DNA from: Massilia mucilaginosa
GTDB lineage: Bacteria; Pseudomonadota; Gammaproteobacteria; Burkholderiales; Burkholderiaceae_D
Assembly: GCF_011682145.1 (NCBI RefSeq)
Contig: NZ_WHJH01000043.1
Location: 1-61,842 of the forward strand
Direction: 5' to 3'
DNA: 61,842 nucleotides
The notes under the pieces are model-generated. The model had not been told where the DNA came from. It did not search any database and worked only from the letters and a program-made list of their open reading frames with translations. The translations under genes and the position numbers were made by a program. Each line of letters opens with the position of its first letter. The stretch's first letter is position 1. Below are positions 1 to 61,842 of the stretch, one piece after another.

Positions 1-148
1 ATCGAGACGTGCAGAAAACGTTCGGCCTCCTCTTGGACCTTCATTGCCAGCGTCATTGCCGCAGCCAGAAACGGTCTGACGGTGCCGGCGCTGCCAAAGA
101 TTCCGCTCGGGGTGTGAACGGCTACGTCGAAGATGCTCTAAAAATCAC
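1..148. other. Unassigned left edge
   Basis: No gene can be supported here. The minus strand has an open frame of about 45 codons that runs out of the window (it reads VHTPSGIFGSAGTVRPF in its middle) and begins right after a TAG near position 137. It could be the end of a gene lying outside or a remnant. I do not recognise it. Confidence 0.3.
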
Positions 149-613
149 TTGATTGAAGATATAGAAGACGATGAAGAAAAAACATTGGATTATTGGGCGG
201 GAATGATGTTCAAAAAGCGTGCATTGCTTTACACCATTCTTGCGCTGGGCGGGTTGGCTCTGATTTTTTCTCTCAGTTATCTGCTCATGGAGGCAGACAG
301 ACTCGGGCGAGCGAATGAGGGAAAATTTGTCCTGCTGGCAATTGCCTGTGCAATTTTCTTCGCCACTATGGGCAACTTGATGATTGTGATTGCACTGACG
401 ATCGGTCGTGTTGCAGAGGTAGTAGATACGCAGAGTGGCGCAATTTTATATGGCGATGGCAAAGTCATTCAGAAGAGTGTGCGTATTCGATGGGTTAACA
501 ATATTGATTTTGACAATAGCGACCTGAATGCCGATCAAAAAATTGTTATTTTTCTGGCTGATTGGAGGCCTGCGTCATGCACTGAAAGCGGTTTTTTGCT
601 TCAGAAGCCCTGA
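149..613 (+). CDS. Small membrane protein, possibly frameshifted
   Basis: A 154-residue protein from a TTG codon, with an acidic N-terminus (IEDIEDDEE) and two predicted membrane helices at about residues 28-48 and 60-85. I do not recognise the family. The region is clearly AT-richer than the rest of the window, which suggests recent acquisition. The last 20 or so residues look unnatural. Shifting frame at the A-run near 537-542 gives a more plausible aromatic, hydrophobic tail (FFWLIGGLRHALKAVF) that runs to a stop at 660-662, so the reading frame may be broken there. No strong ribosome binding site decides the start. The gene lies upstream of a type VI amidase pair, but no functional link is shown. 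Confidence 0.5.
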   Translation: MIEDIEDDEEKTLDYWAGMMFKKRALLYTILALGGLALIFSLSYLLMEADRLGRANEGKFVLLAIACAIFFATMGNLMIVIALTIGRVAEVVDTQSGAILYGDGKVIQKSVRIRWVNNIDFDNSDLNADQKIVIFLADWRPASCTESGFLLQKP

Positions 614-968
614 TAGAACATTGATCAGCCTGGTGGCCATTCATAAATTCTTGCAGACATAAATAGATGCATAATGCGCCGAACGGTGGGCAAGGTCAGG
701 TGGGCAAGGGGCAGTGCCTATATTCGCACACGAACAGAGCAGTTAAGTAGAGTAGGGCATGTCAAATACAGCTGACGTCTCCCATTTCCTATTCGCGTGG
801 CGCGACTGTCCGGTTCGTGTTCGTTTGTCGGCACTGACCCTCTCTCCTTTTTTGGCCTTGATTTGGTTGCATTTACAAAGGCCGGAAGAGTACTATCAGC
901 GCTTCCCTAATCGTGACATCGTGTTTCCCTACCAAACGCAATTTTGCCGATAATTCTACAATAGCACA
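614..968 (+). other. Mostly non-coding; one weak small ORF at 759-953
   Basis: A 64-codon frame at 759-953 (MSNTADVSHFLFAWRD...) has one hydrophobic stretch and a weak upstream AG-rich site. It resembles no family I can name with confidence and may be a remnant. The rest is AT-richer spacer before the promoter of the amidase gene. Confidence 0.3.
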
Positions 969-997
969 TTGACAACGCCCCGCATAATGTCTATATT
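969..997 (+). promoter_or_regulatory. Near-consensus sigma-70 promoter of tae4-tai4
   Basis: TTGACA at 969-974 and TATATT at 992-997 are separated by exactly 17 bases. Transcription would start near 1004, leaving a leader of about 94 bases before the GTG at 1098. Confidence 0.7.
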
Positions 998-1097
998 GTT
1001 TGAGCGGCAGCGCTGTCAGCGCAAAGGCAGTTTGGCGCGAAATGGGAATGATTCTATGGGATTTAATGAATAATTAAGTGACAAAGAAAGGTATTTT

Positions 1098-1619
1098 GTG
1101 ATCAAGCCAAATTTTCAGAGGCTATGGCTGGAGTTTCCAGACCATGTTCAATATAAGACGATGAAAGACTTGTACACCATGCTCGGCGGCGCCGCTGAGA
1201 AAAACATATATTCGCTTGGTTTCGGGCCTACCGGAAATGCGTGTGCCAGTCGCTTGAGCGTGGCCTTCAACAAAGCCGGTGCTCCTATCAGCACAGCAAT
1301 GGCGAATGCAGTCAACGCGCGCACGCTGGGTACGAGCGACGGTTCGCGAATTATCTACGGCGTGGCCGACTTCAGAAAGTACCTGCTCAAAGTCCTGGGC
1401 AAACCAAGCGTGGATAACATGAGTCCCTATGACGACGAGTTCAAGAATCGCAAAGGTATTATCGCCTTCAGCGTCAATTGGACCGGTGCTACCGGACATA
1501 TCGCTCTGTGGAATGGATCGAACTATCGTGAGCCAGGCCACGATAATTATTCAAGCTATGTCAACCCGGCTAATTCTGACGTTAAAACGTCAAAGGGCGA
1601 ATTTTGGGAACTTGCATGA
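1098..1619 (+). CDS. tae4: Type VI secretion amidase effector Tae4
   Basis: A 173-residue peptidoglycan amidase of the Tae4 family. Family members are injected by the type VI system into the periplasm of rival bacteria and cut the peptide stems of the cell wall. The catalytic cysteine is Cys49 in the motif GNACASRLS, and the catalytic histidine is His134 in TGHIALWNG; both are spaced as in the NlpC/P60-like fold. The length matches the family and there is no signal peptide, as expected for a delivered effector. Start is GTG at 1098, with AAAGAAAGG six bases upstream. The stop overlaps the start of the cognate immunity gene. No intact vgrG or hcp lies beside it, so it is an orphan effector pair in this window. 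Confidence 0.9.
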   Translation: MIKPNFQRLWLEFPDHVQYKTMKDLYTMLGGAAEKNIYSLGFGPTGNACASRLSVAFNKAGAPISTAMANAVNARTLGTSDGSRIIYGVADFRKYLLKVLGKPSVDNMSPYDDEFKNRKGIIAFSVNWTGATGHIALWNGSNYREPGHDNYSSYVNPANSDVKTSKGEFWELA

Positions 1620-2026
1620 TGCGCATGGTCTGCATCGCATGGGGGCTGGCGCTTGCCGGCTGCGCCTCCAGCGTGAATACGGCGAACGCGCCACGGCCTG
1701 CAGTACAGCGCGACGTCGAAGGCTATGCAATAGCGAGCTGCATGACTTATCAAGCGGATGCTTTTACCAAGGATCAAGGCGATGCCTGGGGGTCCGTGAT
1801 TGTGCAGCGGATGAAAGGCGATCTTGATGCCATGGGGGAGATCGCAGAGCAGGTCAAACGGGAAAACGCAGCGAGTGGGGTGGCTGTGATGCGTGACGAG
1901 TCAGAGCCGCAAAAGGGCAAGGTGTTGCCTATACTGCACTGTGTCGAGATGATCGACAGGCCAGCTGTGCGGGCAGCCATTCAAAAAGCCGTCGCGGCGC
2001 TTCGTCCATCGTACGGTCAGGAATAA
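1616..2026 (+). CDS. tai4: Tai4-type immunity protein (periplasmic lipoprotein)
   Basis: A 136-residue exported protein that should protect the cell from Tae4 by binding and blocking it in the periplasm. The N-terminus is a lipoprotein signal ending in the lipobox LAGC (Cys14 or so). The mature part has the features of Tai4: conserved cysteines (SCMTYQ and LHCVEM), a mostly helical composition and the expected length. The ATG at 1616 overlaps the tae4 stop (ATGA), so the two are translationally coupled. A TTG 12 bases earlier is open but leaves a worse signal peptide. Identity rests on position and general features; the partner assignment is stronger than the sequence match. Confidence 0.8.
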   Translation: MMRMVCIAWGLALAGCASSVNTANAPRPAVQRDVEGYAIASCMTYQADAFTKDQGDAWGSVIVQRMKGDLDAMGEIAEQVKRENAASGVAVMRDESEPQKGKVLPILHCVEMIDRPAVRAAIQKAVAALRPSYGQE

Positions 2027-2029
2027 GGG

Positions 2030-2056
2030 TTGGACGAGCCCAAGGGGCTTGTCCAA
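2030..2056 (+). terminator. Stem-loop after tai4
   Basis: A 12-bp stem, TTGGACGAGCCC with GGGCTTGTCCAA, with one G-T pair and a 3-base loop, begins 3 bases after the tai4 stop. It lacks a T-run, so it is either a weak terminator or a 3' stabiliser. Confidence 0.5.
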
Positions 2057-2251
2057 TCCGTCGCCATGTCTGGCCAGTTCATCGCCTGGCCCTTTGACGG
2101 GGGGAGGCCGGCAGCGCTGCGGACGGGGTAAGCGCCACCAGGGCGACGCTTTTCTGAGACAATCAATGGCAGGCAACGCTACCTGGGCGCTGTGAACCAG
2201 AATTGAGCAGTCACCCTTCAGAATCATCGTCATCATTCGAGCATTCCACCA

Positions 2252-2530
2252 ATGACCCTGTCTACTATATTCCTCTGCCTGCTGGCAGCGAAAGCCATTT
2301 CCGAACTGCTTAGCCTGTTCCTGACCCACCCGCTGGTGGACCTTGGCGCCGGCCTGTTCTTTGGACTGGGTTCCGCCGCCATGCTGGCCGGGAGCCCGGG
2401 CAATGTGTTCGCCTGGGTCGCCCTGGCCCTTGCGCTGTACTGGCTGGTGCAAGGCGCTACCGCCCTGTCGCGGCAAAAAGGTCGCAAGGCCAAACTGGCT
2501 GGCGCCGCGTCAGCAGCCAGCGCCTCCTGA
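2252..2530 (+). CDS. Small inner-membrane protein
   Basis: A 92-residue protein with three hydrophobic segments (about residues 5-24, 30-48, 51-69) and a basic then Ala/Ser-rich tail. I do not recognise a family. It lies between the amidase pair and the convergent prsR gene, 16 bases from the end of the latter. Base composition is typical of the chromosome again, so the acquired patch seems to end before it. The ATG has no strong Shine-Dalgarno sequence. Confidence 0.6.
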   Translation: MTLSTIFLCLLAAKAISELLSLFLTHPLVDLGAGLFFGLGSAAMLAGSPGNVFAWVALALALYWLVQGATALSRQKGRKAKLAGAASAASAS

Positions 2531-2546
2531 GCCCCATGAGCCGACC

Positions 2547-3905
2547 TTAAGCGCCGCCCGCCGTCGCCGACTTGATCGCGTGCCGGCCCATCAGGTCGTA
2601 CAAGGTCGGCCGGCTAATCCCCAGCAACTCCGCCGCGCGCACGATGTTCCCGTCGACCCGCGCCAGCGCCTTGACGATGGCCGCATACTCGGCCTCGTCG
2701 CGCACCTGGCGCAGGTTGATCGGCTGTTCCGGTTCCGCCGAGGCTGACAATCCCAGATCCTCCGCCGTAATCTGCGGCCCGTCCGCCATGATGATCGCGC
2801 GCTTGATGCAGTTTTCCATCTCGCGCACATTGCCCGGCCACGGATAGCTTTCGATCACGCCAATCGCTTCCTGGCTGAAATGCAAGGTCGGCCGCGATTC
2901 CTGCGCGCAGAACTTGTTCTTGAAATGGTGCGCCAGCAAGGCCGCGTCGCCGACCCGGTCGCGCAGCGGCGGAATGGTCACCACGATTTCCGACAGGCGA
3001 TAATACAAATCCTCGCGGAAGCGCCCGCTGGCCGAGAGCGCCTTCAGATTCTGGTGCGTCGCGCATACAATCCGCACATCGACCGCAATCTCTTCATGCC
3101 CGCCGACGCGCTCGATCACGCGCTCCTGCAAAAAGCGCAGCAGTTTGGCTTGTAGCGACATCGGCAAATCGCCCACTTCATCGAGGAAGAAGGTGCCGCC
3201 GTGCGCCAGTTCGACCTTGCCCTTGGTTTGCTTGGCCGCGCCCGTAAACGCACCTTTTTCGTAGCCGAACAATTCGCTTTCGAGCAGATTCTCGGGAATC
3301 GCTGCGCAGTTGATCGCCATGAAGCGCTGGTTGGCGCGCGGACTCAACTGGTGCAGCGCGCGCGCCAGCACTTCCTTGCCGGTGCCGCTTTCGCCCAGCA
3401 CCATGACGGAGGCCGAGGTCGGCGCCACTTTTTCGATATTGCGGCACACGCGCTGCATGCCGGCGTCGCGGCTGATCACGCCGCTCAGCGGCGAATCGAC
3501 CTGCGACTGGCGCATGCGCCGGTTTTCCTGCTGCAAGGCGTGCAGATAAAAGGCGCGCTGCACCACCAGGCCCAGCATTTCGGGGTCGAACGGCTTCTGG
3601 TGGAAGTCGTAGGCCCCCAGCCCAATTGCTTCGACCGCGTGCGCGTGGTTCTGGTTCCCGGTCAGGACGATGACTTTGGTGTCGGGCGCCAGTGCCAGGA
3701 TCTGGCGCAGGGTGGCCAGCCCTTCGGTGGCGCCGTCCGGATCGGGCGGCAGGCCCAGGTCCATGGTCACCACCGCCGGTTCGTGGCGGCGCACTTGCGC
3801 CAGCGCGGCGTCGCGGTCGCCCGCCACCACCACTTCGTAGGCATCGAAGCACCAGCGCAGCTGCTTTTGCAGGCCGGGGTCGTCTTCGATGATCAGCATC
3901 TTCAT
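2547..3905 (-). CDS. prsR: PrsR, sigma-54-dependent response regulator of exopolysaccharide/PEP-CTERM genes
   Basis: A 452-residue NtrC-type regulator. It has a receiver domain (acidic pocket IIEDD, phosphoacceptor Asp49 in TMDLGLP), then an AAA+ domain with Walker A GESGTGKE and the sigma-54 contact loop GAFTGA, and a C-terminal Fis-type helix-turn-helix (AAELLGISRPTLYDLM). This layout and the neighbouring kinase and sugar transferase match PrsR, known to activate exopolysaccharide and PEP-CTERM genes with RpoN. I chose the ATG at 3905 (MKMLIIEDD) because the longer upstream frame runs through the end of prsK and lacks any domain. It is 31 bases downstream of prsK and surely co-transcribed with it. 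Confidence 0.92.
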   Translation of the reverse strand: MKMLIIEDDPGLQKQLRWCFDAYEVVVAGDRDAALAQVRRHEPAVVTMDLGLPPDPDGATEGLATLRQILALAPDTKVIVLTGNQNHAHAVEAIGLGAYDFHQKPFDPEMLGLVVQRAFYLHALQQENRRMRQSQVDSPLSGVISRDAGMQRVCRNIEKVAPTSASVMVLGESGTGKEVLARALHQLSPRANQRFMAINCAAIPENLLESELFGYEKGAFTGAAKQTKGKVELAHGGTFFLDEVGDLPMSLQAKLLRFLQERVIERVGGHEEIAVDVRIVCATHQNLKALSASGRFREDLYYRLSEIVVTIPPLRDRVGDAALLAHHFKNKFCAQESRPTLHFSQEAIGVIESYPWPGNVREMENCIKRAIIMADGPQITAEDLGLSASAEPEQPINLRQVRDEAEYAAIVKALARVDGNIVRAAELLGISRPTLYDLMGRHAIKSATAGGA

Positions 3906-3936
3906 TTTGTTTTGGGTCACAGCGATCCTCTGGCCG

Positions 3937-6012
3937 TCATGCGGCTTTATCGACAGTTTGAGTGTCCTGCTGGCACAGCGGCAGGGTGATTCTGAACGTG
4001 GTGCCTTGCGGCGGCGTGCTGCTGACCGCCAGGTTGCCGCCGAGCTCATGAATGTATTCACGGCTCTCGAAAGCGCCAATGCCCATGCCGGCCGATTTGG
4101 TCGATTCGAACGGTTTGTACAGGCGCTCGCGGATGAATTCTTCGCTCATGCCTTCGCCGGTGTCGCGGATCTCGATGATAACCGAATCGTCCGCGCGGCT
4201 GAGCGTGATTGCCACCTGGCCTTCCTTGGGCGTGGCTTCGATGGCGTTCTGGATCAGGTGGCCCACCACCCGTTCCAGCCGTTCCCAGTCGGCCACCACG
4301 CGCAGGCGCGCTTCGCTAATCGTCAGCAGCGGACGCGGCTCGAAGGCGGCCTTGTTGGCCACCGCCTGGACCAGCAGTTTTTCGATCGAGAGCGGGGCCG
4401 GGCGCTCCTGCGATGCGCTGCGGCTGAGCTTTTGCAGCATCAGGCGCATTTTTTGCACCGACAGGGTCACGGTTTCGAGCATGTCGCGCTGGAATTCGGG
4501 GTTGTCCTTGTGTTTTTCGGCATTTGGAATCAGCAAGCCCAGTTGCGACACCAGGTTTTTCAAATCGTGCACCACGAAAGTCGACATGCGGTTGAACGAT
4601 TCGAACTGGCGCGCCAGCATCAGGGCGCTGGCCGCTTCGTGCTGGGCCAGGTAGCTGGCGGCTTGGCTGCCGGCAATCTTGAGCAGGTCGATCACTTCCC
4701 AGTTCAGGGTAATGGCGCTGCGCGGCTGCAACAGCAGCATGAAACCGAACAGGCGGCCCTGCAGCATCAGCGGCACCACCAGGCGTCCGCGCGGAAATTT
4801 ATTCATCCACTCGGGCAGCACCAGGCCTTCGTACTTGTCCGGGTCCTTGGCGAATTCCTGCAGGTCGACTACCCACTGGCGCGATTCCAGAAAGCGGCAG
4901 AAGGCCGACTCGTCCGGCTCGGACGGGGCCAGTTCCGGCATGTGCCAGTTGGCCACCGGTTCGCACAGGCCCGCTTCGCGCCGGATCCACAGCATGCCGC
5001 CGGAACTTTCGACCAGCTCGCCAACCGCTTGCAGGGTGCGCTCGCCCAGGTTGGGACCGGCTTCGGACAGGGTGCGGGTAAAGCGCAGCCATTCTTCGCG
5101 GTAGTCGTAGTTGTAGCTGTAGAAATGCTTGCTGATGAACACTTTCAGCCAGGAGCGGAAGGTGCCCGAGAACAAAATGCCGGCCAGTAGCACCAGGGCG
5201 CCGAACAGGAAGGCCATCTGCATCAGCGAGCCCCACTGGCCGCCGAAGTAGCGCAAGTAATACCCGGCCGCGCCCATGGCCAGCAGGTAGGCGGCCGAGC
5301 CGAACAGGGCCGCCGAATGGAACAGCAGGCGGCGCGAGACCGCGATGTGCGACGACCACGACGCGCTGCGCGCCACCGACACCGCGATCAGGGGCGCGGT
5401 CAGGGCGTTGACCACGCCGCGCGCGGACCAGATTTCGGGATTGATCTGGCGCATCAGCAGGGCGTTACTGTACAGATAAAAATCGAAGACGAAGATGCCG
5501 CCGATGCCGAGGCAGGCGAACTTGATGGCCCAGCGTTCCTGCACCGGCTTGTTGCGGTACAACTGTTCGACCAGCAGCATGCCGAGCACGGCCATGCCGA
5601 TGCGCGCCATCACGCCCACGATGCCGCTTTGCTGGCCCAGCACGGCCGGCATGAATTCGGACATGATCTTGTCGCCCAGCACCAGCAGGTAGAGCAGGGC
5701 GATGGCCGGCAGGGCCGGGGTGCGGCGCAGCTGGCGCCAGCTGGTGCCTTCGAAGTGGCCCAGCAGCGACAGCAGCACCACGGTCCAGGCGCCGTTGCGC
5801 GCCACTTCCAGCAGTTCGCCGGCCCAGATGTGGGCCAGCACGCCCCAGGCCTGGGCCGCCAGCGCGCCGCCCCACAGCATGGTCAGCGCGCAGGCGCAGG
5901 CCAGCACGGACGCATGCTGGCGGCTGCGCCAGCGCGTCAGCAGGACGACGCCGAGCAGCGCAAACGCGAGCGCGGCGGTTGAATAGCTCATGGTGGCGAT
6001 GTTGCTCAGCAT
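3937..6012 (-). CDS. prsK: PrsK, PEP-CTERM/exosortase-system histidine kinase
   Basis: A 691-residue membrane histidine kinase. The N-terminal 300 residues hold about eight membrane helices; next comes a GAF-like sensory domain (about 320-460), then the phosphoacceptor box FVVHDLKNLVSQ with its His, and a C-terminal HATPase with the N, G1 and G2 boxes (LIQNAIEA, IRDTGEGMS, GMGIGAFESREY). The order is that of the PrsK family, partner of PrsR. Start is ATG at 6012; an ATG at 5991 (MSYSTAAL) is equally possible. It lies in the leftward exopolysaccharide cluster, downstream of the sugar transferase with about 100 bases between. No exosortase or PEP-CTERM protein is in this window. Confidence 0.92.
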   Translation of the reverse strand: MLSNIATMSYSTAALAFALLGVVLLTRWRSRQHASVLACACALTMLWGGALAAQAWGVLAHIWAGELLEVARNGAWTVVLLSLLGHFEGTSWRQLRRTPALPAIALLYLLVLGDKIMSEFMPAVLGQQSGIVGVMARIGMAVLGMLLVEQLYRNKPVQERWAIKFACLGIGGIFVFDFYLYSNALLMRQINPEIWSARGVVNALTAPLIAVSVARSASWSSHIAVSRRLLFHSAALFGSAAYLLAMGAAGYYLRYFGGQWGSLMQMAFLFGALVLLAGILFSGTFRSWLKVFISKHFYSYNYDYREEWLRFTRTLSEAGPNLGERTLQAVGELVESSGGMLWIRREAGLCEPVANWHMPELAPSEPDESAFCRFLESRQWVVDLQEFAKDPDKYEGLVLPEWMNKFPRGRLVVPLMLQGRLFGFMLLLQPRSAITLNWEVIDLLKIAGSQAASYLAQHEAASALMLARQFESFNRMSTFVVHDLKNLVSQLGLLIPNAEKHKDNPEFQRDMLETVTLSVQKMRLMLQKLSRSASQERPAPLSIEKLLVQAVANKAAFEPRPLLTISEARLRVVADWERLERVVGHLIQNAIEATPKEGQVAITLSRADDSVIIEIRDTGEGMSEEFIRERLYKPFESTKSAGMGIGAFESREYIHELGGNLAVSSTPPQGTTFRITLPLCQQDTQTVDKAA

Positions 6013-6118
6013 TCCGGTGCGCTTGTCTTTCCGGTGTGGATCACGGTGTGGAGTGAAGCGCCGGGCGAGGCCGGCGCTGGCGCCCGCCCCAAGGGGGGAC
6101 CCAAGGTGCAGGCAGCGG

Positions 6119-7525
6119 TCAACGCCCGTGACTGCCCATGACCACCTTGAGGGTGTCGATCAGGATCAGCAGGTCGAGGAACAGGCTGTTGTTTTTCACA
6201 TAATACAGATCATACTGGAGCTTTTGCACCGCGTCATCGACAGATGCGCCATAACCGTAACGGACCTGGGCCCAGCCGGTGATGCCGGGCTTGATGCTGT
6301 GGCGTACGTTGTAGTAGGGAACCTGCTCGTTCAACTGTTCGACGAAGTACGGCCGCTCCGGGCGCGGACCGACGAAACTCATCTCGCCCTTGAACACGTT
6401 GAGGATCTGCGGCAACTCGTCGATGCGGCATTTGCGGATGAAGTTGCCCACGCGCGTGACGCGCGGATCGTTCTGGGCCGCCCACTGCGGCTTGCCGCCC
6501 TTTTCGGCGTCGTTGTACATGCTGCGGAACTTGAGCACCTTGAAGGTCTGGCCATTCGTGCCGACCCGTTCCTGCTGGTAAAAGATCGGGGCGCGGTCTT
6601 CGATGAAGATCGCCAGCGCGGTCAGGAACATCACCGGCAGGGATACCAGCAGCAAGGTGCCGCTGACCACCAGGTCGAAGGTGCGCTTGACGAAAATGCG
6701 GATGAAGCTCTGGTCGAAGCCGCCGCCGAACACCAGCCAGCTCGGCTGCAGTGAATCGACCCGGATCTGGCTCGTTTCGCGCTCGAAGAAGGTGGCGGCG
6801 TCGATCACTTTGACGCCGTACAGTTTGCATTCGAGCAAATCCTTGATCGGGAAAGCGCCGCCGCGGCGGTTTTCCACCGAGACCACGATTTCTTCGACAT
6901 CATGGCGGCGCGCCAGGGTCAGCAGCGATTCGTCACCGCGCACTTCCAGCAGGGACGAGGCCGGCACACGCGACACTTCGGACGGCATGGCGATGAAGCC
7001 GGCGATCTCGTAGCGGTGGTAAACCTGGTCGCGGTTGGCCAGTTCGCGGCATTCGTTGGCCAGGGCGCCGCCGCCGACGAACAGGATGCGCGACTCGAAC
7101 TTGCGCGCTTCCGATGTCTTGAGGAAAATCGTGCGCGCCACAAAGATGCCGGCGGCCCCGATCATGAACACCAGCAGCATGATGCCGCGCCCGAAATACA
7201 GGTTCGGCACCACGTAGAACAGCAATGTCAGGATGCAAAAGCCCATCGCGAAGGAGGGCAGCAGCTTCTGGAAGAAGGGATTGCGCAAGCCTTCGGTCAG
7301 GTTCAGCTGGTACATGCCGAGCGCGCTCATGCTGAACACGATGGCGATGGCGTAGGCGATCGCCGAAATCAGGAAATTATCCAGATGCGGCGGCAGCGAG
7401 GTCTTGCCGTCTTCGTAGACGCGCAGCGCCGCGCCCGCGTACGCCGAACCGATCAGGATCAGCACCTCGACAAACAGCAGCACGAACACAACCCGTGAGA
7501 CATAGTGATTAGAAATCCGAAGCAT
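6119..7525 (-). CDS. PEP-CTERM-associated polyprenyl-phosphate sugar-1-phosphate transferase
   Basis: A 468-residue inner-membrane enzyme that starts exopolysaccharide repeat-unit assembly by moving a sugar-1-phosphate from a UDP-sugar to undecaprenyl phosphate. The N-terminus has four membrane helices, the middle is a CoA-binding-like cytoplasmic domain, and the C-terminus is the bacterial sugar transferase domain with KVLKFRSM, RKCRIDELPQ, SFVGPRPERP and the conserved PGITGWAQVRYGYG. The match is to the subfamily found beside prsK/prsR and exosortase genes (the TIGR03013 type). GGTGG lies just before the ATG. It sits in one leftward run with the two UDP-sugar enzymes upstream. Confidence 0.93.
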   Translation of the reverse strand: MLRISNHYVSRVVFVLLFVEVLILIGSAYAGAALRVYEDGKTSLPPHLDNFLISAIAYAIAIVFSMSALGMYQLNLTEGLRNPFFQKLLPSFAMGFCILTLLFYVVPNLYFGRGIMLLVFMIGAAGIFVARTIFLKTSEARKFESRILFVGGGALANECRELANRDQVYHRYEIAGFIAMPSEVSRVPASSLLEVRGDESLLTLARRHDVEEIVVSVENRRGGAFPIKDLLECKLYGVKVIDAATFFERETSQIRVDSLQPSWLVFGGGFDQSFIRIFVKRTFDLVVSGTLLLVSLPVMFLTALAIFIEDRAPIFYQQERVGTNGQTFKVLKFRSMYNDAEKGGKPQWAAQNDPRVTRVGNFIRKCRIDELPQILNVFKGEMSFVGPRPERPYFVEQLNEQVPYYNVRHSIKPGITGWAQVRYGYGASVDDAVQKLQYDLYYVKNNSLFLDLLILIDTLKVVMGSHGR

Positions 7526-7592
7526 TTTTCCACCCCTGGACAGGATAAGTGGCGTTGCGTGGCGGGCATCAAGGCGCCCGGCCGCAACGCTT

Positions 7593-8654
<1,062 letters not shown>

Positions 8655-8696
8655 GCTGCATACAAGGAAGCGCCAGCGGGCGCCTCCCAACGGCCC

Positions 8697-9989
8697 CTAC
8701 AGGCGCCAGACGGAAAAACCGGCGGCGCGCAAGGCGTCCTGGTCGAACAGCGATTTGACATCCATGAAGCAGCCACCCTTGTTCAGCTTGGCCTGGAGGT
8801 CGCACAGCGGGCGTGCCAGCAATTGCTTGTGCGACACGGCCGCGATGATGGCGTCAGCCTGCGGCAACTGTTCCCAGCTGTCGAGCTTGACGCCGTACTC
8901 GTGCATGGCTTCGGCGGCGTCGGCCACCGGATCGTGCACGTGCACCTGCACGCCGTAGGTAGCCAGTTCGGTGATGATATCGGCCACCTTCGAGTTACGC
9001 AGATCCGGGCAGTTTTCCTTGAACGTGAGGCCGATCACGTTCACCTTCGCGCCCTTGACGTTGAAACCGGCGGCGATCATCGACTTGACGGTTTTTTCGG
9101 CCACGAACTTGGCCATGCCATCGTTGATGCGGCGCCCGGCCAGGATCACCTGCGGGTGGTAGCCGATCATTTCGGCCTTGTGCGTCAGGTAATACGGATC
9201 GACGCCGATGCAATGCCCGCCCACCAGGCCCGGGCGGAACGGCAGGAAGTTCCACTTGGTTCCGGCCGCTTTCAGCACTTCCAGCGTATCGATGCCAATT
9301 TTATCGAAAATGATCGCAAGTTCGTTCATCAGCGCGATATTCAAGTCGCGCTGCGTGTTCTCGATGACCTTTGCCGCTTCCGCCACCTTGACCGACGACG
9401 CGCGGTACACGCCGGCGGTGATGATCGATTCGTACAGCTTGGCCACGTCGTCGAGGGTGGCGGCGTCGTCGCCCGAGACCACTTTGAGGATGGTGGTGAG
9501 CGTGTGTTCCTTGTCGCCCGGATTGATGCGTTCCGGCGAAAAACCAACGTGGAAATCGTCCATCCACTTCAGGCCCGAATGCTGTTCCAGGATCGGAATG
9601 CAGACTTCCTCGGTCGCGCCCGGATACACGGTGGACTCGAAGATGACGATCGCGCCCTTCTTCATATGCAGGCCGACGGTCTTGCTGGCGCCCGCGAGCG
9701 GGGTGAAGTCGGGATTGTGGGCGTTGTCGACCGGGGTCGGCACAGCCACCACGATGTAGTCGGCGCCGGCGATGGCGGCCGGGTCGGCGCTGACGGTCAG
9801 GTGCTCCGCGGCGCGCAACTCTTCACTGCTCAGTTCGCCCGTAGGGTCGATGAAACGCTGATAGCTGTCGATCTTGCTGGTCGACAGGTCGAAACCAATG
9901 GTCGTGCGTTTCTTGCCGAATTCGACCGCCAATGGCAGGCCGACGTAACCGAGGCCAACGACGGCCACTACTTTTGCTGCTGCTTCCAT
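8697..9989 (-). CDS. tviB: UDP-N-acetylglucosamine 6-dehydrogenase (TviB/WbpO type)
   Basis: A 430-residue nucleotide-sugar dehydrogenase that oxidises UDP-HexNAc to the uronic acid with two NAD. It shows the N-terminal dinucleotide fold (VVGLGYVGLPLA), the family motif FRPGLVGGHCIGVDPYYL with the catalytic cysteine, and the C-terminal UDP-binding domain (GLTFKENCPDLRNSK). The match is best to the Vi-antigen TviB/WbpO branch rather than to UDP-glucose dehydrogenase. Start is ATG at 9989 (MEAAAKVVAVVG); an upstream extension of 49 codons is open but runs through the promoter region. It is the first gene of the leftward exopolysaccharide run. Confidence 0.92.
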   Translation of the reverse strand: MEAAAKVVAVVGLGYVGLPLAVEFGKKRTTIGFDLSTSKIDSYQRFIDPTGELSSEELRAAEHLTVSADPAAIAGADYIVVAVPTPVDNAHNPDFTPLAGASKTVGLHMKKGAIVIFESTVYPGATEEVCIPILEQHSGLKWMDDFHVGFSPERINPGDKEHTLTTILKVVSGDDAATLDDVAKLYESIITAGVYRASSVKVAEAAKVIENTQRDLNIALMNELAIIFDKIGIDTLEVLKAAGTKWNFLPFRPGLVGGHCIGVDPYYLTHKAEMIGYHPQVILAGRRINDGMAKFVAEKTVKSMIAAGFNVKGAKVNVIGLTFKENCPDLRNSKVADIITELATYGVQVHVHDPVADAAEAMHEYGVKLDSWEQLPQADAIIAAVSHKQLLARPLCDLQAKLNKGGCFMDVKSLFDQDALRAAGFSVWRL

Positions 9990-10677
9990 CTCGGATTCCC
10001 TGTTCAAAACGTATTTTGTTATTATAGCAACAGAATTACGCCTGCATAATTTACAACTTGAAAACAAACGTGCGCCCTGGTGTTGCGGCGTCTGTGCCAC
10101 GCCGGGCTCCGGCGCGCGCGCTTTTCTCTCTTGCAAGTGACGCTATCGGCCACCCCCTTAACGCCGGAGCAGCGTTTCAGGCCGACACGCGGCAGCTGTC
10201 GCCGAGCAATAAATAATGATCGGAACTATATTCTTAGGAATATACACTCTTTCCTTGCGAAATAGCAAAGTTCGTTACAACTTAACTAACTATTAGAGAA
10301 ATTCGTGTTGTTATTTTTAGCTGTCCATGACAGGGCTGGCAGTTCGCGGGAGCGGCGCACCCGGACGCGTCCGGATGCGGCGGCGCAAGGCTCGCCGCGG
10401 CCCGGAAAAGGCCGCATAAGACGGGCCATGAATCCTTATTGTAATGACGTGCAAGCGGGCCAAATAAGTATTCTTGGTAACTGTTGCGTTTTCGCCCTGA
10501 CGGCTTTTTCCGCTATGTGAGCAGGGTATCCAAGCTAAGTTTGCGCGTGCGCAAAGTGCGTCGCCACCAGCTTGAATATGAAAAGAATCCGGGAACATGC
10601 GGCGCCCGCCGCGGCCTAACTTCCAACCCGATCGCAAGCAGTACGGCGCGCCTGTTCGGCGACGCCATGTTGTGTAC
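9990..10677. other. Long intergenic region upstream of tviB
   Basis: About 690 bases without a supported gene. It holds the candidate sigma-54 promoter (10084-10099), an AT-rich block at about 10205-10320, and a perfect 14-bp palindrome CCGGACGCGTCCGG at 10361-10374. The region likely carries regulatory sites for the exopolysaccharide run to the left. Confidence 0.5.
10084..10099 (-). promoter_or_regulatory. Candidate sigma-54 promoter for the exopolysaccharide run
   Basis: Read on the minus strand the site is TGGCACAGACGCCGCA. The -24 element TGGCAC is perfect and the -12 GC is correctly spaced, but the usual TT before GC is CC. It is about 95 bases upstream of tviB, and a sigma-54 activator (PrsR) is encoded in the same cluster. 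Confidence 0.35.
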
Positions 10678-10727
10678 AAGGGACCTTGAAAAAATGACGC
10701 CGCGCAGTAGGTTTTTCGAGGTCCCTT
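10678..10727 (+). repeat. Dispersed leader repeat, copy 1 (internally deleted)
   Basis: This 50-base element keeps the terminal inverted repeat (AAGGGACCTYGAAAAA with its complement) and the gene-proximal segment TGACGCCGCGCAGTAGG. It lacks about 70 internal bases present in the copies at 13181 and 23047. It ends 15 bases before the start of the SRPBCC gene, just ahead of its ribosome binding site AGGAG. Confidence 0.85.
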
Positions 10728-10742
10728 CCTACAGGAGATGTC

Positions 10743-11840
10743 ATGGAAAGCACGACCGATACCAGCCGGCGCCAGGGCCGCCCCGGTTTCTGGCAATACC
10801 CCGATGCCTCGCCTGGCCCGGATGATAACGACGCCGCGGCACCCCGGTCCGTGCCCGCGCAGCCGGGCGGGGCAGGGCGCGCCGCGCGCGAACAGCGGCT
10901 CGGCATCGTTCTGGGCTGGATCAGCATCGGCCTCGGCGCCGCCAGCGTGGTGGCGCCGCGCTTCATGGCGCGCGCGGCCGGCATGCCGCCCTGGCCCACC
11001 GTGCTGCGCGCCGTGGGCATGCGCGAACTGGTCAGCGGGGTCGGGCTGCTGAACCGGCCCGGCGACCAGTTGTGGCGCTGGTCGCGCGTGGCGGGCGACG
11101 CCATGGACCTGGCCCTTGTCGGCCTGGCCGCCACCCATCCGTACGCCAACCGGCGCCGGCTGGCGTCGACCGCGCTGGCGCTGGCCACGGTCGGCGCGCT
11201 CGACCTGCGCGCCGCCAATCCGCCGCGCCTGGCGCCCTCGCGTGTCGCGCTGGAGCGGCCTCGGGGCGGGCGGCAGGATGGCCGGCAAATGGGTCGGCAA
11301 ATGGGGCGGCAAGATGGCCGGCAAAGTAGCCAGCACATACAGCACTCGGTCAGCATCAACCGCCCGCCCGACGCCTGCTACCGCTTCTGGCGCGACCTTG
11401 CGCGCCTGCCCAGCTTCATGCGGCATCTGGAATCGGTCAGCGTCATCGACGAGCGCCGTTCGCACTGGCGCGCGCGCGGGCCGGCCGGCAGCCGCGTCGA
11501 GTGGGATGCCGAGATCACCGACGACCATCCCGGCCAGTTGCTGGGCTGGCGTTCGGTGCCGGGGGCGGATGTCGAGAACGCCGGCACCGTGCATTTCATC
11601 CCCGCCAACGGCGGCCGCGCCACGGTCCTGCAGGTGCGGATGAGCTACCTCCCGCCGGCCGGACGCGCCGGCGCCATCGTCGCCCGCTTGTTCGGCGAGG
11701 AGCCGTCGATCCAGATGCGCGACGACCTGCGCCGCTTCAAGCAACTGATCGAGACCGGCGAAATCCCCACCACGCGCGGCCAGCCGAGCGGTGCGCGCAG
11801 CCTGCTGTCGACCCTGTTTCACAAAGGAGCAGACCAATGA
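10743..11840 (+). CDS. SRPBCC-domain protein with an N-terminal membrane part
   Basis: A 365-residue protein. The first 50 residues are polar, then two or three hydrophobic segments follow (about 50-70, 95-150). A low-complexity linker of five GRQ(D/M) units at residues 176-195 joins to a C-terminal START/SRPBCC domain ([23 protein letters not shown]), the fold of polyketide cyclases and lipid-binding proteins. The ligand is unknown. AGGAG lies five bases before the ATG. It overlaps the downstream dehydrogenase by ATGA, so the pair is translationally coupled. Similar SRPBCC plus zinc-dehydrogenase pairs are common in stress-related islands of this group, which is only a general hint. Confidence 0.8.
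11268..11327 (+). repeat. 12-bp tandem repeat, five units, inside the SRPBCC gene
   Basis: Five near-identical in-frame 12-base units code for [20 protein letters not shown]. Copy number could vary by slippage without breaking the frame. Confidence 0.85.
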
Positions 11841-13012
11841 AAGCCACCTGCTGGCACGGAGCGCGCGATGTGCGGGTCGAACAGGTGCCCGACCCGGCCA
11901 TCATCAATCCCGGCGACGCGATCGTCAAAATCAGCTCCACCGCAATCTGCGGCTCCGACCTGCACCTGTACAACGGCGTGGTGCCGAGCATGATGCAGGG
12001 CGACATCCTCGGCCACGAGTTCATGGGTGAGATTGTCGAGATCGGCTCCGGGGTCAAGCGCCTCAAGGTGGGCGACCGGGTGGTGGTGCCGTTTCCCATC
12101 GCGTGCGGCCAGTGCTTTTTCTGCGAGCAGAAACTGTTTTCGGTGTGCGAGAACTCCAACCCGAATGCCTGGCTGGCCGAAAAAATGTGGGGCCATGCCA
12201 CGGCCGGCATCTTCGGCTATTCGCACCTGACGGGCGGCTACGCCGGCGGCCAGGCCGAGTACGCGCGGGTGCCGTATGCCGACGTGGGGCCGCTGGTCGT
12301 GCCGCCGGAACTCCCCGACGACAAGGTGCTGTTCCTGTCCGATGTACTGCCCACCGGCTTCATGGCGGCCGACGCCTGCGACATCGTGCCCGGCGCCGTG
12401 GTGGCGGTGTGGGGCTGCGGGCCGGTCGGGCAGTTCGCGATCCAGAGCGCCTTTCTGCTCGGGGCCGAACGGGTGATCGCCATCGACCATTATCAGGACC
12501 GGCTCGACATGGCGCGCGATGTCTCGCATGCCGAGGTGCTCAATTTCGACGAGGTCGACATCATCGACGCCCTGCGCGAGATGACCGGCGGGCGCGGCCC
12601 GGACGCCTGCATCGACGCCGTCGGCATGGAAGCGCACGGCGCCGGCGCGGGCTATGCCTACGACCGGGTCAAGCAGGCCATGCGGCTCGAATCGGACCGG
12701 CCCACCGCCTTGCGCGAGGCGCTGTTCAGTTGCCGCAATGCCGGCGTGGTGTCGATCGCCGGCGTATACGGCGGCTTCAGCGACAAGATATCCTTCGGGG
12801 CGGTGATGAACCGGGGACTGACCATCCGCGCCGGACAGTGCCATGTGCAGCGCTACATGCAGCCCCTGCTCGAACGCATCATGAACGGCGACATCGATCC
12901 GGCTTGCATCATCACCCATCACCTCGACCTGGACGACGCCCCGCGGGCCTACGAGATGTTCAAGCACAAGCAGGACCGCTGCATCAAGGTCGTCATGCAT
13001 CCCAAGCATTGA
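11837..13012 (+). CDS. Zinc-dependent alcohol dehydrogenase
   Basis: A 391-residue medium-chain dehydrogenase of the glutathione-independent formaldehyde dehydrogenase-like branch. The catalytic zinc ligands are in [14 protein letters not shown] and GHEFMGEI. The structural zinc cysteines are in [15 protein letters not shown]. The NAD fold is [18 protein letters not shown]. The long insert and final length fit that branch. Substrate is not certain. ATG at 11837 overlaps the preceding stop, with AAGGAG nine bases upstream. Confidence 0.9.
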
Positions 13013-13013
13013 G

Positions 13014-13043
13014 TGCTACCTGCGCAAGTGGACGACGGTAGCA
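13014..13043 (+). terminator. Possible terminator after the dehydrogenase
   Basis: TGCTACC and GGTAGCA form a 7-bp stem over a 16-base loop, followed by TGTTTCTTT. The loop is long, so this is a moderate call. Confidence 0.4.
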
Positions 13044-13180
13044 TGTTTCTTTACGGCGGGTATTAAATAACGCTACTGGAGGCAGCGTTTACTTTTTTGA
13101 AACCTGGGTACCTATACTGCGCCTCATTCGAACTTGCAGTGCGTTAGCCAAAATGGATGACGCTGCAAAGGCGGGTTGAG

Positions 13181-13299
13181 GGGGCCTCGAAAACCGTCGC
13201 GAGCGGCGCAAGTTGCGTCCGAGAAGCGCAGCCGTACGAAGGTACGGTGAGCATCGCAGGGCGAAAATTGCGCCGCGCAGTAGGTCTTTCGAGGTTCCC
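13181..13299 (+). repeat. Dispersed leader repeat, copy 2 (full length)
   Basis: A 119-base element that lies in the 319-base gap 13013-13331; the rest of the gap holds only the stem-loop at 13014 and a poor promoter-like TATACT at 13113. The ends are inverted (GGGGCCTCGAAAA and TTTCGAGGTTCCC). Inside, GCGGCGCAA (13203-13211) pairs with TTGCGCCGC (13268-13276), and CCGTAC-GAAG-GTACGG forms the central hairpin. It ends 32 bases before the lipoprotein start. Confidence 0.9.
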
Positions 13300-13331
13300 G
13301 GCAGTGTGTTTCTACTCAGGAGATTGGTAAC

Positions 13332-13790
13332 ATGGTCAAGGCAAAACATATTCTGGCATTGGTAGCTGTATCGAGCCTGCTGTCGGCATGCTACGTCGTT
13401 CCGATCGATCAATATCCGCCGCGCGGCAACGGCAACGGCAACTACAACAACAACGGCGGCGGTGTCGCCATCGTGCCGGTGCCGGCCGTTCGCCCGATTT
13501 ACACGGCGCGCCTGTATCCGGCCAACGACGAGGCATCGCGCATGGGCCGCATTTCAGGCACGATCAGCAATCCTGAACGCGGCCATGGCGAATTCTCGTT
13601 CGCTGCCGGCGGCGAAGCGTTTTCCGGCGAAGCGACGCGCGATCCGGGCGCGGCCAAGGGCGTGGCCAACGCGTCCGGCAACCGTGGCGGCTATGTGCGT
13701 TGCGACTACGCGATGACGCGCGCCGAAATGGGGTCGGGCACCTGCGTGTTTTCCAGCGGTGCGCGTTTTGACATGCACATCACGCAGTAA
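13332..13790 (+). CDS. Outer-envelope lipoprotein of unknown function
   Basis: A 152-residue protein with a lipoprotein signal (MVKAKHILALVAVSSLLSAC, lipobox LSAC, Cys20). An Asn/Gly-rich low-complexity stretch (about residues 33-44) follows, then a compact domain with two cysteines (YVRCDYAM, GTCVFSSG). I do not recognise a family. AGGAG is nine bases upstream of the ATG. The copy-2 leader repeat occupies the untranslated leader, so any regulation by that element would act on this gene. Confidence 0.8.
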   Translation: MVKAKHILALVAVSSLLSACYVVPIDQYPPRGNGNGNYNNNGGGVAIVPVPAVRPIYTARLYPANDEASRMGRISGTISNPERGHGEFSFAAGGEAFSGEATRDPGAAKGVANASGNRGGYVRCDYAMTRAEMGSGTCVFSSGARFDMHITQ

Positions 13791-13893
13791 GCAGCAGCGC
13801 GGCGGCAGCGCAGATACTGACCATGCCCGGTGTTGTGCATTACACTTGGCGCGGGCAGTATCTTTCCAATCCGCTTTGTGAATTTCCGTAACG

Positions 13894-14229
13894 ATGAAAA
13901 TGGTTATCCTGGTGCGCGACGACGTGCCGCTCGGTTTTGCGATGGTGGCCGTGGCCCACGCATCGCTGGCCGGCTATCTGAAATTCAAGGACACGCCCGA
14001 CGTCGAGGCGTGGCTGGCCGGGCCGTTCTTCAAGGCCGTCTGCATCGTCAACGCCAGGGAATTCGAGAATGCCAAGCAGGTGGCCGACCATCTCGTGCTG
14101 ACCGAGTCCGCGCTCGGCAACCGCGAAGTGGCCATCGTCTTCCGTCCGCGCGAAGCATGGCCGAAGATGTTCAAGTTCCTCAAGCTGTACCGTACGGCGC
14201 CCGTCATCGGCGTTGACGCCAGCCCTTGA
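13894..14229 (+). CDS. Pth2-like peptidyl-tRNA hydrolase family protein
   Basis: A 111-residue protein whose start (MKMVILVRDD, then AVAHASLAGYLKF) matches the beta-strand and A-H-A-S helix of the Pth2 family. Classical Pth2 releases peptides from tRNA. Here the conserved Lys/Arg residues of the first strands are partly replaced and the C-terminus differs, so the activity may have changed. The ATG has no clear ribosome binding site. It stands alone between a lipoprotein and the convergent ATP-grasp gene. Confidence 0.65.
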   Translation: MKMVILVRDDVPLGFAMVAVAHASLAGYLKFKDTPDVEAWLAGPFFKAVCIVNAREFENAKQVADHLVLTESALGNREVAIVFRPREAWPKMFKFLKLYRTAPVIGVDASP

Positions 14230-14242
14230 CGACCGCCCCCGT

Positions 14243-15055
14243 TCAGGCTGGCTTGCTTTCCAGCATCGCCATGAAGCGCTCGACCGGCCACTGCTTGCGG
14301 TCCGACACCTGGCCGTCGCCGAGTTCGATCAGCCGCAGCATCCCCGCGCTGGAAGCGACCACGTCCACCGAGAAAAACGGGCTGTCGATGCGGCTTGCAA
14401 GGGCGTCCACGAGCGCAGGCACCTTGCCGTCGCGGCCGAACGCCTGTCCGCGCAGCACGAAATAGCGCTCTTCGCTGTCGGCTTGCAACTGTTCGAATTT
14501 GCGGATGCACACGCCGCCCTCGACCGCGCCCCGGTAGCGTTCGATCAAGCCGACCACCTCCGCAATCTCGTGCGGCGTGGCCGCGACCGAGCCGCGCTGG
14601 GTGGTCAGCGATTTCACGTAGTCTTTCACGAAATAGGCGGGCCAGTGTTTGCCTTCCACGGCGGCGGCAAAGTCCGCATCGCGCGCGACGATCACCGTTT
14701 CCGGCGTGAATTCTTCGCACAGCGCGTACCACTCGGGCAGGTAGTGGCAATGGCGGTACTGGGCCGGACTGGTCAGCATCGCGCAGTCAAGCTGGGCGAT
14801 GGCTTGATGCAGGCGCGCGTAGCCATCCGGCCTCAGCATCCAGCCACGGTACAGCACGTCCAGGCCAGCGGACAGGGCCGGCTGCGCCTTGAATCGCCCC
14901 GCTTCAAAATCTTCGAAGGAGAACAGCGAGCACGCGAATCCGGCCGCGCGCGCGGCATCGTATTCCTCGCCATAGGCTTCGTCGGCAATGCGCTTGTTGA
15001 AGGGATCGCAGGGAAACAGCAGTTGCAGCGCTGGGGCAGGGTGGAGGCTGGTCAT
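14243..15055 (-). CDS. ATP-grasp domain protein
   Basis: A 270-residue protein of the short ATP-grasp type. The central lysine is in YFVKDYVKSL. The late motifs are GGVCIRKFEQL, RYFVLRGQAF and FFSVDVVASSAGMLRLIELGDGQVSD, which holds the metal-binding acidic residues. Such enzymes join a carboxylate to an amine or thiol; the substrates are unknown. The ATG overlaps the stop of the secreted protein gene upstream by four bases, so the two form an operon. It ends 13 bases from the convergent Pth2-like gene. Confidence 0.8.
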   Translation of the reverse strand: MTSLHPAPALQLLFPCDPFNKRIADEAYGEEYDAARAAGFACSLFSFEDFEAGRFKAQPALSAGLDVLYRGWMLRPDGYARLHQAIAQLDCAMLTSPAQYRHCHYLPEWYALCEEFTPETVIVARDADFAAAVEGKHWPAYFVKDYVKSLTTQRGSVAATPHEIAEVVGLIERYRGAVEGGVCIRKFEQLQADSEERYFVLRGQAFGRDGKVPALVDALASRIDSPFFSVDVVASSAGMLRLIELGDGQVSDRKQWPVERFMAMLESKPA

Positions 15056-15543
15056 TTGTTCACCAGCGCGTTGTAGTAGCCGGCAACGTCATTCCCGGCT
15101 CCCTTGCTGATGCGCTGCGCCGCCTGTGTCCATGGCCAGAAGTTGCTCCCCGACCTGGTCCGCATCGCCGGCAATGTCTGGCCGTCGCGCGTGGCCATGC
15201 CCCAGGCGCCGCCTTGTTTCAGGCGATAAACTTCACCCAGGTAACTGCCATACATGCGCGCCACCGCCATGACTTGCTCTTCCGAGGGGCGCGGCGATTT
15301 GGCTGTGTATGAGGTGTGGGCGCGCGCCAGCACCGTGTCGAGCTGCGCCATGCTGGCATCGGTACCGTCGAGCTTGATACCGAACTGGTCGCGCGCTGTC
15401 GCCACGGCCTGCGCCGCGTAGGCTGTGGCTGCGCGCTGGACCGCCGCGTCAGGCACGAAATCGGCCTGCACTTTGTCGGCTGCCAGCGTAGTCACGCTGA
15501 ACAGCGCGGCGGATACGAACAAGAAGGGTTTGAGCGACGGCAT
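15052..15543 (-). CDS. Secreted protein of unknown function
   Basis: A 163-residue protein with a clean Sec signal peptide (MPSLKPFLFVSAALFSVTTLAA, cut near residue 22). The mature part is helical and has one tryptophan-rich segment (GSNFWPWTQAAQ). The start may be two codons earlier at 15549. I do not recognise a family. It is the upstream partner of the ATP-grasp gene, with overlapping stop and start. Confidence 0.7.
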   Translation of the reverse strand: MPSLKPFLFVSAALFSVTTLAADKVQADFVPDAAVQRAATAYAAQAVATARDQFGIKLDGTDASMAQLDTVLARAHTSYTAKSPRPSEEQVMAVARMYGSYLGEVYRLKQGGAWGMATRDGQTLPAMRTRSGSNFWPWTQAAQRISKGAGNDVAGYYNALVNK

Positions 15544-15737
15544 GCGCACTTTCTAAAGACGAACCGGTCGATTCTAACATTGCGAGATCGCCAGGAATGG
15601 TTGCCGCCCCGGCCGGCGCGATCGACGATCGCGACAGATGCATTGGCCTGTGCCACAATCGTCCGCATGAAATCTCCACTCGCTAGTGCTGTTGGTCCTG
15701 GCCCCTCGCGTGCGGCAGCGCTGCCGCCGGTGGCGCC

Positions 15738-16211
15738 ATGACGCATCCCGCAGACGACCCGCTTGAGTTGCCCGATGCCATTCATGCCCAGGTCAACGTC
15801 CTGGCGGCGGCCGGCGATGCGCTGGCACGGCAAGGCAAAACCGGTGAAGCAGTGGCCGCCTATGTCAAGGCGCTCGGCCTTGTTCCGGAGCCCCTTAGCA
15901 ACTGGAGCGCCGCCACATGGCTGCTGACGGCAATCGGCGACGCCCGTTTCAATGCAAAACAGTATGAAGCGGCCCGATTGGCCTTGCAGGATGCCATGCA
16001 TTGCCCGGGCGCCATTGGCAATCCATTTATCCACATGCGGCTGGGCCAGAGCCAGTTTGAATTGGGCAATCTGACGAGCGCGGCCGATGAACTGGCCCGT
16101 GCATACCTTCTGGAAGGCAAGGCCATTTTCCAGGAAGATGATCCCAAATACCTGGCCTTCGTCACATCGAAGCTCGACCCGCCGCCGGGTGGCTGGCCCG
16201 ACGGCTGGTAA
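15738..16211 (+). CDS. Tetratricopeptide-repeat protein
   Basis: A 157-residue cytoplasmic protein with TPR-like helices: VLAAAGDALARQGKTGEAVAAYVKAL, then AIGDARFNAKQYEAARLALQDA, then MRLGQSQFELGNLTSAADELARAY. It ends in DPPPGGWPDGW. TPR proteins mediate protein contacts; the partner is not known. The same fold and tail are common in small immunity-like or chaperone-like proteins, but nothing here proves that. It stands alone between divergent and convergent genes. Confidence 0.75.
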   Translation: MTHPADDPLELPDAIHAQVNVLAAAGDALARQGKTGEAVAAYVKALGLVPEPLSNWSAATWLLTAIGDARFNAKQYEAARLALQDAMHCPGAIGNPFIHMRLGQSQFELGNLTSAADELARAYLLEGKAIFQEDDPKYLAFVTSKLDPPPGGWPDGW

Positions 16212-16227
16212 GCGCCGCGCCGGCGAA

Positions 16228-16539
16228 TCAAGTCCCGTCTTGCTTGCGCAGCCGACTCAACAATTCTTCGACACTGTCGCTCACCGGCAAACCGTGCTGG
16301 CGCAGCAATTGCAGGTGCAGCACCAGGTTTTCCAGCACCAGTTTGGCCGACACCGCCAGCAAGGTCATCAGCCGATCTTCGGTGCTGAAGTTGTCCATCG
16401 CGGCCGCCATCTCGCACAGGTGCGCCGCCACCAGCTCGCGCAGCTCGGCCTCGCCGAACGGCAGGTCGGCGAAATCGATGGGGTCTTCCTGCTCGACTTC
16501 CTGCATCAGCGCGGCAAGTTCGTGAGGTTTGATCGGCAT
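16228..16539 (-). CDS. Small helical protein of unknown function
   Basis: A 103-residue acidic protein, mostly helical by composition (MPIKPHELAALMQEVEQEDPIDFADL, then a leucine-rich second half). No family recognised. I start it at ATG 16539, with GGAG six bases upstream, rather than 17 codons earlier. It is convergent with the TPR gene and divergent from the MoaD-like gene. Confidence 0.65.
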   Translation of the reverse strand: MPIKPHELAALMQEVEQEDPIDFADLPFGEAELRELVAAHLCEMAAAMDNFSTEDRLMTLLAVSAKLVLENLVLHLQLLRQHGLPVSDSVEELLSRLRKQDGT

Positions 16540-16659
16540 GTCCGTCTCCAGAAAGTTGACTCGCTTCCATTCTAGGCCGGTACGCGACAAGCACGCCGAT
16601 CCGCGATAAAATTGAGCAGCTTTGATTCCCCATCGTCGTCAGCCACGTGATCGGATGCC

Positions 16660-16929
16660 ATGGCGCGTCTCATTTTCACCCAGCAGCTTGCCCGATTTAC
16701 CGCCGTGCCGCAGGTCGACACCAGCGCCGCCACCCTGCGCGCCGGGCTCGACACAGCCTTCGCCGTCAATCCTCTGCTGCGTGGCTATGTTCTCGACGAT
16801 CAAGACCACCTGCGCGAGAACGTCGTCGTCTTCATCGATGGCCGCCGCAGCGACGAACGCATCCGGCTCGACGACCCCCTCGCACCCCACAGTACTGTTT
16901 ACATTCTTCAAGCACTTTCCGGAGGCTGA
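16660..16929 (+). CDS. MoaD/ThiS-like ubiquitin-fold protein ending in Gly-Gly
   Basis: An 89-residue beta-grasp protein. MoaD and ThiS are sulfur carriers activated at a C-terminal diglycine. This one ends exactly in LSGG, with the family core RGYVLDDQDHLRENVVVFIDGRR and a hydrophobic strand near the end (STVYILQAL). It lies two bases before a beta-propeller gene and apart from any mo or thi genes. That context suggests a dedicated carrier or protein modifier rather than a general cofactor enzyme. Function of the pair is not known to me. Confidence 0.8.
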   Translation: MARLIFTQQLARFTAVPQVDTSAATLRAGLDTAFAVNPLLRGYVLDDQDHLRENVVVFIDGRRSDERIRLDDPLAPHSTVYILQALSGG

Positions 16930-16931
16930 AC

Positions 16932-18020
16932 ATGCAAGCGCGTGCCTATCTCTCCACCCGCAAGGGCCTGTTTGAATTGCAGCGCGGCAGCACCGGATGG
17001 GACATCGGCCCCAGCCACTTCCTCGGCGAGCCGGTCTCGATCGCGCTTGCCGATCCGCGCGACGGCGCCCTGTACGCGGCGCTGAACCTGGGCCACTTCG
17101 GCGTCAAGCTGCACCGCAAGGAGGCCGGCAGCGCGGTCTGGACCGAGATCGCCGCGCCCGCCTATCCGCTCAAACCGGAAGACAGCGCGGACAAAGTCGC
17201 GTGGAAGAACAAGCTCATCTGGTCGCTGGAAGCGGGCGGCGCCGACCAGCCCGGCGTGCTGTGGGCCGGCACCCTGCCGGGCGGCCTGTTTCGTTCAAGC
17301 GACCGCGGCGCGTCGTGGGAGCTGGTGCGTTCGCTGTGGGACGTGCCCCAGCGCGCCGAATGGTTCGGCGGCGGCTATGACGTGCCGGGCATTCACAGCA
17401 TTTGCGTCGATCCGCGCAACAGCGGCCACGTGCTGGTCGGCGTTTCCTGCGGCGGCGTCTGGCGCACGGAAGATGGCGGCGCCAGCTGGGCCATCAGCGC
17501 CACCGGCATGCGCGCCGACTACATGCCGCCCGAACTCAACGAAAATGAAGCCGTGCAAGATCCGCACCGCATCGTGCGCTGCGCCGGCGATCCGGACGTG
17601 CTGTGGTGCCAGCACCATAACGGCATCTGGCGTTCTAGCGACAACGGCCACCACTGGAAAGAAATCACGCAAGCGCCACTGTCGAACTTCGGCTTTGCCG
17701 TGGCCGCGCACCCGCTTGACGGCGGCAGCGCCTGGTTCGCCCCGGCCGAAGCCGACCAGCGCCGCATTCCGGTCGGCGCCGCCATGGCGGTCACCCGCAC
17801 TAGCGATGGCGGCAACAGTTTCAAAGTGGGCAATGCGGGCTTGCCGCAGCAGCATTGCTACGACCTGGTGTACCGCCACGGGCTGGCGGTGGCCGACGAT
17901 GGCGCCACCTTGCTGATGGCCTCGACCAGCGGCGGGGTGTGGATGTCCGACAATGCCGGCGACAGCTGGCACACGGTCTCGACCACCATGCCGCCCGTCT
18001 ACGCGGCGTGTTTTGCCTGA
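16932..18020 (+). CDS. Sialidase-like beta-propeller protein (BNR/Asp-box repeats)
   Basis: A 362-residue protein with repeated Asp-box motifs: GGLFRSSDRGASWELV, GGVWRTEDGGASWAIS, NGIWRSSDNGHHWKEI, AVTRTSDGGNSFKV and GGVWMSDNAGDSWHTV. There is no signal peptide, so it is cytoplasmic. The catalytic residues of true sialidases (Arg triad, Tyr) are not evident, so the sialidase label describes only the fold. The start at 16932 lies two bases after the MoaD-like gene; the two are surely one operon. Its last 22 bases overlap the end of the convergent TetR gene. Confidence 0.85.
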   Translation: MQARAYLSTRKGLFELQRGSTGWDIGPSHFLGEPVSIALADPRDGALYAALNLGHFGVKLHRKEAGSAVWTEIAAPAYPLKPEDSADKVAWKNKLIWSLEAGGADQPGVLWAGTLPGGLFRSSDRGASWELVRSLWDVPQRAEWFGGGYDVPGIHSICVDPRNSGHVLVGVSCGGVWRTEDGGASWAISATGMRADYMPPELNENEAVQDPHRIVRCAGDPDVLWCQHHNGIWRSSDNGHHWKEITQAPLSNFGFAVAAHPLDGGSAWFAPAEADQRRIPVGAAMAVTRTSDGGNSFKVGNAGLPQQHCYDLVYRHGLAVADDGATLLMASTSGGVWMSDNAGDSWHTVSTTMPPVYAACFA

Positions 18021-18652
18021 GCGAAGTAGCTCAGGAACATGCTCACGGCGGCGTCGACCACGGCCGCCTGTCCTTCCGGCGCCAGCGGCGGCACGCCCAT
18101 GGTCACTTGTGGCCAGAACGCCATCGCCTTGACCTGTCCTTGCAGCAAGGTGGCGGCGAAAACCGGATCGCATTCCTTGAGCTTGCCGTCGGCCAGGGCG
18201 GCGCGGATCCAGCGCGTCACGCCTTCCTCGCGCTCGCCCAGGCGCGCCACGATCGCCCGCGCCCGCTCGGGTGCGTGCATCCCTTCGGCAATGGCCACTC
18301 GCGCCAGGTCGAGAAAGTCCTGGTCGGCCATCGCCCGGACTTTAATCGTCATCAATTCGGTCAGCTGCGCGCGCAGGCTGACGTCTACGCGATAAGGCAA
18401 GTCCAGCGCGGCGGCGCTGCGCTCGAACAACTGCACCAGGGTCTCGGCGAATAACTCATCCTTGCTGGGAAAGTGGTTGTAGACCGTGCGTTTCGACACG
18501 CCGGCATTGGCGGCGATCTTGTCCATGCTGCTCGCTTCGAAGCCCAGGCTGCGGAATTGCTCGGCGGCGGCGGCCAGGATGGCCAGGCGCTTGCGGTCGG
18601 TCAGGCGCCGGGGCGCGTTGGTGTGCGGTGAGCTTGTTTGCGGTGCGTTCAT
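17999..18652 (-). CDS. TetR/AcrR-family repressor
   Basis: A 217-residue regulator. The N-terminal helix-turn-helix is RLAILAAAAEQFRSLGFEASSMDKIAANAGVSKRTVYNHFPSKDELF in outline (motif GVSKRTVYNHF). A ligand-binding helical domain follows, resembling the AefR-like C-terminal type. It is divergent from the MBL-hydrolase gene with 81 bases between, where a 13-base inverted repeat lies, so it probably represses itself and that gene. The ligand is unknown. Confidence 0.88.
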   Translation of the reverse strand: MNAPQTSSPHTNAPRRLTDRKRLAILAAAAEQFRSLGFEASSMDKIAANAGVSKRTVYNHFPSKDELFAETLVQLFERSAAALDLPYRVDVSLRAQLTELMTIKVRAMADQDFLDLARVAIAEGMHAPERARAIVARLGEREEGVTRWIRAALADGKLKECDPVFAATLLQGQVKAMAFWPQVTMGVPPLAPEGQAAVVDAAVSMFLSYFAQAKHAA

Positions 18653-18696
18653 TCCAATATTTTACACCCACCAGTTTACTTTTCCAAAAATTGAAA

Positions 18697-18709
18697 CTAC
18701 ACTGTGTAG
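18697..18709. promoter_or_regulatory. Candidate TetR operator
   Basis: CTACACTGTGTAG is a perfect odd palindrome in the divergent gap. TTGAAA precedes it (18691-18696) and TACATT follows (18712-18717), so the operator fills the spacer of a possible promoter (15-base spacing) for the MBL gene. Confidence 0.55.
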
Positions 18710-18733
18710 TGTACATTTCTGATTGGATCACCT

Positions 18734-19816
18734 GTGCACCGACTTTTTCTCAGCCTCCTGTTAATAGGGACATTCCTCATGGCCTCTTGCACCTTCGCCG
18801 GCAGCCCCGCGCCGCACCATCCATCGCCCCAGTTCAGCGACGGCAAATTCCGCAACCCGGTTCCCATGTACAAGCAGAGCCCTGCGCAGCTGGCCCGTCT
18901 CACGTGGACCTTTTTGACGGGCAAGAACAAGGATACGGTGCCGAGTGGCGCGATTCCGGTGCAGGCGCTGACCCGCGCCCAATTGCTGGCGGCGCCAGAC
19001 AACACCCTGTTCCGCCTCGGCCATTCAACCCTGCTGCTCAAGCTCGACAACGCCTTTTACCTGACCGATCCGGTGTTTTCCAAGCGCGCATCGCCAGTGC
19101 AGTGGGCCGGTCCGGCGCGCTTTCACCAGCCGCCGATCAGCATCGAGGAGCTGCCGCCGCTCAAGGCCGTGATCCTCTCGCACGACCATTACGACCATCT
19201 CGACCATGCATCGGTGCTGGCGCTGGCCGCCAAGACCGAGCACTTCCTCACCCCGCTCGGCGTCGGCGACCGCCTGGTGGCCTGGGGCATCGACGCCGCC
19301 AAGGTCACCCAGCTCGACTGGTGGCAAGAGCGCAAGGTCGGCAAGGTGCGCCTGGTCGCCACCCCGGCCCAGCATTTCTCGGGACGCAGCCTGAGCGACG
19401 GCAATTCGACCCTGTGGGCGTCCTGGGTGTTTGTGCATAAAGACTTGCGCGTCTTTTTCAGCGGCGACACCGGTTACTTCGACGGCTTCAAGGCCATCGG
19501 CAACAAGTTCGGCCCCTTCGACGTGACCATGCTCGAAACCGGCGCCTACGACAAGCAATGGCCCGACGTCCATATGGAGCCGGAACAAACCCTGCAAGCT
19601 TTTCTCGACCTCAAGGGAAAATGGCTGATGCCGGTGCATAACGGCACCTTCGACCTCAGCCTGCATCCATGGCACGAGCCCTTCGACCGCATCGCCGCGC
19701 TCGCCAGCGCGCGCGGGGTGCCTCTGACCACCCCCGAAATGGGGCAGGCACTCGACCTGAACAACCCGGCACCCGGTCAGGCGTGGTGGAAGCGGGTCGA
19801 TCCAGCACCGGGCTGA
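18734..19816 (+). CDS. MBL-fold hydrolase lipoprotein (RomA/NAPE-PLD-like)
   Basis: A 360-residue metal-dependent hydrolase. The signal ends in a lipobox (LMASC). The zinc motif is LSHDHYDHLDH, and later ligands are in AQHFSGRSLSD, FFSGDTGYFDG and LMPVHNGTFDLSLHPWHEP. This pattern is the UlaG/RomA/NAPE-PLD-like group, some of which cut phosphodiester bonds in lipids. The substrate is unknown. Start is GTG at 18734. Position opposite a TetR gene suggests induction by an unknown ligand. Confidence 0.87.
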   Translation: MHRLFLSLLLIGTFLMASCTFAGSPAPHHPSPQFSDGKFRNPVPMYKQSPAQLARLTWTFLTGKNKDTVPSGAIPVQALTRAQLLAAPDNTLFRLGHSTLLLKLDNAFYLTDPVFSKRASPVQWAGPARFHQPPISIEELPPLKAVILSHDHYDHLDHASVLALAAKTEHFLTPLGVGDRLVAWGIDAAKVTQLDWWQERKVGKVRLVATPAQHFSGRSLSDGNSTLWASWVFVHKDLRVFFSGDTGYFDGFKAIGNKFGPFDVTMLETGAYDKQWPDVHMEPEQTLQAFLDLKGKWLMPVHNGTFDLSLHPWHEPFDRIAALASARGVPLTTPEMGQALDLNNPAPGQAWWKRVDPAPG

Positions 19817-20139
19817 AAACTATTTGCATCGGCGTCGCATAATTTCCACATGCTAATATCACGCACTAAAAGAGGATTTTGCTATAAATCGGGTCATTTG
19901 AAACCGTTTTCATGACTATGTGCACCAACATGGCTCTTACATAACTGTTATGCGGTTGGTGAATGCGATATGTTGGTGCGTGGCAACAAGTTATGCGAAA
20001 CTGACATAAGCGCCATTGGGATAATAAATTGAGAAAATATGCTGCGGCGCAGTATATTTTGAACTGTCAGCTGGCTACGCAGCAGACGATTCGAGCGCCA
20101 GAAGCGCCGGACTTATCCATCATCCCCTCTGGAGGTTTT
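19817..20139. promoter_or_regulatory. Regulatory region with nested inverted repeats
   Basis: This 323-base gap holds TGAAACCGTTTTCA (19899-19912), which looks like a LacI-family operator. A perfect 10-bp inverted repeat GCACCAACAT (19922-19931) and ATGTTGGTGC (19970-19979) encloses the 13-base palindrome CATAACTGTTATG (19940-19952). These probably regulate the secreted TonB-C gene; no gene is visible in the gap. Confidence 0.5.
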
Positions 20140-20493
20140 ATGTTTGCCACTACCCGTTTCGCCACCGTATTGTCCGCAACGTTGCTGTGCCTGAGCGCGA
20201 CCCACGCCATGGCTGCGGACCGCCCGGCCCGTCTCGATGCAGCCGGCTGCGAAAAACCGGAATTTCCAGTGCGGTGGCAGGATGACGGCGAAAGCGGCAC
20301 CGTGACCGTCGCTTACCTGATCGATACCGATGGCAAAGTCGTGCAGTCGAAAGTGGTGGAATCGAGCGGCGCGGTGCGCGTCGATCGTGCCTCGGTCCGC
20401 GCCGGCGCCCGCTGCAAGTTTGAACCAGGTGCAAAAGACGGCCAGGCTGCGCTGGCGTGGGCCAAGGTCAAGTATTCGTGGGTCGTCGAGTAA
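20140..20493 (+). CDS. Secreted TonB C-terminal domain protein
   Basis: A 117-residue protein with a Sec signal (MFATTRFATVLSATLLCLSATHAMAA) and one TonB-C domain (GTVTVAYLIDTDGKVVQSKVVESSG, then a pair of cysteines in GCEKPEF and RCKFEPG). Full TonB has an N-terminal anchor and Pro-rich spacer; both are missing, so it cannot pass energy from ExbBD by itself. GGAGG lies five bases before the ATG at 20140, which decides the start. It is convergent with a TonB-dependent receptor gene. Confidence 0.8.
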   Translation: MFATTRFATVLSATLLCLSATHAMAADRPARLDAAGCEKPEFPVRWQDDGESGTVTVAYLIDTDGKVVQSKVVESSGAVRVDRASVRAGARCKFEPGAKDGQAALAWAKVKYSWVVE

Positions 20494-20508
20494 ATGGGCC
20501 GTGGCCCC

Positions 20509-20535
20509 GGCGTGGACATGCAAGATGTCCACGCC
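20509..20535. terminator. Bidirectional hairpin between convergent genes
   Basis: GGCGTGGACAT and ATGTCCACGCC form a perfect 11-bp stem with a 5-base loop. It lies 15 bases after one stop and 20 bases from the other. No clear T-run is present. Confidence 0.6.
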
Positions 20536-20555
20536 TGCCGCCTGCTCTGAAAACC

Positions 20556-23000
20556 TTAGAAGCGGTACAGCACCGACGCTTCCACCGCGCGTCCGAAGAT
20601 CGGCCGTGCATTGATCGGACCGCTGCTCTGCGCCCCGGTCAGGCGCGAATTGCCTTCCGTCAGCCCCAGTTCATTGCCCAGGTTCGTGCCCGCGAGCCGG
20701 AATTCCCAATGCGTGCCCACCGATGCCAGGATGCCCGCGTCCACCGTTTTGTACGATGGCAGGTAGGACAGATTGGCCTGGTCGGCCCAGCGGCTGCCCA
20801 CGTGCGCGTAAGTGCCATACAGTTTCAGTGAATTGTCGCCCATCGGAATCCGGTAGCTTGGCGACAGGCGGAACTGCATCTTCGGCTGGCGCTGCACCAG
20901 CTTGCCCGCAATCGCCGGATTGTCGCGGTATTTGGACTCCTGATAGTTGCCCATCAAGCTCACCTGCAGGTTTTTCACCGGCCGCACGGCCAGTTCGAAC
21001 TCCACGCCATGCCCGCGCGAACCGCTCACCGAGTTCAACACCGCGTCGGTCGTGATCTGCTGGAACGAAATGCCGGTAAAGTCCGTGTAAAACGCGTTGA
21101 TGTAGGCGCTGTACATTTCCCCAACGGTCTTGAAGCCGACTTCGTACTGCGTCGCTTTCGGCGTCGGCACGCCCTTGCGGTCGTTGACGGCCGCCTGGGT
21201 GCCGGCGTTGCGCAGGTCGTCGAAATAGATGAAGGTGTGGCCGGTATTGGCGCGCGCAAACACGCTCATGTCCTTGGAAAATTTGTAGATCCCGCCCACC
21301 GTGAAGGAATTGACGCTGTCGTCGCGGCTGAGCTGGGTGTTGGTGCCGGTCGGAACCGAGGTGCCGTTGTTGTAGACGGTCAGCGGATTGGCGTCCGTAT
21401 CCATCGAGCTCAGGTTCGAGATTGTCGCTTTCAGGCTCTGCTTTTCGCGGCGCGCACCCACGTCCACCTTGATCTGCTCGTTCACCTTCCATTCATTGGC
21501 CACGAACAGGGCGGTATTGTTGCCCTTGTACGATGCCACTGGCGCATAAAACACATTCCCGTCCACCCCGTTGCGCGAAACGATGGTGCCGTTGCTCAGT
21601 TGCACGTTGATCAGGCTGGCGTTGGGCGTGGCCGTCATCAGGTGGCTGTTGCCCAGGTACCATTCGTCATTCGACTTGTAGCGCGCCACATACACGCCGG
21701 CAGTCGTCGTGTTGCTCTTGAGTAGCTCGCGGCTGATGCGCAATTCGTTGGTGAACGAGCTCAGTTTCTTCTCGACCGACCACAATCCCGCCTGTACCAC
21801 TTGGTCGTTGGGATCGACCACGCCGCCCTTCACATAACTGATGCTGCCCGAACCGGCCGCCGCCAGGGGATTGTGGGTGGCGTTGGCATTGGCCAGGTAG
21901 GCCGCCGCCGTCAGCGGATTGTTCCCGGTGAACATGGAGATCGTGTTCAGGTCGCCGCTGAAGTAATTCGCCTTGTTCGACACATCCCAGCCGCCGAGCT
22001 TTTGCTCGTACTCGGCGCCGAACACGGTCGCATCCATGCCGCGCCCGTCGGCCAGGTCGCGCGTGAGGGTCTTGCCGGGCGCCGCGTCGATGGTGAAGTG
22101 GCGCATCTCATTGCTCATCAAGGTACCGGTGCGCGGATCGAAGCCGGGAAACTCCGTGATCGTGCGTCCGTTGTTGCTCGAAATGAGCGGTACGCCGGTG
22201 TAAAACGCGTTCTTGTCCTTGGTGGTGCGCATGTAGGCGGTCACTTCGCCATCAATGAGCTTGCGGGTGACGGACGCGGTCAGCTGCTTGCCGTCGTCGG
22301 CCTTGAATTGCGGATCGCGCACGCCCTGGGTCTGGCGCGCGAAGCCGCCGATGGTCCCGTACCAGCCGTCGGCGATCTTGCCGCCCACAAATGCATCGAG
22401 CCGGCGCAGCTTGCCGGTGCCGGTGGTAAAGCGCAGGGTGGCGTCAAGCGTGTCTTCGCCCTTTTTCAGGATGAAGTTCATCGTCGCGCCCGGCTGCCCG
22501 ACCGAGTAAATCGTGCTCGGCCCGCCGCGCAGCACTTCCACCCGCGCCACCGTATCGTCCAGGCGGAAGGCGGACGACCCCTCGAAGAACGACAGCACCG
22601 GCACCGGATACAGGGGATTGCCGTTCATCTGCACCGACACGAAGGGCGAATCGCTACCCGACGGAAAGCCGCGCACCTCGATATTCGCGCCCGACTGGCC
22701 GCCGGTCGACTCCGCATACACGCCAGGCACCAGTTTCAGCACGTCGGCGGTGCTGCTGGGCGAGGCCGATTTGAGCTGTTCCTCGGTCGCCGTGGTGATC
22801 GAAAAGCTGGTGTCGATCTTGCGCGTGCCGCGCGCCGACGCCGTGCCGGTCACCACCACCTGTTGGATTTCGGTCGCGACCGCCGCGTCCAGCGCCGCCG
22901 GGGCGGGGGGCGCGGCCTGGCCGGCTGCCTGGGCCTGGTTCATCAGGGTCAGCACGGCCAGCGTGACTGAGGAAAGCAGGAAGTGCTTGTGACTGTTCAT
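20556..23000 (-). CDS. TonB-dependent outer-membrane receptor
   Basis: An 814-residue receptor. It has a signal peptide (cut after AQA, about residue 25), then a plug domain with VVVTGTASA, LKLVPGVYAESTGGQSGANIEVRGFP and VARVEVLRGGPSTIYSVGQPG, and a C-terminal barrel ending in ASVLYRF. It should import a ligand with TonB-ExbBD. The plug resembles that of siderophore-type receptors. Yet it is divergent from a LacI regulator next to sugar phosphorylase genes, so an oligosaccharide substrate is also plausible. Its leader carries copy 3 of the dispersed repeat. Its likely promoter overlaps LacI-type operators. Confidence 0.9.
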   Translation of the reverse strand: MNSHKHFLLSSVTLAVLTLMNQAQAAGQAAPPAPAALDAAVATEIQQVVVTGTASARGTRKIDTSFSITTATEEQLKSASPSSTADVLKLVPGVYAESTGGQSGANIEVRGFPSGSDSPFVSVQMNGNPLYPVPVLSFFEGSSAFRLDDTVARVEVLRGGPSTIYSVGQPGATMNFILKKGEDTLDATLRFTTGTGKLRRLDAFVGGKIADGWYGTIGGFARQTQGVRDPQFKADDGKQLTASVTRKLIDGEVTAYMRTTKDKNAFYTGVPLISSNNGRTITEFPGFDPRTGTLMSNEMRHFTIDAAPGKTLTRDLADGRGMDATVFGAEYEQKLGGWDVSNKANYFSGDLNTISMFTGNNPLTAAAYLANANATHNPLAAAGSGSISYVKGGVVDPNDQVVQAGLWSVEKKLSSFTNELRISRELLKSNTTTAGVYVARYKSNDEWYLGNSHLMTATPNASLINVQLSNGTIVSRNGVDGNVFYAPVASYKGNNTALFVANEWKVNEQIKVDVGARREKQSLKATISNLSSMDTDANPLTVYNNGTSVPTGTNTQLSRDDSVNSFTVGGIYKFSKDMSVFARANTGHTFIYFDDLRNAGTQAAVNDRKGVPTPKATQYEVGFKTVGEMYSAYINAFYTDFTGISFQQITTDAVLNSVSGSRGHGVEFELAVRPVKNLQVSLMGNYQESKYRDNPAIAGKLVQRQPKMQFRLSPSYRIPMGDNSLKLYGTYAHVGSRWADQANLSYLPSYKTVDAGILASVGTHWEFRLAGTNLGNELGLTEGNSRLTGAQSSGPINARPIFGRAVEASVLYRF

Positions 23001-23046
23001 CGTTATGCTCGCTTTTTATCTGTGTTCTTATTGAAATCCGTCTCCT

Positions 23047-23166
23047 GGGGACCTCGAAAAACCTACTGCGCGGCGTCATTTTCGCCCTGCGATGCTCACC
23101 GTACCTTCGTACGGCTGCGCTCTCGGACGAAACTGACGCCGCTCGCTACGGTTTTGCGAGGTCCCC
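23047..23166 (-). repeat. Dispersed leader repeat, copy 3 (full length)
   Basis: A 120-base element with inverted ends (GGGGACCTCG). Read toward the receptor gene it has the same order as copy 2: GCGGCGTCA pairs with TGACGCCGC, and CCGTAC-GAAG-GTACGG is at the centre. It lies 46 bases upstream of the receptor start. Confidence 0.9.
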
Positions 23167-23288
23167 TCCTGGACTGGCGGTGCATTCGCTTTCCGAGTGC
23201 CTGCCCCATGCGTGTCCCCTGTCTGTTCCTGCCGCGCCGCGCATCGGGCCGGTCTGCAATTTATTATGATGGCAAGAAAAGACGAATC

Positions 23289-23317
23289 ATTGAAACAAGA
23301 AATGATATCGATGTCAA
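23289..23317 (-). promoter_or_regulatory. Candidate promoter of the receptor gene
   Basis: On the minus strand TTGACA (23317-23312) and TTCAAT (23294-23289) are 17 bases apart. The -35 box lies inside operator 1. The transcript would start near 23282 and carry the copy-3 repeat. Confidence 0.45.
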
Positions 23318-23339
23318 TCGAAATGTTATCGATGTCATT
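23301..23339. promoter_or_regulatory. Two LacI-type operators between receptor and lacI genes
   Basis: AATGATATCGATGTCAAT (23301-23318) and AATGTTATCGATGTCATT (23322-23339) are near-palindromic and share ATCGATGTCA. Their centres are 21 bases apart, about two helix turns. The gap 23001-23412 is otherwise non-coding apart from the repeat, the receptor promoter and a candidate extended -10 (TGTCATAAT, 23363-23371) for the rightward gene. Confidence 0.65.
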
Positions 23340-23412
23340 TGGCCTGTGGCGCGGCGTAAACCTGTCATAATGCGGCGGTGTCGTTGTTTTCTTACCAAAA
23401 TTGAGCGTTCCC

Positions 23413-24456
23413 ATGGCCGCAAGCAAGGCAGCAAGCAAGACTGCATCTATCCCAGCAAGCACGATCGCGCCGCGCAAGAACGACGCCGCCCTGACGATGG
23501 AAGACCTCGCCAGCCTGGCGGGCGTATCCACGATCACGGTCTCGCGCGCGCTGCGCGACAGCCCGCTGGTGACGGAAAAGACGCGTGAAAAAATCCGCCG
23601 CATCGCCGACGAGCAGGGCTACCGCCTGAACATCAGCGCGCGCAACCTGCGCATGCGGCGCAGCTACTCGGTCGCGGTCGTGGTCGAAATGACGCCCGTC
23701 AAGGGCCGCCCGATGTCGGACCCGTATCCGCTTGAACTGTTGGGCGGCATCACCCAGGAACTGACCACGGCCGGCTACAGCGTGGTGCTCACTTCCAAGC
23801 AGTTGATGGACACCGCCCCGGTGCAGGGCGCCGACGGCCTGATTTTGCTCGGCCAGGGCTCGCACGGCGAAGCGGTGCGCTTCCTGCAAAAGGCCAACCT
23901 GCCGCTGGTGGTGTGGGGCGCGCCGGAAGCTGGCGCCACCACCATCGTGGTCGGCAGCGACAACCGCCGCGGCGGCGCCAGCGTGGCCGAACGCTTTTTG
24001 GCGCAGGGCCGGCGCAAGCTGGTGTTCCTGGGCGATGTCGATCACGCCGAAGTCCAGGAGCGCTGCGCCGGCTTCATCGACGCGCTGGGCGGGCAGGGCA
24101 CGGTGCACATCATCCGTCCCAAGGCCTTCACTTTCGAATCGGGCTTCGACAGCATGACCGCGCTGCTCAAGAAAAAGGGCCACGCCTTCGACGGCGTGTT
24201 CGCCGCCAGCGACCTGCTGGCCATGGGCGCGATCCGCGCGCTCACCGAACACCAGCTGCGCGTGCCCGACGACGTCTCCGTCATCGGCTACGACGACACG
24301 CCCGGCGCGGCCAGTTTTGTTCCGCCGCTGACCAGCGTGCACCAGTACCTGCGCGATGGCGGCGTGCTGCTTGCCAAAAAAATGCTGGCGCTGATGAACG
24401 GCGAGCAGGTCGAGTCCGAAATGCTGCCGACCACCCTGATCGCCCGCCAGACCTGA
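23413..24456 (+). CDS. LacI-family regulator 1
   Basis: A 347-residue repressor. After a 25-residue Ala/Ser/Lys-rich lead comes the helix-turn-helix (TMEDLASLAGVSTITVSRALR, hinge to NLRMRRSY), then a periplasmic-binding-like sugar domain (SVAVVVEM, ADGLILLG, NRRGGASVAERFL, GVFAASDLLAMGAIRAL, VIGYDDTPGA). The ATG at 23413 is preferred over the TTG at 23401. It lies between the receptor gene and the GH65 gene and probably controls both through the operators on either side. The effector is likely the disaccharide or a phosphorylated product. Confidence 0.9.
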   Translation: MAASKAASKTASIPASTIAPRKNDAALTMEDLASLAGVSTITVSRALRDSPLVTEKTREKIRRIADEQGYRLNISARNLRMRRSYSVAVVVEMTPVKGRPMSDPYPLELLGGITQELTTAGYSVVLTSKQLMDTAPVQGADGLILLGQGSHGEAVRFLQKANLPLVVWGAPEAGATTIVVGSDNRRGGASVAERFLAQGRRKLVFLGDVDHAEVQERCAGFIDALGGQGTVHIIRPKAFTFESGFDSMTALLKKKGHAFDGVFAASDLLAMGAIRALTEHQLRVPDDVSVIGYDDTPGAASFVPPLTSVHQYLRDGGVLLAKKMLALMNGEQVESEMLPTTLIARQT

Positions 24457-24480
24457 TTTCCCCGAACAAATCTAAATAAA

Positions 24481-24533
24481 TTGACATTCCAAACCGATTT
24501 GAAATAGACTCGGCTCGAATCCAAACCGGTTTG
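24481..24533 (+). promoter_or_regulatory. GH65 operon promoter with two LacI-type operators
   Basis: TTGACA (24481-24486) and TAGACT (24505-24510) are 18 bases apart. CAAACCGATTTG (24490-24501) fills the spacer and CAAACCGGTTTG (24522-24533, a perfect palindrome) lies over the start region. Their 32-base offset is three helix turns. Binding would block RNA polymerase directly. Confidence 0.75.
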
Positions 24534-24570
24534 AAGCGCAAATTTCAAAAGACAGACAAAGGACAAAACC

Positions 24571-26916
24571 GTGCCGCACGCCAGCTCCCCCCACGCTCTC
24601 CCGCTTGACCCATGGTGCCTTCGCGAGACCTTCTTCGACCCTGCCACGCATTTTCTGAACGAGACCCTGTTCGCGCTCGGTAACGGCTACATCGGCCTGC
24701 GCGCCACGCCCGAAGAAGGCTACAGCGGCCCGGCCGGCACCTCGCTCGACGGCACCTATCTCAATGGCTTCTACGAGTCCGAACCCATCGTCTACCCGGA
24801 AGCGGCCTTCGGCCTGGCCAAAACGAACCAGTTCATGCTCAACGTGCCCAACGCCAAAGGCATCGAAGTCTGGCTCGGCGACGAACGCTTCGACCCTTTG
24901 CAAGGCACGCTCGATCGCTACGAACGCGTGTTGGATTTTCGCAGCGGGGTGCTGCGCCGCAGCCTGGAATGGACCTCGGCCAGCGGCAAGCGCCTGGGCC
25001 TCGTCACGCGGCGCGTGGTCTCGCTGGCCGACAAGCATCTGTTCGCGCTCGATGTGGAACTGACCGCGCTCAATTTCTCCGGGTCCGTGCGCGTGGTCTC
25101 GACCATCGACGGCGCCGTGCGCAACCAGGAAGCCGGCGACGATCCGCGCATCGGCTCCGCCGTCTCCGGTCCCGCGCTGCATCTGCTGGCGGTGGAGCAG
25201 GGCGCCACCATGTCCAGCCTCGCCCAGCGCACCCACAACAGCGGCTTTACCCTGGTGAGCGCGATCGACACCGTGGCGGCGGTCGCGGGAAGCGCCAGCC
25301 ACCACGACCTGGCGGCCAGCCACAGTTTCACGTTCGAGCTGGACGTGATGCTGCCGCAAAGTCTGACCAAATACGGGGTCTACTTCTCTTCGCGCGACTA
25401 TCCCGAAGCCGAACTGGCGGGCCTCGCAAAAGACGCGCTGGCCAAGGCCAGGCTCGATGGCTTCGACGCCCTGTGCGCGCGCCAGGCGGCCTATCTGGCC
25501 GACTTCTGGGCCAGTTCCGACGTCGAGATCGCCGGCGACGACGCGCTCCAGCAAGGCATCCGCTTCAACCAGTTCCACCTGCTGCAATCGGTCGGCCGCG
25601 ACGGCAAGACCAACATCGCCGCCAAGGGCGTGACCGGCGAAGGCTACGAAGGCCACTACTTCTGGGATACCGAGATCTACATCTTCCCGTTTTTCTTGTA
25701 CAGCAAACCGGAGATCGCCAAGCAGCTGCTGGCCTATCGCTACGCCGGCCTGGAACAGGCCCGCGCACGCGCGCGCCAGATGTCGCACGCCAAAGGCGCC
25801 CTGTACCCGTGGCGCACCATCGCCGGCGAAGAGTGCTCCGCCTACTTCCCGGCCGGGACCGCGCAGTACCACATCAACGCCGACATCGCCTACTCCATCA
25901 AGCTGTATCTGGACGCCACCGGCGACCTCGATTACATGGCGCAGGCCGGCGCCGAAATCGTGCTCGAAACCGCGCGCATCTGGATCGGCATCGGCAACTA
26001 CGACCGCGCCGGGCGCTTCTGCATCAACGAAGTCACCGGTCCCGACGAATACACGGCGCTGGTCAACAACAACTACTACACCAACGCCATGGCGCAGATG
26101 CACCTGCGCTTCGCGGCGGAGATGGTCGACAAGCTGCGCGGCGCGCGTCCGCACGACTTCGAGCGCATCGCGCAAGCCATCGGCCTTGACGACGCCGAAC
26201 CGGCCGCGTGGCGCCGCGCCGCCGGCCGCATGGCGCTGCCGTACGACGCCGCCCTCGGCATCCACGAGCAGGACGACAGCTTCCTCGGCAAAAAGCCCTG
26301 GGACTTCGCCGCCACCCCGAAAGAAAACTATCCGCTGCTGCTGAACTACCACCCGCTGGTGATCTACCGCCACCAGGTCTGCAAGCAGGCCGACGTGGTG
26401 CTGGCGCTGCTGCTGCTGTCCGACCAGTTCACCCAGGACGACAAAAAGCGCGACTTCGACTACTACGAAGCGGTGACCACGCACGATTCGTCGCTCTCGT
26501 CCTGCATCTTCAGCATCATCGCGTCGGAAGTGGGCTACCACGACAAGGCCTACGACTATTTTCTGGAGACCGCGCGCCTGGACCTGGACGACACGCACGG
26601 CAACACCCACTACGGCGTGCACACGGCAGCCATGGCCGGCACCTGGATGGGTGTCGCCTACGGCTTTGCCGGCATGCGCGTGGCCGACGGCGCGCTGCGC
26701 TTTGCGCCCACCCTGCCGGCGCGCTGGCAGCACTACCAGTTCCAGATTCACATCCACGGCGCGCGGCTAGCGGTACGCATCGACGCCGCCGAAGCGCGCT
26801 ACACGCTGGTCCAGGGCGAGTCGCTGGCGCTGAGCCACTGCGGCGAGCGCGTATCGCTCACCCGCGCCGCGCCATCGGTCTCGGTCGCCCGTCCACGTCA
26901 GGAGCAAACAGCATGA
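24571..26916 (+). CDS. Glycoside hydrolase family 65 disaccharide phosphorylase
   Basis: A 781-residue cytoplasmic enzyme that splits an alpha-glucosyl disaccharide with phosphate to beta-glucose 1-phosphate and glucose. The order is that of GH65: N-terminal beta-sandwich, linker, (alpha/alpha)6 barrel with GHYFWDTEIYIFPFFLY and the general acid Glu493 in VTGPDEYT, then the phosphate-contacting HYGVHTAAMAGTW. The length is normal. Kojibiose, maltose, nigerose or trehalose are all possible substrates; the motifs do not settle this for me. Start is GTG at 24571 with AAGGA upstream. It overlaps the beta-phosphoglucomutase gene by ATGA. Confidence 0.92.
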   Translation: MPHASSPHALPLDPWCLRETFFDPATHFLNETLFALGNGYIGLRATPEEGYSGPAGTSLDGTYLNGFYESEPIVYPEAAFGLAKTNQFMLNVPNAKGIEVWLGDERFDPLQGTLDRYERVLDFRSGVLRRSLEWTSASGKRLGLVTRRVVSLADKHLFALDVELTALNFSGSVRVVSTIDGAVRNQEAGDDPRIGSAVSGPALHLLAVEQGATMSSLAQRTHNSGFTLVSAIDTVAAVAGSASHHDLAASHSFTFELDVMLPQSLTKYGVYFSSRDYPEAELAGLAKDALAKARLDGFDALCARQAAYLADFWASSDVEIAGDDALQQGIRFNQFHLLQSVGRDGKTNIAAKGVTGEGYEGHYFWDTEIYIFPFFLYSKPEIAKQLLAYRYAGLEQARARARQMSHAKGALYPWRTIAGEECSAYFPAGTAQYHINADIAYSIKLYLDATGDLDYMAQAGAEIVLETARIWIGIGNYDRAGRFCINEVTGPDEYTALVNNNYYTNAMAQMHLRFAAEMVDKLRGARPHDFERIAQAIGLDDAEPAAWRRAAGRMALPYDAALGIHEQDDSFLGKKPWDFAATPKENYPLLLNYHPLVIYRHQVCKQADVVLALLLLSDQFTQDDKKRDFDYYEAVTTHDSSLSSCIFSIIASEVGYHDKAYDYFLETARLDLDDTHGNTHYGVHTAAMAGTWMGVAYGFAGMRVADGALRFAPTLPARWQHYQFQIHIHGARLAVRIDAAEARYTLVQGESLALSHCGERVSLTRAAPSVSVARPRQEQTA

Positions 26917-27557
26917 GCAGGTTCAAGGCAGTCATTTTCGATCTCGATGGTGTCATCACCGATACCGCGCACTATCATTACCTGGCGTGGAAGCGGCTGG
27001 CCGAGTCGGAAGGCGTGCATTTCGACGAAGCCTTCAACGAACAGTTGAAGGGCATCGACCGCATGGGTTCCCTGGACTTGATCCTGACCGGCGCGCCGCG
27101 CAGCTACAGCGATGCGGAGAAGCTGGCGCTGGCCGACGCCAAGAACCGCCATTACCAGGAGCTGATCGCCACCATGTCGGCGGCCGACCTGCTGCCCGGC
27201 GCGGTCGATGCGCTGGCGGCGGTGCGCGCGGCCGGCCTGCGCATCGGCCTCGCCTCGGTCAGCAAGAATGCGTTCACGGTACTCGAACGCCTGGGCATTC
27301 GCGAGCGCTTCGACTACGTGGTCGACGCCGCGCTGATCGCCAACAGCAAGCCGCATCCGGAGATCTTTTTGACGGCGGCGCGCGAACTGGGCGTGGCCCC
27401 GGCCGATTGCCTGGGCGTGGAAGACGCGGTGGCCGGCGTGGCATCGATCAAGAGTGCCGGCATGTGGGCGCTCGGCATCGGCAACCCGGACGTGCTCGCG
27501 CAGGCCGACCGGGTGATCCCGGCGCTGGACCGCTTCAAGCTGGAGGATTACCAGTAA
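26913..27557 (+). CDS. pgmB: Beta-phosphoglucomutase
   Basis: A 214-residue HAD enzyme that turns beta-glucose 1-phosphate into glucose 6-phosphate. It has the nucleophile and acid in VIFDLDGVITDT (Asp10, Asp12), the cap-domain signature KGIDRMGSLDLIL, LASVSKNAF, SKPHPEIFL with the lysine, and GVEDAVAGVASIKSAGM. The start overlaps the GH65 stop, and AGGAGC lies before it. It takes the GH65 product directly into glycolysis. Confidence 0.95.
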   Translation: MSRFKAVIFDLDGVITDTAHYHYLAWKRLAESEGVHFDEAFNEQLKGIDRMGSLDLILTGAPRSYSDAEKLALADAKNRHYQELIATMSAADLLPGAVDALAAVRAAGLRIGLASVSKNAFTVLERLGIRERFDYVVDAALIANSKPHPEIFLTAARELGVAPADCLGVEDAVAGVASIKSAGMWALGIGNPDVLAQADRVIPALDRFKLEDYQ

Positions 27558-27608
27558 GCGTCAGTGGCAGGAAGTAGCACACCAAAACAAAAAAATATTG
27601 GAGACCGT

Positions 27609-28838
27609 GTGAAAAACCAACGCATCATGTTAGCCCTTTTTCTGATTTACTTCGTCTTTGCGATCCTGCTCAACAGCGTCGGCACGGTCATCCTCCAGGT
27701 CATCGGCAACTACGGCGTGAGCAAATCGAGCGCCAGCAGCCTCGAAGGATTCAAGGACTTGCCGATCGCGGTGGTGTCCTTTCTGGTGGCGTCCTTCCTG
27801 CCGCGCATCGGCTACAAGAACGCCATGCTCGCCGCGCTGGCGCTGGTCACCGCGGCCTGCATCGCCATGCCGCTGCTGCCCGCCTTCTGGACCGCCAAGC
27901 TGCTGTTCCTGTGCGTGGGCGTGGCGTTCGCGCTGGTCAAGGTGTCGGTGTATTCGACCCTTGGCCTGATCGCGCGCGACCGCCGCCACCACGCCGGCAT
28001 CATGAATACCCTGGAAGGCGTGTTCATGGTCGGCGTCTTGAGCGCCTACTGGATCTTCGGTTACTTTATCGATTCGTCCGATCCCGCCTCGCGCAGCTGG
28101 CTGCAGGTGTACTGGGTGCTGGCCGCGCTGTGCGCGGTCACCTTCGTGCTGGTGCTGTCCACGTCTTTCGACGAAGGCACGGCGCAGCTGCCGCAAGGGC
28201 GCAGCCGCTGGGATGACTTCACCGCCATGCTCAAGCTGTTCTTCAAGCCGCTGGTGTGCGTATTCGTGATGACGGCTTTTCTGTATGTGCTGATCGAGCA
28301 GAGCGTGGGTACCTGGCTGCCGACCTTTAACAACGAAATCCTCAAGCTGCCGGCTGCCATGAGCGTGCAGGTCACCAGCATTTTCGCCGCCTGCCTCGCC
28401 ATCGGGCGCCTGTCGGCCGGTTTCGTCATGCGCCGCATGAACTGGTACCCGGTGATGAACATCTGCGTGATCGGCATGGCCGCCATGGTGCTGCTGGCGC
28501 TCCCGCTCACGCACGACGTGGTGGCCGATCCGAATATCAGCTGGTCCAGCGCGCCGCTGGCGACCTTCTTGTTCCCGCTGATTGGCCTGTTCATGGCGCC
28601 GATCTACCCCGGCATCAATTCGGTCATGCTCAGTTCACTGCCGCCGCACCAGCACTCGTCGATGACCGGGCTGCTGGTGATTTTTTCGGCGCTGGGCGGC
28701 ACCACCGGCTCGTTCGTCACCGGTTACGTGTTCGGCAATTTCAGCGGCCACTTCGCGTTCTACCTCACGCTGGTGCCGATCACGCTGGTGCTCATCACCT
28801 TGTACTTCTTTAAGCGGCAGGTCGATCATGCCGCTTGA
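27609..28838 (+). CDS. MFS transporter, probably for the disaccharide
   Basis: A 409-residue major facilitator with about 12 membrane helices (first at LALFLIYFVFAILLNSVG, last at LTLVPITLVLITLYFF). I place the start at GTG 27609, because GGAG lies five bases before it; the GTG at 27564 lacks a site. It follows beta-phosphoglucomutase by about 50 bases and precedes the second LacI gene. Its place in the GH65 operon implies uptake of the same sugar across the inner membrane. The general fold is certain, the substrate inferred. Confidence 0.88.
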   Translation: MKNQRIMLALFLIYFVFAILLNSVGTVILQVIGNYGVSKSSASSLEGFKDLPIAVVSFLVASFLPRIGYKNAMLAALALVTAACIAMPLLPAFWTAKLLFLCVGVAFALVKVSVYSTLGLIARDRRHHAGIMNTLEGVFMVGVLSAYWIFGYFIDSSDPASRSWLQVYWVLAALCAVTFVLVLSTSFDEGTAQLPQGRSRWDDFTAMLKLFFKPLVCVFVMTAFLYVLIEQSVGTWLPTFNNEILKLPAAMSVQVTSIFAACLAIGRLSAGFVMRRMNWYPVMNICVIGMAAMVLLALPLTHDVVADPNISWSSAPLATFLFPLIGLFMAPIYPGINSVMLSSLPPHQHSSMTGLLVIFSALGGTTGSFVTGYVFGNFSGHFAFYLTLVPITLVLITLYFFKRQVDHAA

Positions 28839-28844
28839 TCGTAT

Positions 28845-28853
28845 TGCTATAAT
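28845..28853 (+). promoter_or_regulatory. Extended -10 promoter of LacI regulator 2
   Basis: TGCTATAAT is a consensus extended -10 element 36 bases before the ATG at 28890, so this regulator may be made apart from the GH65 operon. Confidence 0.55.
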
Positions 28854-28889
28854 TGCAGTCTTTACGCCATTGACCAACGAAGTTCGACC

Positions 28890-29900
28890 ATGAATCTCAA
28901 GAGCCTGGCCCGTACGCTCGGGATTTCGAAGACCACCGTCAGCCGTGCCCTGAACGGCTACCCCGAAGTCAATGTCCACACCCGCGAACGCGTGCTGGCC
29001 GCCGCCAAGGAAGCCGGCTACGAAGCCAATCCGATGGCGCGCAGCCTCGCGGTGGGCCGCACCAACGTCTTCGGCATCATCTATCCGCTGCTGCCGAGCG
29101 ACCTGGGCGATCCGATGTTCCTGGGCGTGGTGGGCGGCATGTCGGCCGCGCTCGAAAAGAGCAAGATGAACCTGATCATCGCGCCGGTCTCGCCGCAAAA
29201 CGAGCTGCCCTCGTACGAGCAGATGGTGCGCGGGCGCCGCGTCGATGGGCTGGTGGTCAGCCGCACCCTGGTGCACGACGAGCGCATTGCGTACCTGGTG
29301 AAGAAGGGCTTTCCGTTCGTGGCGCACGGCCGCACGGAACTCAAGCAGCCCTATGCCTGGTTCGACTACGACAACGAGGCCGGTATCGGTCTGGCCTGCG
29401 CGCACCTGATCGGGCATGGCCACCGCCGCATCGCGCTGGTGAGCGCACCGCTCGAACTCAATTTTGCGTGCCAGCGCAAGAACAGCTTCATCGCCTGCAT
29501 GACGGCGGCGGGTCTGGCCGTCGATCCGCGCCACCTGGTCGAGAACACGCTCGACCGGCGCACCGGCTACCAGGCCATGCAGGAGCTGCTGGCCTGTTCG
29601 CCGCGGCCGACCGCCGTCATCGTCGACAATCACCTCTCCGGCGTGGGCGCGGTGCGCGCGCTGCTCGATGCCGGTATCGAGATCGGCAAGGACATGTCGG
29701 TCATCGTCTGGGGCAGCATCGAAGATAGCCTGGTCGGATCGAACGTTACCACCATCGACCAGCCGGACCCCAACGAAGCGGGCGCCAAGATGACCGAGAT
29801 GCTCTCGGCGCTGGTGGCAGGCACGCCGCCGGCGCAGTTGCAGGTCCTGTGGCAGCCGGTGCTGCTGCCCGGCGCCACTGTGGGGCGCTGCATCGGCTGA
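28890..29900 (+). CDS. LacI-family regulator 2
   Basis: A 336-residue repressor with the helix-turn-helix at the very N-terminus (MNLKSLARTLGISKTTVSRALNGYPEV) and a sugar-binding core (FGIIYPLLPS, VDGLVVSRT, GLACAHLIGHGHRRIALVS, AVIVDNHLSGVGAVRALLDAG, TTIDQPDPNEAGAKM). It ends the sugar locus. With two LacI proteins and two operator classes nearby (the ATCGAT type and the CAAACCGGTTTG type), each probably owns one; which owns which cannot be told from the sequence. A small hairpin TGCGG-CAA-CCGCA lies at 29908-29920 after its stop. Confidence 0.9.
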   Translation: MNLKSLARTLGISKTTVSRALNGYPEVNVHTRERVLAAAKEAGYEANPMARSLAVGRTNVFGIIYPLLPSDLGDPMFLGVVGGMSAALEKSKMNLIIAPVSPQNELPSYEQMVRGRRVDGLVVSRTLVHDERIAYLVKKGFPFVAHGRTELKQPYAWFDYDNEAGIGLACAHLIGHGHRRIALVSAPLELNFACQRKNSFIACMTAAGLAVDPRHLVENTLDRRTGYQAMQELLACSPRPTAVIVDNHLSGVGAVRALLDAGIEIGKDMSVIVWGSIEDSLVGSNVTTIDQPDPNEAGAKMTEMLSALVAGTPPAQLQVLWQPVLLPGATVGRCIG

Positions 29901-29920
29901 CTTGCGGTGCGGCAACCGCA

Positions 29921-29949
29921 TTGACGTTCATGCAAAATTGCCTTACTCT
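29921..29949 (+). promoter_or_regulatory. Candidate promoter of the retron
   Basis: TTGACG (29921-29926) and TACTCT (29944-29949) are 17 bases apart. The expected start, 6-8 bases after the -10, is at about 29956, exactly the first base of the a1 repeat. The -10 box is poor (3 of 6), so support comes from placement. Confidence 0.5.
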
Positions 29950-29955
29950 CTACGC

Positions 29956-30119
29956 GGGCGGATCCTTCAAGCCGGCCTGTTCTTGCCTGGTGCAGGGACA
30001 TGCCTCTGCGGGGCTACCCCGTGGGAACTATATTGCTGTGCAATTCACCGCATGAGCCGCCGTGCGCTGCCGCGCACTTAAGCTCAAGCTTCACGAGACT
30101 GGTTGAAGGCTCTCCGCCC
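29956..30119 (+). ncRNA. Retron msr-msd RNA (predicted)
   Basis: About 164 bases directly upstream of the reverse transcriptase. The ends pair as an a1/a2 stem: GGGCGGA (29956-29962) with TCCGCCC (30113-30119), then CCTTCAA (29964-29970) with TTGAAGG (30103-30109), with a small internal loop between. The base after a1 is G29971 in the context AAGC, fitting the branching guanosine. Three short hairpins with 3-base loops follow: CCTG-GTG-CAGG (29986-29996), CGGGG-CTA-CCCCG (30009-30021) and ATTGC-TGT-GCAAT (30032-30044), typical of msr. A longer hairpin, GAGC/GCTC enclosing GTGCGC-TGCC-GCGCAC (30054-30085), fits the msd. This is a by-eye fold. Confidence 0.75.
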
Positions 30120-30137
30120 CCTCAAAGTTATCCAAGT

Positions 30138-31478
30138 ATGATTCCCAAAGACGCCGTCGCCCTGGCGCTCGCCGACACCATGCTGGCGCGCGACGCAACG
30201 CTCGCCGGCCTGATCGCCAGCGCGACCTGGGCGTTCGACCATCCGTGGCCGTGGATACCGGCGCTGTGCGAAGAAATCCACGCGCGCACCGCCGCACACT
30301 TTTACTACTTCAGCCGCGATGAGCTGGCGCGGATCATTTTCGAGCTGGACGTGTTTCATGCCGCCTGGGACGGCGAGGGACCCGCGCCACAGCTCCAACG
30401 CTACTGCCTCGACCTGCCCGTGGTTCCGCCTGCGCCCGACTGGCTGGCCGCGCTCGCGCTGCCGGCGCTGCCGTCCGTGGGCGAGCTGGCGCGGTGGCTG
30501 GGCCTGCGCCCCGACGAACTTGGCTGGTTCGCCGGCCAGTGGCGCAAGGACCCGATGCCGGCCGCGCAACTGGAGCACTACCACTATCGCTGGGTGCCCA
30601 AGCGCAGCGGCGGCGTGCGCCTGATCGAAATTCCCAAGCCGCGCCTGCGCGCCATGCAGGCGATCATTCTGCGCGAGCTGCTCGACCGCGTGCCCGCGCA
30701 TCCGGCCGCGCATGGCTTCCGGCGCGGGCATTCCTGCGTCACCCATGCGGCCCTGCACACAGGGCAGCGCGTGGTGATCCGCATGGACCTCAAGGATTTC
30801 TTTCCGAGCATTCCGGCCTCGCGCATTCACGCGCTGTTCGCCAAACTCGGTTACTCGCAGACGGTAGCCGGCGTGCTGGCGCGCCTGTGCGTGAACCGCG
30901 TGCCGGCCGGCGTGCTGCGCGAACCGGCTGGCGGCAATGCGCTCACCTGGACCCAGCGCCAGGCACTGCGCGCGCCGCACCTGCCGCAGGGCTCCCCGTG
31001 TTCGCCGGCACTGGCCAACGCCTGCGCCTGGCGGCTCGACGTACGCCTGGAGACGCTGGCGCAATTGCTCGGCGCGCGCTACAGCCGCTATGCGGACGAC
31101 CTGGTGTTGTCGGGCGGGCGCGAACTGGAACGGGCAATGGACCGCGTCCACGCGCAGGTCGGCGCCATCGCCCTCGAAGAAGGCTTCGCCATCAACACGC
31201 GCAAGACGCGCGTGATGCGCGCCGGCGTGCGCCAGCAAGTCACCGGCATCGTGGTCAACCGCCATCCCAACATCGCGCGCGACGAGTTCGACGTGCTCAA
31301 GGCGACCTTGACCAACTGCGTGCGCCACGGCCCGCAAGGGCAGGACCGCGAGAACCGGCCGGATTTTCGCGCCTGGCTGGCAGGGAAGGTGGCGTATGTC
31401 ACCATGGTCAATCCCCAGCGCGGTGGGCGCTTGCAGCGCCTGTTCGACGCCATCGCCTGGCCGCATCCTCCGTTGTAA
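30138..31478 (+). CDS. ret: Retron-type reverse transcriptase
   Basis: A 446-residue RNA-directed DNA polymerase. The first 150 residues are a helical extension without a recognised motif, a feature shared with the myxobacterial-type retron enzymes. The polymerase part has YRWVPKRSGGVRLIEIPKP, HGFRRGHSCVTHA, MDLKDFFPSIP (catalytic Asp near 217), LPQGSPCSPALAN and YADDLVLSG (Tyr318, Asp320-321). The retron thumb motif VTG is at 368-370 (QQVTGIVVNRHP). Start is the ATG at 30138, 18 bases after a2; the longer frame upstream would run through the RNA. It should copy the msd part of the RNA into multicopy single-stranded DNA, usually for phage defence. Confidence 0.93.
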   Translation: MIPKDAVALALADTMLARDATLAGLIASATWAFDHPWPWIPALCEEIHARTAAHFYYFSRDELARIIFELDVFHAAWDGEGPAPQLQRYCLDLPVVPPAPDWLAALALPALPSVGELARWLGLRPDELGWFAGQWRKDPMPAAQLEHYHYRWVPKRSGGVRLIEIPKPRLRAMQAIILRELLDRVPAHPAAHGFRRGHSCVTHAALHTGQRVVIRMDLKDFFPSIPASRIHALFAKLGYSQTVAGVLARLCVNRVPAGVLREPAGGNALTWTQRQALRAPHLPQGSPCSPALANACAWRLDVRLETLAQLLGARYSRYADDLVLSGGRELERAMDRVHAQVGAIALEEGFAINTRKTRVMRAGVRQQVTGIVVNRHPNIARDEFDVLKATLTNCVRHGPQGQDRENRPDFRAWLAGKVAYVTMVNPQRGGRLQRLFDAIAWPHPPL

Positions 31479-31486
31479 GGCAGGAT

Positions 31487-31508
31487 CGACACAGCTTGGC
31501 TGCTGTCG
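31487..31508 (+). other. Stem-loop between retron and membrane-protein genes
   Basis: CGACA-CAGC pairs with GCTG-TGTCG (one bulged C) over a 3-base loop. No T-run follows, so transcription could read on into the next genes at a reduced level. Confidence 0.4.
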
Positions 31509-31551
31509 CAGCGTGGACTACAGACCAATTCCCCTTTTCGCAGAGCGCATA

Positions 31552-32082
31552 ATGACACCGACTTCCCCCAATCCCTATTCCGCGCCCACCGCATCCTTCG
31601 ATGGCGTGCAGACCGGACGATGCCGGCGCGAAGGCCCCATTCTGGTCGCTTCGACGACGGAACACCTGCCGCCGCGCTGCGTGAAGTGCAACGCCCCCGC
31701 CGCGATGGACAAGCCGCGCACCTTCGAGTGGCACCATCCGGGCTGGTATCTGCTGGTTCCGCTGGTGGTGTATGTGATCGTGGGCCGCTTCGTGCGCAAG
31801 AAGGCGACGTTGGTGCTGGGCCTGTGCGACCAGCATCGCCGCCGCCGCTTGTATCTGTCGCTGGCGTCGCTCGCCGTGTTTTTCTCGGGCTTGGCCGGAC
31901 TGTATCTGTCCGCCCGGTCGGGTAACTCCTTGCTGTGGTTGCTGTCTTGCCTGGTGATCCTGGCCAGCCTGCTGCTGCGCATCGCCGCCATGCGCGTCCT
32001 GCGGCCGGTATTCATCGACCGGCACGACATCCGCCTGACAGGCTGCGGCCCCGCGTTTCTCGATTCGCTCCCGGGCCGATGA
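31552..32082 (+). CDS. Membrane protein with CxxC motif, paralogue A
   Basis: A 176-residue protein. It starts with MTPTSPNPYSAPTASF, then a Cys pair in LPPRCVKCNAPA, then EWHHPGWYLLVPLVVYVIVGRFVRKK (helix 1), LGLCDQHRRRR, helices 2 and 3, and a soluble tail with LTGCGPAFLDSLP. This family is widespread as a protein of unknown function; the CxxC pair may bind metal. It is 73 bases after the retron polymerase. The next gene is its paralogue, overlapping by ATGA. The ribosome binding site is weak. Confidence 0.8.
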   Translation: MTPTSPNPYSAPTASFDGVQTGRCRREGPILVASTTEHLPPRCVKCNAPAAMDKPRTFEWHHPGWYLLVPLVVYVIVGRFVRKKATLVLGLCDQHRRRRLYLSLASLAVFFSGLAGLYLSARSGNSLLWLLSCLVILASLLLRIAAMRVLRPVFIDRHDIRLTGCGPAFLDSLPGR

Positions 32083-32651
32083 GCAAAACGCCCGCCACTT
32101 TCAATCCGTATGCACCACCGAAAGCCGCCTTCGCGCCCGGGACCAGCATACCCAGCGCGCCCGACGCCGGAGCATGCTGGCGTGAGGACGATATCCTGAT
32201 CGCTCCTGTGGATGCGCATCTGCCGCCGCGCTGCGTCAAGTGCAATCGGCCGGCCACCATGGACAGTCCGCGTGCCTATCTGTGGCATCATCCCGGCTGG
32301 TATGCCCTGATGCCCGTTCTCGTATACATGGTCGTCTGCCTGTTCGTCAGAAAACGGGCGGTGGTCGTGTTGGGGCTGTGCAGCGAACATCGCCGCCGGC
32401 GCCACAGGTTCTCGATCCTTGCGCATGCCGCTTGCCCGCTTGGCGCCATCGGACTGCTTGGCGCATGCGCACTGGGCAATTACTGGGCGATGCTGCCTGC
32501 CGGGGTGCTGCTGCTAATCGGTATCCAGTTCGCCACCGCCAGTGCGCGCCTGCTGGTGCCGGTGCGGATTACCAACCACCACATCCACCTGAAAGGATGC
32601 GCGCCCGGCTTTCTCGACTCGCTCCCCACGCTGGAACAACAAAGGACATAA
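32079..32651 (+). CDS. Membrane protein with CxxC motif, paralogue B
   Basis: A 190-residue paralogue of the gene before it, with the same plan: NPYAPPKAAF, LPPRCVKCNRPA, LWHHPGWYALMPVLVYMVVCLFVRKR, LGLCSEHRRRRH, two more helices, and LKGCAPGFLDSLP near the end. The ATG overlaps the stop of paralogue A, so they arose by tandem duplication and are co-translated. Divergence between them is large (many core residues but few loops are shared), so the duplication is old. Role unknown. Confidence 0.8.
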   Translation: MSKTPATFNPYAPPKAAFAPGTSIPSAPDAGACWREDDILIAPVDAHLPPRCVKCNRPATMDSPRAYLWHHPGWYALMPVLVYMVVCLFVRKRAVVVLGLCSEHRRRRHRFSILAHAACPLGAIGLLGACALGNYWAMLPAGVLLLIGIQFATASARLLVPVRITNHHIHLKGCAPGFLDSLPTLEQQRT

Positions 32652-33095
32652 GTGGAAGCCATTATCTTCGTTGGCCTGCAAGCCAGCGGCAAGTCGACCT
32701 ATTACAAGCAGCACTATTTCAATACCCATCTGCGCATCAGCAACGACCTGCTGAAAACCAGATACCGCGAGAAAAAGCTGCTGGAGATCTGCCTCGACAC
32801 CGACATGCCCTTCGTGGTCGACAACACCAATCCCACGCGCGAGGTGCGGGCGAAATACATCGACCTCCTCAAGGGCAGCAAGTTCAAGATTCGCTGCGTG
32901 TACTTCCGCATCGACCTGGAGCGCTCGCTGGCCTGGAACCGCAGCCGCAGCGGTGCCGCGCTGATCCCGGACGTGGGCATTTTCGACACCCACAGGCGCA
33001 TCGAGCTTCCCACCATGGCGGAAGGCTTCGACGCGATGCATTATGTCGATATCATCGACGACCAATTTATCGTAAAGGCATGGAATGAAATTTGA
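32652..33095 (+). CDS. Small P-loop kinase, polynucleotide-kinase-like
   Basis: A 147-residue AAA-type P-loop protein. Walker A is GLQASGKSTYYK (residues 7-18), the acidic motif is FVVDNTNPTREVRAKYIDLLK, and the lid has YFRIDLERSLAWNRSR. This is the layout of the kinase domain of polynucleotide kinase/phosphatases. It starts with GTG at 32652, immediately after the stop of paralogue B, with AAAGGA five bases before. The stop overlaps the Thg1-like gene by 11 bases, so the two are tightly coupled and likely act on the same nucleic acid ends. Confidence 0.82.
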   Translation: MEAIIFVGLQASGKSTYYKQHYFNTHLRISNDLLKTRYREKKLLEICLDTDMPFVVDNTNPTREVRAKYIDLLKGSKFKIRCVYFRIDLERSLAWNRSRSGAALIPDVGIFDTHRRIELPTMAEGFDAMHYVDIIDDQFIVKAWNEI

Positions 33096-33843
33096 CGAAC
33101 TCGACGCCATGATGCGCGCCCACGAAACCGTGACCGACCGCTACGTCGAACCGGGCGTGTACATGGTGGCGCGCATCGACGGCCGCAGCTTTACCAAACT
33201 GACCAAGGAAAAGGTCAGCTTCGAGGCGCCCTTCGACGTGCGCTTTCGCGACCTGATGATGGACACCACGCGCCATCTGATGAACTGCGGCTTCAAGGTC
33301 GTCTACGCCTACACCGAAAGCGACGAAATCTCGCTGCTGTTCGATCCGGATATCGATCTGTACGGGCGCAAGCTGCGCAAGTACACCTCGATCCTGGCGG
33401 GCGAGGCATCGGCCAAATTCAGCCTGATGCTGGGCGAGCTGGCGGCCTTCGATTGCCGCATTTGCGAGCTGCCGGACCACAAGACCGTGGTCGACTATTT
33501 CCGCTGGCGTAACGAGGACGCGCACCGCAATGGCCTGAACGCGCACTGCTACTGGATGTTGAGGAAAGAGGGCGTGGCCAAGGGCGCCGCGGCGGCGCAG
33601 ATCGAAGGCCGCGGCATCGAGGACAAGGTAGCGCTGCTGGCCAGCCGCGGCATCGATTTCCACACGCTGCCATCGTGGCAGTTGCGCGGCACCGGGTTTT
33701 ACTGGGTGGACGAGGAAAAGCGCGGCTACAACCCGAAAGAACAGGTGGAAGTCGTCTCTAGCAAGCGCGCGATCAAGACCGACTTCGATTTGCCGACAGG
33801 CGAGGCATACGCCGAATTCGTGCGGCGCATGCTTCCCCAGTGA
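33085..33843 (+). CDS. Thg1-like 3'-5' polymerase (tRNA-His guanylyltransferase family)
   Basis: A 252-residue enzyme of the reverse-direction nucleotidyltransferase family. The palm motif MVARIDGRSFTKLTKEK holds the first metal Asp. The second acidic pair is in YAYTESDEISLLF. Other family marks are RNEDAHRNGLNAHCYW and KGAAAAQIEG. True Thg1 adds G-1 to tRNA-His; bacterial relatives repair 5'-truncated tRNAs in a template-dependent way. Bacteria generally encode G-1 in the tRNA gene, so a repair role is the better guess here, helped by the overlapping kinase gene. It ends nine bases before the convergent icmF. Confidence 0.9.
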   Translation: MKFDELDAMMRAHETVTDRYVEPGVYMVARIDGRSFTKLTKEKVSFEAPFDVRFRDLMMDTTRHLMNCGFKVVYAYTESDEISLLFDPDIDLYGRKLRKYTSILAGEASAKFSLMLGELAAFDCRICELPDHKTVVDYFRWRNEDAHRNGLNAHCYWMLRKEGVAKGAAAAQIEGRGIEDKVALLASRGIDFHTLPSWQLRGTGFYWVDEEKRGYNPKEQVEVVSSKRAIKTDFDLPTGEAYAEFVRRMLPQ

Positions 33844-33851
33844 GAGCGTGA

Positions 33852-36800
33852 TTACATATTCCGGCGGTACTGCCCACCCACCTCGAACAGTGCCGTCGTA
33901 ATCTGCCCCAGCGAGCAAACGCGCACCGCTTCCATCAGCTTCTCGAACACGTTGGCATTGTCGATCGCGGCCTGCTGCAAGGCCGCCAGCACTTGCGGCG
34001 CCTGCTCGGCGTTACGCTTGTGGAAGTCGTCCAAACGCGTCAACTGCGACTGCTTCTCGTCGTCGGTGGAACGCGCCAGTTCGATCTTCTGCGGCGTGTC
34101 GTTGGCCTTCGGATTGCGGAAGGTGTTCACGCCGATGATCGGCAAGGTGCCGTCGTGCTTCTGGTGCTCGTACAGCATCGACTCTTCCTGGATCTTGCCG
34201 CGCTGGTAGCCGGTTTCCATCGCCCCGAGCACGCCGCCACGTTCGGCGATGCGTTCGAACTCCTGCAGTACCGCTTCTTCCACCAGGTCGGTCAGTTCTT
34301 CGATGATGAACGAACCCTGGTTCGGATTCTCGTTCTTGGCCAGGCCCCATTCGCGGTTGATGATCAACTGGATCGCCAGCGCGCGCCGTACCGATTCGTC
34401 GGTCGGCGTGGTGATCGCCTCGTCGTACGCATTCGTGTGCAGGCTGTTGCAGTTGTCGTAGATCGCAATCAGCGCCTGCAAAGTGGTGCGGATATCGTTG
34501 AAGTCGATCTCCTGTGCGTGCAGCGAGCGGCCCGAGGTCTGGATGTGGTACTTGAGCTTCTGGCTGCGGTCGTTCGCGCCGTACTTGTCGCGCATCGCCA
34601 CCGCCCACAGGCGGCGCGCCACGCGGCCCAGCACCGTGTATTCCGGGTCCATGCCGTTACTGAAGAAGAACGACAGGTTCGGCGCAAAATCGTCGATGTG
34701 CATGCCGCGCGCGAGGTACGCTTCGACGAACGTGAAGCCGTTCGAAAGCGTGAACGCCAGCTGCGAAATCGGGTTCGCGCCCGCTTCGGCGATGTGGTAG
34801 CCCGAGATCGACACCGAGTAGAAATTGCGCACCTGGTGGTGTACAAAATACTCCTGGATGTCGCCCATGACTTTCAGCGAAAACTCGGTCGAGAAGATGC
34901 AGGTGTTCTGGCCCTGGTCTTCTTTAAGAATGTCGGCCTGCACCGTGCCGCGCACGTTCTGCAGCACCCAGGCGCGGATTTTCGCGGCTTCGTCATCGGT
35001 CGGCTGGCGCTTGTTCTCGACCACGAACTTGTCGATCTGCTGGTCGATGGCGGTGTTCATGAACATCGCCAGGATGGTTGGCGCCGGGCCGTTGATCGTC
35101 ATCGACACCGACGTGCTCGGGCTGCACAGGTTAAAGCCGTCGTACAGCACCTTCATGTCGTCCAGGGTCGCGATCGACACGCCCGAGTTGCCGACCTTGC
35201 CGTAGATATCCGGGCGCAGCGCCGGGTCGGCGCCGTACAGGGTCACGGAATCGAACGCGGTCGACAGGCGCTTGGCGTCCATGCCTTCGGATACCAGCTT
35301 GAAGCGGCGGTTGGTGCGGAACGAATCGCCTTCGCCGGCGAACATGCGGGTCGGGTCTTCGCCTTCGCGCTTGAACGCGAACACGCCGGCCGTGAACGGG
35401 AAGGAGCCCGGCACGTTTTCCAGCATCAGGAAGCGCAGTACTTCGCCGTGGTCTTCGTAGCGCGGCAGCGCCACCTTGCGGATCTTGGTGCCCGACAGGG
35501 TATGGGCAATGAGGCGCGTGCGGATTTCCTTGTCGCGGATCTTGACCACGTAGTCGTCGCCCGCGTACGCGGCCTGCATTTCAGGCCACATCGCCAAGAG
35601 CTTCTTGGCGGTGGCGTCGAGCGCATTGTCGCGCTCCGTAATCAGTTCGTCGAAGTCCGCAGTCTTGGACGCCAGCGCCAGCATGCGTTTCGCTTCCGTC
35701 AGTTGCTGGCGTTCGCGTGCCAGCTTGACCTGTTTCGACGCGTTCTTGTGATAGCCGCGCACGGTGTCGGCGATTTCGGCCAGGTAGCGGGCGCGTGCCG
35801 GCGGCACGATCACATGCTTGCCGCTGGAATGGCGGATGTCCGCCTGCGGCAGCTTGCCCGGCGCGATGTGCAGGCCGAATTCGCCGAGTTTCGGCAGCAG
35901 GCCGTGGTACAGGGCGGTCACGCCATCGTCGTTGAAGCGCGATGCCTGGGTGCCGTACACCGGCATTTCTTCCGGGCGCTTGCTCCACATTTCGCGGTTG
36001 CGCTGGTACTGCTTGGCGACGTCGCGCAGGGCGTCGAGCGAGCCTTTGCGGTCGAATTTGTTAATCGCGATGAAGTCGGCGAAGTCCAGCATGTCGATTT
36101 TTTCGAGCTGGGAGGCGGCGCCGAATTCGGGTGTCATCACGTACATCGACACGTCCACGTGCGGCACGATGGCGGCGTCGCCCTGGCCGATGCCGGATGT
36201 TTCGACGATTACCAGGTCAAAACCGGCTACCTTGCAGGCGGCGATCACGTCGGGCAGCGCCTGCGAGATTTCGGAGCCGGCTTCGCGCGTGGCGAGCGAG
36301 CGCATAAATACACGAGACTGCGCGCCCGCCTGGCCGGTCCATGGGTTGATCGCGTTCATGCGAATCCGGTCGCCCAGCAGCGCGCCACCCGATTTGCGGC
36401 GCGACGGGTCGATCGAGATGATGGCGATGTTGAGCGCGTCGTTCTGGTCGAGGCGGATGCGGCGGATCAGTTCATCGGTCAGCGACGACTTGCCGGCGCC
36501 GCCGGTGCCGGTGATGCCCAGGGTCGGCACGTGCAGGCCTTCGGCCGCGTCCACGATGGCTTTGCGCAGTTCCGGCGTGGCCTTGTCGTTCTCCAGGGCG
36601 GTGATCAGCTGCGCCAGCGGGCGGTGGCGCGAGGCCACGTCGCCCTGCTGCAGGGGCGCCAAGGTGGTCGGGGAATAGGTGGACAGGTCGATGTCGCAGG
36701 TCTGGATCATCGACTGGATCATGCCCACGAGGCCCATGCGCTGGCCGTCTTCGGGGCTGAAGATGCGGGTCACGCCATAGGCATGCAGGTCCGCGATTTC

Positions 36801-37151
36801 GTCGGGGACGATCACGCCGCCGCCGCCGCCGAACACCTTGATGTGGGCGCCGCCGCGTTCGCGCAGCAGGTCGATCATGTACTTGAAGTATTCGACGTGG
36901 CCACCCTGGTAGCTGGAGATGGCGATGCCCTGCACGTCTTCGGCCAGGGCCGCGGTGACGACTTCGTCGACCGAGCGGTTGTGGCCGAGGTGGACCACTT
37001 CGACGCCGTTCGATTGCAAAATGCGGCGCATGATGTTGATCGATGCGTCGTGGCCGTCGAACAGCGAGGCGGCGGTAACGAAGCGGACTTTGTTGGCCAG
37101 TTTCGGCTGTTCGGGGGGAGTGAGTTTGGCGGCGGCAGTCAGGTCGTTCAT
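33852..37151 (-). CDS. icmF: Fused isobutyryl-CoA mutase IcmF
   Basis: A 1099-residue adenosylcobalamin enzyme that interconverts isobutyryl-CoA and butyryl-CoA. Three parts are fused: an N-terminal B12-binding domain ([13 protein letters not shown], with His34 as the cobalt ligand), a central G-protein chaperone ([17 protein letters not shown], then KFDRKGS), and a C-terminal acyl-CoA mutase barrel ([56 protein letters not shown]). Length is normal. A 20-bp palindrome 34 bases upstream suggests control by a regulator of branched-chain amino-acid degradation. Confidence 0.95.
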
Positions 37152-37185
37152 GATGATCCTTGCGATAGCGTTCTTGTAAGGTATA

Positions 37186-37205
37186 TGACGTTTACGTAAA
37201 CGTCA
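37186..37205. promoter_or_regulatory. Perfect 20-bp palindrome upstream of icmF
   Basis: TGACGTTTACGTAAACGTCA is self-complementary over its whole length. It resembles the TTTACGT/ACGTAAA-type sites of LiuR-like MerR regulators of branched-chain amino-acid and fatty-acid breakdown. That match is from memory of the motif, not a search. Confidence 0.65.
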
Positions 37206-37244
37206 AGCGACACAGCCGTAACGGGAGGAGCGCAATTACTGAAC

Positions 37245-37272
37245 CGTCGTCCCCGCCTGCGCGGGGACGACG
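37245..37272. terminator. GC-rich hairpin, REP-like, before the oxidoreductase gene end
   Basis: CGTCGTCCCCGC and GCGGGGACGACG form a perfect 12-bp stem with loop CTGC. It lies 5 bases past the stop of the leftward oxidoreductase gene. The same sort of sequence is a dispersed repeat in many proteobacteria, so it may be both terminator and repeat. Confidence 0.6.
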
Positions 37273-37277
37273 TAAGG

Positions 37278-40200
37278 TTAAGCCGCGTGCTTGCGCGCCC
37301 CATCCCCCAGCAGCCGCGCCTTCTCCACGCGGAACTGCGCCACTGCCTTTTCCTTCACGTGTCCATACCCGCGAATCTGCTCCGGCAGGTTGGCCAGTTC
37401 CACCGCGGTCGCGTGATTGTCCGCATTCAGTCCGGCGATCAAACCCTCGATCATCTGGCGATACTCCACGATCAGCGCGCGCTCCATCTTGCGTTCTTCG
37501 GTGCGGCCGAAAATATCGAAGGTCCCGCCGCGCAGGCCCTTGAACTTGGCCAGCAGCGCAAACGCCTTCCACATCCACGATCCGAATTCCGCTTTCACCA
37601 GGTGTCCCTTGGCGTCCTTCTTGGCGAACATCGGCGGCGCCAGGTTGAACTTGACCGAAAAATCGCCCTCGAACTGCGACTTGAGCTGCTCCACAAAGCG
37701 CCCGTCGGTGTACAGGCGCGCCACTTCGTATTCGTCCTTGTACGCCATCAGCTTGAAGTAGTACTTGGCCACGGCCGTCGACAGCCGGTTGCCCAGACCC
37801 TGCGCCGTTTCCGCCGCGCGCACCTTGGCCACCAGCTGCTCGTAGAGCGCCGCATACGCGCCATCCTGGTACTCGGTCAGGAACTCGACCCGCTTCTTGA
37901 TCACGTTCTCCAGGCTTTGCGGCATCTGCACCACGATGGCCTGGGTCGGCGTTGCCACCTTTTCCACACGCTTCAGATCCACGGCGGCGCGGCGGCCCCA
38001 CAGGAAGCTCTTCTTGTTCGGCTCAACGCCCACGCCATTGAGTTCAATGGCGCGCAGCAGCGATGCTTCGGTCAGTGGAATGCGGCCCTTCTGCCATGCG
38101 TAACCCATCATGAACAGGTTGGCGGCGATCGAGTCGCCCATCAGCGCGGTCGCCAGTTTTGTGGCGTCGATGAAGTCGGCCGCGTCATTAGCCGGCGCAC
38201 CCACCGATTCCATGATCAGCGCGCGCACTTCCTCGGCCGGATATTCCCAGTCGGCCTGCTGCGCGAAGGTGCCTGGCGGTTGCTCGTGCAGGTTGATCAC
38301 GGCCATGGTGCGGCCCGGACGCATCTTGGAAATCGCATCCTGCGCGCCGGCCGTGAGCATGTCGCAGCCGAGGATCAGGTCCGCTTCGCCGGTGGCGATG
38401 CGCTGCGCGCGCAGGTGTTCCGGCGAGCGCGCCACTTTCACGTGCGAGGTGACCGAGCCGTTTTTCTGCGACATCCCGGTCATGTCCAGCACCGACGCGC
38501 CCTTGCCTTCGAGGTGGGCGGCCATGCCCATCAGCGCGCCGACGGTGATCACGCCGGTGCCGCCGATGCCGTTGATCAGGATGTTGTACGGCTGGTCGAT
38601 ATTCGGCAGCACCGGTTCCGGCAGCGCGCCGAAACCATCATCCACATTGCCCTTGGTGACGCCGGTCTTGGTTTTCTTGAGCGTGCCGCCTTCGACCGTC
38701 ACGAAACTCGGGCAGAAGCCCTTCACGCACGAGTAGTCCTTGTTGCAGGACGACTGGTCGATGGTGCGCTTGCGGCCGAATTCGGTTTCCTTGGGCAGGA
38801 TCGACACGCAGTTCGACTGCACGCCGCAGTCGCCGCAGCCTTCGCACACGGCGTCGTTGATGACCATGCGCTTGTTCGGGTCGGGGAACTCGCCCTTTTT
38901 GCGGCGGCGCCGTTTTTCGGCCGCGCAGGTCTGGTCGTAAATCAGCACCGATACGCCTTCGACCTCGCGCAGCTCGCGCTGGACCGCGTCCATCTCCTTG
39001 CGGTCGTGCAGGCTGACGATAGCCGGCAGCGAGGAGCGGTCGCTGTAGCGCGACAGGTCTTCGGTCACCAGCGCGATGCGCTTGATGCCTTCGGCCGCCA
39101 TCTGCTGGGCGATCATCGGCACCGAGGTCTGGCCGTCGACCGGCTGGCCGCCGGTCATCGCCACCGCATCGTTGTAGAGGATCTTGTAGGTCATGTTGAC
39201 CTTGGCCGCCACCGCCGCGCGGATCGCCAGGTAACCGGAGTGGAAGTAGGTGCCGTCGCCCAGGTTCTGGAACACGTGCGGCACTTCCGAAAACGCCTGC
39301 TGGCCGATCCACGGCGCGCCTTCGCCGCCCATGTGGGTGGTCAGCTTGTTCATGCCCGGGTAGATCGCGGTGGCCATCACGTGGCAGCCGATGCCGGCCA
39401 GCGCGAAGCTGCCGTCGGGAACCTTGGTCGAGGTATTGTGCGGGCATCCGGAGCAGTAGAACGCCGGGCGGAACGGGGTGTTGATGGCCTTGCGCAGCAC
39501 CGCGTCCTTGGCGTCCAGGAAGGTCAGGCGCGCCTTGATCAAGTCGCAGGTGCGCTCATCGGTGATCAGGCGCGAGATGCGCGAGGCGATCACGCGCGCC
39601 ACTTGCGAGACCGAGAAGTCGGCCTTGGAGGTGAGCAGCCATTCGCCGCGCGGCGCGACCCATTCGCCCTTTTCGTCGAACTTGCCGATCACCTTCGGAC
39701 GCACATCGTCGCGCCAGTTATACAGCTGCTCCTTGAGCTGGTATTCGACGATCTGGCGCTTTTCTTCGACCACCAGGATTTCGTCGAGGCCCTGCGCGAA
39801 TTCGCGCACGCTGTCCGGCTCCAGCGGCCAGGGCATGGCGACCTTGAACAGGCGCAGGCCCACATCGGCCGCCATTTTCTCGTCGATGCCCAGTTCTTCC
39901 AGCGCTTCCAGCACGTCCAGGTAGGATTTGCCGGAGGCGATGATGCCCAGCTTGGCGTTGGCGCTGTCGATGGTGGTGTGATTGAGCTTGTTCTCGCGCG
40001 CATAGGCCAGCGCGGCGTAGATCTTGTAGTCCTGCATCAGCGCTTCCTGCTTGCGCGCCTGCAGGCCGAGCGGGTCGGACGAGAGGCGCGTATTCAGGCC
40101 GCCTTCGGGCATGACGAAATCCTGCGGAATTTTCACCTGCACGCGGAACGGATTGGCGTCGACCGAGGCGCTCGATTCGACCGTGTCGGCCAGCGCCTTA

Positions 40201-40841
40201 AAGGCCACCGTGCAGCCCGAAAAGCGCGACATGGCCCAGCCGTGCACGCCCAGGTCCAGGTATTCCTGCACATTGCATGGGTACAGCACCGGCACCATGC
40301 AGGCCGAGAAGATGTGGTCGGACTGGTGCGGCAGGGTCGAGGAATACGCGCCATGGTCGTCGCCGGCCACCAGCAGCACGCCGCCGTGCTTGCTCGTGCC
40401 GGCATGGTTCATGTGCTTGAAGACGTCGCCGCAGCGGTCCACGCCCGGGCCTTTGCCGTACCACATGGCGAAGACGCCGTCGTACTTGGCCGGGCCGATC
40501 AGGTCGACGGTCTGCGAGCCCCACACCGCGGTGGCGGCCAGGTCTTCGTTCACGCCCGGCACGAACTTGACGTGGTGGGCTTCAAGGTGGGCCTTGGCCT
40601 TCCACAGGTTTTCATCGAGGCCGCCCAGGGGCGAGCCGCGGTAGCCGGAAATGAAACCGGCCGTGTTCAGGCCGGCGGCCTGGTCGCGTTCGCGCTGCAT
40701 CATCGGGAGGCGCACCAGCGCCTGGATACCGGACAGGAAAATATTGCCCGTGGTCGCCGTGTATTTGTCGTCGAGGGTGACCGTGGTCAGGCGTGAAGCG
40801 ACGTCCTGCTTCGCAGGCGTCGTTGCCGTGGTATCTGGCAT
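37278..40841 (-). CDS. Indolepyruvate ferredoxin oxidoreductase, fused subunits
   Basis: A 1187-residue enzyme of aromatic and branched 2-oxo-acid breakdown that decarboxylates the acid onto CoA and reduces ferredoxin. The N-terminal part is the alpha-like and thiamine-diphosphate half (GYRGSPLGGLDENLW, then CSGCPHNTSTK and GIGCHVMA). A ferredoxin-like cluster follows (CEGCGDCGVQSNCVSI, CNKDYSCVKGFCPSF). The C-terminal part is the gamma-like half (GIGGTGVITVGALMGMA). I start it at ATG 40841 (MPDTTATT), with GGAG nine bases before; a longer upstream frame runs through the spacer. It is downstream of a LysR gene on the same strand. Confidence 0.92.
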   Translation of the reverse strand: MPDTTATTPAKQDVASRLTTVTLDDKYTATTGNIFLSGIQALVRLPMMQRERDQAAGLNTAGFISGYRGSPLGGLDENLWKAKAHLEAHHVKFVPGVNEDLAATAVWGSQTVDLIGPAKYDGVFAMWYGKGPGVDRCGDVFKHMNHAGTSKHGGVLLVAGDDHGAYSSTLPHQSDHIFSACMVPVLYPCNVQEYLDLGVHGWAMSRFSGCTVAFKALADTVESSASVDANPFRVQVKIPQDFVMPEGGLNTRLSSDPLGLQARKQEALMQDYKIYAALAYARENKLNHTTIDSANAKLGIIASGKSYLDVLEALEELGIDEKMAADVGLRLFKVAMPWPLEPDSVREFAQGLDEILVVEEKRQIVEYQLKEQLYNWRDDVRPKVIGKFDEKGEWVAPRGEWLLTSKADFSVSQVARVIASRISRLITDERTCDLIKARLTFLDAKDAVLRKAINTPFRPAFYCSGCPHNTSTKVPDGSFALAGIGCHVMATAIYPGMNKLTTHMGGEGAPWIGQQAFSEVPHVFQNLGDGTYFHSGYLAIRAAVAAKVNMTYKILYNDAVAMTGGQPVDGQTSVPMIAQQMAAEGIKRIALVTEDLSRYSDRSSLPAIVSLHDRKEMDAVQRELREVEGVSVLIYDQTCAAEKRRRRKKGEFPDPNKRMVINDAVCEGCGDCGVQSNCVSILPKETEFGRKRTIDQSSCNKDYSCVKGFCPSFVTVEGGTLKKTKTGVTKGNVDDGFGALPEPVLPNIDQPYNILINGIGGTGVITVGALMGMAAHLEGKGASVLDMTGMSQKNGSVTSHVKVARSPEHLRAQRIATGEADLILGCDMLTAGAQDAISKMRPGRTMAVINLHEQPPGTFAQQADWEYPAEEVRALIMESVGAPANDAADFIDATKLATALMGDSIAANLFMMGYAWQKGRIPLTEASLLRAIELNGVGVEPNKKSFLWGRRAAVDLKRVEKVATPTQAIVVQMPQSLENVIKKRVEFLTEYQDGAYAALYEQLVAKVRAAETAQGLGNRLSTAVAKYYFKLMAYKDEYEVARLYTDGRFVEQLKSQFEGDFSVKFNLAPPMFAKKDAKGHLVKAEFGSWMWKAFALLAKFKGLRGGTFDIFGRTEERKMERALIVEYRQMIEGLIAGLNADNHATAVELANLPEQIRGYGHVKEKAVAQFRVEKARLLGDGARKHAA

Positions 40842-41062
40842 GGTGTGTCTCCAAAAGGGTATTCGGGTTCTCGCCCCGCCAGCTCGGCGCCGGGTAGGCG
40901 CGTCGATGACGGGGTAGGGTGCTGTTATAGGCAGCTTGATTCTACAAGACTCTCCGGTATGGAGCGCCGATGGCGTGGAGTGTATGACCTTCCCGTCCTT
41001 AGGGGAAATACGGTTTGCGGATGGGGGTATAAGAAAAAATGATGGCTGGTGGCCGCTGCCGC

Positions 41063-41995
41063 TTATTTGGGCAACTGCGCGCCCGGCCAGGCGCCGCCGG
41101 CGCACAGCTCTTCGGTCACCTGGTGCACCAGGCGCTTGACGGCCGCCGCCGCGTTGGTCAGCGGAATATTGCGCGACGCGCACAGGGTGACGCTGCGCGC
41201 CAGCGCCGGGCTGTGGATCGGCCGGGCCAGCATGGCGCCGCGTTCGATGTCGGCCAGCAAAGGGGCGACCGGCAGGATGGTGGCGCCCATGTCCGCCAGG
41301 ATGGCCGACTTGAGGATGGCGATCGAGTTGATTTCGATGACGTTGGAGAGGTGCAGGCCGGCTTCGCGCGCCACGTTCTCGATGCGCGGGCGCACGCCCT
41401 GCTGCTGGGCCGGCAAAATCAGGGTGGTGGCCAGCGCGTCGGCCAGCGCCACCCGCTCGCCCGGCGGGCTGAAAGCGGAACCGGCGCGGCAAATGAAACT
41501 CAGTTCTTCTTCCACCAGCGCGCTGCTGGCAAACGCGCCCAGCTGGCCATCGTCGAACAGCACCGCCAGGTTGATCCGGCCCGATTTCAACTGTTCGTTC
41601 AGGTTGCCGGACAGCTCCTCGGTCAGCTGCAGGGTGATCTCGGGATAGGTTTTGCGTGCCGCCATCAACAAGGGCAGGGCGAGGGCGCCGGAGATGCTGT
41701 GCGGCAGCCCCAGGGTGACACTTCCCGATGGCCTGGTGGTAGACTGAATCACGGCTGAACGGGCGTCGCCGACCTGCTTCAGGATCGCCTGGGCATGCTC
41801 GTAAAACACCTTGCCGGCATCGGTGGTCAGCACCCCCTGGGCCGAGCGGTGCAGCAGTTGCGCGCCCAGGTCGTCTTCGAGCTGGCGCAGCTGCTGGGTC
41901 AGGGCCGGCTGGGCCACGTGCAGCACCAGCGCCGCGCGCGACAGCGAGCCGTGGTCGACAATGGCGACGTAGTAGCGCAGCTGGCGTAATTCCAT
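41063..41995 (-). CDS. LysR-family transcriptional regulator
   Basis: A 310-residue regulator with the N-terminal winged helix (MELRQLRYYVAIVDHGSLSRAALVLHVAQPALTQQLRQLE) and a two-lobed ligand domain. It resembles the Nac/Cbl branch (nitrogen assimilation control) in the first 70 residues. It is divergent from the HD-GYP gene across about 110 bases, and is followed by a 220-base gap before the oxidoreductase gene on the same strand, which holds only a TATAAC -10-like box (minus strand, 40929-40924). The target is likely the neighbouring oxidoreductase or itself. Confidence 0.9.
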   Translation of the reverse strand: MELRQLRYYVAIVDHGSLSRAALVLHVAQPALTQQLRQLEDDLGAQLLHRSAQGVLTTDAGKVFYEHAQAILKQVGDARSAVIQSTTRPSGSVTLGLPHSISGALALPLLMAARKTYPEITLQLTEELSGNLNEQLKSGRINLAVLFDDGQLGAFASSALVEEELSFICRAGSAFSPPGERVALADALATTLILPAQQQGVRPRIENVAREAGLHLSNVIEINSIAILKSAILADMGATILPVAPLLADIERGAMLARPIHSPALARSVTLCASRNIPLTNAAAAVKRLVHQVTEELCAGGAWPGAQLPK

Positions 41996-42105
41996 GGTCG
42001 TCCGCAGATTAGTGAGTTATGGAAAGCATAGATGCAATAAAGAAATATTGACGCTATACTGGCCGGGTTGCCGCAATTGCGCGAGATTACACCACAGACG
42101 GACCT

Positions 42106-43326
42106 ATGCTGAAGAAAGTCGACGCTTCCCAACTCAGGCCAGGCATGTACATCCATGACCTGAGCTGCGACTGGATGACGCATCCGTTCGTGCGCAACCG
42201 TTTCCTGCTCACCAGCGAGGAGGAAATCCGCAAGATCGTCGCTGCCGGCATCCACGACGTGGTCATCGATTGCGGCAAGGGGCTCGATGTCGACCATGCG
42301 CCGACCCTGGAAGAAACCCGCCAGAGTACCGAACAAGCGCTGGTGGAGATTGCCGCGCGGCCGGTGATCGTCACCCGCACCACCCTGGGCGAGGAACTCA
42401 AGCGCGCCGCCGTGATCCGCCAGCAGGCCAGCGGCCTGGTGCGCACCGTGATGCAGGATGCGCGGCTGGGCAAGGCCATCGAACTCGACAGCGTGTCGCC
42501 GATGGTGGAGAACATCACCGAATCGATCCTGCGCAATCCCGGCGCGCTGATGGGCATGCTGCGCATCAAGAACAAGGATGACTACACCTTTCTGCACTCG
42601 GTCAGCGTGTGCACCTTGCTGGTGGCGTTTTGCCGCTCGCGCGGCATGGATACGGACACCACCTACCAGGCCGGCCTGGGCGGCTTGCTGCACGATACCG
42701 GCAAGGCGCTGGTGCCGGACCATATCCTCAACAAGCCGGGGCCGCTGACGGACGAGGAATTCGCCATCGTCAAGAAGCACCCGCGCGACGGCTACGATAT
42801 CCTGCTCAAGTCGCCAGAGATCGGCCCGATTCCGCTCGACATCACCCTGCACCACCACGAGCGGCGCGACGGCAGCGGCTATCCGGACAAGCAGGGCGAG
42901 GGCACGGTCAGCGAGCTGGCGCAGATGGCGGCGATTGTCGACGTGTACGACGCCATCACGGCCGACCGCTGCTATCACAAGGGCATGTCGGCGGCCGAAG
43001 CGCTGCGCCAGATTTACGAATGGAGCAAGTTCCACTTTCATCCCACCTACGCGCAGGAATTCATGCGCTGCGTCGGGATTTATCCGGTCGGCACCCTGGT
43101 GATGCTCGAATCGGGCCGGCTGGGGGTGGTGATCGCGCCGCACGAGACCAACCTGCTGGCGCCCAAGGTGAATGTGTTTTTCAACACCAGGCGCAATGTC
43201 TACATCAAGCCGGAAACCGTCGATTTAGCGCGCCCGGTCGGCTTCGGCGGCGGCGACAAGATCGTGCGCCCCGAGTCGCCCCAGAAGTGGAATGTGGATC
43301 CGATGCAGTTCATCAGCGTCGCTTAG
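42106..43326 (+). CDS. HD-GYP cyclic-di-GMP phosphodiesterase
   Basis: A 406-residue cytoplasmic protein. The N-terminal part is the DUF3391-type domain (KKVDASQLRPGMYIHDLSCDWMTHPF). The HD-GYP domain has LHSVSVCTLLVAF, GGLLHDTGKALVPDHILNKPG and HHHERRDGSGYPDKQ, all metal ligands present. It should cut cyclic-di-GMP. It is convergent with a diguanylate cyclase gene, with 18 bases between the stops. No membrane segment is seen. Confidence 0.93.
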   Translation: MLKKVDASQLRPGMYIHDLSCDWMTHPFVRNRFLLTSEEEIRKIVAAGIHDVVIDCGKGLDVDHAPTLEETRQSTEQALVEIAARPVIVTRTTLGEELKRAAVIRQQASGLVRTVMQDARLGKAIELDSVSPMVENITESILRNPGALMGMLRIKNKDDYTFLHSVSVCTLLVAFCRSRGMDTDTTYQAGLGGLLHDTGKALVPDHILNKPGPLTDEEFAIVKKHPRDGYDILLKSPEIGPIPLDITLHHHERRDGSGYPDKQGEGTVSELAQMAAIVDVYDAITADRCYHKGMSAAEALRQIYEWSKFHFHPTYAQEFMRCVGIYPVGTLVMLESGRLGVVIAPHETNLLAPKVNVFFNTRRNVYIKPETVDLARPVGFGGGDKIVRPESPQKWNVDPMQFISVA

Positions 43327-43344
43327 GGCGGCGCGACGCTTCGC

Positions 43345-44385
43345 TTAGAAAAACTCCGCCGTATCGTTCGACGCCACCGCGTGCAGCAGGCCGCCCGAGA
43401 CCAGCTGGTCGTAGTGGCAGGCCTGGTTGCGCCCGTGGCTCTTGGCGTAATACAGCGCCTGGTCGGCATGCCCCAGAATGATCACCGGCGACTCGTACGG
43501 GCTGATGCTCACGAAGCCCACGCTCACCGTCACCTGTCCCACCTGCGGGAAATCGTGCGATTCGACATTGATGCGGAAGCGGTCGATGATTTTTTGCGCG
43601 TTGTCGAGCGTCGTCGAGCGCAGCAGCACCACGAATTCTTCGCCGCCGAAACGGAACACCCGGTCCTGCGAGCGGAATGACGATTGCAGCAGGTTGGCGA
43701 TCAGGATCAGCACTTCGTCGCCGTACAGGTGGCCGAATTTATCGTTGACCAGTTTGAAATGGTCGACATCGACCACCGCCAGCCACTGCTTTTCGGCATC
43801 CGAATGCTGGCGCCGCTCTTCCTGGCCCGGTTCCAGCGATTCCTGCTCGGCGGTGACGTGCAGCATCTTGGCCAGCTGGTCGTCGAAGGTCTTGCGGTTG
43901 AGCAGCCCGGTGAGCGAGTCGCGCTCGCTGTAGTCGAGCAGGTTCTGGAAATTGCGGTACACGCTGACAATCCCGCCGATGACGTGGATGGTGTCGCTCG
44001 TGTACGGAGTCGGGTGGATGATTTCGAGGCAGGTGTCGGCCTTCTCGCCGATCCAGATCGGCAGCCACAGGGTGCGCTTGCCATCGGCCGACAAGCTTTC
44101 GGCGCTGGTGTCCTTGTTGGCGATGCAGGCGGCCAGTTCCGGAAAACTGTCGATCGGCTCGCCCGGTGCATTCACATCGGCAGGCTCTTCCATGCGCGCC
44201 ACGCCGCCGGCGCAAATGCTGGCGCGCGCGCGTACGTATTGCTGGCCGCGCACATGCATGATGGTCAGCACGCGCGTCTGCGACGCCCGTGCCAGTTCCT
44301 GCACCGCCGAGATCACCGAGATGTCGAGCATCGTGTGGTCGCGGTGGCCAGTCATGTCCACCATGTGTTTAAGAAGGGAATCCAT
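43345..44385 (-). CDS. Diguanylate cyclase (GGDEF) with N-terminal sensory domain
   Basis: A 346-residue protein. The N-terminal 160 residues look like a GAF-type sensor (HMVDMTGHRDHTMLDISVISAVQEL). The cyclase part has RDSLTGLLNRKTFD, the active loop FGGEEFVVLL, and an intact inhibitory site RSQD five residues before it, so product feedback is expected. I start it at ATG 44385 (MDSLLKHM) rather than 50 codons upstream, where the sequence is low-complexity Arg/Pro. It faces the HD-GYP gene and lies beside the Tad pilus locus; both would set cyclic-di-GMP for attachment. Confidence 0.92.
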   Translation of the reverse strand: MDSLLKHMVDMTGHRDHTMLDISVISAVQELARASQTRVLTIMHVRGQQYVRARASICAGGVARMEEPADVNAPGEPIDSFPELAACIANKDTSAESLSADGKRTLWLPIWIGEKADTCLEIIHPTPYTSDTIHVIGGIVSVYRNFQNLLDYSERDSLTGLLNRKTFDDQLAKMLHVTAEQESLEPGQEERRQHSDAEKQWLAVVDVDHFKLVNDKFGHLYGDEVLILIANLLQSSFRSQDRVFRFGGEEFVVLLRSTTLDNAQKIIDRFRINVESHDFPQVGQVTVSVGFVSISPYESPVIILGHADQALYYAKSHGRNQACHYDQLVSGGLLHAVASNDTAEFF

Positions 44386-44853
44386 GTCGTTCTCGGAAAT
44401 GTAAATCAAACAACTACCACGTAGTGCGGGCATGTCCATCGACATGGGCGAGCGCCGGATGAGCGGGCGCCGGATGCCGGTGACCGGACGCCGGACTCCC
44501 TCGGCTGGCATCGCAGCATCAGGCGACGCCTGCACGATAACCCCATTTTGCTTTTAAGGCAATTGTCATGCATAAACGCTCGCGTTCACCCGATTCTACC
44601 GTTGTGTGACGCATTGCGGCTCACCGCACAGCAACTTTTTCGCCATCCTGTCGTATATCGACCGTTTCCATAATAACAAAAATAGTACCTTTAGGAAAGT
44701 TGCGTTAAGTCAAGTTACTGTTTGGCGGCGTCTTTATAGTGAACTCAATGGCGGAAAAATTGAAGTACAGCAGCAACGTACCTCAAGGTAAGGCAGCAGC
44801 GCAGCCGTACCCTGTGCCAGAAGTTGGCAGTTTTTAACTAACCGGAGGTCACC
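44386..44853. other. Non-coding region between the cyclase and flp genes
   Basis: About 470 bases without a supported gene. The left part is a GC-rich, repetitive stretch (GCGCCGGATG repeated near 44450-44480). The right part is AT-rich and holds the first flp promoter region, with TATAGT at 44735-44740. Confidence 0.5.
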
Positions 44854-45036
44854 ATGAGCACCATCACCACCGCAGTGCAAGCCTTTATCAACGACGAAGA
44901 CGGCGCCACCGCCATCGAGTACGGCCTGATCGCCGCGCTGATCGCGGTCGCGATCGTCACGTCGTTGAAGTCTGTGCAAGTCCAGCTGAAAACCTTGTTC
45001 GGCCAGGTTGTCACCGGCCTGACGGTTACGCCGTAA
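44854..45036 (+). CDS. flp: Flp-family type IVb pilin 1
   Basis: A 60-residue prepilin. The short leader ends in DGATAIEYGLIAALIAVAIV, where the prepilin peptidase cuts before the hydrophobic stretch (Gly-Ala and the Glu/Tyr pair of Flp pilins are present). It is the main subunit of the Tad pilus. CGGAGG lies nine bases before the ATG. A strong terminator follows 45 bases after the stop, so it is a single-gene transcript made at a high level. Confidence 0.95.
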   Translation: MSTITTAVQAFINDEDGATAIEYGLIAALIAVAIVTSLKSVQVQLKTLFGQVVTGLTVTP

Positions 45037-45080
45037 TCCTTTGCAGCTCGGACAAGCTGTTCGCTAGCCACACCCGCTTC

Positions 45081-45111
45081 CCGGAACAGGGCCCTGTTCC
45101 GGGAGCTTTTT
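45081..45111 (+). terminator. Rho-independent terminator of flp1
   Basis: A perfect 24-base palindrome (CCCGGAACAGGG with its complement) at 45081-45104 is followed by AGCTTTTT. Confidence 0.9.
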
Positions 45112-45334
45112 CACGTCCGCCGCCATGGCCTTGCGCATCCGCGTACTCCCCTTTCCCTCACTGAATAATTCCACTTGGGAAAATTGTCTTAGATCAAGTT
45201 GCTGTCGCCCAACATCGTTACAGTGAACTCAATGGCGGAAGTTGGAGTACAGAAGCAAGGTACCTCCAGGTAAGGCAGCAGCGCTGCCGCATCTTGGCCA
45301 GAAAGTGGCAGTTTCAATCTAACCGGAGGTCATC

Positions 45335-45514
45335 ATGAGCACCATACCCACCGCAGTGCAAGCTTTTATCAACGACGAAGACGGCGCCACCGCCATCGAG
45401 TATGGCCTGATCGCAGCATTGATCGCTGTCGGACTCGTCACGGCCCTCACCAGTGTGAAGAGCCAACTGGTGGTCTTGTTCCAGCAGGTTGTCGCCGGCT
45501 TGACAGTTCCCTGA
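45335..45514 (+). CDS. flp: Flp-family type IVb pilin 2
   Basis: A 59-residue prepilin, close to pilin 1 in its first 32 residues (MSTIPTAVQAFINDEDGATA) and different in the last third (SVKSQLVVLFQQVVAGLTVP). CCGGAGG is upstream as in copy 1. The two pilins could form a mixed fibre or be used in different conditions. Its own terminator follows at 45559. Confidence 0.93.
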   Translation: MSTIPTAVQAFINDEDGATAIEYGLIAALIAVGLVTALTSVKSQLVVLFQQVVAGLTVP

Positions 45515-45558
45515 CGCCATCCTGGCGCTGATCAGCCATCGTTCGCCGCATCTCGCTT

Positions 45559-45590
45559 CCCGGGACAGTACCCTGTTCCGGGAGCTTTTT
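45559..45590 (+). terminator. Rho-independent terminator of flp2
   Basis: CCCGGGACAG and CCTGTTCCGGG form a stem with one G-T pair, followed by AGCTTTTT. It is the diverged copy of the flp1 terminator and separates flp2 from the assembly genes. Confidence 0.88.
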
Positions 45591-45604
45591 CACGTGAGCC
45601 GCCC

Positions 45605-46138
45605 ATGCCCGCCCTGACCCTTTCGCAATTCGTCCTGATCGCCCTGCTGCTGGCCGCCGCCGCCACCGACCTGGCGTCGCGCCGCATCCCCAACCGCCTG
45701 CTGGCCGCCGGTCTTGCCTGCGCCGCTATCCTGCACCTGTGTTCCGGCAGGCCGCTGGCCCTGCTCGATACCGGCCTGGCCGGCTTCGCCACCGGCCTGC
45801 TGCTGTTCCTGCCCCTGTACTGCCTGCGCGGCATGGCCGCCGGCGACGTCAAGCTGATGGCCGCCGTGGGCGCTTTTACCGGTCCGGCCATGGCCCTGCA
45901 GATCGCCCTCGCCGCGTTCTGCGCCGGTGGCCTGATGGCGCTGGTGATGATCCTGGCCAGCGGGCGCCTGCGCGACACCGGCGCCAACCTGATGGCGCTG
46001 CTGCGCCCCCTGTTCCTGCGCCTGTGCGGCATGCCGGTGGTGGCCGAGCCGCTGCCGACCCCGAGTGTGGGAAATATGCCATATGCGCTCGCGATCGCCG
46101 CCGGGTCGTTTTTCACTCTGGCGCGGCCCTGGCTCTAG
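45605..46138 (+). CDS. cpaA: Prepilin peptidase CpaA/TadV
   Basis: A 177-residue inner-membrane aspartic peptidase (A24 family) that cuts the Flp leader. The two catalytic aspartates are in AAATDLASRRIPN (Asp22 or so) and AAGDVKLMAAVG. It has about five membrane helices and lacks the N-terminal methylation domain of PilD, as usual for Tad systems. It is the first of the assembly genes. Confidence 0.93.
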   Translation: MPALTLSQFVLIALLLAAAATDLASRRIPNRLLAAGLACAAILHLCSGRPLALLDTGLAGFATGLLLFLPLYCLRGMAAGDVKLMAAVGAFTGPAMALQIALAAFCAGGLMALVMILASGRLRDTGANLMALLRPLFLRLCGMPVVAEPLPTPSVGNMPYALAIAAGSFFTLARPWL

Positions 46139-46244
46139 TTTCCGTGCGGCCATAGCTTGTGCCGCATCAAACCGGCGCGGGGACTGGTGACTAAAATAAA
46201 TTGTGGCTTCAGGAAACGCCACCTGTTTATGCGAGGAATCCAAG

Positions 46245-47669
46245 ATGAGTCATACCGCCCCGACCGGAGCGCTGCCGTCCAGCGGCTTGCGGATGCGCGC
46301 CGCTTCTCCCGACTACGCCGGCGGCAGCGCACCGCCGCAGCCGCGCTGCGTGCGCGACACCGGCCTCGAACTGAGCCTGATCGTCGAACTGGTCGCCAAG
46401 GCGATGTATTCGATCGGCAAGATCCACCTGCCCGTCCTTACCGGCAAGCTCAAGCTGTCGATCACGGTCCTGCGCGAAGCGCTCGACGCCATGCAGGCCG
46501 ATCACCTGGCCGAAGTGGCGGGGCGCGGCGATTCCGACCTCGACGTCCACTACCAGCTGACCGAGGGCGGACGCCTGCGCGCGGCCGAATTCCTGGCGCG
46601 CTGCCGCTATGTGGGGCCGGCGCCGGTCACCCTGCAAGCCTACCGCGACCTGGCCCAGCGCCAGTCGGGCCGGCAGGCCGGGGTCGGGCACATCGGCATG
46701 GCCGAGATGGCCGCCGCCTTTGCCGACGACGTGCTCGAGCCGGATGTGCGCGACCTGCTCGGCGCAGCCCTGCAGTCGCGCCGCCCGCTGCTGCTGCACG
46801 GTCCTTCCGGCAGCGGCAAGACCACCCTGGCGCGCAAGCTGGGCCAGCTGCAAACCGGGCTGGTGGCCATTCCGCATGCGATCCTGGTCGAAGGCCATAT
46901 CGTGCAGTTCCACGATCCCGCCGTGCACCTGCCGGCCCCGCCCCAGCACGGGCGCCAGAACGAGGACCGGCGCAACCCGGACGCGCGCTGGACGCTGTGC
47001 CGGCGCCCGTTGGTCCAGGTCGGCGCCGAGCTGGGCTACGAGATGCTCGACCTGCGCCTCGACCACGCCAGCGGCGTGTACCGCGCGCCGCCGCACTTCA
47101 TGGCCAACAACGGCATCCTGGTGATCGACGACCTGGGACGCCAGCGCCTGCCCACCGAAGAATTGCTCAACCGTTTCAGCGCCCCGCTCGACAGCGGCTG
47201 CGACCAGCTCACCATCGAGGGCGGCTGCAAGATCGCGGTGCCGTTCGACGTCACCGTGGTGCTGGCCACCAATCTGGCGCCGCAGATCTTGTTGGACGAA
47301 TCGTTCCTGCGCCGCATCGGCTACAAGATCCTGGTCGGGCCGCTGTCGGAAGCAGCGTACGCGGCCTTGTTCCGGCGCCAGTGCCACCAGCATGCGCTGG
47401 CCTGCGACGAAGACGTGCTGTACTACCTGATCACGCGCCTGCATTACGGCAGCGGGCGCCCGCTGCTGGCCAGCTACCCGTCCGAGCTGCTCGGGCGCCT
47501 GCACGATTTCGCCGCCTTCGCCGGCACCAGCGCGCGCCTCTCGGCGGCCGCCATCGAGCAAGCCTGGCACAGCATGGCGCTGGGCCACGGCACAGCGGCG
47601 GCCGCCCCCGCCTCACCGATGACTTTTTCCGCCGATAGCGGCACCACCCTGTACGAGAGGATCATATGA
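46245..47669 (+). CDS. AAA+ ATPase in the Tad locus, unknown role
   Basis: A 474-residue ATPase. The first 135 residues form a helical, winged-helix-like domain (ELSLIVELVAKAMYSIGKI, ITVLREALDAM, VHYQLTEGGRLRAAEFL). The AAA+ part has Walker A GPSGSGKTTLARK, Walker B GILVIDDLGRQRLP, and VVLATNLAPQ with an arginine finger later (LRRIGYKI). It is not CpaE or CpaF, which are encoded elsewhere in the locus. It overlaps cpaB by ATGA, so it belongs to the pilus operon. GAGGA lies before the ATG at 46245. MoxR-like or DnaC-like functions are possible. Confidence 0.8.
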   Translation: MSHTAPTGALPSSGLRMRAASPDYAGGSAPPQPRCVRDTGLELSLIVELVAKAMYSIGKIHLPVLTGKLKLSITVLREALDAMQADHLAEVAGRGDSDLDVHYQLTEGGRLRAAEFLARCRYVGPAPVTLQAYRDLAQRQSGRQAGVGHIGMAEMAAAFADDVLEPDVRDLLGAALQSRRPLLLHGPSGSGKTTLARKLGQLQTGLVAIPHAILVEGHIVQFHDPAVHLPAPPQHGRQNEDRRNPDARWTLCRRPLVQVGAELGYEMLDLRLDHASGVYRAPPHFMANNGILVIDDLGRQRLPTEELLNRFSAPLDSGCDQLTIEGGCKIAVPFDVTVVLATNLAPQILLDESFLRRIGYKILVGPLSEAAYAALFRRQCHQHALACDEDVLYYLITRLHYGSGRPLLASYPSELLGRLHDFAAFAGTSARLSAAAIEQAWHSMALGHGTAAAAPASPMTFSADSGTTLYERII

Positions 47670-48559
47670 AAAACAAACGCGCCTTGCTGACCATGGGCGT
47701 GGCGGTCCTGCTGGGGATCGCCGCGGTCGTCCTCGCGTCGCTGTGGCTGCTGCGCCAGCCCGGCAATGCCTCCAGCCGCATCGTCGTCGCCAGTGGCGAC
47801 ATCAGCCGCGGCCAGCGCCTCTCGCCCGACATGCTGCGCCTGGTCGACTGGCCGGCCGCCACCACGCCCAAGGATGCGTTCAAGGACAGCCTCAAGCTGA
47901 GCGACCGGGTGCTCAAGGCCAACATCCTCAAGGGCGAACCGCTGACCGAAACCAAGCTGGCTCCGCCCGGCACCCTGGGCGGCCTGTCGGCCCTGATCAG
48001 CGAAGGCAAGCGCGCCATCACGGTGCGCGTCAACGATGTCATCGGCGTGGCCGGCTTTGCGCTGCCGGGCAATTACGTCGATGTCATCGTGCACACCGAG
48101 CGCGATCCGGACGAGCACGCCAAACAGGCGCGCAACGGGCTGCACATTTCGAAAATCGTGCTCGAACGCATCCTGGTGCTGGCGGTGGCGCAGGAAGTGG
48201 GGCGCGACGAAACCAAGCCGAAAGTGGTCAACGCGGTCACCCTCGAAGTCACGCCGGAACAGGCCGAATCGCTCGACCTGGCGCGCGGGGTCGGCTCGCT
48301 GTCGCTGGCGCTGCGCAACCAGGTCGATCCCGGTTCGCCGCAGACGGCCGGCGCCACCAAGGCCAGCCTGCTGGACCAGCTGGCCGCCGCCGCCGCCGCG
48401 CCGGTGACGCCGGCGCCGGCCAAAAGCGCGCCGCCGCCGGCCCGGCCCAAGGCCGGCGCGCGCGCCGCGCCGCGCAGCGCGCCGGTGGTGGTGGCGCATG
48501 CCCGCCGCGACTGCGTCAGCGTCTTGAATGGCGTGACCACCTCGCAAGAATGTTTTTGA
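47666..48559 (+). CDS. cpaB: Flp pilus assembly protein CpaB
   Basis: A 297-residue protein with an N-terminal membrane anchor (LLTMGVAVLLGIAAVVLASLWLL), a SAF domain (RIVVASGDISRGQRLSPDMLR) and the RcpC/CpaB core (ITVRVNDVIGVAGFALPGNYVDVIVHTE). It ends in an Ala/Pro-rich stretch. CpaB is a periplasmic partner of the secretin. Start at 47666 overlaps the ATPase stop. 43 bases separate it from cpaC. Confidence 0.93.
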   Translation: MKNKRALLTMGVAVLLGIAAVVLASLWLLRQPGNASSRIVVASGDISRGQRLSPDMLRLVDWPAATTPKDAFKDSLKLSDRVLKANILKGEPLTETKLAPPGTLGGLSALISEGKRAITVRVNDVIGVAGFALPGNYVDVIVHTERDPDEHAKQARNGLHISKIVLERILVLAVAQEVGRDETKPKVVNAVTLEVTPEQAESLDLARGVGSLSLALRNQVDPGSPQTAGATKASLLDQLAAAAAAPVTPAPAKSAPPPARPKAGARAAPRSAPVVVAHARRDCVSVLNGVTTSQECF

Positions 48560-48602
48560 TGTCCGTGCAATGTCCTTTCCGTCACCTCACAGGATGGCCT
48601 CT

Positions 48603-50147
48603 ATGAACAACTGCATCAAGCAAGGCAACATGACCCGGGCCGGCGCACTCGCTGTGCTGCTGGCGCTGGCCGCCGGCGGCGCGCATGCCGCCGCCGACAA
48701 GCCATCCCAGCCCCAGGCCGAACGCGCCGAGAGCGGCCCGCGTTGCAGCGGCCAGGCCGCGCGCCCCGGCAATATGACCCTGTTGGTGGGCAAGTCGAAC
48801 CTGATGCGCCTGCCCGAACCGGTGCGCAACCGCAGCATCGGCAACGCCGCCGTGGTGCAAGCCATGCTGGTCGCGCCCGATACCCTGTATCTGCTCGGGG
48901 TCGATGTCGGCACCACCAATATGATTGTGCAGGGCAAGAGCGGCGCCTGCAGCATCATCGACATCGTGGTCGGCATGGACCCGGCCGCGCTGCAAGCGAG
49001 CCTGGCGCTCCTGATGCCGGAAGAAAAAGATATCCGTGTGCACAGCGCCGCCGATTCGCTCGTGCTCAGCGGCACCGTGGCCGATGGCGCCGCCGTGCTG
49101 CGCGCGGTCGAACTGGCGACCGCCTTCGTCAGCCGGCCGCTGCGTTCGCTGGCGCAGCAGGGCGGCGACGCCGCCACCGGCGGCGCGGCCGCCGCCACCG
49201 GCGCGGCCGGCGGTGCGGCGGGGGCCGGCAGTGCGGCGCCGGCGGCGCGCGTGATCAACCTGCTGGCGGTCGGGGCACCCCAGCAAGTGATGCTCGAAGT
49301 GAAAATCGCCGAAGTCTCGAAAAGCTTGCTCGAACGGCTCGAAGGCGGCGTCAAGTGGGGCTTCGGCTCGGGCAGCTGGGCCACCACCCTGCTGGCCGAT
49401 TTCATCACCGGTAATGCCCAGGGCGCGCTCGGGGTGCGCCGCGCCAGCGGCAAGGGCGCCACGCTCGAGGCCCAGAAGCAGGATGGCATCGTGCGCGTGC
49501 TGGCCGAGCCGAACGTGATGGCCGTCAGCGGCCAGGAAGGCAGTTTCCTGGCCGGCGGCAGCATCTTCATCCCGGTGGCCCAGGACAACAACAAGGTCAC
49601 CCTGGAAGAGAAGGAATTCGGGATCGGCCTGCGCTTTACCCCGACCGTGCTGGCCGGCGGGCGCATCAATCTGAAGGTGGCGCCGCAAGTGTCGGAAGTC
49701 TCGCGCGAAGGGATCGGCATTTCGGCCGCGGGGTTCAGCGGCGGCGCGGTGCTGCCCTTGATCACCACGCGGCGCGCCAGCACCACCTTGCAGCTGCACG
49801 ATGGCCAGAGCTTCGCCATCGGCGGCCTGATCAAGAACAACCTGATCGCCAACCGCAAGGGCTTGCCGCTGCTGGGCGAGGTGCCGGTGCTGGGAGCGCT
49901 GTTTCGCAGCACCGATTTCCAGCAAGACCGCACCGAACTGGTGTTTGTCGTCACGGCCCACCTGGTCAAGCCGCTGGCGCCCGGCTACACCCTGCCCACC
50001 GACGGCCTGGCGCCGCTCTCGCGCAGCGAGGCGCTGCTCGGCGCGCGCATGGAAGGACAGGCGCAGCCGGCGCCCGCAACGGCGTCCGCAACGGCGCCCG
50101 GCGTCCCCGCCCGGCCGGTCACGCACAGCGGTTTCGAATTGAAATAG
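48603..50147 (+). CDS. cpaC: Secretin CpaC/RcpA of the Tad pilus
   Basis: A 514-residue outer-membrane secretin. It has a signal peptide (cut after AHA), an N-terminal domain (LLVGKSNLMRLPEPV), a BON-like domain (DIRVHSAADSLVLSGTVADGAAVL), an Ala/Gly-rich linker (about residues 190-215), then the secretin barrel (VMLEVKIAEVSKSLLERL, AEPNVMAVSGQEGSFLAGG, GLRFTPTVL, LIKNNLIANRKGLPLLGEVPVLGALF). The ATG at 48603 is chosen because it begins a good signal peptide, with AGGAT upstream. Confidence 0.94.
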   Translation: MNNCIKQGNMTRAGALAVLLALAAGGAHAAADKPSQPQAERAESGPRCSGQAARPGNMTLLVGKSNLMRLPEPVRNRSIGNAAVVQAMLVAPDTLYLLGVDVGTTNMIVQGKSGACSIIDIVVGMDPAALQASLALLMPEEKDIRVHSAADSLVLSGTVADGAAVLRAVELATAFVSRPLRSLAQQGGDAATGGAAAATGAAGGAAGAGSAAPAARVINLLAVGAPQQVMLEVKIAEVSKSLLERLEGGVKWGFGSGSWATTLLADFITGNAQGALGVRRASGKGATLEAQKQDGIVRVLAEPNVMAVSGQEGSFLAGGSIFIPVAQDNNKVTLEEKEFGIGLRFTPTVLAGGRINLKVAPQVSEVSREGIGISAAGFSGGAVLPLITTRRASTTLQLHDGQSFAIGGLIKNNLIANRKGLPLLGEVPVLGALFRSTDFQQDRTELVFVVTAHLVKPLAPGYTLPTDGLAPLSRSEALLGARMEGQAQPAPATASATAPGVPARPVTHSGFELK

Positions 50148-50156
50148 GAGAATGCC

Positions 50157-50429
50157 ATGAATCCACACATCGTTCGCCGTATCGCCGGCGTGCTGGCAGC
50201 GGCCTGCTGGCTGGGCGCCTGCTCCAGCACCCCGCACTGGGACGCGCGCTTCGGCCAGTCCGTGCGCGCTTCGCTCGCGGCCCAAGTGATCCATCCGGGC
50301 GCGGCGCGCGCCAACGCGCCCGTCAATGGACTCGACGGCAAGGCCGCGGCCGCCGCCCACGAGCGCTACCAGCGCTCGGCCGAGGCGCCCGCCGCGCTGG
50401 CGCCGCTGGCCGTCGGGGCCGCAAAATGA
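50157..50429 (+). CDS. Small lipoprotein of the Tad locus (CpaD position)
   Basis: A 90-residue lipoprotein with lipobox LGACSS (Cys22). It sits where cpaD/tad pilotin genes lie, right after the secretin, and has the WDARFGQSVRASLAAQVIHPGA motif typical of that set of small proteins. A pilotin-like role is inferred. It overlaps the next gene by four bases. AGGAGA lies before the ATG. Confidence 0.75.
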   Translation: MNPHIVRRIAGVLAAACWLGACSSTPHWDARFGQSVRASLAAQVIHPGAARANAPVNGLDGKAAAAAHERYQRSAEAPAALAPLAVGAAK

Positions 50430-51898
50430 AGCCGCCGCGTCTTGCGCCCGGGCGCCGGCGGCGCCAGCGCGGCTCCTACGTGGTCATGTTCGCGCTGATG
50501 CTGACGCCGCTGATACTGCTCGGCGGCATGGCGATCGACATGTCGATGGCGTTCAAGCGGCGCACCGACCTGCAGAGCGCGGTCGACGCGGCCGCGCTGG
50601 CCGCGGCGCGCGCGCTCGACGGCACCGCGGCCGGCATCGACAATGCCGATCTGCGCGCCGCGGCAATCATCAACGCCAGCTTTTTCGGCTTTACCCGGAT
50701 GAGCTGGTCGTCCGCCGCGCTGCGCTTCAGCGACAGCCCCGACCGCAACGGCAACTGGCTCCCGGCCAACGCCGCCGGCAGCGGCGCCAACGTGTCCCGG
50801 ATGCGCTATGCGCGCGTCGATACGGCCGGGCTGGACTCCGTGTACGGCATTGTGCGCACCGTGTTCGCCGGCGCCATCGACGGCGCGTACGCCACGCTGA
50901 ACGTGAACGCCAGCGCGGTGGCCGGGCGCAGCCAGGTGCAGGTCACCCCGCTGGCCATCTGCGCGCTCGACCAGCAGCGCTTCGGCGCGCACAACACCCC
51001 GGACGGCACGCTCGAGTGGATCGAACATGGATTCCGGCGCGGGGTCAATTACAATCTGCTCAATCTGAACCCGGTCGGCACGGCGCCGCTGCATTTCCAG
51101 GTCAATCCGGTCGATTTTCCACCCGCCACCGAAAGCGCGTCCAACCGCGCGCTCGACGCCTTGCGCCCCATGGTGTGCAGCGGCAGCATGGCGCTGCCTT
51201 TCCTGCCCGACAATACCAGCGTGTATGTGCGCCAGGATTTTCCATCCTCGCTCGCCAGCGAACTCAATTCGCGCTTCGGCAGCGTGGCCGGCTGCGATCC
51301 GGCCGCGGCCCCGGCCGATACCAACGTCAAGGAATACACGCTGCCCGCGTTCTGGATGGAGCTGCCGGCGGGGCCCCCGGTCCCGACCCGCATCGAGGGC
51401 AGCGCACTGAGCCACGTCATGGACAACCGGCTCGTCACGATTGCCGAGGAGCGCTTCAAGGTGCCCCTGACCGGCCAGGCCAGCTATGGTCCGCTGTGGG
51501 CGTTTTCCAAGCCGCTGCGCTATCAGGGCGCTACCCCGGCCAGTCCCGGCACCAAATTTCTCAAGAGTTCCTGGAGCAGCCTGTACCCGGTCGATGCGGG
51601 AACGGTCAAGACCAATGCGACCGCCCCGGGCGACAACGACGTCATGCCGTACGACTCGACCCTGCCGGCATTCCGCACGGCGCCGGGCGCGCCCAGCGCC
51701 CCCGGGCTGAGGGGGCGCAGGATCCTCAACATCCCGCTGCTGTCGTGCCCGGTGACAGGCGGTACGGCCACGGTGCTGGCGGTCGGGCGCTTCCTGATGA
51801 CCTCGCGCGCCACCAGCAGCCCGGGCGCGGTATTCGGTGAATTCGGCGGCCTGGCCACGCCCGCCAACCTGGTTTCCACCACCGTCCTGTTCCGATGA
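50426..51898 (+). CDS. TadG-like pilus assembly protein
   Basis: A 490-residue protein with a prepilin-like N-terminus (RRRRQRGSYVVMFALMLTPLILLGGMAIDMSMAFKRRTDLQSAVDAAALAAARAL in outline: basic lead, one membrane helix, TadE/TadG helix) and a large extracytoplasmic domain with six or so cysteines. It is one of the pseudopilins of the Tad system. Overlaps the genes on both sides by four bases, so it is in the middle of the operon. Confidence 0.85.
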   Translation: MKPPRLAPGRRRRQRGSYVVMFALMLTPLILLGGMAIDMSMAFKRRTDLQSAVDAAALAAARALDGTAAGIDNADLRAAAIINASFFGFTRMSWSSAALRFSDSPDRNGNWLPANAAGSGANVSRMRYARVDTAGLDSVYGIVRTVFAGAIDGAYATLNVNASAVAGRSQVQVTPLAICALDQQRFGAHNTPDGTLEWIEHGFRRGVNYNLLNLNPVGTAPLHFQVNPVDFPPATESASNRALDALRPMVCSGSMALPFLPDNTSVYVRQDFPSSLASELNSRFGSVAGCDPAAAPADTNVKEYTLPAFWMELPAGPPVPTRIEGSALSHVMDNRLVTIAEERFKVPLTGQASYGPLWAFSKPLRYQGATPASPGTKFLKSSWSSLYPVDAGTVKTNATAPGDNDVMPYDSTLPAFRTAPGAPSAPGLRGRRILNIPLLSCPVTGGTATVLAVGRFLMTSRATSSPGAVFGEFGGLATPANLVSTTVLFR

Positions 51899-52386
51899 AA
51901 GGATTCTCCATGACGCCCCCTGTCCGCCGCCGCGTCCGCGGCATCGCCCATATCGAACTGGCGCTGGTCCTGTCGGTCATGTGGATACTGCTGCCGCTCA
52001 TTTTCAGCTTCGGCCGGATTTTCTATGTGTCCGCGGCGCTCAAGCAGGCCAACAACGACGCCGCCGCCTCGCTGGCCGCGGTCCCGATGGCCGAGTGGGT
52101 CACCAGTGCGTCCGCGACCAGTCCCATGAAGCTGCGCGCCATCGCGCTCGTCGAGCGGGCCCTGGCCGACACCGGCGTCACGCCCACCCTCGCGCTCGAT
52201 AATGTCGTCATCACCTGCGTGCGCGGGGGGATGCCGAGCCAGAACTGCGGCGGCATCGACCGGCCCGAGTCGATCACGGTCACTCTGGCGATGAACATCC
52301 CGATGGTGGGGGTGATGAATATGTTCGACACCGGCGGCGGCACCTTGTTGGTCTTCACCACTGTCACCGTTCCTTACACTAACTGA
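51895..52386 (+). CDS. TadE-family pseudopilin 1
   Basis: A 163-residue protein with a basic lead and one N-terminal membrane helix (AHIELALVLSVMWILLPLIFSF) followed by the TadE helix (VSAALKQANNDAAASLAA) and a compact domain with one Cys pair. AAAGGA lies seven bases before an ATG at 51910 (MTPPVRRR), which may be the true start; the ATG at 51895 overlaps the previous stop. Confidence 0.82.
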   Translation: MKGFSMTPPVRRRVRGIAHIELALVLSVMWILLPLIFSFGRIFYVSAALKQANNDAAASLAAVPMAEWVTSASATSPMKLRAIALVERALADTGVTPTLALDNVVITCVRGGMPSQNCGGIDRPESITVTLAMNIPMVGVMNMFDTGGGTLLVFTTVTVPYTN

Positions 52387-52402
52387 GCAGCGGGAGCCGA
52401 CC

Positions 52403-52999
52403 ATGATCCTTCAAGCAACCCGCCGCACCCGGGCGCAGCGCCGCAGCGGCGAGGGCGGCGGCACTGTGGTGGAGTTCGCCATGACCCTGCCGATCTTCCT
52501 GCTCTTCATGCTGGGCCTGTTCGAAGTGGCGCGCGCCATTTACCTGTGGAGCGCGCTCTCGGACGCCACCCGCGCCGCCGCGCGCGCCGCCGCCACGGTC
52601 GATGCCGCCGACAGCGACGCACTGGCGGCGCTGGGCGAGCGGGCCAGCGTGGCGGCGCGCGCGGGCGGGATGGCGCTCGGCACGTCCGGGCTCGACGGGC
52701 GGATCGTGATCACCCACCTGCGCAGCGACCTGAACCGGGTCGATGCGGTCCCGCCCTGCCCCTCGCGCAACATCATCAATTGCAACACCAATCCCAACGG
52801 GGGCGCCTGCGTGCGTTACATCCAGGCACGCCTGTGCGCACCAGGCAGCGGCCCCGAGTGCGTGCCGGCCCGCTACAAGCCGCTGTTCAGCGGCTCGTAT
52901 CTCAACTGGAGTTTTTCCTACCCGACCTTCGCCACCGTCACGCCGGCGGGCTCGCTCGGCCACCAGAGCGGCGTGACCGAAGTCTGCCCCGCGTTCTGA
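52403..52999 (+). CDS. tadE: TadE-family pseudopilin 2
   Basis: A 198-residue protein with the classic TadE start GGGTVVEFAMTLPIFLLFMLGLFEVARAIYLWSAL in outline (Glu in the helix, as in pilins), then ATRAAARAAATVDAA and a domain with five cysteines (PPCPSRNIINCN, ACVRYIQARLC). Cleaved by CpaA like Flp. GGAGC lies before the ATG. Confidence 0.88.
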   Translation: MILQATRRTRAQRRSGEGGGTVVEFAMTLPIFLLFMLGLFEVARAIYLWSALSDATRAAARAAATVDAADSDALAALGERASVAARAGGMALGTSGLDGRIVITHLRSDLNRVDAVPPCPSRNIINCNTNPNGGACVRYIQARLCAPGSGPECVPARYKPLFSGSYLNWSFSYPTFATVTPAGSLGHQSGVTEVCPAF

Positions 53000-53029
53000 G
53001 GCGCGCGCCACCACCCACGAGGATGTTCC

Positions 53030-54205
53030 ATGAAAGCTTTACTGATTACCCAAGACAGCCAGCTGCAAGGCGAAATCGCCGCCCAGGGCGCCGCGCGCAT
53101 GCCGCCCGTGACCCTGGTGGCGGTGCGCAGCCGCCTGCGCGATGCGATCGAGCGGGTGCTTCCCGAGACCCCGGCCCTGGTCATCGTCGACGCCAGCGGC
53201 CTCGATGAAGACGAGGCCGAACTGCTGGTGCGCCTGGCCAGGCTGTATCCGGGCGCGGTCTTCATGCTGCTCACCCGCGACCAGCAGCAGAACCTCCTGA
53301 TCCGCGCCATGCGCGCCGGCGTGCGCGAAGTGCTGCAACTGCCGCTGGTGCACAGCGCCTTCCACGACGCCATCAACCGCATCGCCGACGCCGCCAACGC
53401 GGGCAAGGTGTGCGACGGCAAGGTACTGGCCTTCATCTCCTGCAAGGGCGGCAGCGGCGCCACCTTCTTGTCGACCAATTTCGCCTACGCCCTGGCCAGC
53501 CTGGCCGACAAGAAGGTGATCCTGATCGACCTGCACGGCCAGTTCGGCGACGCCACCCTGTATGTGTCGGACCAGAAGCCGGCCATGACCCTGTCCGACG
53601 TGTGCAGCCAGATCGCGCGCATCGACGGCGCCTTCCTCGACTCCTGCCTGGTGCACGTGACGCCCAGTTTCGGGATCCTGGCCGCGGCCGACGACCCGGC
53701 CCACGCGGTCGAACTGAAACCGGAGCAGATGGACGCGATCCTGCGCGTGGCGCGCCAGCACTACGACTACGTGGTGCTCGACGTCGGGCGCCAGATCGAC
53801 GCCATTTCGCTGCGCGCGCTCGACAACGCCGACGCCATCTACCCGGTGCTGCAACTGGCGCTGCCCGACCTGCGCGACGGCCGCCGCCTGCTCGACATCT
53901 TCCGCTCGCTCGGCTACGCCAACGACAACACGCGCCTGATCGTGAACCGTTACGAAAAGGGCGGGCGCCTGCGCCTGCAGGACGTGCAAGCCTCGCTCGG
54001 CGCCGAGGTCATGCACACGGTCCCGAACGACTACGTGAACGTGACCGATTCGGTGAACCAGGGCGTGCCGGTGCTGCAGCTGTCGCGCGCCAGCCCGGTG
54101 GCGCGCAGCCTGGCCGAACTGGTCGAGCTGGTGACCGCGCGCCGCGTGCCGGAAGCGAAGGGCCTGCTCACGCGCCTGTTCGGGCGCGCCGAAGTCGAAC
54201 AATAG
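53030..54205 (+). CDS. cpaE: CpaE/TadZ pilus localisation ATPase
   Basis: A 391-residue protein with an N-terminal receiver-like domain (KALLITQDSQLQGEI, LVIVDASGLDEDEAELL) lacking a clear phosphoacceptor, and a C-terminal ParA/MinD-type ATPase (FISCKGGSGATFLSTNFAYAL, VILIDLHGQFGDATLY). It places the machine at a site in the cell. The deviant Walker A (lysine after SC, final T in place of K) is family-typical. GAGGA lies before the ATG. Confidence 0.92.
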   Translation: MKALLITQDSQLQGEIAAQGAARMPPVTLVAVRSRLRDAIERVLPETPALVIVDASGLDEDEAELLVRLARLYPGAVFMLLTRDQQQNLLIRAMRAGVREVLQLPLVHSAFHDAINRIADAANAGKVCDGKVLAFISCKGGSGATFLSTNFAYALASLADKKVILIDLHGQFGDATLYVSDQKPAMTLSDVCSQIARIDGAFLDSCLVHVTPSFGILAAADDPAHAVELKPEQMDAILRVARQHYDYVVLDVGRQIDAISLRALDNADAIYPVLQLALPDLRDGRRLLDIFRSLGYANDNTRLIVNRYEKGGRLRLQDVQASLGAEVMHTVPNDYVNVTDSVNQGVPVLQLSRASPVARSLAELVELVTARRVPEAKGLLTRLFGRAEVEQ

Positions 54206-54256
54206 CCGAACGGTAGCCGAACCATCGCCGAACAATCACCCGCCCAGGAGAATCCC

Positions 54257-55603
54257 ATGACCTTACGCGACCGCCTGACGGCGAGCGAGGACAGCCGCCA
54301 CAGCCAGCCGGCCGAGCCGGAGTCGTCCAACCACGCTTATCACGACCTGAAGAAGAACATGCACCAGATGGTGCTCGACCGGATCGACCTGGAGCGCCTC
54401 AAGCGCCTCACGCCCGAGCAGTTCAAGCACGAGCTGGGCCTCTTGGTGCAGCACATCATCGAAGAAGAGCACATCGTGCTCAACCAGCACGAGCGGCACG
54501 ACCTGGTGCTCGACATCCAGCACGAAATGCTCGGCTTCGGCCCGCTCGAGTCGCTGCTGGCCGACCCCACCGTCTCGGACATCCTGGTCAACACCTTCAA
54601 CCAGGTGTATGTGGAGCGGCGCGGCAAGCTGGAACTGACCGACATCACCTTCCACGACAGCGCCCACCTGATGAAGATCATCGACAAGATCGTCTCACGG
54701 GTCGGACGCCGGGTCGACGAATCGAGCCCGATGGTCGACGCCCGCCTGCCGGACGGCTCGCGCGTGAACGCGATCATCCCGCCGCTGGCGGTCGATGGCG
54801 CGATCCTGTCGATCCGGCGTTTTTCGGCGACCCCGCTGACGGTCGAGAACCTGCTGCGCTTCAAGAGCATGACCCCGCCCATGGTGCAGGTGCTGCAATC
54901 GCTCGGGCACTCGAAGATTAACATCCTGATCTCGGGCGGCACCGGCAGCGGCAAGACCACCCTGCTCAACCTGCTGTCGGGCTTCATTCCGGCCAACGAG
55001 CGCATCATCACCATCGAAGACGCGGCCGAACTGCAGATGCGCCAGCCGCACGTGGTGCGCCTCGAGACGCGTCCGCCGAATATCGAAGGCAAGGGCGAAG
55101 TGACCCAGCGCGCACTGGTGCGCAACGCCCTGCGCATGCGGCCCGACCGCATCATCCTGGGCGAGGTGCGCGGGGCTGAAGCGATGGACATGCTGCAGGC
55201 GATGAACACCGGGCACGAAGGCTCGCTGGCGACGATCCACTCGAACACCCCGCGCGACGCCCTGGCGCGTCTGGAAAACATGGTCGGCATGGCCGGCGTG
55301 ACCCTGACCCCGCGCGCGGTGCGCCAGCAGATCTGCTCGGCCATCACGGTGGTGCTGCAGGTCACGCGCCTGACCGACGGCGCGCGCAAGCTGGTCAGCC
55401 TGCAGGAAATCACCGGCATGGAAGGCGAGATGATCGCGATGCAAGAGATTTTTTGCTTCGAGCAGACCGGGGTCGACGCCGACGGCAAGGTGGTCGGGCA
55501 TTTCCGCGCCACCGGGGTGCGCCCGCGCTTCGCCGACCGCCTGCGCCTGTTCGGCGCGCCCGTGCCCGACTCGGCCTTCGACCCCAGCCGCATTTTCGAA
55601 TAG
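54257..55603 (+). CDS. cpaF: CpaF/TadA secretion ATPase
   Basis: A 448-residue hexameric ATPase that drives pilus extension and perhaps retraction. Walker A is [16 protein letters not shown], the Asp box is [10 protein letters not shown], Walker B is [21 protein letters not shown], and the His box is [15 protein letters not shown]. The helical N-terminal domain is complete. Length is typical. AGGAGA lies before the ATG. Confidence 0.96.
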
Positions 55604-55611
55604 GACCGGCC

Positions 55612-56589
55612 ATGGATTATGTCTTCTATGCCTTTGCCGTGCTGCTGTTCGCGGCCGTGATCCTGATGGTCGAGGGCGGCTGGCTGCTGTGGTCGGAAAC
55701 GCGCGGCGGCGGCGCCCTGCGCATCGCGCGCCGCCTGCGCGTGATGTCGGGCGGCACCGACAGCGAGGGCGGCACGATCTCGATCCTCAAGCGGCGCCGC
55801 TACAGCGCCTCCGATACGCTCGACGGCGCGCTGCACCGCTTTGGCCTGGCGCACGCCATCGACCGCCTGCTGATGCAGGCCGGGGTCAATTGGATGGTGG
55901 CGCAGTTCCTGGGAGCCTCGCTGGCGATGCTGTGCGCAGCGGCGCTGGCGGTGCATGCCTGGGACACGCCGAGCTTGCTGACCTGGGCGCTGCTGCTGGC
56001 CGGGGCCGGCCTGCCGTATGGCGTGCTGCGCAGCGCGCGCGCCAAGCGCCTCGGCAAGATCGAGCAGCAGTTGCCCGAGGCGGCCGACTTCCTGGCGCGC
56101 GCCATGCGTGCCGGGCATTCATTCACCAACGTGCTGCAAATGGTCGGCAGCGAACTGCCCGAACCGCTCAGCGGCGAGTTCCGCATCGTGCACCAGGAAA
56201 TCAACTATGGCGTGCCGATGAACGAAGCGCTGCACAGCCTGGCCGAACGGGTTCCCCTGACCGACCTGCGCTACATGGTGATCGCAGTGCTGATCCAGCG
56301 CGAGTCGGGCGGCAACCTGGCCGAAATCCTGGGCAACATCGGCCACATCATCCGCGAGCGCCTCAAGCTGCTGGGCCAGATCCGGGTGCTGTCGGCCGAA
56401 GGGCGCATCTCGGCCTGGATCCTGGGCATCCTGCCGTTCGGGGTCACCGCCATGATGTACTTCGCCAATCCCGAGTACATCAGCATGCTGTGGACCGATC
56501 CCGAAGGTATCACCCTGCTGTACTACGCCGGCGCGATGATCACCATCGGCGTGCTGTGGCTGCGCAAACTGATTCATATTCGCGTCTAG
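55612..56589 (+). CDS. tadB: Inner-membrane platform protein TadB
   Basis: A 325-residue T2SF-type membrane protein. Helices at residues 3-23 and two near 100-135, then the cytoplasmic T2SF domain (LPEAADFLARAMRAGHSFTNVLQMV, then ERVPLTDLRYMVIAVLIQRESGGNLAEIL), and two C-terminal helices. I start it at ATG 55612, eight bases after the cpaF stop, since the longer frame overlaps cpaF. Confidence 0.93.
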   Translation: MDYVFYAFAVLLFAAVILMVEGGWLLWSETRGGGALRIARRLRVMSGGTDSEGGTISILKRRRYSASDTLDGALHRFGLAHAIDRLLMQAGVNWMVAQFLGASLAMLCAAALAVHAWDTPSLLTWALLLAGAGLPYGVLRSARAKRLGKIEQQLPEAADFLARAMRAGHSFTNVLQMVGSELPEPLSGEFRIVHQEINYGVPMNEALHSLAERVPLTDLRYMVIAVLIQRESGGNLAEILGNIGHIIRERLKLLGQIRVLSAEGRISAWILGILPFGVTAMMYFANPEYISMLWTDPEGITLLYYAGAMITIGVLWLRKLIHIRV

Positions 56590-56598
56590 GAGAAAGCC

Positions 56599-57537
56599 AT
56601 GAGCGGCTCGCAATTACTGTTTCTGCTGATCGTGTTCGGGGTCGTGGTCGGTCTGGCGGCGCTGGCCATGGCCACCTTCTGGCCCGGCTACATGCGCCAG
56701 CGCCTCAAGCGCGTGGGCGCCGCCGCCGCCGACACCAGCGTCGGGCGCAGCGATGGCTGGGTGGAAAAGGTGGCCAAGGTGGCGCAGCCGTTCGGCGCCC
56801 TGTCGCTGCCCGAGCAGGGCTGGGAAAAGTCGCCCCTGCGCACCCGCTTCATGAACGCCGGCTGGCGCGGGCAGTCGGTGGCGCCCCTGTATTTCGCCGC
56901 CAAGACCCTGCTGGCGCTGTTGCTGCCGGCGCTGGCCGGGCTCTGGATCGCGCTCTCGAGCGCGGCGATGAGCGGACAATTCATCATGTTCGTACTGCTG
57001 GGCACGGCCACCTGCGGCTACTACCTGCCCAACGTCGTGCTCGAAATCACCGCGCGCAAGCGCCGGCGCGAGATCTTCGAGTCGATTCCCGATGCGCTCG
57101 ACCTGCTGACGGTATGCGTGGAAGCGGGCCTGAGCCTGGAGCGCGCGCTGATCAAGGTGGCCGGTGAAATCCATATCAAGTCGATCGTGCTGGCCCAGGA
57201 AATGCAGCTGGTGCTGATGGAAATGCGGGCCGGCTTCAGCAAGGAGAAAGCGCTGCGCAACTTTGCCCTGCGCAGCGGCGTGGAAGACGTCGACACCCTG
57301 GTGGCGATGATGATCCAGTCCGAGCGCTTCGGCACCAGCATGGGCACCTCGCTGCGCGTGCATGCCGACACCTTGCGCACCAAGCGGCGCCAGATGGCCG
57401 AGGAACAGGCTGCCAAGATCGGCGTCAAGCTGATGTTTCCCCTGATTTTCTTTATCTTCCCGACCCTGCTGATGGTCCTGCTCGGCCCGGCCGGCATGCA
57501 GATCATGCGCACGCTCAGGTCGGTCAACGGACAGTGA
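56599..57537 (+). CDS. tadC: Inner-membrane platform protein TadC
   Basis: A 312-residue partner of TadB, also with the T2SF domain (ESIPDALDLLTVCVEAGLSLERALIKVA, VEDVDTLVAMMIQSERFGTSMGTSLRVHADTLR) and membrane helices at both ends. AGGAG lies eight bases before the ATG. It is nine bases after tadB. Confidence 0.93.
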   Translation: MSGSQLLFLLIVFGVVVGLAALAMATFWPGYMRQRLKRVGAAAADTSVGRSDGWVEKVAKVAQPFGALSLPEQGWEKSPLRTRFMNAGWRGQSVAPLYFAAKTLLALLLPALAGLWIALSSAAMSGQFIMFVLLGTATCGYYLPNVVLEITARKRRREIFESIPDALDLLTVCVEAGLSLERALIKVAGEIHIKSIVLAQEMQLVLMEMRAGFSKEKALRNFALRSGVEDVDTLVAMMIQSERFGTSMGTSLRVHADTLRTKRRQMAEEQAAKIGVKLMFPLIFFIFPTLLMVLLGPAGMQIMRTLRSVNGQ

Positions 57538-57568
57538 TGTCCCTGCAATCCCTCCACCGGAGCCGTTC

Positions 57569-58699
57569 ATGCGAAGCACCCTGAAACGCACTACCCTGTT
57601 GATCGCCGGCGCGCTGCTGCTGGCCTGCGCCGATCCCGGCCGCCGCCCCGAAGCGGCCGCCGCGCCCGCGGCCGCCTCAGCCAGCGCCGAGGACGCCTAT
57701 GTGACGGGCCGCGCCGCGCACCTGGCGCGCCGCCACGATGCCGCGCTGGCCGCCTACCGCGCCGCGCTGGCGCGCGATCCGGCCCACTTGAAGGCGCGCA
57801 ACGGCCTGGCCACCCTGTACGCCGAGCGCGGCGATTTTGCGCGCGCCATCGGGCTGTGGCAAGCCATGGCCGGGGAAGGCGAGGGCGCCGACGGGCAGGC
57901 CAGCGCCTTCCTGTTCAGCAATCTCGGCTACGCCCATTTCTTGAACGGCCAGTTCGAGCAAGCCCTGGCCGCCCTCGAAAAGGCCTGCCTGCTCGACCCG
58001 CTCAACGACCGCACCTGGGACCACCTCGGCGGCGCGCTCCAGAAGGTCGGGCAGCACCAGCGCGCGCAGCAGATGTTCCGCCAGGCCGGCGCCCTGCGCG
58101 CGCATGATTTCAAGGCCGACTACGCGGTCGCCGCGCGCGCCGGCGTGTCCGCCATCGACAGCGCGGTCAAGGCTGGCGGCCAGGCATCGCCAGAGCCGCA
58201 GTGGGACCGTACCGAGGTGCGCCAGGATGCGTCCGGCGTGTTCGTGGTGCAGCGCGTGGGCGCGGCCCTGGCCGATGGCGCGGCGGCGGCCCGGCCGGCG
58301 CTCGCAGCGGTCGCGCCGGTGCCGGCGGCTGCGGCGCGCCCCGGCCAGGCCCTGCTGGAAATTCGCAACGGCAATGGCGTAGCCGGCATGGCACGCTCGC
58401 TGGCCGGCACGATGGACCAGAGTGCGCTACGCGTGGTGCGCCTGAGTAATCAGAAAGGGTTCGGGGTGCGCCAGACCCGCATCGAGTACCAGCCGGAATT
58501 TCGCGAGGCCGCCGAGCGCCTGGCCCGGCGCTTCGGCGCCGCGCGCGTGGTGGCGGTGGGCGAGCTCGGGCGCGCCGACCTGCGCCTGGTGATCGGACGC
58601 GACCTGGCGCCGGACGCGCTAGCCGGCGCGGTAGCCGACGCGCCAGCTGGCGCGGTGGCCGTCGCGGCGCGCACCAGGCCGTTGCCTGGGCAGGGCTGA
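57569..58699 (+). CDS. tadD: TadD-like TPR lipoprotein with a C-terminal LytR_C domain
   Basis: A 376-residue lipoprotein (lipobox LLACAD). Residues about 40-180 have three or four TPR repeats (AHLARRHDAALAAYRAALARDP, FLFSNLGYAHFLNGQFEQALAALEKA). A Pro/Ala linker follows. The C-terminal 90 residues match the LytR/CpsA/Psr C-terminal domain (ALLEIRNGNGVAGMARSLA, RIEYQPEFREAAERLARRFG). TadD normally helps the secretin assemble; the added domain may bind cell wall. It ends the operon. Confidence 0.87.
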   Translation: MRSTLKRTTLLIAGALLLACADPGRRPEAAAAPAAASASAEDAYVTGRAAHLARRHDAALAAYRAALARDPAHLKARNGLATLYAERGDFARAIGLWQAMAGEGEGADGQASAFLFSNLGYAHFLNGQFEQALAALEKACLLDPLNDRTWDHLGGALQKVGQHQRAQQMFRQAGALRAHDFKADYAVAARAGVSAIDSAVKAGGQASPEPQWDRTEVRQDASGVFVVQRVGAALADGAAAARPALAAVAPVPAAAARPGQALLEIRNGNGVAGMARSLAGTMDQSALRVVRLSNQKGFGVRQTRIEYQPEFREAAERLARRFGAARVVAVGELGRADLRLVIGRDLAPDALAGAVADAPAGAVAVAARTRPLPGQG

Positions 58700-58795
58700 T
58701 GCGGCATGGATGGCTGGTCCGTTTGTGCCATATCAAATCCGGGGTGGTTTCGCACGCGACAATAGCGTGATCGAACCACTTACCGGAGCATTTTC

Positions 58796-59107
58796 ATGAA
58801 CTTTGCAGAACGTTTTATGCGCTTCCTGTGCGGCCTCGCGCTGCTGGCGCTGGTGGCCTGCGCCCCCACGCCGCAGCGTGAGGGCACGGGCGAATACATC
58901 GACGACACCATCATCACCGGCAAGGTCAAGGCCGCGCTGGTGGCCGATCCCGATCTCAAGGCCACCCAGATCAACGTCGAGACCTTCAAGGGCACGGTGC
59001 AACTGAGCGGCTTCGTGCAGGCCGATCACATTCCGCGGGCGCTGTCGCTGGTGCGCAGGATCGACGGCGTCAAGGACGTCAAGAACGACATGGTGCCCAA
59101 GCGCTGA
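58796..59107 (+). CDS. BON-domain lipoprotein
   Basis: A 103-residue protein with a lipobox (LVACAP) and one BON domain (YIDDTIITGKVKAALVADPDLKATQINVETFKGTVQLSGFV in outline), the fold of OsmY, that binds phospholipid or keeps the envelope stable under stress. It stands alone. CCGGAG lies nine bases before the ATG. Confidence 0.88.
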   Translation: MNFAERFMRFLCGLALLALVACAPTPQREGTGEYIDDTIITGKVKAALVADPDLKATQINVETFKGTVQLSGFVQADHIPRALSLVRRIDGVKDVKNDMVPKR

Positions 59108-59150
59108 GGCGGCGAGGCAAACGCCGCGCCGCGCCGGCCGGTGTTCGTGC

Positions 59151-59354
59151 TCAGCCTTTGAACTGGGCCTTTTCGGCCGCGCTCAGGCGCTTGGCGCTGA
59201 CGGTGACGACGGTCATGTTGGCGTCCGCGCCGGCTTGCACGGCGGTCGTTGCGGCAAGGCGCGGGGCCGGTGCGCTGGCGGTGGCGAAGCTCGTTGCGGA
59301 CACGACGACGAGAGCGGCGACGAAGATGGTTTCCATGTTTTTTGCGATGTTCAT
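59151..59354 (-). CDS. Small secreted protein of unknown function
   Basis: A 67-residue protein with a signal-like N-terminus (MNIAKNMETIFVAALVVVSATSFATA) and a short tail TVVTVSAKRLSAAEKAQFKG. Similar short proteins are frequent in this bacterial group; function unknown. It is convergent with the BON gene, with 43 bases between. Confidence 0.6.
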   Translation of the reverse strand: MNIAKNMETIFVAALVVVSATSFATASAPAPRLAATTAVQAGADANMTVVTVSAKRLSAAEKAQFKG

Positions 59355-59529
59355 GATCAGTTCCTGTGAGTGAAGTTCCTTGGGTTGAGTGAACTATAGC
59401 CACAGGGGCGATTGTCAACACCCCGATTGCGACGGACTGCCGGTTTGGCGGGATGGAAGGTCGGATTCGGGGTAAAAGCGTGCGTGGCGGCAGCGCTGGC
59501 GGCTGTGGCGGCGCGGCCCGGGCAGGGGC

Positions 59530-60114
59530 TCAGCGCTTGAAGCGGATTCTCATCTCGGGCCGCTGCTCGAGGCTGTCGATTTTCCACGAATAGGTGCCGA
59601 GCAGGCCGAAGAACGACGGGGTCGAGGTGGCATTGTGCGAGATCACTTCGGCGCTGATCGGCACCGTCACCGACAGCGTGCCGTCGAGCTTGATGCCGAG
59701 CGCCGCCATGCTGGCTTTTTCCTCGTCATCGAGCTTGCCCGCTTGCAGCGTCAGCACCTCATCCGGGCCGGTATGAACGCGCAGCACGCCGAGCAGGTCG
59801 AGTGCCTGGCCGCGCTGGCGCCGGCCTTCCACGCTCAGGTCGTAGCGTGCCTTGCCGTTGTCAGCGGCCTGGCGGATCTCGCCGTTGCGCTTCGGCTTCG
59901 CCGCCGCATCGTGCATGCCTGCCTCTTTCGGGCCGAGCTTGTCGCCCCTGGCCATGTGGCGGGACGCCAGCGTGTGCACGGCGGTGCCGGCATAGGAATA
60001 CTGGTAGCTGCCATCGGACTGGAACGCGGTCCTGGCGGTAAAACGTTCGGGGACCAGGCATCCGGTCAGCAGCAGGGCGGCGCAGGCGCTTGCGGCCAGG
60101 AGTCGACAGCTCAT
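59530..60114 (-). CDS. Lipoprotein of unknown function
   Basis: A 194-residue lipoprotein (lipobox LLTGC). The mature part begins with RFTARTAFQSDGSYQYSYAGTAVH and has no family I recognise. The start may be four codons earlier at 60126. No neighbouring gene gives a clue. Confidence 0.7.
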   Translation of the reverse strand: MSCRLLAASACAALLLTGCLVPERFTARTAFQSDGSYQYSYAGTAVHTLASRHMARGDKLGPKEAGMHDAAAKPKRNGEIRQAADNGKARYDLSVEGRRQRGQALDLLGVLRVHTGPDEVLTLQAGKLDDEEKASMAALGIKLDGTLSVTVPISAEVISHNATSTPSFFGLLGTYSWKIDSLEQRPEMRIRFKR

Positions 60115-60213
60115 CGGGCAATCCAAGGAAGGTCAGAAACGCGCCAGTGTAGCTCAGTCAATACAATCTTGTCAGAGTGGACAAATTTACTTACAAGATG
60201 CAACGTCATTTGC

Positions 60214-60738
60214 TCAGGCCCGTGCCGCATTCCTGAGCACGGCCGGCGCGATGATGCGGTGCATGGGTGTCACCGGCAGCATGTAGAGGCGTCCCAGCCA
60301 GTTATGCACGTGTACCACGGTCGATACCGTGGCCAGCACCTGGCCGTTGCCGGCATCGACCGCCCGGTGCACCGACAGGATCACGTCGAGGTGTTTGTCC
60401 TTGTCGCCCAGCAGCACCTCGTCGGGGGTGTTGGAGAACAGGGTAAAGATACCGACCCGGTCGCCGATCTGGTAAGCCGAGGCCGGTTTAGCCGGATCGA
60501 GGCCGGACAAGGTGCCCAGGTTTTTCAGGCCCAGCATCGACACCACCCGGTTGCGCAGGGTCATGAGCGTGTTGACCCAGCCCGGCGTGCCGGCAGTCAC
60601 CTTCAGGAACAGTTCGAGCGCGCTGGCCTCGGCGTCGAGCGGCGCGATCGCCCAGGCATCGTGGAAATAGGAGCCGGGCACGGACGCGGCAAGCGCGCTC
60701 GAGGTGGGTATGGTGGTTTCGACGGGTTTGGCTTGCAT
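60214..60738 (-). CDS. DUF2867-domain protein
   Basis: A 174-residue protein (from MQAKPVETTI at 60738; an ATG at 60762 is possible) with the DUF2867 core: YFHDAWAIAPLDAEASALELFLKV, YQIGDRVGIFTLFSNTPDEVLLGDKDKHLD, VVHVHNWLGRLYMLPVTPMHRIIAPAVL. The family is of unknown role, perhaps lipid or small-molecule binding. It is divergent from the truncated vgrG. Confidence 0.85.
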   Translation of the reverse strand: MQAKPVETTIPTSSALAASVPGSYFHDAWAIAPLDAEASALELFLKVTAGTPGWVNTLMTLRNRVVSMLGLKNLGTLSGLDPAKPASAYQIGDRVGIFTLFSNTPDEVLLGDKDKHLDVILSVHRAVDAGNGQVLATVSTVVHVHNWLGRLYMLPVTPMHRIIAPAVLRNAARA

Positions 60739-60902
60739 GGCGTCTTGAAAATGGTGCGGCATCTGCCGGGGGCATGTGCCGTTCGTGATTAATCAGCGAA
60801 AAGCTGACCTGGTCTTGACTATAGCGCGTTTCGATATATGCCCATGCATTGATCGCGGGCAAATGCCAAAACCCTGTCGATTGACATGGCGTATCAGTCG
60901 TA

Positions 60903-61628
60903 TTGACGGTCGAGGGCATCATTGAAGAGGACTATGCACCACAGATGATCAGGCACTCCTTCAAGCTTAGTTCGTCAACACAGGGACCCCTCATGACCTT
61001 TCTCGATATGCGCAACTCGCTCGCAGGCCTGACAGTCGCCGACCGACTTATCCGCTTGAGATTATGGGGAGATCATGGTTTTCTTGATGATGTGATGCTT
61101 GTCCAGGATGTAGAAGGGGTCGAATCCATCTGGGGTGGCATCGAATATCATTTGCTCTGTGTTTCGCCAACTGCGGGCATGACGCTCAAGCAATTTATCG
61201 CCATGCCGGCAGAACTCCAGTTCGTTACCAGCAGCGGCACTTTGCGGCGTGTTTGCGGCATCGTCGATTGTGTGCAGGAAGGAGAATCCGATGGCGGACT
61301 GGGTACCTACCGGTTGACCATGCGCGATGCCTTGTCGATTAATGACAAAGGATGCAATACACGAATTTTTCGTGATATGAACGAGGTGGACATCACGAAT
61401 GTGGTTCTTGGCGATTGGTGTCGCGATAACCCGGTTTTAGCGCGGGCCTTTCAGTTCCAGACATGGCGCCTCAAGAGCGACTATCCTCGCCGTGAATTCA
61501 CGTTTCAGCGCAGGGAATCGGACTCCGCGTTCCTGCGCCGGCTGTGGAAACGGCGCGGCTTCTCGTGGTTCTTTTCCCCCGCTGTCGAGGCGGCAGACGG
61601 CGATGCGCCGGTACACGTTCTGATGTAG
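60903..61628 (+). pseudogene. vgrG: Truncated VgrG (type VI spike), cut by an insertion sequence
   Basis: The frame encodes about 241 residues of the N-terminal gp27-like part of VgrG (LRLWGDHGFLDDVMLVQDVEGVESIWGGIEY, LTMRDALSINDKGCNTRIF, REFTFQRRESDSAFLRRLWKRRGFSWFF). The gp5-like domain and beta-helix needle that complete a spike of about 600-900 residues are absent. The TAG at 61626-61628 lies in the terminus of the adjacent insertion sequence. The start is uncertain: TTG 60903, or ATG 60945 (MIRHSFKL). A working spike cannot be made from this copy. Confidence 0.85.
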
Positions 61629-61842
61629 CCGTTCACTTCCCCTGATAAAAAAGCCAAATGAGTGCCCTATGGAAGCGGTTTTTATTGCATAATACTCAAT
61701 AATGTCAATAAAGCTAATTCCACTTACCGATCACGATCTTCGTCAAATGAGCGACGAGTGGGTGAGTTCGCTCTCGCCGTCGCAGAAGGAAGTGTTATTG
61801 GTACGCGCCCTTGCGGAGTTGCGCAAGTCGCGGGATCGACTC
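61624..61842 (+). mobile_element. IS66-like insertion sequence, left part
   Basis: The element seems to start at about 61624 with TGTAGCCGTTCAC, which resembles IS66-family ends (GTAAGCG-like), and it continues past the window. The exact end and the expected 8-bp target duplication cannot be checked here. Confidence 0.65.
61702..61842 (+). CDS. IS66-family transposase, N-terminal fragment (runs off the window)
   Basis: The first 47 codons (MSIKLIPLTDHDLRQMSDEW, ending in ALAELRKSRDRL) match the start of IS66-type transposases of the DUF6444 group, where RDRL is followed by LNQNPxNSSxPPS. It is the only gene of the element visible. The rest lies outside the window. Confidence 0.8.
   Translation, partial: MSIKLIPLTDHDLRQMSDEWVSSLSPSQKEVLLVRALAELRKSRDRL

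Follow-up and report, generated by a model that had tools for sequence, protein, structure and literature searches.

Retrons are currently viewed as tripartite defence systems, in which a complex of reverse transcriptase (RT) and msDNA senses the phage and a toxic partner acts. The RTs of retrons carry an NAxxH motif in region X. In the myxobacterial retrons Mx162, Sa163, Mx65 and Ne144, the RT has an extended N-terminus. One report (PMC6868368) describes vertical inheritance for Mx162 and Sa163, gives AGC as the published retron priming context and includes characterised retrons with variants of the VTG motif. Two PADLOC models, RT_other (PDLC02949) and RT_outgroup (PDLC03740), both of them models of the protein only, are the two best for the RT studied here, and they also rank first for its relatives from gammaproteobacteria, a planctomycete, Burkholderia and Actinomycetota. 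The literature that we searched describes no RNA or effector for either group, the founding classification (Mestre 2020) lying outside the search. The RT group is already modelled in PADLOC, while its RNA is one for which we found no description and whose novelty, with Mestre 2020 outside the search, is not established.

Here, we describe a locus of this kind in a 61,842-nucleotide stretch of Massilia mucilaginosa DNA (hereafter, the window; loci, genomes and contigs are cited by our own L, G and C numbers). The locus is very probably a real retron. We hold with good confidence that it is a genuine member of an unclassified lineage, in which the msr-msd RNA and the RT are the only constant parts across sites.

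The reverse transcriptase and its upstream RNA

The retron RNA and the RT gene lie on the forward strand between a gene for a LacI-family regulator (28890-29900) and a gene for a small membrane protein that begins at 31552. The RT gene (30138-31478) starts with an ATG 18 bases after the end of the RNA and encodes 446 aa in an open frame. RVT_1, at residues 153-362, is the only Pfam domain in the protein; YADD (residues 318-321) and VTG (residues 368-370) were recognised by eye. The PADLOC models RT_other, RT_outgroup and RT_XIII score 468, 441 and 338 bits, respectively, which by sequence places the RT in the unclassified RT_other/RT_outgroup set. The AlphaFold2 model of the RT (mean pLDDT 90.7, pTM 0.74) has the RT of retron Ec86 as its top PDB fold match (E 7e-21), and RTs of retrons are its closest solved matches. 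The initial reading of the protein as a retron-type RT with YADD and VTG is thus upheld by the PADLOC score and the Ec86 fold match. The closest RT, from M. rubra, is 92% identical, and dN/dS of the RT is 0.16-0.24 in six pairs.

The motifs vary within the lineage. YADD is invariant in 76 aligned proteins and reads YGDD in two actinobacterial RTs. VTG is not kept lineage-wide, being LAG in the Thiodiazotropha relatives, and the position of NAxxH reads HAALH in the window RT, a degenerate form of which only the H (207) is invariant. On the basis of HAALH and LAG, we regard the RT as an outlying retron member. The NAxxH mismatch was not treated as excluding, since characterised retrons also depart from the consensus motifs.

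Upstream of the RT gene, a 164-base RNA (29956-30119) is closed by an a1/a2 stem and contains four hairpins. The stem consists of two blocks of 7 bp: a1 (29956-29970) contributes GGGCGGA (29956-29962) and CCTTCAA (29964-29970), which pair with TCCGCCC (30113-30119) and TTGAAGG (30103-30109) of a2 (30103-30119), the latter being interrupted by a 3-base bulge. The msr (29972-30044) comprises three hairpins in the fold: the first (29974-30004) has an inner stem at 29978-30000 and a 5-base loop, and the second (30005-30025) and the third (30032-30044) have 3-base loops. The msd hairpin (30050-30089), the expected template of the msDNA hairpin, has an outer and an inner stem (helices 7 and 8) and a 4-base loop. 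Between it and a2 lies a conserved unpaired stretch, TTCACGAGACTGG (30090-30102), with the core A-C-N-A-G. The minimum free energy of the RNA is -79.5 kcal/mol, against a mean of -63.7 (sd 4.3) in 200 dinucleotide shuffles (z -3.69), none of which matched its stability. No Rfam family reached its gathering threshold in the RNA region.

A first-pass annotation of this DNA had drawn the 164-base fold and both 7-bp blocks with coordinates that proved correct to the base. It had also placed the candidate branching guanosine at 29971, directly after a1 in the context AAGC, and this position is borne out by the comparison: in an alignment of 42 sequences, the G and the A before it occur in 42/42 and the C after it in 36/42, and, beyond this alignment, L090, L091 and L137 depart from AGC. 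The longer msd-like hairpin of that annotation was confirmed by pairing in 96-97% of cells and by double changes. Its three short hairpins with 3-base loops need correction in part, as three hairpins are indeed drawn and two of the loops have 3 bases, while one has 5. The third of them (30032-30044) folds in the window and is weakly supported across relatives, with 72% of cells paired on the 42 sequences.

A promoter can be proposed at 29921-29949, with a -35 element TTGACG (29921-29926), a 17-nt spacer and a -10 element TACTCT (29944-29949); a generic sigma-70 scan called no promoter at 29921-29949. The pattern TTGA[CT]-N15-19-TANNNT precedes the RNA at close range in 26 of 41 loci, where base shuffles predict 0.125; most betaproteobacterial copies have such a promoter. 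It is missing from 15 loci, among them the whole set L055-L064 (10 loci) and the two actinobacterial loci; gammaproteobacterial, planctomycete and actinobacterial copies do not show the pattern. From the sequence, transcription is predicted to start at or near 29956, where a1 begins.

The unpaired ACNAG before a2 is almost constant (A 41, C 42, A 41 and G 41 of 42), and copying should begin there. By analogy with other retrons, transcription would proceed from a1, after which the a1/a2 stem would close; the RT would bind the msr hairpins, and the 2′-OH of G29971 would prime copying in the ACGAG before a2. The msd hairpin would then be copied while RNase H trims the template, and the product would be a branched, RT-bound msDNA of very roughly 50-60 nt. 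From the msr-msd RNA, we infer a retron that makes msDNA; the locus combines an RT of the retron kind with YADD and VTG, an upstream RNA closed by a1/a2 and a priming G, and departs from the retron pattern at NAxxH. It is highly improbable that the RNA instead acts like the guide or scaffold RNA of a DRT-type defence RT, without being copied into msDNA. Such a role would suit an outlying relative (RT_outgroup), and a DRT2 RT has been solved with its own non-coding RNA (9c0i); however, the retron RT model scores far above the models of group II maturase (62 bits) and Drt2 (33 bits), and a closing stem followed by an invariant G, with a separate hairpin before a2, is the plan of a retron.

Covariation of the RNA and its linkage to the RT

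We aligned 30 upstream regions from Oxalobacteraceae (Massilia, Duganella, Rugamonas, Pseudoduganella and other genomes of the family) using MAFFT, with structure ignored. In this alignment, 96.7% of the pair cells are paired, and 24 of the 50 pairs show double-sided compensation, against a mean of 8.2 in shuffled alignments and in none of 500 shuffles as many. When the partners were slid by 1-3 columns, pairing fell to 35-50%. RNAalifold recovered the structure from the same alignment except for the third short hairpin (helix 6), which has 81% of its cells paired. In the 42-sequence alignment, which was fitted to the model and hence is biased towards it and which includes the damaged G010 copy, L086, 38 of 50 pairs have changed on both sides and are still paired. 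Double changes affect 6/7 and 5/7 pairs of a1/a2 helices 1 and 2 and 5/7 and 6/6 pairs of msd helices 7 and 8, and the msr helices 3-5 have 93-99% of cells paired.

A covariance model built from the 30 Oxalobacteraceae sequences (R1) detected the RNA 5′ of the RT in all 10 distant relatives L055-L064 (E 2e-14 to 3e-10). Aligned alone, these relatives yielded the same a1/a2 stem, two msr hairpins and the msd, the third hairpin not being predicted by RNAalifold; the letters of a1/a2 are largely different in them although the plan is the same. The a1/a2 pairing upstream of homologous RTs, to which the first-pass annotation had tied its proposal, is therefore conserved and compensated in relatives, and the msr-msd RNA is almost certainly real. 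A chance fold beside a retron-like RT might be suspected because GC-rich sequence readily folds. The covariation counts refute it, the slid-partner controls and the co-occurrence of RNA and RT also speak against it, and we give it practically no weight.

The co-occurrence was examined in the genomes of 148 relatives. The RT search returned 20 genomes at E 1e-20, 15 of them with at least 339 bits and the next RT at 229 bits; R1 matched the RNA in 15 of the 148, which are exactly the 15 with RT scores of at least 339 bits. The genome of the window has one R1 match; as a separate observation, it also holds a second retron RT, of type XIII (L139, contig C400:563-2128; 617 bits, open frame of 655 aa). 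In G125, with an RT of 207 bits, the RNA lies at the right place (L017) and is found by a second model, R2, at E 4.3e-5 and by R1 at E 0.004; R1 thus misses the edge of the lineage. Among sequences outside its building set, R2 detected L090 (Tsukamurella, 2.8e-8), L137 (2.3e-7) and L017, all 5′ of the RT. It found no RNA in 20 loci with other RTs (L016, L018-L029, L065-L071), and the more distant RTs of L065-L071 have no RNA match with R1 either. The upstream region of L138 is nearly identical to that of L137, yet was unreported by R2 at E <= 1.

Among the loci L030-L054, the RNA stands 5′ of the RT in 24 of 25, and L050 begins within the RT gene. In L049 (M. rubra), about 3.3 kb with a gene identified by eye as a metal-transporting ATPase (4675-8001) separates the RNA from the RT. 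Both parts are damaged in G010, where RT residues 208-442 and a weak RNA match of 37 bits are left; this remnant (L114, contig C31) keeps the two parts adjoining.

Relatives of the RT occur in gammaproteobacteria, on plasmids of Burkholderia and actinobacteria, and in a planctomycete. The plasmid copies were matched by R1 in three Burkholderia records (E 8e-13 to 8e-11), in Dietzia (8e-6) and in Tsukamurella (0.024; R2 3e-8). Phage records gave no match spanning over 80% of the RT protein. Within the phylum, RT_outgroup is rare, with matches at E 1e-95 in 4 of 398 genomes.

Neighbouring genes and the search for a shared effector

We grouped 42 loci into 21 genomic sites by their common neighbours and compared the frames within 4.5 kb. 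Leaving aside the RT and the frames that cross the RNA, no frame within this distance is common to more than 4 of the 21 sites; the single frame that reaches 4 sites is at the RT end, and all others reach at most 3. Together with the Pfam result, this means that the linked or C-terminally fused effector of tripartite defence retrons is absent as a shared feature of the 21 sites, which strengthens the initial remark that the cognate effector was not obvious. The neighbours are mostly ordinary, and those on annotated plasmids include an SDR oxidoreductase, a D-alanyl-D-alanine carboxypeptidase and a mercury reductase. In an RT tree built without the three Burkholderia copies, copies from the same site also cluster in 8 of the 9 groups that have at least two loci and are covered by the tree, L032 and L053 having common neighbours without being sisters. 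This grouping suggests long retention in place with occasional moves.

In the window, the retron belongs to an island (29900-33850) with two small membrane proteins, an AAA_33 kinase and a Thg1-like protein. In G015, G011 and G006, the LacI gene directly precedes the next gene (33852-37151, by eye a mutase-type enzyme), and thus the segment 29.9-33.85 kb is an addition relative to these three genomes; G006 carries its retron elsewhere. The genes for the kinase and the Thg1-like protein (32652-33843) overlap as a pair, perhaps an RNA-repair module. A search of 100 genomes located Thg1 in 8, of which 6 have it at this site. The tandem small membrane proteins (31552-32651 in the window; also L030, L031, L049, L052, L112 and L113) have a CxxC pair and diverge fast (~30-86% identity), and their number beside the retron varies.

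The membrane proteins or the kinase-Thg1 pair could be a locally gained effector of a tripartite retron. The RT and these four genes share a strand, and adjacent genes overlap or are separated by no more than 73 bp. In 7 of 7 clade genomes, the RT is followed by the membrane proteins, inside the ~3.9-kb island that three relatives do not have at this place, and the Thiodiazotropha-type sites L059, L061 and L063 have a different local neighbour. However, a tblastn search of the other 20 sites (37 loci) turned up none of the four genes, and PADLOC gave no match for any of them. The membrane protein family occurs in G006 on a contig other than that of its retron and in G005 (48% complete), in which the search detected no RT of this kind. 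In stretches from G103 and G119 (L110, L111; the G119 Thg1 frame has two stops), the kinase-Thg1 pair is not accompanied by the RT, and G012, one of the seven clade genomes, has kept the retron but retains just a fragment of Thg1. We consider a locally gained effector improbable and the kinase and Thg1, in all likelihood, passengers.

At the three Thiodiazotropha-type sites, a gene that by eye resembles nucleotidyltransferases (family 32) lies near the retron, and L059 and L061 also have a HEPN-like gene (family 89, by eye) nearby. The nucleotidyltransferase-like gene is a possible local partner of these retrons.

Since no effector gene accompanies the RT across sites, the acting part may be in the RT itself, elsewhere in the genome or local, or absent. 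An effector that is encoded elsewhere and meets the RT-msDNA complex in trans would reconcile the missing common partner with the description of retrons as tripartite in PMC13405049. This is doubtful, as there is no candidate and a lineage present at 21 unrelated sites in several phyla carries none along. An acting part encoded elsewhere in the genome or only locally, taken together, is a lesser possibility, and the same can be said of a retron with no killing effector, whose msDNA has another role.

The N-terminal domain and comparison with known retrons

We find it plausible, though well short of certain, that the acting part is within the RT protein, most likely in its lineage-specific helical N-terminal domain. 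About 145 residues precede the RT fold. In the AlphaFold2 model, the helical domain takes up residues 1 to ~100 (30138-30437); residues 1-78 form five helices, and the mean pLDDT over residues 1-106 is 90.3. Against the PDB, the domain model had no fold match at E <= 0.001. When residues 1-150 were used as the query, 7999 candidates were scored and 12 proteins were returned, all RTs of 438-464 aa; as candidates were limited to 245-780 aa, free-standing copies of the domain would be missed.

The N-terminal part is 38-49% identical to that of the Duganella-type copies, versus ~59-63% for the full protein, and evolves faster than the whole RT. In six pairs, dN/dS is 0.15-0.48 for residues 1-100 and 0.12-0.21 for residues 146-446, indicating that both are under purifying selection. 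The domain is not whole in every copy, since in-frame stops sever the N-terminal region in L061 (inside the domain) and L064 (after the domain), where the RNA is kept. A two-part retron that occurs in at least three phyla, with the N-terminal domain, which has no recognised fold relative, doing the work of the effector and with one protein and one RNA making up both sensor and response, is a tentative proposal.

The first-pass annotation had likened the N-terminal extension, given as ~150 residues, to that of the myxobacterial retrons; the lengths are indeed similar, length being the one feature of the extension compared. According to PMC6868368, the myxobacterial priming context is CAGC or GAGC, versus AAGC in the window, and the msd of Mx162 has 162 nt, versus the roughly 50-60 estimated here. 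Type XIII, the next best model, also has an RT with a long N-terminal part. Its match is partial and not full-length, spanning positions 105-423 of the 469 in the profile and beginning at residue 103 of the RT, 130 bits below RT_other. In the loci compared for type XIII (L065, L067 and L068), the RT is preceded by a gene that these loci have in common (family 33, 546-610 aa) and that is absent at the window retron, and R1 and R2 find no RNA of the window's kind. Ec86 (Eco1), the best fold match, has an RT of ~320 aa and a separate effector, their complex having been solved (7v9x), whereas the window retron has an RT of 446 aa and no linked effector. Unlike most known retrons, this one has no effector gene travelling along. 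The lineage provides a compact pair of RT and RNA, with hosts among beta-, gamma- and actinobacteria, together with a covariance model that finds further members. As a widespread lineage of RNA and RT at unrelated sites with no travelling partner, it is a clean system for the role of msDNA when there is no linked partner to be held back.
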